Assembly: GCA_026707585.1 (NCBI GenBank)
Contig: JAPOWQ010000064.1
Coordinates: forward strand, 1-34,431
DNA: 34,431 bases
Direction: 5' to 3'
From: Chloroflexota bacterium
GTDB lineage: Bacteria; Chloroflexota; UBA11872
Positions 1 to 34,431 of this stretch are shown here, piece by piece (position 1 is the first letter of the stretch; the number at the start of each line of letters is the position of its first letter). The translations under genes were made by a program, and so were the position numbers. The notes beneath the pieces were generated by a model, which ran no database searches, had not been told where the DNA came from, and worked only from the letters and a program-made list of their open reading frames with translations.

Positions 1-375
1 CCATGCTAAACCCCGTAGGGCTCGGGACCATATCTCAGTCCCCGTGTGGCGGATCATCCTCTCAGACCCGCTACCGATCACTGCCTTGGTGAGCCATTAC
101 CCCACCAACTAGCTAATCGGCCGCAGCCCCCTCAGCCGGCGCCATGACAGGTTCCCCTGCCACAGCTTTCGTCCACCTGTCTACCAGGCGACCATATGCG
201 GGATTACCTCCGGTTTCCCGGAGTTTTCCCCCACCGACCGGTAGGTTAGCTACGTGTTACGCACCCGGACGCCACGGTCGTGGGCGCTCCGAAGAGCCTC
301 CCCGTACCGTTCGACTCGCATTGGTAAGGCACGCCGCCAACGTTCATCCTGAGCCAGGATCAAACTCGCCAATCC
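1..375 (-). rRNA. 16S ribosomal RNA, 5' portion (cut by left edge)
   Basis: Read on the minus strand, the segment begins near 375 with the conserved 5' end (GAGTTTGATCCTGGCTCAG, 367 downward). It continues through the usual landmarks: GAACGTTGGCGGCGTGCC, the CCGGGAAACCGG helix, TAGTTGGTGGGGTAA and GGTCTGAGAGGATGA. It leaves the window shortly after CCTACGGG, so about the first 375 of roughly 1500 nt are present. The 5' end is placed 8 nt before GAGTTTG by analogy with E. coli and is approximate. Two normally near-invariant stretches are altered: CTGAGACACGG reads CTGAGATATGG, and CCTACGGGAGGCAGCAG reads CCTACGGGGTTTAGCA. No tRNA or 23S gene lies on the 5' side; the 3' side is outside the window. 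Confidence 0.97.
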
Positions 376-712
376 AATCTCAACACACGCCCTGGCGGGC
401 GTGATACAGATCGCAATTGCTGCAGGGCACCGGGTGGACCGGAGCCCTGAGCCACCGAGTCATCCTCGAATCACATGAATCTACTGTCGCGCCAGACACA
501 TTGGAATGACGCGAGTACTCGCACTCACTCTTCCCCTGTTAAGGTGCCGTCGCGCCCGCGCCGACTGAAATTGCCGGTGCGCCACCGGGGCGGCTGATGA
601 ATCAAGCGCCGCCGAACTGCGCGGATGCCTTTTCAGGCAGTCGCCCATCGTAGCACGTCTGAGCGGGGCGCCCCAGGGATCCTTCCGGCGCGATGGACCG
701 ACCCCCTCGGCA
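376..712. other. Gene-free spacer: 16S leader/promoter region
   Basis: About 340 nt separate the 16S 5' end from the promoter of the thrC-like unit. No credible coding region is visible. A perfect hairpin (stem 386-392 / 397-403, CACGCCC with GGGCGTG, loop TGGC) sits just upstream of the mature 16S end and would lie in the 16S leader transcript, where it could take part in rRNA processing. The 16S promoter must lie here on the minus strand, but I cannot pick it out with confidence. Confidence 0.4.
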
Positions 713-738
713 TTGACGGCGTTCCGGGGTGCTAGGCT
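713..738 (+). promoter_or_regulatory. Putative promoter of the SAM riboswitch/thrC unit
   Basis: TTGACG (713-718) is followed by TAGGCT (733-738), the latter preceded by TGC as in extended -10 elements. The 14-nt spacer is shorter than usual, so recognition may depend mainly on the extended -10. A start near 745 would place the SAM aptamer (from 768) at the front of the transcript. TGnTAGGCT also precedes rpmI, and TAGGCT lies upstream of the metallophosphoesterase on the other strand. Confidence 0.4.
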
Positions 739-767
739 GAGCGCACACCAAGGTTGACGTGACACAC

Positions 768-873
768 CTCGTATCAAGATTGGTGGAGGGAGTCGGCCCA
801 ACGAAGCCGGGCAACCTTCGAGTGAACGCTCGAGAGGGTGCCAATTCCGGTAGCGGACGCTGCAAGATGCGAG
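768..873 (+). promoter_or_regulatory. SAM-I (S-box) riboswitch aptamer
   Basis: The segment matches the S-box consensus. P1 is a continuous 8-bp helix (768-775 with 866-873). Then come ATCAAGATTGGTGGAGGGA, the GGCCCAACGAAGCCGGGCAACC core, a P3 hairpin (TCGAG/CTCGA), the conserved GGTGCCAATTCC block, P4, and GCAAGATGCGAG closing P1. The family binds S-adenosylmethionine and normally turns off methionine or cysteine synthesis and uptake genes. It lies about 200 nt before the thrC-like start with no gene between, so it should control thrC and the following sulfur-carrier gene. Confidence 0.95.
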
Positions 874-891
874 GGTCACCGGCGCGAGGCA

Positions 892-909
892 GCGCCCCGG
901 TCGGGGCGC
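892..909 (+). promoter_or_regulatory. GC-rich hairpin downstream of the SAM aptamer
   Basis: GCGCCCC (892-898) pairs with GGGGCGC (903-909) around a GGTC loop, about 20 nt after P1. It is a candidate part of the expression platform, but no U-tract follows, so it does not look like a standard intrinsic terminator. Control could instead be Rho-dependent or translational. The remaining leader to 1080 contains further GC-rich inverted repeats that I cannot resolve into one switch. Confidence 0.35.
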
Positions 910-1080
910 GGAGCGCCAAGGGGTTTGCGACGGAGTGAGAGGCAACCTCTCCCCAGCTGTTGGGCGGCCGATGGCGATGGCCGTGCCCGCGCGTGACGCG
1001 GGCGAGCCGGGTTACCCGGCGATACGGGACTTCGCCATCCGCTGACACATCCGTCGGCGCCTCTGCCAAGGATCATCCGC

Positions 1081-2328
1081 ATGTCCACGACTCAGACGCT
1101 TCGCTGTCGCGAGTGCAGCCGCGCCTATCCCCTGCGGGCCACGCACATCTGCGAGTTCGATTTCGGGCCGCTGGAGGCGCAGTTCGATTACGCCGCAATC
1201 CGCGAGACCATCTCGCGCGATGCCATCGCCGCGCGGCCGCCCACGCTGTGGCGCTACCACGAGTTGCTGCCGGTGGAGGGGGGCTGGGACGAGACCTGGC
1301 CGGTCGGGTTTACGCCATTGCAGCGCGCGGACAACCTGGGCGACCGACTCGGGCTGACCAACCTCTACGTCAAGAACGACACGGTGAACCCCACCTACTC
1401 ATTCAAGGACCGGGTGGTGGCGGTGGCGATCACGAAGGCCCGCGAGTTCGGGTTCGAGACCTTTGCCTGCGCGTCCACCGGCAACCTGGCCGGCGCGGTG
1501 TCCGCCGCGGGGGCGCGCCACGGAATGCCCACCTACGTCTTCATGCCCGCCGACCTGGAAGTAGGCAAGATCCGCGGGGCGGCGGTGTACGGCGCGGGCA
1601 TCGTGGCGGTGGAAGGCACGTACGACGAGCTGAACCGCCTGTGCAGCGAGATTGCCGACCTCTATAGCTGGGCCTTTTGCAACATCAACATCCGGCCGTA
1701 CTACGCCGAGGGGTCCAAGACGCTGGCCTTCGAGTCGGTGGAGCAGCTGGGATGGGTTGCGCCGGATCACATCGTGGCGCCGATCGCATCCGGCTCGCTC
1801 TACACGAAGATGGGCAAGGCGATGAAGGAACTGGTGGAAGTGGGACTGCTGGACAGCCAGTCCACCCGCATCCATGGCGCCCAGGCGGATGGTTGCGCGC
1901 CGGTGGCCGAGGCGTTCGCGCGCGGCCAAACCACGTACCGTCCGGTCCGCCAGCCTGACACGGTGGCGAAGTCGCTGGCCATTGGGAATCCGGCCGACGG
2001 GTTCTACTCGCTGAAGCTGGCGCAGGAAGTCGACGGCGTTATCGAAGCCGTGACCGACGACGAGATCGTGGACGCGATGCGCCTGCTGGCCTCGACGGAA
2101 GGCATTTTTGCCGAGACGGCCGGCGGCGTGACAATTGCGGTATTGGCCAAGCTGGCGGAGCGCGGCGTGATCGCTCGGGACGACCTGACGGTGGCGCTGG
2201 TGACCGGCAACGGGCTTAAGACGCAAGAGGCTATCGACGGCCGAGTGGACGCCCGCTTTGAGATCCGACCGAGCATCACATCGTTCGAGCAGACGCTGGC
2301 CGACCGCGGCGTGCTGACGCCCGCTTAG
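1081..2328 (+). CDS. thrC: Threonine synthase-like PLP enzyme under SAM riboswitch control
   Basis: A 415-residue fold-type II PLP enzyme. ThrC normally converts O-phosphohomoserine to threonine. The N-terminus has the zinc-knuckle-like segment of this subgroup (C9, C12, C24), but the usual fourth Cys is Asp27. The PLP lysine is K109 in the motif YSFKDR, followed by the phosphate-binding region (ASTGNLAGA) and the late VTGNGLK loop. The ATG follows AAGGA at good distance. The next gene, 20 nt downstream, is a CysO-like sulfur carrier. Family membership is clear; the reaction is not. A SAM riboswitch and a linked sulfur carrier suggest synthesis of a sulfur amino acid, perhaps homocysteine from O-phosphohomoserine, rather than or besides threonine. 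That part is inference. Confidence 0.85.
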   Translation: MSTTQTLRCRECSRAYPLRATHICEFDFGPLEAQFDYAAIRETISRDAIAARPPTLWRYHELLPVEGGWDETWPVGFTPLQRADNLGDRLGLTNLYVKNDTVNPTYSFKDRVVAVAITKAREFGFETFACASTGNLAGAVSAAGARHGMPTYVFMPADLEVGKIRGAAVYGAGIVAVEGTYDELNRLCSEIADLYSWAFCNINIRPYYAEGSKTLAFESVEQLGWVAPDHIVAPIASGSLYTKMGKAMKELVEVGLLDSQSTRIHGAQADGCAPVAEAFARGQTTYRPVRQPDTVAKSLAIGNPADGFYSLKLAQEVDGVIEAVTDDEIVDAMRLLASTEGIFAETAGGVTIAVLAKLAERGVIARDDLTVALVTGNGLKTQEAIDGRVDARFEIRPSITSFEQTLADRGVLTPA

Positions 2329-2348
2329 ATCGCGCAGGAGACGCACCC

Positions 2349-2621
2349 ATGCCCCGTGTCCGAATTCCAACCCCGCTCCGCAGCCTGACGGACGGCAAGA
2401 ACAGCGTGGACATCGACGCCACGAACGTCGGCGACCTGGTGGAGAAGCTGAACGCCGCCCATCCTGGGTTCTCCGAGAGGATCCTGGACGAGGACGGCGA
2501 ACTGCGGCGCTTCGTCAACATCTACGTGGACGGCGAGGACATCCGCTACCGGGAAGGCTTCGACACCGAAGTCGGCCCGAACGACGAGGTTTCGATCGTG
2601 CCGTCGGTGGCAGGGGGCTAG
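2349..2621 (+). CDS. MoaD/ThiS family sulfur carrier protein (CysO-like)
   Basis: A 90-residue ubiquitin-fold carrier ending in the obligatory C-terminal Gly-Gly (SVAGG). Such proteins are adenylated by an E1/MoeB-type enzyme and converted to a thiocarboxylate that donates sulfur. The second half (RRFVNIYVDGEDIR, then SIVPSVAGG) resembles mycobacterial CysO from memory; CysO supplies sulfur to the PLP enzyme CysM. Here the neighbour is a threonine-synthase-like PLP enzyme instead, 20 nt upstream on the same transcript. No E1-like activase or JAMM protease (Mec) is present in the window. The start ATG is preceded by GGAGA. The fold is certain; the sulfur acceptor is inferred. Confidence 0.9.
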   Translation: MPRVRIPTPLRSLTDGKNSVDIDATNVGDLVEKLNAAHPGFSERILDEDGELRRFVNIYVDGEDIRYREGFDTEVGPNDEVSIVPSVAGG

Positions 2622-2653
2622 CTCAGACCACCGCCACGGGCGCGGCGTCCGAT

Positions 2654-2675
2654 CCCTGGAGCTTCGGCTCCGGGG
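2654..2675. terminator. Terminator-like UUCG hairpin between convergent genes
   Basis: A 9-bp stem (2654-2662 with 2667-2675, one T-G pair) closed by a TTCG tetraloop, lying between the sulfur-carrier gene (+) and the lipoprotein gene (-). The position and the very stable loop suit a shared transcription end. No T-run follows on either strand, so the assignment is tentative. Confidence 0.5.
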
Positions 2676-2713
2676 CGCGGGCGGTTGCGCCATAGGCCGC
2701 CGGGGCTTTGGGG

Positions 2714-3835
2714 CTATCGACCGCCGATGGTCTCGAAAACGGCGTCGGCCGTGGCCAGCTCGTCGGGTGGGAACTCGATTCCGAGGCTGCGAGCCCGCGC
2801 CAGGTTGAAGTTCGCGTCGGTCTGTTTCGGATCGACGATGGGCAGGGTGGCGGGTTCGGCTCCATTCAGAATGTCCGCGCCCAGCGCGCCGACGTAGGCC
2901 CCGGTCTTGAGCCCTGAGTTGCCGACGGCGACCAGAATGCCGTCCCGGGCCCAGTCGGCCACGAGGCCGAGTTCGGGCAGCTTGTTCTCCGCCACCATCC
3001 AGTCGATCACTTCGGCTGGCGGGACGATCTCTCCGCGTGCATCGCGAAGTTGGTGGAAGTTCACTACGGCGATGAGGTCGGCCTTGTCCTGGTAGTCGAC
3101 AACGGCGCGCTGCCACTGCTCGAACGTCTCCAGTAATAGGAAGTCCAGGACCTCGAACGGCCTGGCGCCAGCCGCCTGGTCGTCGCGCTGTAATTCGGCG
3201 CGAACGGTTTCCGAGCCCGCGCCGGCATCGGCGAGGATGACGACCCGGGTCGCATCGGGAAAGAGCCGCTTCGCGGTTGCAAAGGCCTGCGTGTGCGGGA
3301 TGCGCTCCAGGGCCCCGGTGATGGTTCCGCCAGGCATGTCGAGACTGTCGATTGGGGCGTAGATCGTCGGGTCGACATTGATGCCGGCGAAGACCGTGGG
3401 AAGCGGAGCGTCGGGGCTCTCTTCGGCGTACCTGACGGCCACGTGCTCGAGCGCGACGTCATCCGTGACGAACAGGATGTCAGGCGCGAAGGCTCGCAGC
3501 GCCTCAAGAGCCTCGGCGGCGCGCTGTTCGATTTGTTGGGGGCTTGTGAAGTTGATCCGCGTGTCCATCTCGAAGGTCTGCAACTGGTAATCGCGATCGC
3601 GGATCAGACCTTCTTGGGCCAGGCCCTGGATGATTCCCTCGTGGAGTTCCCCGGTCCATGAGAACTCGGCGCTGTACGAGTGCACGACAAAGATGCGGTG
3701 CGGTTCGTCGGCGGAGGCACCGGTGGGCGGGGACGTGGGCGAGTCGCAGGCCACGGCGACGGCCAGGGCCACCAGGAGTGAAATCAATCCCAATGCGATC
3801 CGGGGGATGGAATGCCGATCAACCACGACGATCAC
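2714..3835 (-). CDS. ABC transporter substrate-binding lipoprotein (COG2984-like), orphan
   Basis: A periplasmic-binding-fold protein of about 373 residues. It starts with a short charged segment, a hydrophobic stretch (IALGLISLLVALAVAVAC) and a lipobox Cys, so it should be a membrane-anchored lipoprotein. The mature N-terminus (RIFVVHSYSAEFSWTGEL) is typical of the uncharacterised ABC binding-protein family also found as sensor domains. Later segments (PDILFVTDD, TVFAGIN, GDRILVAVGNSG-like) fit two alpha/beta lobes. I prefer the GTG at 3835, 9 nt after GAAGG; a TTG at 3844 is possible but touches that ribosome site. No permease or ATPase gene is adjacent, so the ligand is unknown and it may serve sensing or a transporter encoded elsewhere. 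Confidence 0.8.
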   Translation of the reverse strand: MIVVVDRHSIPRIALGLISLLVALAVAVACDSPTSPPTGASADEPHRIFVVHSYSAEFSWTGELHEGIIQGLAQEGLIRDRDYQLQTFEMDTRINFTSPQQIEQRAAEALEALRAFAPDILFVTDDVALEHVAVRYAEESPDAPLPTVFAGINVDPTIYAPIDSLDMPGGTITGALERIPHTQAFATAKRLFPDATRVVILADAGAGSETVRAELQRDDQAAGARPFEVLDFLLLETFEQWQRAVVDYQDKADLIAVVNFHQLRDARGEIVPPAEVIDWMVAENKLPELGLVADWARDGILVAVGNSGLKTGAYVGALGADILNGAEPATLPIVDPKQTDANFNLARARSLGIEFPPDELATADAVFETIGGR

Positions 3836-3865
3836 GTCTAACAACCTTCATAAACATTGGTAGGC

Positions 3866-3892
3866 CGGGCGCCGGGGTCTGTCCAGCGCCCG
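3866..3892 (-). terminator. Possible terminator hairpin after the DUF2203 gene
   Basis: CGGGCGC (3866-3872) pairs perfectly with GCGCCCG (3886-3892) around a 13-nt loop, just beyond the end of the DUF2203 gene and before the lipoprotein gene on the same strand. It could end the folC operon. There is no T-run, and the loop is large. Confidence 0.3.
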
Positions 3893-3903
3893 CGAGGATC
3901 CGC

Positions 3904-4314
3904 TCAGGCGTCGGGCGGGAGGGGTTTGCGGTTGTCGAAGCCTTCGTCGCGGCCGTGCCAGTAGTCGATCGAGTCTTCGCCAAGGCGCCAGCAGAGGAAG
4001 GCATCCTCGCCGTCGACCTGTGATGGGAAGTCGATCAGGCCGGTGGAAGGGTCACGCAGCACGATATTGCGCGACCGGAGCCAGGCGACGAGCGGCTGCA
4101 CGTCCCAGAGGGCGGCGACGAGCGCCTGGTGGGCGAGGCTTACCTCCACGGGTGTGCGACGGCTGGAGGTCTGGGCGTCCTCGAACGCCTGACGCTCGGA
4201 CCCGGCCTCCATCCAGACGCCCTGCAGGCGGCCGACGATGCGGCGGACCTCGGGGAGGAGTTCGGTGGCTTCCTCGAGCGTATAGGTCAGGCCCTCCTCG
4301 TCGTGCTCGTCCAT
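3904..4314 (-). CDS. DUF2203 family protein
   Basis: A 136-residue soluble protein. The N-terminus (YTLEEATELLPEVRRIV) is the amphipathic helix typical of DUF2203. The C-terminus carries the conserved block DFPSQVDGEDAFLCWRLGE, then IDYWHGRDEGFDNRKPL. The family has no established function. Reading can be extended upstream to 4494, but that extension overlaps folC and looks non-native. The ATG at 4314 gives the usual family length and lies 22 nt after the folC stop, so the gene is probably the last of the operon starting at 6858. Confidence 0.88.
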   Translation of the reverse strand: MDEHDEEGLTYTLEEATELLPEVRRIVGRLQGVWMEAGSERQAFEDAQTSSRRTPVEVSLAHQALVAALWDVQPLVAWLRSRNIVLRDPSTGLIDFPSQVDGEDAFLCWRLGEDSIDYWHGRDEGFDNRKPLPPDA

Positions 4315-4336
4315 GGGTTGGGGCCTCGCCTCGGGT

Positions 4337-5731
4337 CTATGCGTAAGTATCGGCCAGCACGGCGCGTCCGTGCGGGCCTTGGGCACTAAGCCGCGGCCAC
4401 ATGGTGCGTTCGCGCACGACGTGGAGCGTGGGATACCAGGCGGCGCGGAGGTTGCCGGCCAGATAGACGGAACCGCCGGCGACGGCCGAGCCATGGTTGC
4501 CGGCCAGGGCGAGGGCGGCTTGCAGCGCGTCGTCGGGGTCGCGGGCCTGGGCGATGGGCGCCTGGCCGAGCTTCTCGCCCGCTTCGGCCAGCAGGCCGAC
4601 GGGCAAAGCGGGTTTGCGGTAGACCTGTGGCTCGGTGGCCACCCAGACGTCGAGGTGGGGCAGCAGCTGCGGCAACACCTCGGAAGCGGCGCGGTAGCCG
4701 ACCATGCCGATCAGGCCGACGCGGGGGCGCGGCAGGCCCGCGCCGTGGATGACCTGGCCCAGGGCGCGGGCCTTGTCGCGGTTGTGGGCGCCGTCCAGGT
4801 AGACGGCCGGCCGGCCGGGCATGCGTTCGAAGCGGGCGGCGAGACGGCCGCCGGCCGTGGCCTGGCGGACTTCGGTACTGAGAGCCATTCCGAGGACCTC
4901 AAGTGCGGCTTCGGCGAGGAGCGTGTTGTGGGTTCGGAAGTCCGAGCCGTTGAGCGGTATTTCGACCAGCGGTTGGCCGATGGCGGCCGCGGCCTGGCGT
5001 ATTGGCGGCTGGGCCTCGGGCGGGAGGGGACCGCAGAGGGCGGCCGCGCCGGTCTTGAAGATGCCGGCCTTGTGCCAGGCGACGGTTTCGAGCGTGCCGC
5101 CGAGGCTCTTGAGGTGGTCGTGGCCCACGCTGGTGACCAGCGCCAAGTCTGGCTTCACGACGTTGGTCAGGTCGAAGCGGCCGCCGGCGCCGACTTCCAT
5201 CACCGCGATGTCGACCCGGGCGCGGACGAAGTACTCCAGCGTGAGCGCGACCCAGACCATGCCGTAGGTGGGCGGGCCGTCGGGATCGGTGGCAGCGAAG
5301 CGGTCGACGTGGGGACGGATCCAATCGACCAGGTCAACCAACTCCGAGGGCCGGGCCAGTTGGCCGTCGCAGTCAAATTTCTCCAGTGCGGTTTGCAGGT
5401 AGGGGGTGCAGTGCAGGCCGGTGCGCAGGCCGGAGGCGGACAGGCCGGCCGCCAGCTTGGCGGCGACGGAGCCCTTGCCGGAGGTTCCGCCGACATGCAC
5501 GCAGCGGAGGCCGTCCTGCGGGTCACCCAGGGTGGCCAAGAAGCGACGGAAGCGGGCCAGCCGGCGTTCACCGGCCTGAATGGACTGTTCCAGGGTGCGC
5601 GGCGTGGTGGGGCCGGCCGGGCCCCGGATGAGTCCGTTGACGTAGCCGACGGCGGCGTGGCCGGCGGCGATCTCGGCGTCGGTGACCGGCGAGTCGTCGC
5701 GGGTCAGGACCAGCGTTTCACGCACTGGCAC
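4337..5731 (-). CDS. folC: Bifunctional dihydrofolate/folylpolyglutamate synthase
   Basis: A 464-residue Mur-ligase-type enzyme that adds glutamate to dihydropteroate and folates using ATP. The P-loop GTSGKGS lies at residues 82-88. It is followed by GLHCTPYLQ and the lysine/omega-loop segments (MEVGAGGRFDLTN, SVGHDHLKSLG, WHKAGIFK) and the C-terminal domain motif VYLDGAHN. Length and motif order are those of FolC. The start is GTG at 5731, overlapping the end of the isomerase gene by 14 nt, so translation is probably coupled. The gene lies between the isomerase and DUF2203. The N-terminus before the P-loop is about 30 residues longer than in many FolC proteins, so an internal start is possible. 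Confidence 0.95.
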   Translation of the reverse strand: MPVRETLVLTRDDSPVTDAEIAAGHAAVGYVNGLIRGPAGPTTPRTLEQSIQAGERRLARFRRFLATLGDPQDGLRCVHVGGTSGKGSVAAKLAAGLSASGLRTGLHCTPYLQTALEKFDCDGQLARPSELVDLVDWIRPHVDRFAATDPDGPPTYGMVWVALTLEYFVRARVDIAVMEVGAGGRFDLTNVVKPDLALVTSVGHDHLKSLGGTLETVAWHKAGIFKTGAAALCGPLPPEAQPPIRQAAAAIGQPLVEIPLNGSDFRTHNTLLAEAALEVLGMALSTEVRQATAGGRLAARFERMPGRPAVYLDGAHNRDKARALGQVIHGAGLPRPRVGLIGMVGYRAASEVLPQLLPHLDVWVATEPQVYRKPALPVGLLAEAGEKLGQAPIAQARDPDDALQAALALAGNHGSAVAGGSVYLAGNLRAAWYPTLHVVRERTMWPRLSAQGPHGRAVLADTYA

Positions 5732-6650
5732 GTTGGGCGAGTTCGAGCGCCTCCAGCATGCCCGCGAAGGACTCGCGGGAGTTGGCTTCCTTGCTGCGGT
5801 GCTCGGGGTGCCAGTGGGTTTCGAGGTTCACGGCGCCGGCGAAGCCATCGTCGATGAGGGCGCGGAGCTGGCCAACAAAGTCCACTTCGCCGCGGCCGAC
5901 GCACTCCCAGGCGATGAGACCGGTGGCTTGGTCGACCACGCGGGCGTCTTTGACGTGGACGTGCTCGGTCCAGGGACGGGCGATGGCGTAGCCACTGGGA
6001 AATGGGTTGCCGCCGGATACGAAGTCGTTGGACGGATCCCAGTTCAGCCTGACGCGTGGGTGGTCAGTGGCTTCCAGGATGCGCACGGTGTTAACGGCGG
6101 TGTTGCCCCAGCAACTGCGGACGTTTTCGACCAGGAGCGTGACGCCGGCGGCGTCGGCGCGATCGCCAGCGTTGCGCAGGACGGTGACGATTCCGGCCAG
6201 CCGATCGTCGGGCAGGGGTCCGCCATCGGGCAGGCGCGGGCTTGGGTTGCCCATGCCGATCATGCCGTCGCGGCGGCAGGAGAAGATGCGGACGTATGGC
6301 GAACCGAGGGCCCGGGCGACGCGGATGCCGCCTTCCAGTTCAATGCGGTGCTGGTCCCAGCCATCGATCGAGACCAGGTCACCTACGTCGCCGGGCGGCA
6401 GGATCAGAACCTTGAAGGCCTGGGTTCCGACGGCCGACACATAGAGGCCGGCGCGCTCGACGGCGGCGCGGGTGCGTTCAACTAGTGCGTCGTCGCACTC
6501 GAAGGCCGCGCGGCCCCAGAAGTCCTCGATTTCGATCTGGGACATGCCCAGGTCGGCGGCGACGTCCACGCCGACGTCCACGTCCGGAGATATCTCGCTG
6601 TTGACCACGCCGACCGAGAAGGGAAGGTTGGTGTCTATTTGGGTCGCCAT
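5718..6650 (-). CDS. Sugar phosphate isomerase/epimerase family protein (TIM barrel)
   Basis: A 310-residue protein of the AP-endonuclease-2/xylose-isomerase-like TIM-barrel family. Recognisable segments are the N-terminal strand (FSVGVVNSEI), the helix after IEIEDFWGR, YVRIFSCR, the metal-site strands LLVENVRS, RLNWDPSN and HVHVKDAR, and the C-terminal AVNLETHWHPEHRSKE. The E, D, H and E residues in these strands are the usual divalent-metal ligands. The substrate cannot be read from sequence; such enzymes act on keto-sugars, inosose or hydroxypyruvate. It begins 2 nt before the stop of the 68-residue gene upstream and overlaps folC downstream. No sugar transporter or kinase is adjacent. Confidence 0.85.
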   Translation of the reverse strand: MATQIDTNLPFSVGVVNSEISPDVDVGVDVAADLGMSQIEIEDFWGRAAFECDDALVERTRAAVERAGLYVSAVGTQAFKVLILPPGDVGDLVSIDGWDQHRIELEGGIRVARALGSPYVRIFSCRRDGMIGMGNPSPRLPDGGPLPDDRLAGIVTVLRNAGDRADAAGVTLLVENVRSCWGNTAVNTVRILEATDHPRVRLNWDPSNDFVSGGNPFPSGYAIARPWTEHVHVKDARVVDQATGLIAWECVGRGEVDFVGQLRALIDDGFAGAVNLETHWHPEHRSKEANSRESFAGMLEALELAQRASA

Positions 6651-6651
6651 G

Positions 6652-6858
6652 TCAAGCCGCCGTACTTCGAGACCAGAACGACATCAGCAATTCCTCCGCT
6701 TCGGTCCGCCGGTCCACGGCCGCGCGCAGCGCCTTCATGTCCAGACCCTCACTGCTGACGGACACGCCCCGCAGATGCTCCGCCACTTCGTTTGAGGCTC
6801 GGGTCCAACTTTGCAAAAGGCTGCGGAGTTCGCGGGCCTGCTCCCGCGTCAGCGCCAT
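6652..6858 (-). CDS. Small helical hypothetical protein (68 aa)
   Basis: I do not recognise this protein. It is 68 residues, highly charged, and reads as two amphipathic helices (LTREQARELRSLLQSWTRA and LRAAVDRRTEAEELLMSF) without Cys, signal or membrane segment. The ATG at 6858 is preceded by GGAGAG. A longer frame to 7029 exists but runs into the divergent nuoE promoter region and is poorly placed. The stop codon abuts the isomerase start, so it is probably the first gene of the 6858-3904 operon. It could be a small regulatory or scaffold protein; no function is assigned. Confidence 0.6.
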   Translation of the reverse strand: MALTREQARELRSLLQSWTRASNEVAEHLRGVSVSSEGLDMKALRAAVDRRTEAEELLMSFWSRSTAA

Positions 6859-6940
6859 GGGCGGCTCTCCTGGCAGGTAGGTGCGCGAGCGTAGCGCGTC
6901 CGGGGTCCTGGCGGACGGGGCTCTAGCGGAAAAGGGCCGG

Positions 6941-6949
6941 TGGTAGACT
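6941..6949 (+). promoter_or_regulatory. Putative extended -10 promoter of nuoEF
   Basis: TGGTAGACT is an extended -10 (TGn TAnnnT) about 80 nt before nuoE, in the gap between divergent genes. I see no convincing -35 at normal spacing. It resembles TGnTAGGCT upstream of the SAM riboswitch and of rpmI. Confidence 0.35.
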
Positions 6950-7028
6950 CCGCTTCTTGTTACCGGCGTGCGCCGCTCAGGGGTTTTTGGCGTCCGCCGA
7001 CGCTCGCCCCTTAGCCACGGGAGGGCCA

Positions 7029-7547
7029 ATGGCGATTCATGCTGGCGCGCCGCGTCGCTCGACGCTTGCGCCCGGAGACCACGCCAAGCTGGATGACCTG
7101 CGAGCGCGCCTAGCCGACCTGAAGGACGAGCCGGGCGCCACGCTGGAAGCGCTGTACGCGGCGCAGGCAGTCTTCTCTTACGTACCGCCAGAGGCGGTGA
7201 CGATGATCGCCGAGGAACTCCGGCTGCCGGAGAGTGAAGTCTTCGGCGTGCTGACGTTCTACACGATGTTCCACCGCAAGCCCTCGGCCAAGTACGTGCT
7301 AAGGGTTTGCCGAGACCTCAGTTGCCACATCTCAGGCGCCCCAGCGGTGCTAAAGGCCCTGAATGACGAGTTGGGCACGCGGGTAAGCGAGGTAACCGAG
7401 GACGGGCTGTTCGAGACCGAGTCGGTTTCCTGCCTGGGGCTGTGCGACCTGCAGCCGGCGGTGATGGTGAACCTGGAGCAGCACGGTCCGCTTGACGCCG
7501 AGAAGGCCCGCGGCCTGCTGGCCGACCTGCGCGCGCGAGAAGCCTGA
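7029..7547 (+). CDS. nuoE: NADH-quinone oxidoreductase subunit E (NuoE-like)
   Basis: A 172-residue thioredoxin-fold [2Fe-2S] protein, the 24-kDa subunit of complex I or of related NAD(P)H/formate dehydrogenases. The cluster ligands are C94, C99, C135 and C139, in exactly the CX4C-X35-CX3C spacing of the family. The N-terminal helical part (ALYAAQAVFSYVPPEAV, VFGVLTFYTMF) is canonical. I chose the ATG at 7029, preceded by GGGAGG; an upstream ATG-frame extension from 6957 has no ribosome site and a non-conserved sequence. It overlaps nuoF at TGATG, giving coupled translation. No nuoG follows. Confidence 0.95.
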   Translation: MAIHAGAPRRSTLAPGDHAKLDDLRARLADLKDEPGATLEALYAAQAVFSYVPPEAVTMIAEELRLPESEVFGVLTFYTMFHRKPSAKYVLRVCRDLSCHISGAPAVLKALNDELGTRVSEVTEDGLFETESVSCLGLCDLQPAVMVNLEQHGPLDAEKARGLLADLRAREA

Positions 7548-8842
7548 TGGAACTCGTCGTCACCAAGAACTTCGGGAACCCACAGTCGTGGACGCTGGAG
7601 AGCTATCGCAAGGCGGGCGGGTACCAGGCCCTGGAGAAGGTCCTCAACGAGATGACTCCGGAGGACGTCTCGGAACTGGTCAAAGAGTCGGGACTGAGCG
7701 GTCGCGGCGGGGCATTCTTCCCCACCGGGCTGAAGTGGCAGTTCGTGCGGTCGGACCCCAAGACGCCACGCTACGTGGTGATCAACGGCGACGAGAGCGA
7801 GCCGGGCACGTACGTGAACCGCTACTCGCTGGAGTTGGACCCGCACCTGATGCTGGAGGGGATGCTGATCGCGGCCTACGCCTGCAACGCCACGCTGGGA
7901 TACGTGTACATCCGCGGGGAGTACGGGCTGGCGCACGAGCGCACGCAGGCGGCGATCCGCGAGGCGTACGAGGCGGGCTACCTGGGCCAGAACATCATGG
8001 GCAAGGAAGGCTTCAGCTTCGAGGTCACGTTCCGCCGCGGGGCGGGGGCGTACATCGTGGGCGAGGAGACGGCGCTGTTTAATTCGCTGGAAGGCAAGCG
8101 CGGGAACCCGCGCTACAAGCCGCCGTTCCCGACTAACGTGGGCGTCTGGGGGCTGCCGACGGCGATCAATAACGTAGAAACGCTGTCGGCGGCGCCGGCG
8201 ATCATCGAGAACGGCACCGAGTGGTTCCAGAACCTGGGCCACGGCGAGGCGACCGGCACGAAGATGTACTGCCTGTCGGGCCGGGTGGCCAAGCCGGGCG
8301 TGCATGAGTTGCCGCTTGGCACGACCGCGCGCGAACTGATCTACGACTACGGCGGCGGGGTGCTGGACGGGCGGCCGCTAAAGGGCTTCAAGCCGGGCGG
8401 CGCATCGTCGGCGGCGCTGGGTCCGGAGCACCTGGACGCGGCACTGGAGCCGCGATCGATGGCGGCGCTGGGCACGATCATGGGCACCGGCGGGGTGGTC
8501 GTCTACGACGACACGGTCTGCATGGTGGACGCCGCCTACCGGGACGCGCTGTTCTTCGAGGAGGAGAGTTGCGGGTTCTGCATTCCCTGCCGCGAGGGCG
8601 CCCCCAACTTGGTGCAGATCTGCGAGCGGATCATGCACGGGCAAGGCACGCTGGACGACCTGGATCTCCTAGAAGACCTGGGCGCGAGCATGATGGCCTC
8701 GTTCTGCGGGCTGGGGCAGTTTGCGCACCAGCCGGTGCGCGGGGCGGTGCGGGCGTTCCGCGACGAGTTCGAGGCGCACATCCGGGACCGCCACTGCGAA
8801 GCGGGTGTCTGCCAGTTCGCGAACAACGGGCGACTGGCCTAG
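7547..8842 (+). CDS. nuoF: NADH-quinone oxidoreductase subunit F (NuoF-like)
   Basis: A 431-residue 51-kDa flavoprotein subunit that takes hydride from NADH through FMN to an N3-type [4Fe-4S] cluster. The glycine-rich GRGGAFFPTG (52-61) belongs to the nucleotide/FMN-binding fold. NGDESEPGTY and GAGAYIVGEETAL are typical. Cluster ligands are C342, C345 and C348 (CGFCIPCREG) with C387. The length matches single NuoF, not a HoxF fusion. The NuoE partner is directly upstream, but the next gene is on the opposite strand, so NuoG and the membrane arm must be elsewhere, or this pair serves another complex such as a formate dehydrogenase or hydrogenase. Confidence 0.95.
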   Translation: MELVVTKNFGNPQSWTLESYRKAGGYQALEKVLNEMTPEDVSELVKESGLSGRGGAFFPTGLKWQFVRSDPKTPRYVVINGDESEPGTYVNRYSLELDPHLMLEGMLIAAYACNATLGYVYIRGEYGLAHERTQAAIREAYEAGYLGQNIMGKEGFSFEVTFRRGAGAYIVGEETALFNSLEGKRGNPRYKPPFPTNVGVWGLPTAINNVETLSAAPAIIENGTEWFQNLGHGEATGTKMYCLSGRVAKPGVHELPLGTTARELIYDYGGGVLDGRPLKGFKPGGASSAALGPEHLDAALEPRSMAALGTIMGTGGVVVYDDTVCMVDAAYRDALFFEEESCGFCIPCREGAPNLVQICERIMHGQGTLDDLDLLEDLGASMMASFCGLGQFAHQPVRGAVRAFRDEFEAHIRDRHCEAGVCQFANNGRLA

Positions 8843-8904
8843 GCGGGACTCGGGCACCGGTTCGCGGCGGAAGCGGATGTCCTTGAGGCTCTGTCGGCGC
8901 TTGA

Positions 8905-9666
8905 TCAGGTAGAGACCGTCGTTTCCCGGCTTTCTTCAGCATCGTCGGTCCAGCGGTACTGACAGCGGTCGTTGTAGTCGCAGTAGCGGCAGTGCTTGCC
9001 CGGAGTCGGTTTGAAGTCGGCGGCGCCGACGCGCTCGGCCAGGGCCTGATAGCGGTTGAGCACATCGTCGGCGGTCGCGGGGTCGGGTGACTGGGAGATG
9101 CCCTGGTTGTCGGCGAGGTAGTAGACCGTGAGTCGCGAGACGGCGCTGTCGAAGCCGCGTTCCAGCGCGAGCGCGTAGGTATGGAGCTGGGTGCGCAAGC
9201 GGCCGGGCAGTTCGGACGGGCGGCTGCCGCTCTTGTAGTCGATGACTTCCAGTCCGTCAGAGCGCTCGTCGACCCGATCAATGACACCCTCCACGGTGTA
9301 AGCGTCGTCCGGGCGCAGGCGGAGGCGGAAGCGGCGTTCGAGCATGACGGGTCGACCGGGGGCGTGGCCGCGGGCGGACCAGAAGCCGTCCAGGAGCTCG
9401 TGGCCGCGGTCCCAGATGTCGGGGAAGCGCTCGCGGTTCAGGCGAGGGGCGTCGCGCCAGTAGGTGGCGTGGAGTTCGTGCAGGTCAGCGCGCGTAAGGC
9501 GGACGCCGTCACGCAGTCGCTCGAAGGCCCGGTGCAGGACCGAGTGGACGATGGCGCCGACGGTGAGGCGCGGACTGAAGGGGATGGGGATGCGCTCAAC
9601 GTAGCGGAAGCGGTAGGCGTAGGGGCAGAACTCAAAGAGAGCGAGTTTGGTGTAGCTCAGGCGCAT
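8905..9666 (-). CDS. RecB-family PD-(D/E)XK nuclease with probable Fe-S cluster
   Basis: A 253-residue stand-alone nuclease domain of the PDDEXK_1/Cas4-AddB type. Visible motifs are GAIVHSVLH (His motif near residue 40), the Asp of EGVIDRVD, the DYKSG core (D and K in the catalytic site) and the QLHTYALAL helix. C14 (FEFCPY) plus the C-terminal triad CRYCDYNDRC give the CX(n)CX2CX5C arrangement that binds [4Fe-4S] in AddB, Cas4 and Dna2. It probably processes DNA ends in repair. No cas genes or repeats are nearby, so a CRISPR role is not supported. It begins 12 nt after the glycosidase stop and is probably co-transcribed with it. Confidence 0.88.
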   Translation of the reverse strand: MRLSYTKLALFEFCPYAYRFRYVERIPIPFSPRLTVGAIVHSVLHRAFERLRDGVRLTRADLHELHATYWRDAPRLNRERFPDIWDRGHELLDGFWSARGHAPGRPVMLERRFRLRLRPDDAYTVEGVIDRVDERSDGLEVIDYKSGSRPSELPGRLRTQLHTYALALERGFDSAVSRLTVYYLADNQGISQSPDPATADDVLNRYQALAERVGAADFKPTPGKHCRYCDYNDRCQYRWTDDAEESRETTVST

Positions 9667-9678
9667 GGCGGCGGCAAT

Positions 9679-10668
9679 CTAGGAAGAGCCCGCCGCACGG
9701 GAGGCGGGGTGGAACGGGCGTCGAGTGGCGGCAGTGTAGGCGCGGCGGAGGACGGCCTCGGCGGGCTTGCCGTTGGGAGCGAAGGTTGAGTCCTGGCCGT
9801 TGGTCGTATCGGGATCCCAGCGCCACCAGAAGACCCCCTGCAGGGATTCGCGACGGTAGGGCAAGCCGAAGAAGGCCGTGTAGAGGTTGGCCTGGAGATC
9901 GGGATCGACCTCGTGCGCCTTGACGGGATCGGCGGCACGGGGCTGAGTAGCGGCGGTGGCGGCGCTGCGATAGCCGAGCTCCGTGAAGACGACGGGTTGG
10001 TCCAGATTTCGGCCCGCGCGCCAACTCTCGATTTCTTCCAGCCAGACGTTCCAGGCGTCGGCCAGCTGGGCATGGCTGATCAGGCGATCGGCCAGCGGGA
10101 AATAGGCGTTGACGCCGATGAAGTCCAAGTCGTCCCAGTAGGGTACGGCCGCGTAGCCGCCCGCGCCTGACGTGGGGGCGTGGCTGGCCGCGTAGGTGAG
10201 CCACCCGCTGAAGCGGCGTCGGACGTCGGCGATCAATGAGCGCCATTCAGTAGCGAGAGTGGCTTCCGCGAATCCAACGTCGGTGCCGAGACTGAACAGG
10301 TCGGCACCAGAGCGTTCGGCCAAGTCAGCGTAGTGCCGCGTCATCAACGTGAAGTCAGCGAACCAGGCGCCTGGGTCCGCGGGCCGAATCTCGCCGCGCC
10401 AGACGCCGTCGTCGCTGTTCACGAACGGTTTGAGCATGACGCGCAGGCCGGCGGCGTGAGCTCGGTCGATCAGGTTGTGGATGTCTTCATCCGGGGGTGT
10501 CCGCACGGGATCCAGACGGATGCGGGATGCGCTGCGAGTCGCCTGATACCAGCCGGGAGCAATCGACACCCAGTCGGCGCCGGCCGCGGCGGACGAATCG
10601 ACCAGGCGACGGGCACGCTGCTCGACAAAGTCACTTCCGGATAGCCCCGCCAGGGTCACGCCATGCAT
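9679..10668 (-). CDS. GH113-like glycoside hydrolase (TIM barrel)
   Basis: 329 residues from the first ATG in frame. It has a (beta/alpha)8 layout: ADWVSIAPGWYQ, TPPDEDIHNLIDRAHAAGL, VMLKPFVN, WRGEI, DLFSLGTDVG, DFIGVNAYFPL, VVFTELGYRS, GVFWWRWD. The order resembles the GH113 (beta-mannanase-like)/GTA barrel group. Glu of FTELGYRS is a likely catalytic nucleophile, and the region after SLGTD would hold the acid/base. Specificity is unknown. The frame stays open upstream to the stop of the DUF59 gene and encodes a Tat-lipoprotein-like signal, but without ATG, GTG or TTG. The true start is therefore uncertain and probably upstream of 10668. Confidence 0.75.
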   Translation of the reverse strand: MHGVTLAGLSGSDFVEQRARRLVDSSAAAGADWVSIAPGWYQATRSASRIRLDPVRTPPDEDIHNLIDRAHAAGLRVMLKPFVNSDDGVWRGEIRPADPGAWFADFTLMTRHYADLAERSGADLFSLGTDVGFAEATLATEWRSLIADVRRRFSGWLTYAASHAPTSGAGGYAAVPYWDDLDFIGVNAYFPLADRLISHAQLADAWNVWLEEIESWRAGRNLDQPVVFTELGYRSAATAATQPRAADPVKAHEVDPDLQANLYTAFFGLPYRRESLQGVFWWRWDPDTTNGQDSTFAPNGKPAEAVLRRAYTAATRRPFHPASRAAGSS

Positions 10669-10713
10669 GAAGGGGGCGCTCGTAGGATCGCGGCGGCTGA
10701 CGCCGGCCAGGCC

Positions 10714-10815
10714 ACAGGCGGTGAAGGAAGCGCCGGCGGCGGTAAGCGCCGCGCCGGTCAGGAGCGTCCGGCGGCCGATTTTGGCCGTTTCGCGCCTCTT
10801 GTACGGCGCACGCAG
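10714..10815 (-). other. In-frame Tat/lipoprotein signal upstream of the glycosidase, no canonical start
   Basis: Continuing the glycosidase frame upstream of its first ATG gives basic residues (YKRRETAK), a twin-arginine core (GRRTLLTG, RR at 10768-10773), a small-residue hydrophobic stretch (AALTAAGASF) and a lipobox TACG with Cys at 10714-10716. This is the arrangement of a Tat-exported lipoprotein. Between here and the in-frame TAA at 10840-10842 the only start-like codons are CTG (10813-10815, 10831-10833, 10837-10839). The protein probably starts at one of these, or a sequence error hides the start. Confidence 0.55.
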
Positions 10816-10839
10816 CGCGAGAGGCTTAGACAGTGGCAG

Positions 10840-11184
10840 TTAGCGGCCGAGGATCCAGCGCACGTCCTCGCTCATCATCTCTTCGTTCCACATGGGGTTG
10901 AAGGTGAGGTCAATTTCGGCCTTGCGGACGTGCTCCATGGCCTCGGTTTCCTGTTTGACCTGCTGCAAGATATATGGCCCAGCCGGGCAGCCGGGAGTAG
11001 TCAGCGTCATGGTCACGGTGGCGCGTTCGTCGCCGTCGGCGGCCGCAGGCTCACCTTCGCCGGGGACGTAGGGAGCGACGTCCACCTCGTAGATCAACCC
11101 CAGGTCGACGATGTTGATGCCGATTTCGGGATCGATGACGGCGCGTAGCTGGTCTCGGACCTGATCGGGGGTTGTGGTAGCCAC
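10840..11184 (-). CDS. MIP18/DUF59 family protein (SufT/PaaD-like)
   Basis: About 114 residues of the MIP18 fold: VIDPEIGINIVDLGLIYEV at the start, TMTLTTPGCPAGPYIL with the conserved Cys, and the C-terminal LTFNPMWNEEMMSEDVRWILG. Members assist Fe-S cluster assembly or transfer (SufT, Cia2) or belong to phenylacetyl-CoA oxygenase (PaaD). Without paa or suf neighbours, a general Fe-S role is the more likely reading. The two Fe-S proteins in the window region (NuoEF and the nuclease at 8905) fit but do not prove this. The GTG at 11184 is preferred; a TTG at 11202 would add six residues. The stop shares frame with the glycosidase downstream. Confidence 0.88.
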   Translation of the reverse strand: MATTTPDQVRDQLRAVIDPEIGINIVDLGLIYEVDVAPYVPGEGEPAAADGDERATVTMTLTTPGCPAGPYILQQVKQETEAMEHVRKAEIDLTFNPMWNEEMMSEDVRWILGR

Positions 11185-11275
11185 GGGGAATCTCGCTTTC
11201 AAGGTTCACCAGCAAGCTTGGCAGCCGGATTGGGGCGCGACAAGACCCGAACGTCTCCCTGTGACGACCGCGGAG

Positions 11276-12001
11276 CTACGCGGTGTAGCCGGGGAGGATG
11301 CGGACGCCGGGATAGTTGACGGCGCGGCCGGCTTCGATTTCGAGGCGGTGGTCCCATTGGACCTGGTGGACGCGGTAGTCCCAGGCATTACGATCGGTAT
11401 CCCACCAGACTTCGGCCCAGTGGGCCACGCTGGCCCAATGTGGCTCATACTTCAGACCGACGCTGCCGGGGCGCAGGATGGTGGTGGTCTTGAACTCAAG
11501 CTCCAGCGGAGCGTGGATGTGGCCTACCACCATGAGGGCAGGTGGGTTCGGACCGATGAGCCGGTCGAGTTCCGCAGCGGGCGTGTCGGCCCAGATGAAC
11601 TCGTGCAGGTTGACGCCATTGGCGTGGGCGAGTAACAGCTCGGGACCGTTGTCGATTTGCAGCCGCAGGCGCCTGGGCAGGGAAGCGGCGCTCGCACGCA
11701 GGTCCTCGGGGACGCGTTTCATGGTCCAATCGAACACGGCCAGGATCAGGTCGCGACGCAGCCCTCGGCCGGGCACGGTCTTGAAGGAACCGATTTCGAG
11801 GTCGCGCTCGGTGTCGCCCTTAAGCATCGTCGCGCCGGCGGCCTGCAGCTCATCCCAGGTTTCGAGCGGACGGGGGCCGCCACAGAGCTGGTCGCCGGCG
11901 GAGACGACGAGTTGAAACGGCTCGCGCGCACGGATGTCGGCCAACACCGCGCGCAAGGCGGTCAGATTGGCGTGTATGTCGGTGAGAACCGCGATTCGCA
12001 T
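11276..12001 (-). CDS. Metallophosphoesterase family protein (YfcE/MJ0936-type)
   Basis: A 241-residue calcineurin-like phosphoesterase. Metal-binding motifs appear in order: DIHAN (D8, H10), SAGDQLCGGP, LKGDTER (GD in place of the usual GNHD), LLLAHAN and the C-terminal VGHIHAPLE. It ends in strands typical of the YfcE group (ILRPGSVGL). These enzymes hydrolyse phosphodiesters; the natural substrate is unknown. It heads a likely operon running to 8905, with 90 nt before the DUF59 gene. A TTGCCA/TAGGCT promoter precedes it at 12101-12072. Confidence 0.9.
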   Translation of the reverse strand: MRIAVLTDIHANLTALRAVLADIRAREPFQLVVSAGDQLCGGPRPLETWDELQAAGATMLKGDTERDLEIGSFKTVPGRGLRRDLILAVFDWTMKRVPEDLRASAASLPRRLRLQIDNGPELLLAHANGVNLHEFIWADTPAAELDRLIGPNPPALMVVGHIHAPLELEFKTTTILRPGSVGLKYEPHWASVAHWAEVWWDTDRNAWDYRVHQVQWDHRLEIEAGRAVNYPGVRILPGYTA

Positions 12002-12071
12002 GCAGCGGCCGAGTGGTGACTAGTTCCGCGTCGGCTCCACGAAGGGGCGGCACGCGGGGAGGGGCTCGTTC

Positions 12072-12101
12072 AGCCTAAGCAGCGCGCGCCGTGGCTGGCA
12101 A
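12072..12101 (-). promoter_or_regulatory. Putative promoter of the metallophosphoesterase operon
   Basis: On the minus strand TTGCCA (12101-12096, five of six to TTGACA) and TAGGCT (12077-12072) are separated by 18 nt. Transcription would start near 12065, giving a leader of about 65 nt before the ATG at 12001. The remaining sequence between 12102 and 12204 shows nothing I can name. Confidence 0.5.
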
Positions 12102-12204
12102 TAGATTGACGGACGGAGTTCGACCGCACGTCGTCAAGGGCCACCACAACCAGAAGTGCGACGCGGGCCATCGCATTCAAGGTGTTCCTGAGACGGTGCT
12201 GCAC

Positions 12205-12606
12205 TTACCGCGCCCTCCACAGCCGCCAGCCCGTGGACACCAGGACCAGCGGGATGAGGACGCCGATGGCTTGCCACACCACGTCATGGGGGACGGGTAC
12301 GGACTCGCCCGCCGGCAGGATCAGGAGGCGCAGCCAGTTGTGGGCAAACCAGATGGCCAGCGCGGCGTTGGCGAGGACAAGTGCCTGCGCACTCAGCCGA
12401 GCGTCGGGAGGGTGCTGGGGCGACAGGCTTACGAGGCGCCGCAGATTGAAGCCTAAGGCCACGGCAATCGCGAGGGCCGACAGGACGTTCAGGACGGCCC
12501 ACACCTGCCCGGAACCCTCGTAGAGCGCACTACCTACGAACTGCGCCACGTACACGACGGTGTAGCCCAACAATACAGCGCCCACAAATTGAGTTGTCTT
12601 TCGCAC
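12205..12606 (-). CDS. Small integral membrane protein, function unknown
   Basis: 133 residues with four hydrophobic segments: near residues 7-28 (FVGAVLLGYTVVYVAQFVG), 36-56 (WAVLNVLSALAIAVALGF), 76-98 (ALVLANAALAIWFAHNWL) and 110-128 (WQAIGVLIPLVLVSTGW), with a basic N- and C-terminus. I do not recognise a family. The start is GTG at 12606, preceded by AAAGGGGCGG. It is transcribed away from rpmI; nothing in the context points to a job. Confidence 0.7.
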   Translation of the reverse strand: MRKTTQFVGAVLLGYTVVYVAQFVGSALYEGSGQVWAVLNVLSALAIAVALGFNLRRLVSLSPQHPPDARLSAQALVLANAALAIWFAHNWLRLLILPAGESVPVPHDVVWQAIGVLIPLVLVSTGWRLWRAR

Positions 12607-12705
12607 GAACCGCCCCTTTCGTGTTGACGCCGATTTCCGATGGTCGCAACCCTACAAGAGAGGCTCGACCGAGCACGTCTGGAGCGCGAGCACCCCGCGA
12701 ACCTA

Positions 12706-12714
12706 TGGTAGGCT
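12706..12714 (+). promoter_or_regulatory. Putative extended -10 promoter of rpmI-rplT-pheST
   Basis: TGGTAGGCT is an extended -10 with the same core hexamer as the SAM-riboswitch promoter. No good -35 is seen at 17 nt. Transcription would begin near 12721, so the mRNA would open with the hairpin at 12723-12746. Confidence 0.4.
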
Positions 12715-12722
12715 CGCGTGAG

Positions 12723-12754
12723 CGCGACGCCCGTCTGAGCGTCGCGTCCTTTTT
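12723..12754 (+). terminator. Terminator-like hairpin and T-run directly before rpmI (possible attenuator)
   Basis: CGCGACGC (12723-12730) pairs perfectly with GCGTCGCG (12739-12746), followed by TCCTTTTT. It ends 6 nt before the rpmI ATG, and no Shine-Dalgarno sequence is present in between. No gene on the plus strand precedes it, so it is probably a leader element regulating the ribosomal-protein operon, for example an autogenous L20-type control or attenuator. Confidence 0.55.
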
Positions 12755-12760
12755 GTCCCA

Positions 12761-12958
12761 ATGCCAAAACTCAAAACCCGGAAAGCTGCCATCAAGCGCC
12801 TGCGGCGCACGCGGCGCGGAAAGATTACGTCCGCCAAGTCGTGGGCCGGCCCGTACCGGCGGCGCAAGAGCCGTCGCGCTCGGCGTGCCAAGAACCGCGA
12901 GCATTCGCTGCCGACGGGACAGCGACGGCAAGCTGAACGCCTGCTGGCCGCGAACTGA
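12761..12958 (+). CDS. rpmI: 50S ribosomal protein L35
   Basis: 65 residues, extremely basic, beginning PKLKTRKAAIKRLRRTRRGKI as L35 does (MPKxKTxxxAxKR). It ends with the SLPTGQRRQAERLL segment. L35 sits in the large subunit near domain V of 23S rRNA. The ATG is the only start possible, because a stop codon (12719-12721) precedes it in frame without another start. The ATG lacks a recognisable Shine-Dalgarno sequence and follows a hairpin with a T-run. infC, which normally precedes rpmI, is absent here. Confidence 0.95.
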   Translation: MPKLKTRKAAIKRLRRTRRGKITSAKSWAGPYRRRKSRRARRAKNREHSLPTGQRRQAERLLAAN

Positions 12959-12967
12959 AGACGACGC

Positions 12968-13321
12968 ATGGCCCGAGTTAAGCGCGGGGTTACGAAGCGC
13001 CGACGTCATAAGAAGGTGCTGAAGGCGGTACGCGGCCACCGCGGTTCCCGCAGCCGGCACTACCGCGCGGCGCACGAGGACCTGATGCACGCGCGGCAGT
13101 ACGCCTACCGCGACCGGCGGGCGCGCAAGCGGCAGATGCGGCGCCTCTGGATCATGCGCATTAACGCCGGCGCCCGCCTGCATGGGCTGACCTATAGCAC
13201 ATTCATGCGCGGTCTGCAGGAAGCCAACGTGACGCTGGACCGCAAGGCACTGGCGGACCTGGCGGCCAACGAACCGGCGGCCTTTGAAGCTCTCGCCGAA
13301 ACGGCCCGGGCCGCGGCCTAG
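12968..13321 (+). CDS. rplT: 50S ribosomal protein L20
   Basis: 117 residues with the L20 hallmarks: [34 protein letters not shown], the [18 protein letters not shown] helix, [17 protein letters not shown] and [11 protein letters not shown]. It binds 23S rRNA early in 50S assembly and in many bacteria also represses its own operon through the mRNA leader. It lies 9 nt after rpmI, so the two are co-transcribed and probably translationally linked. Confidence 0.98.
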
Positions 13322-13337
13322 ACCGCTAAGCGGCCGC

Positions 13338-13353
13338 GCGGGCACGATCCCGC
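13338..13353 (+). promoter_or_regulatory. Hairpin immediately before the TrmH-family gene
   Basis: GCGGG (13338-13342) pairs with CCCGC (13349-13353) around CACGAT, one base before the GTG start at 13355. It replaces a Shine-Dalgarno site and could lower translation of the methyltransferase relative to L20. A small CCGC-TAA-GCGG inverted repeat lies just upstream. No T-run follows, so it is not a clear terminator. Confidence 0.3.
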
Positions 13354-13354
13354 C

Positions 13355-14134
13355 GTGATCACCAGCGTTCGCAACCCGCACGTAGCCCTGGCGCGCCGCC
13401 TGCATCGCGCCTCGGTTCGACAGCGGGACGGTCTGATCCTATTGGAAGGTCCCCGGCTGGTGCTGGAAGCCGCCCAAGCCGGGATTCTGCAGACCGTGAT
13501 GGTGGCGGACTATCCCAAGCCCGACGTGAAGCTGGCATCGGACGCGGCCGCGGAAGCCGGGGCGCGGGTGCTGACGGCCGCGCCGCACGTGCTGGCGGCG
13601 GCTGCGGACAGTGCCTCGCGACAAGCGATAGTGGCCATCGGCCGCCGTCCGCAGGTCGCCGACCTTGACGGCACGCCGCTGGTCCTGGTGATCGACGGCG
13701 TGCAGGACCCGGGGAACGTCGGGACGCTGGTCAGGTCAGGCGCGGCGGCCGGGGCGACGCTGATCGCTCGCACGCCGGGGAGCGCCGACCCCTTCGGGCC
13801 CAAGGCTCTGCGCGCGGGGGTGGGCGCACACTTCCGAGTGCCAATTCGAGACTCGGCCACTCCTGCAGACCTGCAGCCGCTGTCGAAAGACGTTGCTTTC
13901 TACGTCGCAGCGGCCGACGCCGAGCGCGACTATCACGGAATTGACTGGACCGGCCCCTGCGGTCTGGTGGTGGGCGCTGAGACGAGGGGCGTGTCGTCGG
14001 CGTGGCGAGCCGCCTGTCGGGGTACGGTGAAAGTGCCGATGCTGCGTAGCGTGGAATCGCTGAACGCGGGGGCCGCGGCCGCCGTTATCCTGTTCGAGGC
14101 CGCGCGGCAGCGCGCGGCACTCCCCCAGAGCTGA
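13355..14134 (+). CDS. TrmH (SpoU) family RNA 2'-O-methyltransferase
   Basis: 259 residues with an N-terminal substrate-binding domain (ITSVRNPHVALARRLH, ILLEGPRLVLEA) and a C-terminal SPOUT knot. Motif 1 is DGVQDPGNVGTLVRSG (NVGT 121-124, R127), motif 2 is VVGAETRGVS, and motif 3 is VPMLRSVESLNAGAAAAV. Relatives methylate ribose in 23S rRNA or tRNA using SAM. The position between rplT and pheS is common in Gram-positive bacteria and Chloroflexota. The start is GTG at 13355. The exact RNA target cannot be told from sequence. Confidence 0.93.
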   Translation: MITSVRNPHVALARRLHRASVRQRDGLILLEGPRLVLEAAQAGILQTVMVADYPKPDVKLASDAAAEAGARVLTAAPHVLAAAADSASRQAIVAIGRRPQVADLDGTPLVLVIDGVQDPGNVGTLVRSGAAAGATLIARTPGSADPFGPKALRAGVGAHFRVPIRDSATPADLQPLSKDVAFYVAAADAERDYHGIDWTGPCGLVVGAETRGVSSAWRAACRGTVKVPMLRSVESLNAGAAAAVILFEAARQRAALPQS

Positions 14135-14141
14135 CCCCACG

Positions 14142-15164
14142 GTGCAAGAGCGACTTGACGCCCTGCTGAGCGCCGCGCGCGCCGAGTTGTCCGTCGCCAC
14201 GGACGACGCGGCGCTGGAGCAGTGGCGCGTGACGCACCTGGGGCGCCGCAGCGAAGTCACCGGCTTACTGCGTTCGGTGGGCAGCCTGCCGCGCGAGGAG
14301 CGGCGCGCCGCCGGCCAGGCCGCCAACGCCGCTCGACGCGAACTGGAAGCGGCCTTCGAGACCCGCCAGTCCGAGCTGCGGCGCAGCGCCGACGGCGCGC
14401 AGGTAGACGTCACTATGCCGGGGTATCCGGTGCGCCTGGGCAGCCTGCACCCGCTGACGCGCACGCTGCGCGAGATCCGGCGCGTGCTGGCGCCGCTGGG
14501 TTTCCGGGCCGTCAGCGGCCCCGAGGTGGAGTGGGATCGCTACAACTTCGAGCTGCTGAACATCCCGGCGGACCACCCGGCGCGGGACATGTGGGACACC
14601 TTCCACGTCGACGACAAGGCCCGGCCGGGCGAACTCTTGCTGCGAACCCACACGTCCCCGGTGCAAGCGCGGGTGATGGAGCAGATCCAGCCGCCGGTGC
14701 GGGTGATCGTGCCGGGGAAGGTCTATCGCTACGAGGATCGCTCCGCCAAGAACGAGGCAGAGTTCATGCAGGTCGAGGGCCTGGCTATCGACGAGCACAT
14801 CACCATGGCCGACCTGCGGGGAACCCTGACCCATTTCGTGCGAATGATGTTCGGTCCGGACCGGGAGTTGCGGATTCGGGCCAGCTACTTCCCGTTCACG
14901 GAACCCAGCGCAGAAGCCGACATGTCGTGTCACGCCTGCGGCGGTAAGGGTTGCTCGGTCTGCGGCGGGACCGGGTGGATCGAAATCCTGGGTTCGGGGA
15001 TGGTGCATCCGAAGGTGCTGGCCGACGTGGGCTATGACCCGGACGTGTACCAGGGGTTCGCCTTCGGCATGGGCGTGGAGCGGATTGCGATGCTCAAGTA
15101 CGGCGTGACCGACATCCGGTCCTTTTACCGCAACGACCTGCGGTTCCTCCGGCAGTTGCGCTGA
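14142..15164 (+). CDS. pheS: Phenylalanine--tRNA ligase alpha subunit
   Basis: 340 residues. An N-terminal coiled coil precedes the class II catalytic core: HPLTRTLREI, GPEVEWDRYNFELLN, the motif 2 region LLRTHTSPVQAR and KVYRYEDRSAKNEAEFMQVEG, and motif 3 AFGMGVERIAMLKYG. An insertion CHACGGKGCSVCGGTGW near residue 265 carries four Cys and is the zinc-ribbon-like insertion known in a subset of bacterial PheS. It charges tRNA-Phe as an alpha2beta2 enzyme with PheT. The GTG start lies 7 nt after the methyltransferase stop, and pheT follows 3 nt after the stop. Confidence 0.98.
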   Translation: MQERLDALLSAARAELSVATDDAALEQWRVTHLGRRSEVTGLLRSVGSLPREERRAAGQAANAARRELEAAFETRQSELRRSADGAQVDVTMPGYPVRLGSLHPLTRTLREIRRVLAPLGFRAVSGPEVEWDRYNFELLNIPADHPARDMWDTFHVDDKARPGELLLRTHTSPVQARVMEQIQPPVRVIVPGKVYRYEDRSAKNEAEFMQVEGLAIDEHITMADLRGTLTHFVRMMFGPDRELRIRASYFPFTEPSAEADMSCHACGGKGCSVCGGTGWIEILGSGMVHPKVLADVGYDPDVYQGFAFGMGVERIAMLKYGVTDIRSFYRNDLRFLRQLR

Positions 15165-15167
15165 GCC

Positions 15168-17690
15168 ATGCGCGTTCCCTTCGAATGGCTGCGCGAACTG
15201 ACGGGGATCGAGGCGTCGGTCGACGACGTGGCCACCCGCCTGACCAACGCGGGCTTCGAGGTCGGGGCCATCCATCGCGCCGGCGAACACTGGGACCGAG
15301 TGGTGGTGGGCGAAGTCGCGCGCATCGACCCGCACCCCAACGCCGACCGACTGAACCTGCCGACCGTGAACACGGGCAGCGAGGAGATCCAGGTGGTGTG
15401 CGGGGCGTGGAACTTCGAGGTTGGCGACCGGATCGCTTTCGCGCCGGCAGGCGCCACGCTCTGGGACCCATATGCCGACGAGCCGGTGCTGAAGGAGCTG
15501 AAGCCGACGCGGATCCGCGGCGTGGTCTCGCGCGGCATGTTGTGCTCGACCAAAGAACTCGGCATCAGCGACGACCACGAGGGCATCCTGGTGCTGGACG
15601 CCGACGCGCCGCTGGGCCGGCCGCTGGCCGAGGCGCTGGGCGGCGAGGTGCTGGAGTTCGAGCTCAAGGCCAACCGGCCGGACGCGCTGTCGGTGCTGGG
15701 GATTGCCCGCGAAGCGGCGGCCTTGTACGGGACCAAGGTTCGCTCGCCGATACCGGAGGCTCGTCCGAACAAGGATGGGTCGAGCGAGTCCGTCGTGCTC
15801 GGAATCGAAGACGCGGCGCTCTGCGCGCGGTATTCGGCCGCCCTGGTCCGCGACGTGCAAGTGGGCGAGTCGCCGGCCTGGATGCGGGATCGGCTGGAGC
15901 AGGCGGGGGTGCGTCCGATCAGCACGATCGTCGACGCCACGAACTACGTGATGCTGGAACTGGGCCAGCCGCTGCACGCGTTTAACTGGGACACGGTGCG
16001 GGGCGGCTTCATCGGGGTGCGGACGGCGCAGCCGGGCGAGCGCCTGGTGACGCTGGATGGTCAGGACCGCGAGCTGACGCCCGAGACCCTGTGCATTGTG
16101 GACGCCGAGGGCCCAGTGGCGCTCGCTGGTGTGATGGGCGGCCTGGACACCGAGGTCACCGAGAAGACCTCGACGGTTTTGTTGGAGTCGGCCACGTTTG
16201 ATCCGATCAGCATCCGGCGCACGGCGCATCGCCTGAACCTGCGTAGCGAGGCGTCGCGGCGCTTCGAGAAGGGCCTGCCGCCCGAACTGACGGTGCTGGC
16301 GCTGCGGCGCTGCGTGCAGGTGATCGAGGAGATTGGCGCGGGCCGAGGCGAGTTCCTGACCGCCGACGCCTATCCGGCGCCCTCAGACCCGGCGCCGGTA
16401 TCGCTGGCGTTCGACCGCATTGAGCGGCTGATGGGCGTGGCCTACGACCGCAGCGAAGTCCGGCAGACGCTGAGCGCGCTGGAATTCGGGCTGGATGAAG
16501 ACGGGGACGAGTTGTGCGTGACGCCGCCGTTCTGGCGTCGCGACGTGACCGCGCCGGCGGACGTCGTTGAGGAAGTGGCACGCCTGGTCGGCTACGAGCG
16601 CATCCCCGACACCCTGCCAACCGGCCAAGTGATGGACCTGGCGCCGGGTGAGATCGACGAACGCGACGACGAGGTCCGGGATGTGATGGCGGGCATGGGG
16701 TTTGCCGAGTGCGTGACCTACGCGCTGACCAGTGAGGCGCGCATGGCGCGGCTGGTGCCGCCGGACCTGCTGGACGTACCGCCGGAGGCTCCGCTGGGCG
16801 ACGCCGACGCCTGGGCCGCCATGCGCGAGACGGCAATGAACGACGCCGGACGCACCCTGACCGACCGGCTGTTGCCCCTGGACCGCGAGCCGCTGCGGCT
16901 GCGCAACCCGCTCTCCACGGAAGAGAACGCGCTGCGGCTGACCGGCCTGGGCACCATGCTTGAAACCCTTCGCGCCAACCGGCGCCACGCCGACCGCGAC
17001 CTGCTGCTCTTCGACTATCAGCCCACGTTCCTGGCGCGCGACGGAGACCTGCCGGAGGAACCGAACTTCCTGACGGCGGTAATCGGCGAACGAGTCAGCG
17101 CAAGCCGCTGGAACGAAACCGGGACCGTGGAACTGCCGTTTGTACGCGGGGTGGTGGACGAATTGCTGTCACGCTCTGGCGTACCCGTCGCCGAGGCCAG
17201 TCACGACGGGCTTCAGCACCCCACGTTTGCCGCCGGCGCGGCGGCCGCCGTCACCTCCAAGGGACGGCTGCTGGCCGCCTACGGCGAAGTGGACGCCGAA
17301 GTCGCCGCGGCGTTTGACCTGGACGAGCGGACGTGGGCGCTGCTGGTGGACATGCCTGCCGTTCGGGAGGCTTCAGCCGGCGCGCCATTGTTCAGCGCCT
17401 GGTCGGAATACCCGTCCGCCCTGCGCGACCTGGCGATCGTCGTCGACGCCGAAGTAACGCAGGCCGAAGTTCAGGACTCCATCCAGCGCGCCGGCCGCCC
17501 GCTCCTCCAGTCAGCCCGTCTCTTCGACGAGTACCGTGGCGAACAAATCCCCGCCGGCAAACGCAGCCTCGCCTACGCCCTCAGCTACGCCGCGCCGGAT
17601 CGAACCCTGACCGACAAGCAGGCCGATCGGGCGCACAACCGGGTGGTGCGGGCGTTGCAGCACCGGTTGGGGGCGGAACTGCGCGGCTAG
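15168..17690 (+). CDS. pheT: Phenylalanine--tRNA ligase beta subunit
   Basis: 840 residues with the full PheT architecture: an N-terminal B1 part, an EMAP-like tRNA-binding domain (B2; IQVVCGAWNFEVGDRIAFAP), the B3/B4 editing domain (ISTIVDATNYVMLELGQPLHAF, GVMGGLDTEV), the B5 domain (RIERLMGVAYDRSEV), the inactive catalytic-like core (LRLRNPLSTEENALRLTGL) and the C-terminal FDX-ACB anticodon domain (WSEYPSALRDLAIVVD to the end). It forms alpha2beta2 with PheS and removes misacylated Tyr. Last gene of the operon. Confidence 0.98.
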   Translation: MRVPFEWLRELTGIEASVDDVATRLTNAGFEVGAIHRAGEHWDRVVVGEVARIDPHPNADRLNLPTVNTGSEEIQVVCGAWNFEVGDRIAFAPAGATLWDPYADEPVLKELKPTRIRGVVSRGMLCSTKELGISDDHEGILVLDADAPLGRPLAEALGGEVLEFELKANRPDALSVLGIAREAAALYGTKVRSPIPEARPNKDGSSESVVLGIEDAALCARYSAALVRDVQVGESPAWMRDRLEQAGVRPISTIVDATNYVMLELGQPLHAFNWDTVRGGFIGVRTAQPGERLVTLDGQDRELTPETLCIVDAEGPVALAGVMGGLDTEVTEKTSTVLLESATFDPISIRRTAHRLNLRSEASRRFEKGLPPELTVLALRRCVQVIEEIGAGRGEFLTADAYPAPSDPAPVSLAFDRIERLMGVAYDRSEVRQTLSALEFGLDEDGDELCVTPPFWRRDVTAPADVVEEVARLVGYERIPDTLPTGQVMDLAPGEIDERDDEVRDVMAGMGFAECVTYALTSEARMARLVPPDLLDVPPEAPLGDADAWAAMRETAMNDAGRTLTDRLLPLDREPLRLRNPLSTEENALRLTGLGTMLETLRANRRHADRDLLLFDYQPTFLARDGDLPEEPNFLTAVIGERVSASRWNETGTVELPFVRGVVDELLSRSGVPVAEASHDGLQHPTFAAGAAAAVTSKGRLLAAYGEVDAEVAAAFDLDERTWALLVDMPAVREASAGAPLFSAWSEYPSALRDLAIVVDAEVTQAEVQDSIQRAGRPLLQSARLFDEYRGEQIPAGKRSLAYALSYAAPDRTLTDKQADRAHNRVVRALQHRLGAELRG

Positions 17691-17694
17691 ACGA

Positions 17695-17711
17695 GACCCT
17701 CTTTGAGAGTC
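17695..17711. terminator. Weak hairpin after pheT
   Basis: GACCCTC (17695-17701) and GAGAGTC (17705-17711) pair at six of seven positions around TTT, 5 nt after the pheT stop. The following 90 nt to the convergent glutaredoxin gene hold only GC-rich sequence and a GGCGC-TA-GCGCC palindrome near 17795. Either could end transcription; neither has a T-run. Confidence 0.25.
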
Positions 17712-17805
17712 AGCCATACGCCGACTTGAATCCGGCATAGCGCCGCGGACACCCTACAGCCGAGCGCCGCGCCGCGTCCGCCAGCCCCTGTTAGGGCGCT
17801 AGCGC

Positions 17806-18147
17806 CTATTCCTCGAAGGTGACGCTGGCGGCGTGGAGTTCGTCGGGGCAGGCGCGGTCGATGGGGACGGGGGTGGGGAGGTTGTTCTGCTGGATGTAGC
17901 CCTTGTCGGCCAGCCAGGCTTCCACTTCCTCGCCGCTGACGTCGGCCAGCATGCGGCCGTCCACGACCACGCAGGGTGAGAGCGGCTGGCCGCTCCGGGC
18001 GACCATCTCGTAGTAATTGGCCGCGTTGTTGATGATGTCCTTGTCCTCGTAGTCCAGGCTGTACTTGTCCATCACGGCGCGCACGCCGGCGCTCCAGCCA
18101 CAGACGGGCTTCAGGTAGGCGGTGATGGCGGGCTGTTCGGTTGTCAT
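17806..18147 (-). CDS. Glutaredoxin-like protein with CGWS active site
   Basis: 113 residues. The N-terminal thioredoxin-fold core is glutaredoxin-like: AITAYLKPVCGWSAGVRAVM, with a single active-site Cys16 in CGWS, then YEDKDIINN, a cis-Pro segment LSPCVVVDGRMLADVSGEE, and an extra C-terminal tail. CGWS with one Cys in the motif suggests monothiol chemistry or Fe-S handling; a second Cys precedes CVVV. I prefer the ATG at 18147; a GTG at 18156 would add three residues. It is transcribed divergently from the selenocysteine peroxiredoxin, 140 nt away, and is a natural candidate reductant for it (inference). Confidence 0.85.
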   Translation of the reverse strand: MTTEQPAITAYLKPVCGWSAGVRAVMDKYSLDYEDKDIINNAANYYEMVARSGQPLSPCVVVDGRMLADVSGEEVEAWLADKGYIQQNNLPTPVPIDRACPDELHAASVTFEE

Positions 18148-18287
18148 GGGATTCACTCTCGCACGGGAGAAACGGGCTTCCCGATTCTGGCAGACCGGAG
18201 CGGCGGCGGGAAGAGGAGCGGCCCGGAGTTGACCGGCGATTGAGGAGCCGCCACGCTGCGGGTGCCGCGCTGGAGAGGATGACCGGC

Positions 18288-18746
18288 ATGACGCGACTGA
18301 ACGTGGGCGACCGATTTCCCGAACTGACGGGGCGCTGGGACGACGGCCGACCGGCCCGCATACCGGACGAACTGGACACCGGGCCCGCGGTGCTCTTGTT
18401 CTACCGCGGCCACTGGTGATCGCATTGCCGGCGGCAGTTGGTCGCCTATAGCTACGTGCTGGACGCGTTCACCGCGCTGGGCGTGCAGGTGGTGGGACTG
18501 TCGGTCGATTCGGCAGCCGACGCCGCGGCGACGCGCGAACGTTTGCAGGTGGACGTACCGCTGGTGGGCGACCTGGCCTACCCGGACTCGGTGGACATCC
18601 TGGGGGGTTACCGGAACGAGGACCGGCAGTCGCACCAGGCCACGGCCTTTGTGCTGGACGCCGACCGCCGCGTTGAACACGCCGTGTACAGCGCCACCAA
18701 CGTCGGGCGCCTGATGCCCGAAGAAGTGCTGCGGATCCTCAGCTAA
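18288..18746 (+). CDS. Peroxiredoxin-like selenoprotein (in-frame UGA = Sec44)
   Basis: An AhpC/TSA-type redoxin of 152 residues if the in-frame TGA at 18417-18419 is read as selenocysteine. Upstream: LNVGDRFPELTG and AVLLFYRGHW. At the TGA homologues carry the catalytic Cys of GHWCPxCRRQL; here the order is GHW-U-SHCRRQL. Downstream the same frame continues through VQVVGLSVDS, VPLVGDLAYPDSV and TAFVLDADRRVEHAVYS to a normal stop. So Sec44 replaces the catalytic Cys and Cys47 is the likely resolving residue. A SECIS-like hairpin follows the TGA. The start at 18288 has GGAGAGG nine bases upstream; an ATG at 18279 touches that site. A TTGACC sequence at 18229 may be a -35. It should reduce peroxides with thiol partners. 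Confidence 0.9.
18417..18446 (+). promoter_or_regulatory. UGA(Sec) codon with bacterial SECIS-like hairpin
   Basis: From the TGA at 18417, 10 nt of spacer lead to a 6-bp stem, GGCGGC (18430-18435) with GTCGCC (18441-18446), closed by the five-base loop AGTTG. The loop lies 17-21 nt after the TGA and contains the GU pair that SelB contacts in bacterial SECIS elements. Size, distance and loop content fit the known requirement for Sec insertion. The hairpin lies within coding sequence, as bacterial SECIS elements do. Confidence 0.75.
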
Positions 18747-18752
18747 CCGCGG

Positions 18753-19769
18753 TCAGACCAGGTTAGGGTTGACGCTCGACCACTCGTCGATGGGCGGGAT
18801 GATCCCCATGCCGATGGTCTCGTCGCGCAGCGCCTGAAGATGGGCGTATGCGACATCGAGTTCGGCCTGTTCGGCGGCGTCACCCGTTGGCATGGACCAG
18901 TTCACGCCGTCCGGCCCCAGTTCGGCCGGCATGGCCATCATCACGTGCGAGTACGGCTCACCGGTGAGGTAGGCGCCGCAGGGCCACTCGAAGGTCGAAC
19001 CGCCGGCGGTGGCGTGCACCATCATGGCCGTCTGGTGACCGGGCGACTGGAACGACGAGCGCCCGCGCAGCTTGATGATGCGGGAGCCGCCGTCCAGCAC
19101 GTCCTGGCGAATGCCTGCCCAACCGTCGGCATCGAGCCCAATCCCATTGACCGTAGCTCCTGCGATGACGTCGTTCAGCAGCACGCCGTCAATGCGCGTT
19201 TCGCCCTTGAACAGCGCCATTTCCTGGCCGTGGCCGCCGTAGGTGCGGCAGCCGGTGACCCGGGATTGGGACACGCCGAAGTGTTCGGCCAGGCGGGTCT
19301 GCAGGCGGGTGCTGTCCAGGCCGGCCAGGGTGCTGACGCGCGAGGCCGGCAGGCCGGAGTGGACGAGCGTGACCAGCCCGGTGACGTCGGCCGGATTGAA
19401 GACGATCACGACCAGCTTGGCACTGGGCGCGTTCGCAGCGATGTCCTGGCCCAGTTGAGCGGCGATCTCGGCGTTGCCGCGTAGCAGGTCTTCGCGCGTC
19501 ATCCCCTCGCGGCGCGGCGCGCCCCCGGAACTGAGCACGTAGGCCGCGTCGGTCAGAGCTTCCGCTGCATCGGTGGTCCAGGTGACCTCGGCGTCGGGGA
19601 AGCCGCAGTGGTGAATCTCGGCCGCGGCGCCTTCCAGGCCCGGGCCGAACGGGTCGTACATAGCGATGCGATTGGCGGCGCCAGTGGCCAGCAGGGACTG
19701 GACGATGTTGGACCCCACAGCGCCGGCAGCGCCCATGACCGCGACCTTGTCGTTGGTGACGTAGTTCAT
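18753..19769 (-). CDS. mdh: Malate dehydrogenase (LDH/MDH superfamily)
   Basis: 338 residues. NAD-binding Rossmann motif GAAGAVG at 13-19, acidic residue after strand 2 (YDPFG), substrate Arg loop GGAPRREGMTREDLLRGN, FNPADVTGLV, LAGLDSTRLQTRLAEHF, and the catalytic His loop TYGGHGQEM in place of GEHGD. The paired Arg in APRREG points to a dicarboxylate substrate and hence malate rather than lactate. Overall it resembles the Bacteroidetes-type MDH more than the compact Chloroflexus enzyme. The ATG at 19769 follows the aldolase stop by 11 nt, so the two are one transcript. Confidence 0.88.
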   Translation of the reverse strand: MNYVTNDKVAVMGAAGAVGSNIVQSLLATGAANRIAMYDPFGPGLEGAAAEIHHCGFPDAEVTWTTDAAEALTDAAYVLSSGGAPRREGMTREDLLRGNAEIAAQLGQDIAANAPSAKLVVIVFNPADVTGLVTLVHSGLPASRVSTLAGLDSTRLQTRLAEHFGVSQSRVTGCRTYGGHGQEMALFKGETRIDGVLLNDVIAGATVNGIGLDADGWAGIRQDVLDGGSRIIKLRGRSSFQSPGHQTAMMVHATAGGSTFEWPCGAYLTGEPYSHVMMAMPAELGPDGVNWSMPTGDAAEQAELDVAYAHLQALRDETIGMGIIPPIDEWSSVNPNLV

Positions 19770-19780
19770 GGCCGCCGGCG

Positions 19781-20536
19781 TCAGGCCTTCATGCCGGCGA
19801 GGGCGTCGCTGGCGGCGGTGCTGAGCATGCGCAGGTCGTTGCCGAAGTCGATCAGCGTGAAACCCTGGTGGACCAATTCGCGGGCCTTGGCCACGTCCGA
19901 AATCGGCGTGCCGGCAGGCTTCCCGTTGGCCTTGGCGCCGGCCAGGATCGCGTCGATGGCGGCCACGTGGTCCGCGTCCACAAAGGCCTGGGACGTACTA
20001 AGGCCCATCGAAATGGCCAGGTCGTTGGGCCCGATGAAGGCCACGTCAATACCATCCACGGCCATGATGGCCTCGATGTTGTTGACGCCTTCCATGTCCT
20101 CGATCTGCGGGCAGACCAGGAGCTCGTCGTTGATGCGGTCGCGGTCGGCCATGTTGATGGTGGCGCGGCCGGAGCCGGCGGAGCGGTGGCCGATGGGGGG
20201 ATAGCGGCAGGCGTCGGCAATGGCCTCGGCCTGTTCAACCGTGCTGACGTGGGGAACGATCACGCCCATGGCGCCAGCGTCCAGCGTGCGGGCCAGCACG
20301 ACCCGGTCGTGCGACTCCACGCGGGCCATGGGGATGCCGCCGCGCGACTCGATGGCGCGGAAGGCCTCGGTGGTGGTGCCGATGTCCCATTGCGCGTGCT
20401 CCACATCCACGGCCAGCCACTCGTAGCCGGCCACGACGAGCGCCTCGGCGGCGATGGGCGACACCAGGTTGAGGAACGAACCGTACGAGGGCTGACCGGC
20501 CTGGATCTTCTGTCGGACGGGGTTGGGGAATTGCAC
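19781..20536 (-). CDS. HpaI/HpcH-family aldolase (2-keto-3-deoxy acid aldolase-like)
   Basis: 251 residues of the class II, metal-dependent HpaI aldolase family. Family signatures: SYGSFLNLVSPIAAEALVVAGYEWLAVDVEHAQWD (His47 near the active site), VLARTLDAGAMGVIVPHVST, the metal-binding Glu in VCPQIEDMEGVNNIE, and DVAFIGPNDLAISMG. It cleaves 4-hydroxy-2-oxo acids to pyruvate and an aldehyde; the natural substrate is unknown. The start is GTG at 20536, preceded by AGGAGTG. Co-transcription with malate dehydrogenase suggests a route through pyruvate/oxaloacetate (inference). Confidence 0.88.
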   Translation of the reverse strand: MQFPNPVRQKIQAGQPSYGSFLNLVSPIAAEALVVAGYEWLAVDVEHAQWDIGTTTEAFRAIESRGGIPMARVESHDRVVLARTLDAGAMGVIVPHVSTVEQAEAIADACRYPPIGHRSAGSGRATINMADRDRINDELLVCPQIEDMEGVNNIEAIMAVDGIDVAFIGPNDLAISMGLSTSQAFVDADHVAAIDAILAGAKANGKPAGTPISDVAKARELVHQGFTLIDFGNDLRMLSTAASDALAGMKA

Positions 20537-20667
20537 TAGAAGTCACTCCTGCTACTGCGACACAAAGCTGGATTGATTGTGACGCACGGATGGGGGGCTG
20601 TCAGTCGGTTCTGAGGACGACTCACGCGCCTACACTGGCTGTAGCGAGTAATCCTGGAGATTCATGA

Positions 20668-21357
20668 ATGCAGACCGAGATCGAGTACAACCCGGCCTAC
20701 ACGATGCTGACGCTGGAGCTGTCCAGCGGCGAGTCGGTGAAGGCAGAGCCGGGGGCCATGGTGGCCCAGCAGGACGTGGAGATGACCACCGGCATGGGCA
20801 GCGGCGGGGTATTCGGCGGCCTGAAGCGCATGATGGGCGGCGAGTCCTTCTTCGTGAACACCTTCACCTGCGAGGGCCCCGGCAACGGCTGGGTGAGCCT
20901 CGCGCCTCCCGTGCCCGGGGACATCGTGGGTCACGAGTTGGGCGCGGGTGAAAGCCTGATTGTCCAGTCGGGCTCCTTCCTGGCTTCCACGGGCGGCGTG
21001 GAGTTGGACACTAGTTTCTCGGGCGGGCGCGGTCTGTTCAGCGGCGAGGGCCTGTTCCTGCTGCGCGCCCACACCGACAGCGGCGGCACGATCTGGTTCG
21101 ACTCCTACGGCGCGGTCAAGGAACTGGAAGTTACGCACGGCTCCGAACTGGTGGTGGACACCGGCCACATGGTGGCCTTCACGGAGGGCGTGGACTACAG
21201 CATCGGCAAGGTGGGCGGCATCCGCTCGCTGATCGGCGGCGGCGAGGGCTTGGTCATGAAGTTCCGGGGCAAGGGCACCGTGTGGGTACAGAGCCGGAAC
21301 ATCTCGGCGCTGGCCAACTCGCTAATTCCGTTCCTACCGAAGCCGACTTCCAGGTAA
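20668..21357 (+). CDS. AIM24/TIGR00266 family protein
   Basis: 229 residues of the TIGR00266/AIM24 family, a trefoil-like all-beta protein of unknown biochemical role. Typical blocks are LELSSGESVKAEPGAMVAQQ, GGLKRMMGGESFFVNTFTCEG, VGHELGAGESLIVQSGSFLAS, LVVDTGHMVAFTEGVDYSIGKVGG and GEGLVMKFRGKGTVWVQSR. No signal or membrane segment. GGAGA precedes the start. TACACT at 20631-20636 may be its -10. It stands alone between divergent and convergent neighbours. Confidence 0.93.
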   Translation: MQTEIEYNPAYTMLTLELSSGESVKAEPGAMVAQQDVEMTTGMGSGGVFGGLKRMMGGESFFVNTFTCEGPGNGWVSLAPPVPGDIVGHELGAGESLIVQSGSFLASTGGVELDTSFSGGRGLFSGEGLFLLRAHTDSGGTIWFDSYGAVKELEVTHGSELVVDTGHMVAFTEGVDYSIGKVGGIRSLIGGGEGLVMKFRGKGTVWVQSRNISALANSLIPFLPKPTSR

Positions 21358-21362
21358 GACGA

Positions 21363-21380
21363 GGCCCGCCGCGGCGGGCC
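21363..21380. terminator. GC-rich hairpin between convergent genes
   Basis: GGCCCGCC (21363-21370) is followed by its reverse complement GGCGGGCC (21373-21380), giving a 7-bp stem with a CGCG loop. It lies just after the AIM24-family stop and before the end of the convergent peroxiredoxin gene. Only a short CCTT follows, so the strength is uncertain. Confidence 0.55.
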
Positions 21381-21408
21381 GGCCTTCCGCAGCTACCGCC
21401 GCCGGACC

Positions 21409-21876
21409 CTAGCCGGTAAGGCAGGCCATCACTGGGTCGTAGTCGGGCAATTCCGGCACGTCTGGGGCAGTCTCGATGTGGGCGACGTTGCCATCCGGGT
21501 CGACCACGATGACCACGCGATTGGCGATGTTCATGCCCTCAAGCAGCACGCCGTAGGCGCTGGCCGTGGCTCCGAGCGGGTTGAAGTCGCTCAGCACCGG
21601 ATAGCTCACGCCGGTCTGCTCGGCCCAGGCCTGTTGCGACCAGCCGTTGTCCGTGGAGATCGCGACCGTCACCGTGCCCTCGAGCCCGGCCAGCTTGTCC
21701 TCGATGATCGGGAGCTGGTTGCTGCATGTCGGCGAGAACGCCGCCGGCACGAAATTAATCACCACGGTCGAGCCGCGATGGTCGCTCAGCTTGAACGGCT
21801 CTTCGCCCCTGGGCTTCGATGGAAGCTCGAAGTCCGGAGCCTCGTCACCAACCTTCAATGTCGCTGTTTCAGACAT
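21409..21876 (-). CDS. Peroxiredoxin (AhpE/BCP type, cysteine-containing)
   Basis: 155 residues. LKVGDEAPDFELPS, then LSDHRGSTVVINFVPAAFSPTCSNQL with peroxidatic Cys51 in the PxxxTxxC motif, and a late FNPLGATASAYGVL. The domain is the Prx fold; the FVPAAFSPTC form is typical of AhpE-like enzymes. C-terminal Cys in VMACLTG could act as resolving residue. The ATG at 21876 has GGGAGG six bases upstream; the preceding GTG would add one residue. It uses ordinary Cys, in contrast to the selenoprotein at 18288. Confidence 0.93.
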   Translation of the reverse strand: MSETATLKVGDEAPDFELPSKPRGEEPFKLSDHRGSTVVINFVPAAFSPTCSNQLPIIEDKLAGLEGTVTVAISTDNGWSQQAWAEQTGVSYPVLSDFNPLGATASAYGVLLEGMNIANRVVIVVDPDGNVAHIETAPDVPELPDYDPVMACLTG

Positions 21877-21932
21877 CACACGCCTCCCACAGAAGTTCTA
21901 GCCGCGATCGTACGGGCCGGCGCGCCGGCTGG

Positions 21933-23789
21933 CTATTGGTAGGCGGAGGCCTGCATGCCGAACCAGGTGGCGTAGGTGCCGTCGAGGGCGATGAGCTCCT
22001 CGTGCGTTCCGTGCTCGGAGACCCGGCCGTCCTCGATGACGTAGATCCGGTCAGCCATGCGCACGGTGGAAAAGCGGTGCGAAATAAGCACGGCCATGCG
22101 TCCGGCCACCAATTCCTTGAAGCGCTGGAAGACCTCGTACTCCGAGCGGGCGTCCAAGGAGGAGGTCGGCTCATCGAGGATCAGGAGCTGGGCGTCGCGC
22201 ATGTAGCCGCGGGCCAGGGCAATCTTCTGCCACTCGCCGCCTGAGAGTTCCGTACCGTCGCCCCACCAGCGGCCCAGGGTGGTCTCGTAAGTCCGGGGCA
22301 GGCCCTCGATGGCCTCGGCGGCGCCGCTGCGGTGGGCGGCCGACTCGACCAGACCCGGCGTGTCCTTCAGCGGCAGGTTGCCGTAACCGATGTTGTCGCC
22401 GGCAGTGGCGTGGTAGCGCACGAAGTCCTGGAAGATCGCCCCGATCTGGCTGCGCACGCTGGCCACGTCGTAGACGCGCATGTCGAGCCCGTCGATCAGC
22501 ACCCGACCGGCGGATGGGTCGTAAAGCCGGGTCAGCAGCTTGACGATGGTGGTCTTACCCGCGCCATTGGCGCCGACCAGCGCGATGGTCTCGCCTTTGT
22601 TCACCTTCAGGTTGATGCCGCGCAACACCGGTTCGCGGACGCCCGGATAGCTGAAGTTGACGTCGCGGAGCTCGATCCCGTCCTTGATCGGCCGGGGCAC
22701 CGCGTGGCGGCCGGGGTCGGGGCGAATGTCCGGCTCGAAGGCCAGGAAGTCGAAGAGGTTGGTGAGGAACAGGTTGGCCTCGTACATCGAATTCACGCTG
22801 GCGAAGATCATCCGCAGGCGTTCCTGGGTCTGGACCAGGGCCTGGTGATAGAGCGTCAGGTCGCCCAGGGTCAGGCGGCCGGCGATGGTGGCCAGCGCCA
22901 CGAAGATGTAGAGCCCGGAGGCGGTGCCGGCCGAGAGGATGCCCAGCACGAAGGTGACGCTCTCGCGCGAGATGGTCAGCTTGCGGTTCTCCCGGTAGAA
23001 GCGGGCGAAGGTGCGGCGGTACTGGTCGAGCAGGTGGCCGCCCAGGTCGAAGAGCCGGACTTCCTTGACCGTCTCGTCGGACGTCATCACGTAGCCCAGG
23101 TACCAGAGCCGGCGCGCGTCCGGGGCGCGGCGCCACTGCATGCCGTGACTGAGCCGGGCGAACCACATGTCCGCGCCGAGGTAGGGGATCGAGGTGACCG
23201 CCACCACGATCAGAATCCACCAGGCCAGCGAGGCCAACAGCGCCGAAACCGAGACCAGCTGGATGACGCTGCCAACGAGCGAAAAGGTGTTGGTGACCAG
23301 GCCGGTCGGTCGCATGTTGGCTTCGCGGCGGGCCCGTTCCAGCATGTCGTAAAAGGTTGAGTCCTCGAAGTAGGCCAGGTCCAGGGTCTCGGCCTTCTCG
23401 AGGATCATGATGTTGATCCGGTTCGAAAAGCGGTCGCCCAGCATGGCCCGCAGGGCGCTGCCGCCGTGGTCGAGCGCGGTGGCGGCAAGGGCAAGGGCCA
23501 GCTGCAGCACCACCAGCATGACAACGCGGTTGACCGACTCATCGGCGCCGCCAGCGGCGATGGCCTCAACGACCGCGTCGATTACCAGCTTGGTCAGCCA
23601 GATCGTGGCCGCGGGGATGAGGGCCCGAACGCCCGTGATGCCGGCCACGCCGGCCGTAAGGCCGGGGCTGGTCCGCCAGACCATGCCCAAGACGCGCGGC
23701 GTGTAGGCAAAGGTCGTGCTGAGGGCGCGCAGGTACTCGCGCGGACTGAAGCCCGCACGTCCCGACGGAGGACCGCGTCGAAAGCCCAT
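21933..23789 (-). CDS. ABC transporter, fused permease and ATPase (ABCB-type half exporter)
   Basis: 618 residues. The N-terminal half is a type-1 exporter membrane domain with several hydrophobic segments (GLTAGVAGITGVRALIPAATIWL, VVMLVVLQLALALAATAL, VSALLASLAWWILIVVAV, FVLGILSAGTASGLYIFVALA). The C-terminal ATPase has Walker A GANGAGKTT near residue 410, signature LSGGEWQKIALARG, Walker B LLILDEPTSSLD and the switch His in LISHRFST. It should work as a homodimer or with another half. Substrate unknown (lipid, peptide or drug). It lies about 55 nt upstream of the peroxiredoxin gene on the same strand. The start has no clear ribosome site, so the first residues are uncertain. Confidence 0.93.
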   Translation of the reverse strand: MGFRRGPPSGRAGFSPREYLRALSTTFAYTPRVLGMVWRTSPGLTAGVAGITGVRALIPAATIWLTKLVIDAVVEAIAAGGADESVNRVVMLVVLQLALALAATALDHGGSALRAMLGDRFSNRINIMILEKAETLDLAYFEDSTFYDMLERARREANMRPTGLVTNTFSLVGSVIQLVSVSALLASLAWWILIVVAVTSIPYLGADMWFARLSHGMQWRRAPDARRLWYLGYVMTSDETVKEVRLFDLGGHLLDQYRRTFARFYRENRKLTISRESVTFVLGILSAGTASGLYIFVALATIAGRLTLGDLTLYHQALVQTQERLRMIFASVNSMYEANLFLTNLFDFLAFEPDIRPDPGRHAVPRPIKDGIELRDVNFSYPGVREPVLRGINLKVNKGETIALVGANGAGKTTIVKLLTRLYDPSAGRVLIDGLDMRVYDVASVRSQIGAIFQDFVRYHATAGDNIGYGNLPLKDTPGLVESAAHRSGAAEAIEGLPRTYETTLGRWWGDGTELSGGEWQKIALARGYMRDAQLLILDEPTSSLDARSEYEVFQRFKELVAGRMAVLISHRFSTVRMADRIYVIEDGRVSEHGTHEELIALDGTYATWFGMQASAYQ

Positions 23790-23848
23790 GCGGTTGAGGG
23801 GCCGGGGAACTAACGAGGACTAGAGGCTAGCAACCGGCGGGCGCGGGC

Positions 23849-25162
23849 CTAGGTAGGGTTCGTCACCAATCGCGTGGCTGGGTAGTGAGCCGCCCAGGCA
23901 AACCAGAAGGGTGCGTTGTGTACGAGCGGCGGCAGTTGCGCGCCGGCAAGAGCGCCCGACAGGGCGCGGCCACTCAGGCTCCAGACGCTGCCTGTTTCGC
24001 GGTCGCGGACCACGCCGTCGGCGAATGTGAACGTCAGCACGCGGTCACGGACTTCGCGGCCGTGCGCGGCGGCCATGCCCACGTCGCGCGAGTCGGCTAT
24101 TCGAGGCGCATCCAGGACGGATAGGACGCCAGGAGACCACAAGGCCACAACGGGCTGTCCGCCGACCTCAACGTTGATTGCGCGTTCGCTCGCCAGGTGA
24201 TCGAATGCGAAGGCTGCGGCCTCGCCGCCCACTTCCAACGCCAGGACGCGCGCGGTTGGCGGGAGCCGGCGGTCGGGGGTGCCATTGACAGACAGCGGGG
24301 GATCCGAATGTCTTTCGTAGCCCGGATAGTTTGTGGCGCCGTAGTCCGCGCTGTCGTCGCGCTCGGGACGGCTCCTAGAGTCGAGTACCCGGCCTTGGGG
24401 GAACGCCTTCCTGAACGCCGCGTAGCTCACCAGCAGCGATGGGCGTGGCCGAAGCTGAAGGCCGGTAAGGTCACCAACAATGGCCTCGCCGGTGAACTGG
24501 CGCCACCAGCTTTGCGTCAGCGAGTCCCACAGGAGCCGACCGCCACGGTCCAGGGCGTCGGCGGCACGGAAGCGCATGGCCGCGCCCAGCAAGCGACGCT
24601 CGACCACCCGCGCCGCGTTGGTGCGCGGGTCGTAGGTGACCAGAATCGGCCGACCCTCGACCTCGTCGTTGACTATTTCGTGCCAGACAAGAAACCGAAG
24701 GGGATAGGCACGTGCGGTTTGTCCGACGGTGAACTGAATGACGGGCTCGCGAGGGTCCAGAAAGGCATTCGCCACATCGATTTCGTCGAAGCGAGGTACA
24801 TCGATTGGATAAGCGCGGAATCGTTCGAGGTCGTTGGTTTGAAGTCTGGAGAGGGGAACGCTGGCGATCTGGAAGTTGGTGGTCCAACGCATGCCGCGCA
24901 ACTCATCGGCGCGCCGCATGTCGGCCGGTGTGGCCGCCACGAGCGTCGCCTCGCGAGCAGCGAGCACCTGTGGCGGAAGGCGCATCCGGCTGGCCGCGCC
25001 GGCGACCGAGGTGTGCGGTGGAATCACGGCCGTGAAGGGCGGCTGCTCCGCCGTGCTGGTCTCAGCGTTTGGCGTGCTGCCGGATTCGCGCGGCGTCGTC
25101 TCCCCGCAGGCGACGATGAGGCCGGTCGCCGAGGCCAGGGCCAGTAGCCGCCGGCGGTCCAT
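23849..25162 (-). CDS. DUF3179 family lipoprotein, Cys motif lost
   Basis: 437 residues from the ATG at 25162. It begins with MDRRRLLALASATGLIVACG, a Tat-type signal with a lipobox Cys. DUF3179 body: ARAYPLRFLVWHEIVNDEVEGRPI, LLWDSLTQSWWRQFTGEAI, SYAAFRKAFPQGRVLD, a second domain VLALEVGGEAAAFAFDHL and the tail PLVHNAPFWFAWAAHYP. At the place of the family's CPLCNSS motif it has VTYDPRTNAA without cysteine. It follows its paralogue by 8 nt and aligns with it throughout, so it is a tandem duplicate that has lost the putative active or metal-binding site. Biochemical role unknown. Confidence 0.88.
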   Translation of the reverse strand: MDRRRLLALASATGLIVACGETTPRESGSTPNAETSTAEQPPFTAVIPPHTSVAGAASRMRLPPQVLAAREATLVAATPADMRRADELRGMRWTTNFQIASVPLSRLQTNDLERFRAYPIDVPRFDEIDVANAFLDPREPVIQFTVGQTARAYPLRFLVWHEIVNDEVEGRPILVTYDPRTNAARVVERRLLGAAMRFRAADALDRGGRLLWDSLTQSWWRQFTGEAIVGDLTGLQLRPRPSLLVSYAAFRKAFPQGRVLDSRSRPERDDSADYGATNYPGYERHSDPPLSVNGTPDRRLPPTARVLALEVGGEAAAFAFDHLASERAINVEVGGQPVVALWSPGVLSVLDAPRIADSRDVGMAAAHGREVRDRVLTFTFADGVVRDRETGSVWSLSGRALSGALAGAQLPPLVHNAPFWFAWAAHYPATRLVTNPT

Positions 25163-25170
25163 CCGCGCGT

Positions 25171-26637
25171 TCAGGAAGCGGCGCTGGCGGTGTAGACGCG
25201 TGTTGCCGGCCTGAAGGCGGCCCAGGCGAACCAGAAGTGGTTGGCGTGCACCACGGGCGGCAGTGCCGCGCCGGCCAGCTCTCCGCTCAGCGCCCGGCCT
25301 GTGATGTCCCACGTCGATCCGGTCTCCTGATCGGTGAACGCGTCATCCTTGATGACGAAAGTTAGTTCGCGACCGTCGACCTCGCGTCCATAGGCAACCC
25401 CCGATCCGACCGCGGTGGAGGTAGCGATGTCTGACTTATCCAGCGCGGACACGGTGTTGGGTGTCCAGAGCACGACGATCTTCTCACCACCAACCGAATC
25501 GTTGACCACGCGCTGCTGGCCCAGCACAGAGAACGGGTAGGCGACGGCCTCACCGTTGATCTCCAACGCAACGACACGTTCGGTCGCCCGAAAGCGGGTG
25601 TCCAGGCGGCCCTGGAATAGGAAGGGTCGTTCCTCCAAGCGGCCGTCGGACTGGAATGGCCGGTCGTCGACGGTGTCGTAGCCACCGTACGGATTGCGGC
25701 CATAGGGACGCGAGAACCCCGTGTCCTGGGAGAGCACCTGACCGTCGCGAATCGCAGCCTTGAATTCGTCGAAGGAAATCAGCTGCGACGGCACAAAGTC
25801 CAGCGTGACCCCTGCCAGATGACCAACCAGGCCCTCGCCGGTCAACTGCTGCCACCAGGTCTCGGTGACGTCGTCCCACATGATGAGGTCGCTGTTGCGC
25901 AGGTTGCCGGAGACGCCGAAGCGCAGGACCGAGCCGAAGACTTCGCGGTCGAACACCACAGAGGAGTTGCACAGGGGACAGAATGTGACGGCGACCGGCC
26001 GGCCGCCGATGACGTCGTTGACAATCTCGTGGTAGGTCAGGATCTGCAGCGGGTAGGCGCGCGCCTCGCCGTTGACGCGAAGCGCGACTACGGGCTCGTG
26101 ACCGGCGACAAACTGCACGGCTTCGGCGAAGTCAGTGAACTTGGGATTGTCGATGGGCGGAATGCCGTCGCGCGGCACACCGCCGGAGAAGATCTCGTCG
26201 AAGTGGACCAGCGATGTCTCGAAATCGGTCTTCCAGCCAATGTTGCGCCACGCAGTCGCGGAGAGCTGGTCGCGGTCGCTCAGGGTGACCAGCCGATCGG
26301 CCCGCGCGGCCAGGATGTCGGCGGGCACCGCGATGGGGCTGTCGGAGGCCGTGGCCGGCGCGGGCGGGAGAATGCCGACATCGCCCTGCGCCTGCCGCAC
26401 GCGGGCGGCGATGTCGGGGAGCCGGGTTCCGGCTGGGGGGCCGGAGGCGGGCGTCGGGGCCGCCGCCTGCGTAGCTACCGGCGCTCCCGTGGGCGCGGAT
26501 GGCGGGGAAGCCGTTGCCTCTGCGGTAGGCGCGGGCGGGGGTGTTTCTTCGCCGCAGGCGGCCAACACGCCGAGTGCGGCGCCGCCCAGCGCGGCCGACA
26601 GCAAACGGCGGCGCGTCAGGTGGATCGGTGTCTTCAT
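25171..26637 (-). CDS. DUF3179 family lipoprotein with intact CPLC motif
   Basis: 488 residues. The N-terminus has a twin-arginine signal and lipobox (TRRRLLSAALGG, VLAACGE), followed by a Pro/Ala/Thr-rich linker to about residue 75. Then comes the DUF3179 body: ARAYPLQILTYHEIVNDVIGG, the Cys motif VTFCPLCNSSVVFDR, MWDDVTETWWQQLTGEGL, SFDEFKAAIRDGQVLSQDTG, PYGGYDTVDDRPF, and a second domain with ALEINGEAVAYPF ending in VHANHFWFAWAAFRP. The family is frequent in marine and Chloroflexota genomes, with no proven reaction. It is probably exported folded and anchored outside the membrane. First gene of a two-gene unit. Confidence 0.92.
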   Translation of the reverse strand: MKTPIHLTRRRLLSAALGGAALGVLAACGEETPPPAPTAEATASPPSAPTGAPVATQAAAPTPASGPPAGTRLPDIAARVRQAQGDVGILPPAPATASDSPIAVPADILAARADRLVTLSDRDQLSATAWRNIGWKTDFETSLVHFDEIFSGGVPRDGIPPIDNPKFTDFAEAVQFVAGHEPVVALRVNGEARAYPLQILTYHEIVNDVIGGRPVAVTFCPLCNSSVVFDREVFGSVLRFGVSGNLRNSDLIMWDDVTETWWQQLTGEGLVGHLAGVTLDFVPSQLISFDEFKAAIRDGQVLSQDTGFSRPYGRNPYGGYDTVDDRPFQSDGRLEERPFLFQGRLDTRFRATERVVALEINGEAVAYPFSVLGQQRVVNDSVGGEKIVVLWTPNTVSALDKSDIATSTAVGSGVAYGREVDGRELTFVIKDDAFTDQETGSTWDITGRALSGELAGAALPPVVHANHFWFAWAAFRPATRVYTASAAS

Positions 26638-26740
26638 GCGTAATCAGTGGTCGGAGTCTTCAACTTAACGTACGGCGACCGAACCGCCTCATCGGGAAGT
26701 ATTCGAACACAGGCGGCGCCCACGGTGGGCAGACGTGGAT

Positions 26741-28429
26741 TCAGAGTCCCTGGGCGGATGCGCTGTGGAAGACATCCACGCCGGCGCCGAGGCCGCCGTC
26801 GGCGTCGCGCAGGATGATGGCGGGACTGGCGAAGGCGGTGCGGCCGGGATAAATCGGAACGCGAACGTCCCAGCCGCGCGACCGCAGGTTGCCGATGGTC
26901 TCGTCGCCAAAGCGCGGATCCACCGTGACCCAGGGGGTGCTGGCATCCAGGCGCGGCGCGGCCACGGCGTCCTGGGCACCCATACCGAAGTCGAACACGT
27001 GCGCGATGAGCTGGGTGAGGCAGTTGGTAATGCGCCGCCCGCCGGAGGCGCCCACGGCCAGCGTGCGGCCGTCGGTCGCGCGCACGATGGTGGGCGTCAT
27101 GTTGTTGAGGCCGGTGCGGTTGGGAGCGACCGAGTTGGGACGCCCGGGCACGGGATCGAACCAGAACATGCCGTTGTTCCAGGCGATGCCGGTCTCGCCC
27201 GGCACGACCTCCGAGCCCCAGGCGCCGCCAAGGGTGTTGGTAAGCGACACCAGCATCCCGTCGGCGTCGGCGGTGCAGAGGTGGGTGGTGGAGGTCTCCG
27301 ACTTCTGGCGCTCGAGCGCACGGGCCGGATCCTGGTATGCCCAGGCGTCGCCGGCGTCGGGGATGGGCGGCGGAGCGCTGGCATCAATCCGGCTGGCGCG
27401 CGTGGCGGCGTAGTCCTTTGAAGCCAACGCGTCCCAGGGGGCGTCGGCTCGCTCGGGGTCCGTCATGAACTCGAAGCGGTCGGCGAAGGCCAGGCGGGAC
27501 GACCAGAGATAGGCGTGCAGGCGGTCCACGTCGTCATGCGCCATTCCGGAGGAGACGGCGTGCTCGTAGATGTTGAGCGTCTCGATGGTGGTGGGTCCGG
27601 CACAGCCGGGACCCGGCGTGAGGACTTGGTTGCCTCGGTAGGTGGTAGTCAGCGGCGGTGCGACCGTGGCGCGGTAGGCCGCCAGGTCGGCGCGTTCGAT
27701 AACCCCGTCGTTGGCGGCGCAGGCGGCGGCGATGGCCGCGGCGATATCGCCCCGGTAGAAGGCCTCCACCCCGTCCTTCGCCAGCACCTCCAGCGTGACC
27801 GCGAGTTCCGGCTGGGTGATGCGGATTCTTTCCATGTGGTCGGACTGGGGCGGCTCGGCGTTGGGGTAGAAGTTCCGCTGGAGTTCGGGGTGACGTCGGG
27901 CGGCGGCCGCGGTCCCTTCCATGTACATCAAGTCGAACCAGCCGAGCTCAAAGCCCCCACTGGCCAGCTCGACGGCAGGGAGCACCAATTCGCGCCAGGG
28001 CAGGCGGCCGTGCCGCTCATGCAGCAGGCCAAGGCCGGCCACGGCGCCCGGCACGCCCATGGCGCGGTAGCCATGGATGTTGACGTCGTCCACCACGCCG
28101 TCCCAGAGGAAGGCGCTGACGTTGCGGCGTCCGTCGCGCGGATAGCGGTCTGTCGTCGCGCCGGAACCGGACCGCATGGGAAAGGCCACGACTTCTGCCA
28201 GATCGAGTCCGGCAACCACGGCATACCCGCCGCCGCCGATGCCGCTGCTCCAGGGTTCGACCACACCGACGGCGAGGGCAGCCGCCACCGCCGCATCCAC
28301 GGCTGATCCGCCAGCAGTCAGCACGTCCACGCCAACGGCGCTGGCCGCCTCGTGCTTGGTGGCCACCATGCCGTGGCGTCCGCGGGCTTCGGACTTCTCG
28401 ATGGTGAGTTGGGTGCGCAGGTCCGACAT
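26741..28429 (-). CDS. ggt: Gamma-glutamyltransferase family protein
   Basis: 562 residues, an Ntn-hydrolase precursor. N-terminal HGMVATKHEAASAVGVDVL, AVDAAVAAALAVGVVEPWSSGIGGGG (oxyanion and substrate region). The autocleavage site is at STTHLCTAD, with Thr381 as expected nucleophile of the small subunit. Later GLNNMTPTIV and VGASGGRRITNC match the catalytic GG loop. GGT hydrolyses or transfers gamma-glutamyl groups, as from glutathione. No signal peptide is visible, unlike the periplasmic E. coli enzyme, so a cytoplasmic or relative (acylase-like) role is possible. The ATG overlaps the prs stop by one base (TAATG). Confidence 0.9.
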   Translation of the reverse strand: MSDLRTQLTIEKSEARGRHGMVATKHEAASAVGVDVLTAGGSAVDAAVAAALAVGVVEPWSSGIGGGGYAVVAGLDLAEVVAFPMRSGSGATTDRYPRDGRRNVSAFLWDGVVDDVNIHGYRAMGVPGAVAGLGLLHERHGRLPWRELVLPAVELASGGFELGWFDLMYMEGTAAAARRHPELQRNFYPNAEPPQSDHMERIRITQPELAVTLEVLAKDGVEAFYRGDIAAAIAAACAANDGVIERADLAAYRATVAPPLTTTYRGNQVLTPGPGCAGPTTIETLNIYEHAVSSGMAHDDVDRLHAYLWSSRLAFADRFEFMTDPERADAPWDALASKDYAATRASRIDASAPPPIPDAGDAWAYQDPARALERQKSETSTTHLCTADADGMLVSLTNTLGGAWGSEVVPGETGIAWNNGMFWFDPVPGRPNSVAPNRTGLNNMTPTIVRATDGRTLAVGASGGRRITNCLTQLIAHVFDFGMGAQDAVAAPRLDASTPWVTVDPRFGDETIGNLRSRGWDVRVPIYPGRTAFASPAIILRDADGGLGAGVDVFHSASAQGL

Positions 28430-29385
28430 TAGTGAAGCGCCGCCTCGGCAAACAGGGCGCTGACCGACTCGCCCGTGTGGATGCGGCGAATGGCCTCCGC
28501 CAGCATCGGCGCCACCGAAATCACTCGGATCTTGCCGCTCGGCAGGCCCGGATACAGGGGCACGCTGTCCGTCACGACCATCTCTTCCAGCGGCGAGTCC
28601 TCGATCAGGTCGTAGGCCTGGTCCACGAACACCGGGTGAACACAGGCGCCGTAGATGGCCCGCGGACTGTGGCGCAGGATTTCACGCAAACCCTCGCGGA
28701 TGGACTGCCCGGTTACGACCTCGTCTTCGACGTAGAGCACGGTGCGGCCGCGCACGTCGCCGGCCAAGCCGCGAATGGTCACGTCGGAGGTAATCGGGTC
28801 CCGGAACTTGTCCAGCACGGCCAACTGGGTGCGCAGACGCCGGGCGCATTCGCTGGCCGTCTTGATGCGTCCAGTATCGCCCACCACGACCAGGTCGTCG
28901 ATGCCCAGTCCGGCGAAGTAGTCCGTGAGCAACGGCATGCCCGTGAGGTGGTCGCTGGGCATGCTGAAGAATCCGCCGATTTGGTCGGCGTGCAGGTCCA
29001 GCGTCAGCACCCGGTCGGCCCCGGCGGTGGCCAGCAGATCCGCCACCAAGCGGGCGGAAATTGGCACGCGCGGCTGGTCCTTCTTGTCGGAGCGCATATA
29101 TGGGAAGTAGGGCAGCACGGCCGTTACGCGCGCGGCCGAGGCGCGGCGCATGGCGTCGATGGTGATGAAGAGTTCCATCACCGAGTGGTTGACCGGACGC
29201 CGCGACGTCTGCACGACGAATACGTCGGCTTCGCGCACGTTTTCCATCACCCGGACGAACGTGTTGTCGTTGCCGTACTCGAAAATCTCGATCTCGCCGG
29301 GTTCGCAGCCCAGTTCGCGGCAAATTCCGTCGGTCAGCACCGGGTGTCCCCGGCAGCCGAACACCATCAGCCCGTCGTCCCCCAT
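28429..29385 (-). CDS. prs: Ribose-phosphate pyrophosphokinase (divergent)
   Basis: 318 residues from the ATG at 29385, which has GGGGGA upstream. PRPP synthetase makes PRPP from ribose 5-phosphate and ATP. Recognisable are EYGNDNTFVRV, VVQTSRRPVNHSVMELFITIDAMRRA, PYFPYMRSDKKDQPRVPISARLVADLL, DLHADQIGGFF and the final TDSVPL-KIRVISVAPMLAEAI. Two catalytic loops deviate: the PRPP loop reads VEDEVVTGQS instead of DDMIDTGGT, and the region usually SPDVGGV reads VGDTGRIK. It may therefore be a sub-family with altered kinetics, or a paralogue. It lies between a Usp gene and ggt on the recA transcript. Confidence 0.85.
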   Translation of the reverse strand: MGDDGLMVFGCRGHPVLTDGICRELGCEPGEIEIFEYGNDNTFVRVMENVREADVFVVQTSRRPVNHSVMELFITIDAMRRASAARVTAVLPYFPYMRSDKKDQPRVPISARLVADLLATAGADRVLTLDLHADQIGGFFSMPSDHLTGMPLLTDYFAGLGIDDLVVVGDTGRIKTASECARRLRTQLAVLDKFRDPITSDVTIRGLAGDVRGRTVLYVEDEVVTGQSIREGLREILRHSPRAIYGACVHPVFVDQAYDLIEDSPLEEMVVTDSVPLYPGLPSGKIRVISVAPMLAEAIRRIHTGESVSALFAEAALH

Positions 29386-29415
29386 GCCGTTCCCCCGCCC
29401 GCGCAGCGCCACGGA

Positions 29416-29847
29416 CTAGCGTATCGGGTCGTAGCAGACGACGACCGGCGTCACGGCGTGGCGGAGCACGTGGGTGGCGGTGCGGCCCAGGTCGCAATCG
29501 TGTTCGCCCAAGAAGCGATGCGCGCCGACCACGATCGTGTCGGCCTCTTCGTCGAGGCTGGTCCCGACGATGGCACTGAACGCGGAGCGCGCCTGCTTGA
29601 TCTCGGTGCGTACCGGCGCGCCGTTGGACGGCAGCAGGCGCCGGGCGTTATCCAGCACCGCCTCAGCCTGACCGAGCATCTCGTCGCTGGAGACGTTCAC
29701 AGGCAGTCGGTGGCTGACCTCGATCACATGCAGCAGCAGGACCGAGGTGTCATGTGCGCGTGCCAGAAGGGCCGCGGTGGTAACCACCGCCTCGTCCATG
29801 TGCTGGCCGCTGACGGCGGCGATTACCGGGTTCTGGTTGGACGCCAT
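29416..29847 (-). CDS. Universal stress protein (UspA) family protein
   Basis: 143 residues, a single Usp domain: NPVIAAVSGQHMDEAVVTTAALLAR, VLLLHVIEV, ADTIVVGAHRFLGEHDCDLGRTATHVLRHAVTPVVVCYD. The C-terminal loop keeps the general G-x2-G-x(n)-G layout only partly, so ATP binding is uncertain. It starts 14 nt after recA and ends 30 nt before prs, so it is on the recA transcript. Confidence 0.88.
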   Translation of the reverse strand: MASNQNPVIAAVSGQHMDEAVVTTAALLARAHDTSVLLLHVIEVSHRLPVNVSSDEMLGQAEAVLDNARRLLPSNGAPVRTEIKQARSAFSAIVGTSLDEEADTIVVGAHRFLGEHDCDLGRTATHVLRHAVTPVVVCYDPIR

Positions 29848-29861
29848 GCCATAGGGCGAGG

Positions 29862-30905
29862 CTAGGTCGCAACAGCTTCCTGGGCGTGCCCGCTGCCGTT
29901 TGCCTGGGTGCCGGCCGGCCGCTCGAGCAGCAGTTCGCGCAGTTCGGCGTCCAGCTCCCGGGCAACGTCGAGGTTCTCTCGCAGGAAGGCCTTGGCGTTC
30001 TCACGCCCCATGCCCAGGCGAATGTTGTCGTAGCTGTAGTGCGCGCCGCTCTTGGTGAGCACGCCGTGATCCACGCCGAGGGTCAGCAGGTCGCCCTCGG
30101 AGGAAATGCCCTGCCCGAACATCATGTCGAACTCACAGAAGCGGAACGGCGGCGCGACCTTGTTCTTGACGACTCGCACGCGCGTGCGCGCGCCGATGAC
30201 GTCGGTGCCCTTCTTGATCTGCCCGATGCGCCGGATATCCAGGCGGACCGACGAGTAGAACTTGAGCGCGCGGCCGCCGGGCGTGGTTTCCGGGTTGCCG
30301 AACATGACGCCGATCTTCTCGCGCAACTGGTTGATGAAGATCACGATGGTGCGCGAGCGGCTGATGTTGGCGGTCAGCTTGCGCATGGCCTGGGACATCA
30401 GCCGCGCCTGCAGACCCACCTGGGTGTCGCCCATGTCGCCGTCGATCTCCGCCCGCGGAACCAGCGCGGCCACCGAGTCGACCACCACCAGGTCCACGGC
30501 GTTGCTGCGGACAAAGACGTCGGTGATTTCCAAAGCCTCTTCGCCGGCGTTGGGCTGCGAGACGATCAATTCGCCCACATCCACCCCCAAAGCCTCGGCG
30601 TAGGTGGGATCCATGGCGTGTTCGACGTCAACATAGACGGCTGCGCCACCGGCCTTCTGGACCTCGGCGACCACGTGCAGCGCCAGGGTGGTCTTACCCG
30701 ACGCCTCCGGTCCGAAAACCTCTACCACGCGACCCCGGGGCAATCCGCCCACGCCCAGGGCCACGTCAAGGGACAGCGAACCGGTTGAAACGGCCGGCAC
30801 CTGGTTGGCCTGCATGGCGCCCATGCGCATGACCGAACCGGTGCCGAACTTTCGTTCGATCTGTTGAATCGCGGAGTCGATCGCCTGTGCCTGGTCGTTG
30901 GCCAT
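29862..30905 (-). CDS. recA: Recombinase RecA
   Basis: 347 residues. The N-terminal helix precedes Walker A GPEASGKT (65-72). Then [11 protein letters not shown] (usually DAEHALDP), the catalytic Glu region, [11 protein letters not shown] (Walker B), the L1 loop [19 protein letters not shown], the L2 region [28 protein letters not shown], and the C-terminal domain with [16 protein letters not shown] and an acidic tail. RecA forms ATP-dependent filaments on single-stranded DNA and stimulates LexA cleavage. I see no SOS operator in the 150 nt upstream. First gene of recA-usp-prs-ggt. Confidence 0.98.
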
Positions 30906-30996
30906 ACGCCTGGTCCCATCACCCCTGGCGCCGGGGCGGCCGGCGCATGCTCGTGGCGTTCATGGTATCGGAAGGGGGCACAGGCCGCGCCCGCTG

Positions 30997-31025
30997 TTGC
31001 GTCCGGCCGCGTGCTCGGATAGCGT
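30997..31025 (+). promoter_or_regulatory. Putative promoter of the alcohol dehydrogenase gene
   Basis: TTGCGT (30997-31002) and TAGCGT (31020-31025) stand exactly 17 nt apart, about 30 nt before the ATG. The -10 keeps the TAnnnT form used elsewhere in this window. Confidence 0.4.
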
Positions 31026-31056
31026 GCCAATTGACCGCTTGGGGAGCCGGGGTGGT

Positions 31057-32094
31057 ATGCAGTCCAAGCAGACGCGCGCCGCGGTGCTCTACGGGCCCGG
31101 CGACCTGCGGATCGAGTCGCGAGACGTCCGCGAGCCCGAGGCCGACGAGCTGGTACTGCAGGTCACGGTGTCCGGCATTTGCGGGACCGATCTGCATTAC
31201 TGGGACGGTTGGCAGTTCGATTCGTGGTTCCCGGAGCGATCCGATCCGTGGATTCCCGGGCACGAGTTCACCGCGACGGTGCAGGCGGTGGGACCGGCCG
31301 TACATGACCTGAAGCCCGGCGACGCCGTGGCCGTGGAGCCCAACAACTCCTGCGAGGACTGCCCCGAATGCGATCGCGGGATGCTGAACTTCTGCTCCAA
31401 CCGGATGCCGATGGCGTGGGGCGCCTGGTCGGACGTGGTGATCGCCAATCGTCACCACCTGACGCCGCTGCCGCCCGGGGCAGACATGCGCACATCCAGC
31501 CTGGCGGAACCGCTGGCCTGTGTGGTGCGTGGCTTCGACCGCGTGACCGTGAATCCTGGCGATACCGTGTTCATTGCGGGGGCGGGGCCGATCGGGCTCC
31601 TGGCACTGGAGGTCGCCAAGCACCAGGGGGCCGGTCACACGATTGTGAGCGAACCAGGCGCTACCCGCCGCAAGCTGGCCGCCACCCTGGGCGCGGACGT
31701 CGTGCTGGATCCCAGGCGGGATGACCCGGTGGAAGCCGCGCGCAGCCTGACGCAGGGCTTTGGCGCGGACCTGGCCATCGAGGCAGCCGGGGCCGGGCCT
31801 GCGTTCCAGGCCTGCCTGGATACGGTGCGCGACTCGGGCACGGTGCTGGTGATCAGCGTGGGGAATCCGTCCGAGAAGTTCGAGCTACGGCTCTACGACT
31901 TCTTCGCGCGGGAACGCACGATCGTGGGCAGCAACACCCGCGTGCACACCTTCGAGCGGGCCCTGGATCTGATCCCCGAACTCAACGTCGAGCCGATCAT
32001 CACGCACACGTTCGACTTGAACGATGCGGTCGAGGCGGTAATGACGGCCAAGTCCGGCGCCGGCGCGAAGGTGGTCTTCGACTTCCGGTCCTGA
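31057..32094 (+). CDS. Zinc-dependent alcohol/polyol dehydrogenase (MDR family)
   Basis: 345 residues of the medium-chain dehydrogenase family. Catalytic zinc ligands: C42 (CGTDLHY), H69 and E70 (GHEF). Structural zinc: C99, C102, C105 and C113 with classical spacing. Cofactor domain GAGPIGLLALEVAKHQG; an acidic residue after the next strand (SEPG) suggests NAD. The set resembles threonine, sorbitol or L-idonate dehydrogenases; the substrate is not clear. An upstream extension in frame from 30898 has no conserved features. The ATG at 31057 follows a GGGAG/GGGGTGG stretch. Divergent from recA, convergent with the methyltransferase. Confidence 0.92.
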   Translation: MQSKQTRAAVLYGPGDLRIESRDVREPEADELVLQVTVSGICGTDLHYWDGWQFDSWFPERSDPWIPGHEFTATVQAVGPAVHDLKPGDAVAVEPNNSCEDCPECDRGMLNFCSNRMPMAWGAWSDVVIANRHHLTPLPPGADMRTSSLAEPLACVVRGFDRVTVNPGDTVFIAGAGPIGLLALEVAKHQGAGHTIVSEPGATRRKLAATLGADVVLDPRRDDPVEAARSLTQGFGADLAIEAAGAGPAFQACLDTVRDSGTVLVISVGNPSEKFELRLYDFFARERTIVGSNTRVHTFERALDLIPELNVEPIITHTFDLNDAVEAVMTAKSGAGAKVVFDFRS

Positions 32095-32095
32095 C

Positions 32096-32112
32096 CGCGG
32101 TCAACGACCGCG
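32096..32112. terminator. Hairpin shared by convergent genes
   Basis: CGCGGTC (32096-32102) pairs perfectly with GACCGCG (32106-32112) around AAC. It starts just after the dehydrogenase stop (32092-32094) and spans the methyltransferase stop on the other strand (32101-32103), so it could end both transcripts. No T-run is present. Confidence 0.45.
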
Positions 32113-33237
32113 AGCCTGCGCGGTCGTGCGCAGACGGCAACTGAAGACTCGGGCCCCGTGGGCACCGGCGACCTGGGTTACCTCGCGGAAGTTCGGCTGG
32201 AGCAGGTCGCGCGGGCTCTGGGCGCTGGTGAGGACGACGCGTAGCTCGGCGTCCGGCGCCAGGCACTCGCGGGCGGACTTGATGAGGCGGGCAGCGGGAC
32301 CGTGGTCGACCCGCGGCCCCACGTGGAACGGCGGGTAGCAAAGGATCACGTTAAAGTGCTGCTCACCGGGCGGCACGCCGTCGGCCAGAAGCACGTCCGC
32401 TTCGATTTCGTTTGCCGCCAGCGTCTGGCGGGTGGTCTGCACAGCGGCGTAGCTCCAGTCAACTGCGGTCAGCGTGCGGTCGGCACGCGCGGCAGCCACG
32501 GTGAGAAGGCCTGAGCCGCAGCCGAGGTCGAGCCAGCGGCCGTCCCGGTCCGGCAGGTTGTCGGCCAGCAGCGCCGTAGCCGGATCGATGCGGGCAGGTG
32601 AGAACAGGGTCGGATGCTGGCAGAGGGTGACGCTCCGACCCGCGATTCGCTGGGTGGACGTACAAGCGAACTGCTGGGGCGGAAGATCATCGACCTGGCG
32701 CTCGAACACGTAGAGCCGGCGGTGCTCGCCGGCGGCGCGGTCGACGATCGGCCCGACGACCGGAGCCAGGCGACGGCGGAGCGCCTCGATTCCGCGAGCG
32801 CGGTCGCCCAGCACGGCCAGCAGCCCGCCCGGCGGCAGCGCCCGTGCCGCAGCGCGGACCACCCATTCAGCACCGGCGCGACCCAGCCAGTGCGGAGCGC
32901 GGACGACCGCGAACCTGGCCTCCGCCGGCAGCAACTCGTCCGGCGGCAGCACCGGCCAGGCACCGGCTCCGGCCTGGCAACTTTCGGCAGCTCCAAGGTT
33001 CAGCGGAACCAGCATGCCGTCGTCCGGCCACCCGGCGTCGGCTGCGGCGATGGCCAGACCGGCGTCCCAGGCAGCGACTTCCAGCAGCGGCGGCTCCGGC
33101 TGCCGGTCCAGCGCGCGCATGAGCAGGCGCAATTCCTGGTCCAGTTCGCCAGCCGGCTGGTCGGCGCGCGAGGGAATCGCAACCGACCCGCCGGGTAGCC
33201 GCAGGCGGCGCCAAGCAAGGGCCGTCGCGTCTCTCAA
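32101..33237 (-). CDS. RsmC-like class I SAM methyltransferase (tandem domain)
   Basis: About 378 residues if started at the TTG at 33237. Two Rossmann-like halves: an N-terminal degenerate methyltransferase (LLEVAAWDAGLAIAAADAGWP, ALPPGGLLAVLGDRARGIE) and a C-terminal active-looking domain, with HPTLFSPARIDPATALLADNLP, motif I WLDLGCGSGLLTVAAA and TAVDWSYAAVQTTRQTL. Motif IV, normally NPPFH, is YPPFH (VILCYPPFHVG). The domain order is that of RsmC/RlmG enzymes that methylate guanine N2 in rRNA. No ATG or GTG gives a sensible start; reading farther upstream would overlap the divergent nuclease gene. Confidence 0.78.
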   Translation of the reverse strand: MRDATALAWRRLRLPGGSVAIPSRADQPAGELDQELRLLMRALDRQPEPPLLEVAAWDAGLAIAAADAGWPDDGMLVPLNLGAAESCQAGAGAWPVLPPDELLPAEARFAVVRAPHWLGRAGAEWVVRAAARALPPGGLLAVLGDRARGIEALRRRLAPVVGPIVDRAAGEHRRLYVFERQVDDLPPQQFACTSTQRIAGRSVTLCQHPTLFSPARIDPATALLADNLPDRDGRWLDLGCGSGLLTVAAARADRTLTAVDWSYAAVQTTRQTLAANEIEADVLLADGVPPGEQHFNVILCYPPFHVGPRVDHGPAARLIKSARECLAPDAELRVVLTSAQSPRDLLQPNFREVTQVAGAHGARVFSCRLRTTAQARGR

Positions 33238-33404
33238 CCGGATGGCATGTGAGGTGGCATGGGGCGAGGGTAGCCGTCCGCAGTCAGCCAGGGCCTCACA
33301 GGTCTCGACTCGCGTAGCATGCCCGCGGCGCGCTTGCGCCGATTGCACATGCCTGGGGCCGCGCGAACCTCGCCGGCCGTGGCGGACGGGCCGGTGACAC
33401 CGCG

Positions 33405-34431
33405 ATGCAACTGATCGACCAGCGTCTGGCCTACTCGGCGACCGACCTGGTGGGCTTCCTGGAGTGCCGGCACCTGGCCAATCTGGAGCGTGCGGCGACG
33501 CTGGTACCTGATGTCCGGCGTCCAAACCGGGACGACCCGGTGCTGGACCGCATGGCACGGCGCGGGCAGGAGTACGAAGCGCGCTACCTGGACGAGTTGC
33601 GCGCCGAAGGTCGCGAAATCGCCGAAATCCGGCCGCCCGACACTGTGTCCCCGACCCGCCTGATCAGGCCGGAACACGAAGCCACCCTGCGAGCCATGCG
33701 ACGAGGCGCGGAGGTGATCTACCAGGGCGTGCTGCTGGATGAGCGACGGCTGGGGTACGCGGACTTCCTCGAGCGGGTCGATACGCCGAGCGACCTGGGG
33801 CCGTGGAGCTACGAAGTTGTGGATACCAAGCTGGCCCGCCAACCGTCGGCTCCCGCCGTGCTGCAGATCTGCATGTACTCGGACCTGCTGGGCGCCATGC
33901 AGGGACGCCTGCCGGAACGGATGCACCTGGTGCTGGGCGGCGTGCAGCGCGAGGCGGTGAGCCTGCGCGTGGCCGACTACGCGGCCTACTACCGGCTGGT
34001 GGCGCGGGAGTTCGAGGCCCTGCTGGACAGCCCCGGGGAGGTCTATCCGGTCCCGACCAAGCCGGAGCCGGTGGGGCACTGCGATTTCTGTAGCTGGACG
34101 CTGGAGTGCCGCGCCCAGTGGCGGCGGGAAGACGACCTGGCGCTGGTGGCGGGTCTGACGTCCCGTCAGCGCCGGGCGCTGCACGACATCGACATCACCA
34201 CGCGCGGCGGACTGGCCAGCCCGTCGCCGCCGCTGCCGGAGCGGATGGAGGGCGTCAGCCCGGAGGCGCTGGCGCGGGTGCAGGCCCAGGCGGCCATCCA
34301 GGTGCGCGGCGACGGCCGGGTGATCTCCGAGCGCATTCCGCCCGAGCGTGACCGCGAGAAGACGCTCGTGCCCGATCGCGGGCTCTGGGCGCTGCCGGAG
34401 CCGTCGCCGGGCGACCTGTTCCTGGACCTGG
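33405..34431 (+). CDS. TM0106-family RecB-like nuclease, N-terminal part (cut by right edge)
   Basis: 342 residues from the ATG at 33405 are visible and the frame is still open at the window end. The start AYSATDLVGFLECRHLANLE, the Asp/Lys core YEVVDTKLAR (residues near 140), VLQICMYSDLL and the Cys cluster GHCDFCSWTLECRAQW (with C24 near the N-terminus) match the PD-(D/E)XK domain of the TM0106-type family, again with a likely Fe-S cluster. In such proteins the nuclease is followed by an RNase H-like or helicase domain, which would lie to the right. Divergent from the methyltransferase. It probably acts in DNA repair or processing. Confidence 0.85.
   Translation, partial: MQLIDQRLAYSATDLVGFLECRHLANLERAATLVPDVRRPNRDDPVLDRMARRGQEYEARYLDELRAEGREIAEIRPPDTVSPTRLIRPEHEATLRAMRRGAEVIYQGVLLDERRLGYADFLERVDTPSDLGPWSYEVVDTKLARQPSAPAVLQICMYSDLLGAMQGRLPERMHLVLGGVQREAVSLRVADYAAYYRLVAREFEALLDSPGEVYPVPTKPEPVGHCDFCSWTLECRAQWRREDDLALVAGLTSRQRRALHDIDITTRGGLASPSPPLPERMEGVSPEALARVQAQAAIQVRGDGRVISERIPPERDREKTLVPDRGLWALPEPSPGDLFLDL

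Follow-up and report, generated by a model that had tools for sequence, protein, structure and literature searches.

We analyzed a stretch of 34,431 nucleotides (here, the window) from a sponge-associated Chloroflexota lineage, in which a glutaredoxin gene with a CGWS motif and a gene for a peroxiredoxin-like selenoprotein lie back to back. On balance, we favor the reading that synteny at the level of the lineage keeps the two genes together and that they are no dedicated pair for electron transfer; the glutaredoxin would be associated with Fe-S clusters and the selenoprotein would act as a thiol:disulfide oxidoreductase. The locus calls for caution, since divergent adjacency of two redox genes is not readable as a module when the whole block is syntenic.

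Layout of the locus

The glutaredoxin gene (positions 17806 to 18147, minus strand; 113 residues plus stop) was delimited from its Pfam match (PF00462 Glutaredoxin, 2.6e-9, 37.6 bits against a cut-off of 22.9), the starts of its relatives, and an AF2 model. The selenoprotein gene (18288 to 18746, plus strand; 152 residues plus stop) was recognized by its match to PF00578 AhpC-TSA (6.6e-18), by conservation of its TGA, and by selection. No NCBIfam model scored over its own cut-off for either protein. Alternative starts lie upstream of both genes, a GTG at 18156 for the glutaredoxin and an ATG at 18279 for the selenoprotein. From comparison with relatives, the ATGs at 18147 and 18288 appear likelier, since the ATG at 18279 is ATC in one relative (G012) and the selenoproteins of the second genus start with MARLNLG, at the second methionine. 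The distance between the preferred starts is exactly 140 nt (18148 to 18287), and with the Pfam matches this bears out the divergent glutaredoxin and Sec peroxiredoxin genes and the 140-nt gap given in a preliminary description. The Cys peroxiredoxin at 21409, which it had set apart from the pair, is indeed a separate AhpC-TSA/Redoxin protein by Pfam. Convergent with the selenoprotein gene is a malate/lactate dehydrogenase-type gene (18753 to 19769, minus strand), assigned by Pfam and synteny and part of the GRX-PRX-MDH-HpaI block. The window also contains a partial 16S rRNA gene at the contig end (1 to 375, minus strand) and a SAM riboswitch (768 to 873, plus strand; 74.3 bits).

Selenocysteine at the TGA codon

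We searched for the selenoprotein in 151 genomes, its own and 150 relatives, and counted as close copies those with an E value below 1e-55. Of the 19 family genomes, 18 had such a copy, and the one without it (G003) is 76% complete. Each of the 19 close copies, from 18 genomes, has a single TGA at the same codon of FYRGHWUSHCRRQL (Sec44; 18417 to 18419, plus strand). One genome of the second genus (G016) carries two copies, one of them on a 5.7-kb contig (L079; G016:C8). The genes on this contig resemble those of the other genus at 91 to 97%, and the contig may be a binning contaminant.

On the 3' side of the TGA, dN/dS was 0.08 to 0.14 in four same-genus comparisons and 0.43 to 0.46 in three more distant ones. 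The genome encodes tRNA-Sec (G000:C20; 71 bits against a cut-off of 47, with weaker matches also in control genomes) and SelB (G000:C39; 332.5 bits against 242.25). Because the TGA is kept in 19 of 19 copies, the frame after it is under purifying selection, and tRNA-Sec and SelB are present, the identification of the TGA as a selenocysteine codon is well supported by the sequences.

The alternative is normal termination at the TGA, followed by a remnant or an independent short gene in the downstream frame; it could draw on the weakness of the SECIS element. The candidate bacterial hairpin (18415 to 18446, plus strand; apical stem 18424 to 18438, loop 18430 to 18432) gave a fold z score of -1.58 over 54 nt, with 18 of 200 shuffles folding equally well, and just 10 nt separate the TGA from the hairpin loop downstream. 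Folds of a longer stretch and of two homologous stretches gave z scores of -0.27, 0.51, and -1.30; in the alignment, 98% of cells were paired, yet without any both-sided change (no covariation). Against an ordinary stop stand the TGA common to all copies, homology on both of its flanks, the low within-genus dN/dS after it, and the tRNA-Sec and SelB of the genome, and we consider this alternative hard to credit.

In the same genome, the internal TGA of a second AhpC/TSA-like frame (L002; G000:C72:106388-106672) lies in a UxxC setting; this frame probably encodes another selenoprotein. The window also holds two adjoining DUF3179 genes (Pfam PF11376; 23849 to 26637, minus strand), one with CPLC and the other without; DUF3179 is among the selenoprotein families listed in PMC13188914.

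Active site and class of the selenoprotein

Besides Sec44, Cys47 (18426 to 18428) is the only cysteine, and the UxxC codons span 18417 to 18428 (plus strand). The structural model had a middling pLDDT of 69, and its nearest solved folds were the true peroxiredoxins ApTPx and Bcp (Foldseek match to the peroxiredoxin fold, 3.9e-8). By its AhpC-TSA/Redoxin domain and its fold, the protein belongs with the peroxiredoxins. In contrast, the active site departs from theirs. According to PMC5719442, the invariants of peroxiredoxins are the pattern P-x(3)-[TS]-x(2)-C together with a single Arg that is conserved strictly. In the alignment to ApTPx, Arg40 takes the place of the Pro and Sec44 that of the Thr of PxxxTxxC, while Cys47 matches the peroxidatic cysteine (CP); the pattern is thus broken. 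The strictly conserved catalytic Arg is absent from this alignment, the first catalytic Arg of ApTPx falling in a gap of the selenoprotein; R141, in GRL, aligns with an ApTPx Arg. The arrangement of Arg40, Sec44, and Cys47 was the same in a further alignment of 10 sequences. The earlier label "selenoperoxiredoxin" therefore suits the fold and not the active-site signature, from which Pro, Thr, and Arg are missing relative to ApTPx, and because that signature is broken, peroxide reduction by the selenoprotein is unproven.

A peroxiredoxin-like selenoprotein family in which a thioredoxin-like UxxC replaces TxxU was described in 2005 from the Sargasso Sea (PMC1088965), and Table 1 of PMC13188914 (2026) has the entry "Prx-like thiol:disulfide oxidoreductase, PF00578, UxxC, UxxU." The selenoprotein of the window has the PF00578 domain and UxxC, and its host has tRNA-Sec and SelB over the cut-offs; judged by these features, it fits this known class. 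The nearest relative found outside the family in the 151-genome search was 38% identical (G129). A 33% identical UxxC relative (RGAWUSYC; L180, 1494 to 1974) was seen by eye after a SulP/STAS-type transporter frame in the genome that also provides the glutaredoxin locus L126.

A glutaredoxin with a CGWS motif and a conserved tail cysteine

The AF2 model of the glutaredoxin (pLDDT 90) matched E. coli Grx3 best (Z 10.1, 2.0 Å over 79 residues), with other glutaredoxins and GST folds among the further matches; Grx3 is also its best solved relative by sequence. The PF00462 domain and the fold make the protein a glutaredoxin. A scan for homologues gave 508 confirmed stretches over several phyla, of which we kept the best 80, all from named genomes. 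We found CGWS (Cys16 to Ser19; 18091 to 18102, minus strand) in 80 of these best 80, the constancy of Cys-Gly-Trp being partly due to how the homologues were chosen, because the scan's own patterns include KPxCGW.

After the glutaredoxin core follows a tail in which the homologue alignment places a cysteine (Cys100; 17848 to 17850, minus strand) in the motif VPxDxxC. This cysteine was found in 78 of the 79 uncut homologues among the best 80 of 508 (L099 has Arg), a count that leans to tailed forms because the 80 are the best scorers. The tail was missing in six more distant relatives of the class (L059, L060, L061, L092, L094, and L095). The tail that the preliminary description called unusual is thus real and conserved. 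Replacement of glutathione by the tail cysteine did not hold up as a correlation: most genomes of the tail-less class relatives are without GSH-S_ATP and GCS2 as well, and the second genus keeps the tail although both domains are present there. We found no paper on a CGWS glutaredoxin in the literature searched, which was mostly without subscription journals. The CGWS glutaredoxins are a widespread family with a conserved tail cysteine.

The pair is conserved within a syntenic block of one family

The two genes were divergent neighbors in the window and in each of the 18 stretches fetched (19 of 19), and the divergent order was kept in all 18 family genomes with the selenoprotein. Conservation of the pair in relatives, a check that had been proposed, was thus seen within the family and not seen at the loci outside it. 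Around the pair, the order rplT-rrmA-pheS-pheT / GRX-PRX-MDH-HpaI / Tpx-ABC has mostly been preserved over 15 kb; the G002 stretch showed neither Tpx nor ABC. Because the pair sits within this syntenic block, its conserved order is weak evidence of coupling. The gap between the two genes is 140 to 337 nt in all 19 places, whereas insertions reaching about 4.3 kb occur between the glutaredoxin gene and pheT; since the pair is never broken up, some selection for keeping it is possible, as read from gene order. The gap next to pheT is an insertion hot spot whose cargo differs between genomes. In G016 (L080, 12490 to 12573) and G018 (L082, 13350 to 13472), the 3' end of the glutaredoxin gene is duplicated, the additional copies (28 and 41 codons) lying 2 to 3 kb beyond the gene.

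We aligned the 19 intergenic regions (140 to 337 nt); blocks close to either gene are conserved, and the sequence upstream of each gene can be recognized across two genera. A shared operator was considered and rejected, as no common palindrome was seen by eye in the alignment, and no sigma-70 consensus promoter was found in the region between the genes. In the 337-nt region of G002 (L067), a promoter-like block of ~34 nt is repeated twice, by eye, upstream of the selenoprotein gene.

Outside the family, the two genes part. The glutaredoxin was present in 21 of 22 genomes of the same class (E ≤ 9.3e-30; G039 reached only 3e-8), and a close selenoprotein relative was present in none of the 22 (best E, 1.3e-9). 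The 80 kept loci reach four other phyla. In the flanks fetched for these best 80 of 508 (up to 6 kb per side), the selenoprotein gene lay near the glutaredoxin in all 16 loci of the family and in none of the 64 outside it. A peroxiredoxin partner elsewhere in the genomes of the other phyla was also rejected: 42 of 50 glutaredoxin-bearing genomes gave an AhpC-TSA-like match, none of them close, and the best genome-wide relative in 50 of the 64 glutaredoxin genomes had an E value of 5.2e-17 and 33% identity.

Genes next to the glutaredoxin outside the family, mostly of Fe-S biology

At 50 of the 64 outside loci, the glutaredoxin lies by SUF (18), gltB (22), or uracil-DNA glycosylase (UDG) superfamily (10) genes, in sets without overlap. 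The SUF loci are those of 17 Poribacteria and L126, with the order sufC-B-D-GRX-sufS-sufU-Rieske-sufT, some being cut before the outer genes. In L154, NCBIfam models placed sufC, sufB, sufD, sufS, and sufU over their cut-offs and a SufT-type gene below, and the Rieske protein was a Pfam match; in L126, sufD, sufS, and sufU were over the cut-offs. L126 is a 4.1-kb contig labeled Dehalococcoidia whose glutaredoxin tail nearly matches those of L130 and L136, both Poribacteria loci, and it may be misbinned. The 22 gltB loci, from Verrucomicrobia (one as Akkermansia) or unclassified, have gltB, the gene for the large glutamate synthase subunit, on the same strand downstream of the glutaredoxin, and 13 also have gltD (gltB was checked in L162 and gltD in L145, whose GltD has a Fer4_20 domain). 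The 10 UDG loci (9 on the same strand) come from Latescibacterota, Verrucomicrobia, Gemmatimonadota, and one unclassified genome; for the L160 gene the best NCBIfam model was the archaeal type-4 UDG, below its cut-off. Both glutamate synthase and family-4 UDG are Fe-S proteins. Because the loci are related within phyla, the 17 Poribacteria loci are not 17 events, and the 50 loci are perhaps three.

Within the class of the window, no SUF genes were found near the glutaredoxin at 13 loci fetched from the 22 genomes outside the family, and a conserved neighbor was rejected, as no neighbor family was common to all families sampled. A glutaredoxin gene in a SUF operon was unreported in the accessible parts of the sufBCD-glutaredoxin literature searched, mostly without subscription journals.

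Thiol and Fe-S machinery

In 41 genomes, no CGFS glutaredoxin (TIGR00365) was found over the cut-off, and BolA, the usual partner of CGFS glutaredoxins, was found in none. SufB was over the cut-off in 36 of the 41 and thioredoxin reductase in 33; the window's own genome has thioredoxin reductase over the cut-off. The GSH-S_ATP domain of glutathione synthetase was lacking from all 13 genomes searched in the genus, all 6 genomes of the second genus had it, and GCS2 was present in 17 of the 19 family genomes, so a low-molecular thiol may be available. The dithiol route for reducing a selenenylsulfide is closed to a CxxS monothiol glutaredoxin. With the monothiol motif, the lack of a glutathione synthetase match in the genus, and thioredoxin reductase in the cell, the glutaredoxin appears less plausible as the reductant of the UxxC protein than the preliminary description had suggested.

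Syntenic neighbors or one module

In the reading we favor, the CGWS glutaredoxin would most likely work in Fe-S cluster biology, as a carrier or in the repair or maturation of Fe-S enzymes, using Cys16 and perhaps also Cys100. Its SUF, gltB, and UDG neighbors suggest that it may bind a [2Fe-2S] cluster and transfer it. In the selenoprotein, Sec44 would attack a substrate disulfide or an oxidized thiol, Cys47 would resolve the intermediate by forming a selenenylsulfide within the protein, and a dithiol of the thioredoxin type would then recharge it. The selenoprotein is probably reduced by thioredoxin, and direct electron transfer from the glutaredoxin to it probably does not occur. An Fe-S-associated role of the glutaredoxin is likelier than that of a private reductant because it is monothiol, glutathione synthesis is not evident, and its neighbors elsewhere are mostly Fe-S genes; a private reductant is also less likely because the selenoprotein carries its own resolving cysteine and the cell has thioredoxin reductase. 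Counted against the Fe-S reading are the fold, closest to Grx3, a redox glutaredoxin, the 0 of 41 genomes with BolA, and a SUF link restricted to Poribacteria and L126. The unbroken order of the pair, the missing SUF genes in the class of the window, the GCS2 and GSH-S_ATP matches, and, for the selenoprotein, a middling model closest to true peroxiredoxins also speak against the favored reading.

The module proposed earlier, a peroxide-removing pair in which the glutaredoxin serves the selenoprotein as its dedicated reductant, would explain why, in one family, the genes are divergent with starts 140 to 337 nt apart (19 of 19 places). The hybrid Prx5 structure 1nm3 is among the matches of the glutaredoxin model (Z 9.3), and hybrid peroxiredoxin-glutaredoxin proteins show that a glutaredoxin can serve a peroxiredoxin. 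However, the whole block is syntenic, the glutaredoxin always occurs outside the family without a close selenoprotein relative (21 of 22 class members; 0 of 64 loci with one nearby), its motif is monothiol, none of the 13 genus genomes searched gave a glutathione synthetase, and the peroxiredoxin signature is broken. We therefore consider the compact peroxide-reduction module improbable, although a direct coupling within this one family is conceivable. Less remote, though still unlikely, is that the two are functional neighbors without electron transfer, both responding to oxidative stress or iron stress through the intergenic region that they share, where the glutaredoxin would restore Fe-S clusters and the selenoprotein would repair oxidized thiols. 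The kept divergent arrangement, the upstream regions recognizable across two genera, and the Fe-S contexts of the glutaredoxin elsewhere are consistent with this; the failure to see a shared operator by eye or to find a consensus promoter, and the missing adjacency in all other glutaredoxin-carrying clades (64 loci), argue against it.

A bolder and rather unlikely suggestion is that CGWS glutaredoxins are an undescribed class of Fe-S carriers, encoded within the SUF operon between sufD and sufS in some phyla and working without CGFS glutaredoxins or BolA, with the tail cysteine serving as an additional cluster ligand, perhaps instead of glutathione. In several phyla, Fe-S genes surround the gene of a CGWS glutaredoxin with a tail cysteine, and the family makes it testable how Fe-S trafficking runs without CGFS glutaredoxins, BolA, and (perhaps) glutathione.

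Comparison with known systems

Class I E. coli Grx3, whose active site is a dithiol motif, is the best structural match and best solved sequence relative of the window's glutaredoxin, which differs from it in CGWS and in the extra tail with its conserved cysteine. With the CGFS monothiol glutaredoxins (E. coli GrxD/Grx4 and yeast Grx5), it shares the monothiol CxxS glutaredoxin fold, and the Fe-S gene neighborhoods suggest similar work; GrxD is an Fe-S trafficking protein (PMC11327457). Unlike them, it has CGWS, a Grx3-like spacing before the cysteine (by eye), and the cysteine-bearing tail, does not match TIGR00365, and occurs without BolA. The selenoprotein resembles the peroxiredoxins ApTPx and Bcp/PrxQ in fold and in R141, aligned within GRL with an ApTPx Arg, and differs in Arg40 for Pro, Sec44 for Thr, and the missing first catalytic Arg. 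With the peroxiredoxin-like UxxC selenoproteins it shares the AhpC-TSA domain and a UxxC replacing TxxU/TxxC, and it differs from them in its RGHWUSHC version, which is that of one Chloroflexota family.

Follow-up and report, generated by a model that had tools for sequence, protein, structure and literature searches.

Does an in-frame TGA codon within a redox gene of an uncultured Chloroflexota bacterium end translation, or is it read as selenocysteine (Sec)? The question is posed by a single forward-strand frame in the window (by which we mean the whole stretch of 34,431 nt that was analyzed; features are collected in Table 1): with TGA translated as a residue, the frame yields 152 residues with one internal TGA, in the context FYRGHW-U-SHCRRQL. 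A first-pass annotation, made from the letters alone, had proposed a peroxiredoxin whose catalytic Cys codon is UGA, and the coordinates, frame, and redoxin-like flanks that it gave for this TGA all hold. Our own reading, to which we assign a probability of roughly 0.9, is that this is a selenoprotein gene in which a SECIS element and SelB would direct Sec to position 44, with a product that is most likely a peroxiredoxin-like (Prx-like)/thioredoxin-like UxxC oxidoreductase. Gene finders that end every frame at TGA would cut the gene short or divide it in two across the genomes of this group, and a conserved redox enzyme would be missed.

Table 1. Positions of the features discussed, in window coordinates
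Feature	Position	Strand	Remarks
Predicted Prx-like (AhpC/TSA fold) selenoprotein gene, 152 aa, U44-S-H-C47	18288..18746	+	TAA stop at 18744-18746
TGA codon, predicted Sec44	18417..18419	+	TGA in 18/18 close homologues; TGC/TGT in distant ones
Cys47 codon, TGC	18426..18428	+	Sole Cys of the protein; presumed resolving partner of Sec44
Shine-Dalgarno-like GGAGAGG, 5' of ATG 18288	18272..18278	+	From sequence; conserved in clade A
Bacterial SECIS upper stem-loop, GGCGGC-AGUUG-GUCGCC	18430..18446	+	-8.8 kcal/mol; starts 10 nt after TGA
SECIS 5' stem, GGCGGC	18430..18435	+	
SECIS loop, AGUUG	18436..18440	+	
SECIS 3' stem, GUCGCC	18441..18446	+	
Glutaredoxin, 113 aa, CGWS motif, divergent from the selenoprotein gene	17806..18147	-	Pfam Glutaredoxin, E 2.4e-9
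SAM riboswitch	768..873	+	
16S rRNA gene, 5' end, at window edge	1..375	-	

The frame encodes one continuous domain. A Pfam AhpC-TSA match runs across the TGA from residue 6 to residue 131 (E 6e-18; 65.4 bits against a cut-off of 26), and ATG 18288 is preferred as the start because the other in-frame ATG, at 18279, lacks conservation, homologues L015 and L051 having ATC there. Mechanical open reading frames of 92, 102, and 175 aa exist in this region, as would be expected if the two halves were separate short proteins or if the real gene were the antisense frame 18153-18680, but the single domain spans both halves, and three relatives (L048, L050, and L053) carry stops that interrupt the antisense frame; both proposals are refuted on these grounds, and we accord them next to no probability. 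The open frame is likewise all that speaks for genome-wide reassignment of UGA (e.g., to Trp) or for nonspecific read-through. Elsewhere in the window, TGA serves as a normal stop codon, terminating four of the nine genes checked, and it also ends most copies of the selenoprotein gene itself in one of the two clades described below (clade B); moreover, relatives carry Cys rather than Trp at the column in question, and the full Sec machinery is present. Stop usage thus refutes genome-wide recoding, which we regard as vanishingly improbable.

The TGA codon is conserved in a manner that a sporadic lesion would not be. It is kept in all 18 distinct close homologous coding sequences (12 in clade A, at 92 to 100% amino acid identity, and 6 in clade B, at 61 to 63%), which come from two genera and occupy one shared syntenic locus; the two clades look like orthologues, because the same neighbors flank the gene in both. 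A contig scan returned 11 close relatives from different Chloroflexota MAGs (92 to 97% amino acid identity), with TGA in 11/11, and 12 other loci (27 to 47% identity over the best segment), with TGC or TGT in 12/12. With 120 further whole genomes searched, the TGA form was present in all but one of the family's 19 genomes (18/19, counting the genome from which the window derives), including those of a second clade at 61 to 64% identity; the sole exception (G003) is 76% complete. In a phylum sample of 400 genomes, the strongest full-length matches outside the family (G363, G357, G322, G286, and G083) contain no internal stop. The alignment of homologues called for by the first-pass annotation therefore bears out the exchange of Cys and Sec at this column. 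One genome of the sister genus (G016) carries a clade A copy in addition to its clade B copy; the former sits on a 5.7-kb contig (L011/L050, C8, 5,690 bases) whose synteny is that of clade A, and it probably represents contamination introduced at binning.

A nonsense mutation in a pseudogene, or an assembly error for TGC or TGT, would require a change of only one base, and the hairpin beside the TGA is in itself not rare in this sequence; the same TGA, however, is shared by 18 distinct homologous sequences drawn from many different assemblies, distant relatives have Cys at exactly that column, and selection is not relaxed past the codon. Within clade A, dN/dS is 0.12 before the TGA and 0.07 after it, and within clade B, it is 0.17 before and 0.20 after; because these values are about as low downstream as upstream, the part after the TGA appears to be translated and selected. 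TGA conservation refutes pseudogenization and assembly error alike, leaving them a negligible probability.

Phylogenetic analysis places the 18 Sec sequences in one clade (SH-aLRT 100), whose neighbors are Cys sequences of Ktedonobacteria, Actinomycetota, and Thermomicrobia and which stands apart from other Sec-containing Prx-like proteins of Chloroflexota. Mapping the Sec/Cys state onto the tree gives three changes, at least two of which are forced by well-supported branches. The tree fits a Cys-to-Sec conversion, the direction of which depends on the rooting; most likely, an ancestral Cys gave way to Sec on the branch to this bacterial family. The other Chloroflexota Prx-like genes (L064, L065, L066, and L094), which form a separate Sec group, read DWU[PS]YC with TGA at the same column; at the position of the SECIS loop, AGTTG is also seen in L065 and L066, and AGCTC in L064.

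Decoding of UGA as Sec depends on dedicated machinery, and all four of the components whose presence the first-pass annotation had proposed to check (selA, selB, selC, and selD) were found in the same genome (3.9 Mb, 95.6% complete): tRNA-Sec, i.e., selC (71 bits, anticodon TCA [UCA]), selB (332 bits, covering the full model at positions 1 to 579), selA (508 bits), and selD (370 bits). SelB scores above the cut-off in all 19 family genomes examined, a test that does not discriminate among other genomes of the phylum, of which 97/121 pass. The selD gene (L041, C49:11963-12889) itself has an in-frame TGA, in the context GAGUACK, so that selenophosphate synthetase is, as in many bacteria, a predicted selenoprotein. 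With the machinery present, Cys and Sec exchanging at the column, and a conserved SECIS, the claim of a selenoprotein is upheld: that this uncultured Chloroflexota redox gene reads its internal UGA as selenocysteine is a well-supported prediction, having passed every selenoprotein test available in this computational analysis.

The hairpin downstream of the TGA has the geometry first ascribed to it, beginning after 10 nt and presenting an AGUUG loop at nucleotides 17 to 21. Published constraints on bacterial SECIS elements call for a loop of 3 to 9 nt, a stem of 4 to 16 bp, a G in the first two loop positions, a spacing of 16 to 37 nt, and a minimum free energy of at most -7.5 kcal/mol (PMC13188914); the element has a 5-nt loop, a 6-bp stem, G at loop position 2 followed by U, a spacing of 16 nt, and an energy of -8.8 kcal/mol. 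In an ungapped alignment, 6/6 pairs form in 18/18 copies around a loop of AGUU(G/A), and RNAalifold recovered the same helix unprompted, whereas slid pairings of the alignment fall to 7 to 57% paired. Compensatory variation is confined to two pairs and essentially contrasts two clades: clade A has G-C at pair 15-29 where clade B has C-G, and pair 18-26 occurs as G-U, A-U, or G-C among the 18 copies. Codon usage and substitution patterns at the element also count in its favor. Leu51, whose codon lies in the loop, is encoded by TTG or TTA in 18/18 copies; the usual Leu codon in seven window genes is CTG (197/288, with TTG at 24 and TTA at 1). Synonymous change in clade A is lower in codons 45 to 54 (pS of 0.107) than in the rest of the downstream part (0.222), and within both clades, these codons show about half the synonymous change of the rest, with no reduction between clades.

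The hairpin was offered in the first-pass annotation as an argument against chance, and this part of the case had to be recast. In this GC-rich window, a hairpin of at least 5 bp under a loose SECIS rule follows 465 of the 751 TGAs on both strands, and one as tight as the candidate (counting at least four G-C pairs) follows 37/751; as stand-alone proof, the hairpin is rejected, being too common after random TGAs. Because it is too common to carry the claim by itself, the claim rests on comparative evidence, and the combination of TGA retention in 18/18 copies, a Cys codon in distant homologues, paired substitutions in the stem, and the Sec machinery is far beyond chance. If bases 5' of the TGA are folded along with the element, the predicted structure of the window RNA shifts to another, longer hairpin that takes in the UGA (-18 kcal/mol). 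Clade B RNA folds into the SECIS as proposed, as does the window RNA once the ribosome-covered bases at the UGA are omitted, and the alternative hairpin burying the UGA would be unwound by a ribosome at that codon. Over longer stretches around the site, thermodynamic z-scores range from unremarkable to moderate, and an Rfam search at the site returned only a spurious mir-1497 match far below its cut-off.

What kind of protein the gene encodes is a separate matter. The AlphaFold2 model (pLDDT 93.7, pTM 0.90) finds its best solved match in Bcp4 of Sulfolobus (3hjp; Z 22.9, rmsd 1.7, 149/152 residues), followed by further peroxiredoxins at Z of 19 to 21, such that matches overall span Z of 19 to 23 with 142 to 150 residues aligned; the fold of the model is that of a peroxiredoxin. 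The active site departs from this pattern. In an HMM alignment to solved peroxiredoxins, the Thr of the PxxxTxxC motif falls at residue 44 and the peroxidatic Cys at Cys47, but here the motif reads RGHWUSHC, with Arg40 in place of Pro and Sec44 in place of Thr, and the catalytic Arg that precedes the strand following the active site is absent (the Arg column of 6q5v corresponds to Ala118). What the protein does have is a UxxC redox motif (U44-S-H-C47), whose Sec and Cys are the only selenol and thiol residues of the product. The earlier placement of the TGA at the catalytic Cys is thus correct with respect to the protein's own FYRGHWCPxC relatives, where it corresponds to the first Cys of CxxC, but not with respect to true peroxiredoxins, where that column is Thr and the peroxidatic Cys is Cys47. 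Similarly, the label "peroxiredoxin" is apt for the fold and the Pfam family but not for an active site with Sec at the Thr column and no catalytic Arg. We describe the protein as a Prx-like UxxC selenol/thiol oxidoreductase built on a peroxiredoxin fold, rather than as a canonical peroxiredoxin. A canonical peroxiredoxin of the TxxU type, with Sec standing in for the peroxidatic Cys, would share the fold and the AhpC-TSA family, and known TxxU peroxiredoxins are selenoproteins (PMC2398784); given the aligned positions of Thr and Cys at 44 and 47 and the substitutions at Arg40 and Ala118, we consider this reading unlikely. Because thioredoxin-like and Prx-like chemistry are not told apart by structure matches, the mechanism is argued from the motif alignment.

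The literature distinguishes two types of such selenoproteins, Prx proteins, which carry TxxU, and Prx-like proteins, which carry UxxC (PMC1088965; PMC2398784), and the protein described here belongs to the latter, a kind already established and known from marine metagenomes since 2005-2008. Published members (the Sargasso Sea "Prx-like protein," GOS "Prx-like 1," and the "Prx-like thiol:disulfide oxidoreductase," PF00578) share with it the pfam00578 domain, Sec as the first residue of UxxC, abundant Cys homologues, and a SECIS just downstream (PMC1088965, PMC2398784, PMC13188914). The FYRGHWUSHC subfamily, likened to the published members, including those from GOS and Geobacter, by domain and motif, was found in one Chloroflexota family, and among the Prx-like Sec forms sampled from this phylum, it stands by itself. 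Its Cys counterparts, the FYRGHWCPxC "peroxiredoxin-like" proteins of Ktedonobacteria, Actinomycetota, and Dehalococcoidia, have the same domain, a similar length, and an invariant FYRG-W-C/U-xx-C core at 27 to 39% identity, but contain CP[YF]C where the subfamily contains USHC. PrxU (TxxU) shares the AhpC/TSA fold and a Sec in the active-site loop, with a weak match to NF040737 far below cut-off; its Sec is the peroxidatic residue, whereas that of the present protein lies three residues earlier. Our search of the open-access literature found no paper describing this FYRGHWUSHC selenoprotein and none that treats selenoproteins in Chloroflexota associated with sponges. Three Chloroflexi selenoproteins are listed in a 2006 survey, and Chloroflexota go unmentioned in a 2026 review of prokaryotic selenoproteomes. 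For this phylum, the present case contributes a clear-cut exchange of Cys and Sec together with a SECIS that covaries.

Following established bacterial Sec biology, the SECIS hairpin after the UGA would recruit SelB with Sec-tRNA-Sec (made by SelA, with selenophosphate supplied by SelD), resulting in SelB-dependent insertion of Sec at residue 44. The Sec44 selenolate would then attack a peroxide or disulfide substrate (the substrate class being a guess), resolution by Cys47 would give a selenenylsulfide, and the enzyme would be re-reduced by a glutaredoxin or thioredoxin, again a guess. The glutaredoxin encoded next to the gene is, by its proximity, a plausible candidate for this reductant: at the same locus, it is 90 to 100% identical in clade A and 79 to 82% in clade B. 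The locus is ordered pheT-glutaredoxin (divergent)-selenoprotein-malate/lactate dehydrogenase-like-HpcH/HpaI aldolase, an arrangement that clade A preserves to the limits of its contigs, with the same neighbors in the available stretches of clade B. A more specific and decidedly speculative version has Sec44 at the catalytic-Thr site and Cys47 at the peroxidatic site forming the selenenylsulfide pair of a Sec-dependent peroxidase that is recycled by the adjacent divergent glutaredoxin.

The same genome contains a second predicted Sec redoxin (L045; C72:106367-106753, minus strand), which reads VFYRAFWUGTCRTQL and has a 7-bp hairpin (GCAACTC-GTG-GAGTTGC) just 3' of its TGA. Besides the Prx-like UxxC gene, this genome has one more UxxC redoxin as well as a SelD predicted to contain Sec. 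Matches with one TGA occur in most genomes of the family, and the sister genus (G013 to G018) has two to three further redoxin genes with TGA, partly adjacent to one another (e.g., G013:C11:506473-509611), which suggests that the family is rich in selenoproteins, with clustered Sec redoxins.
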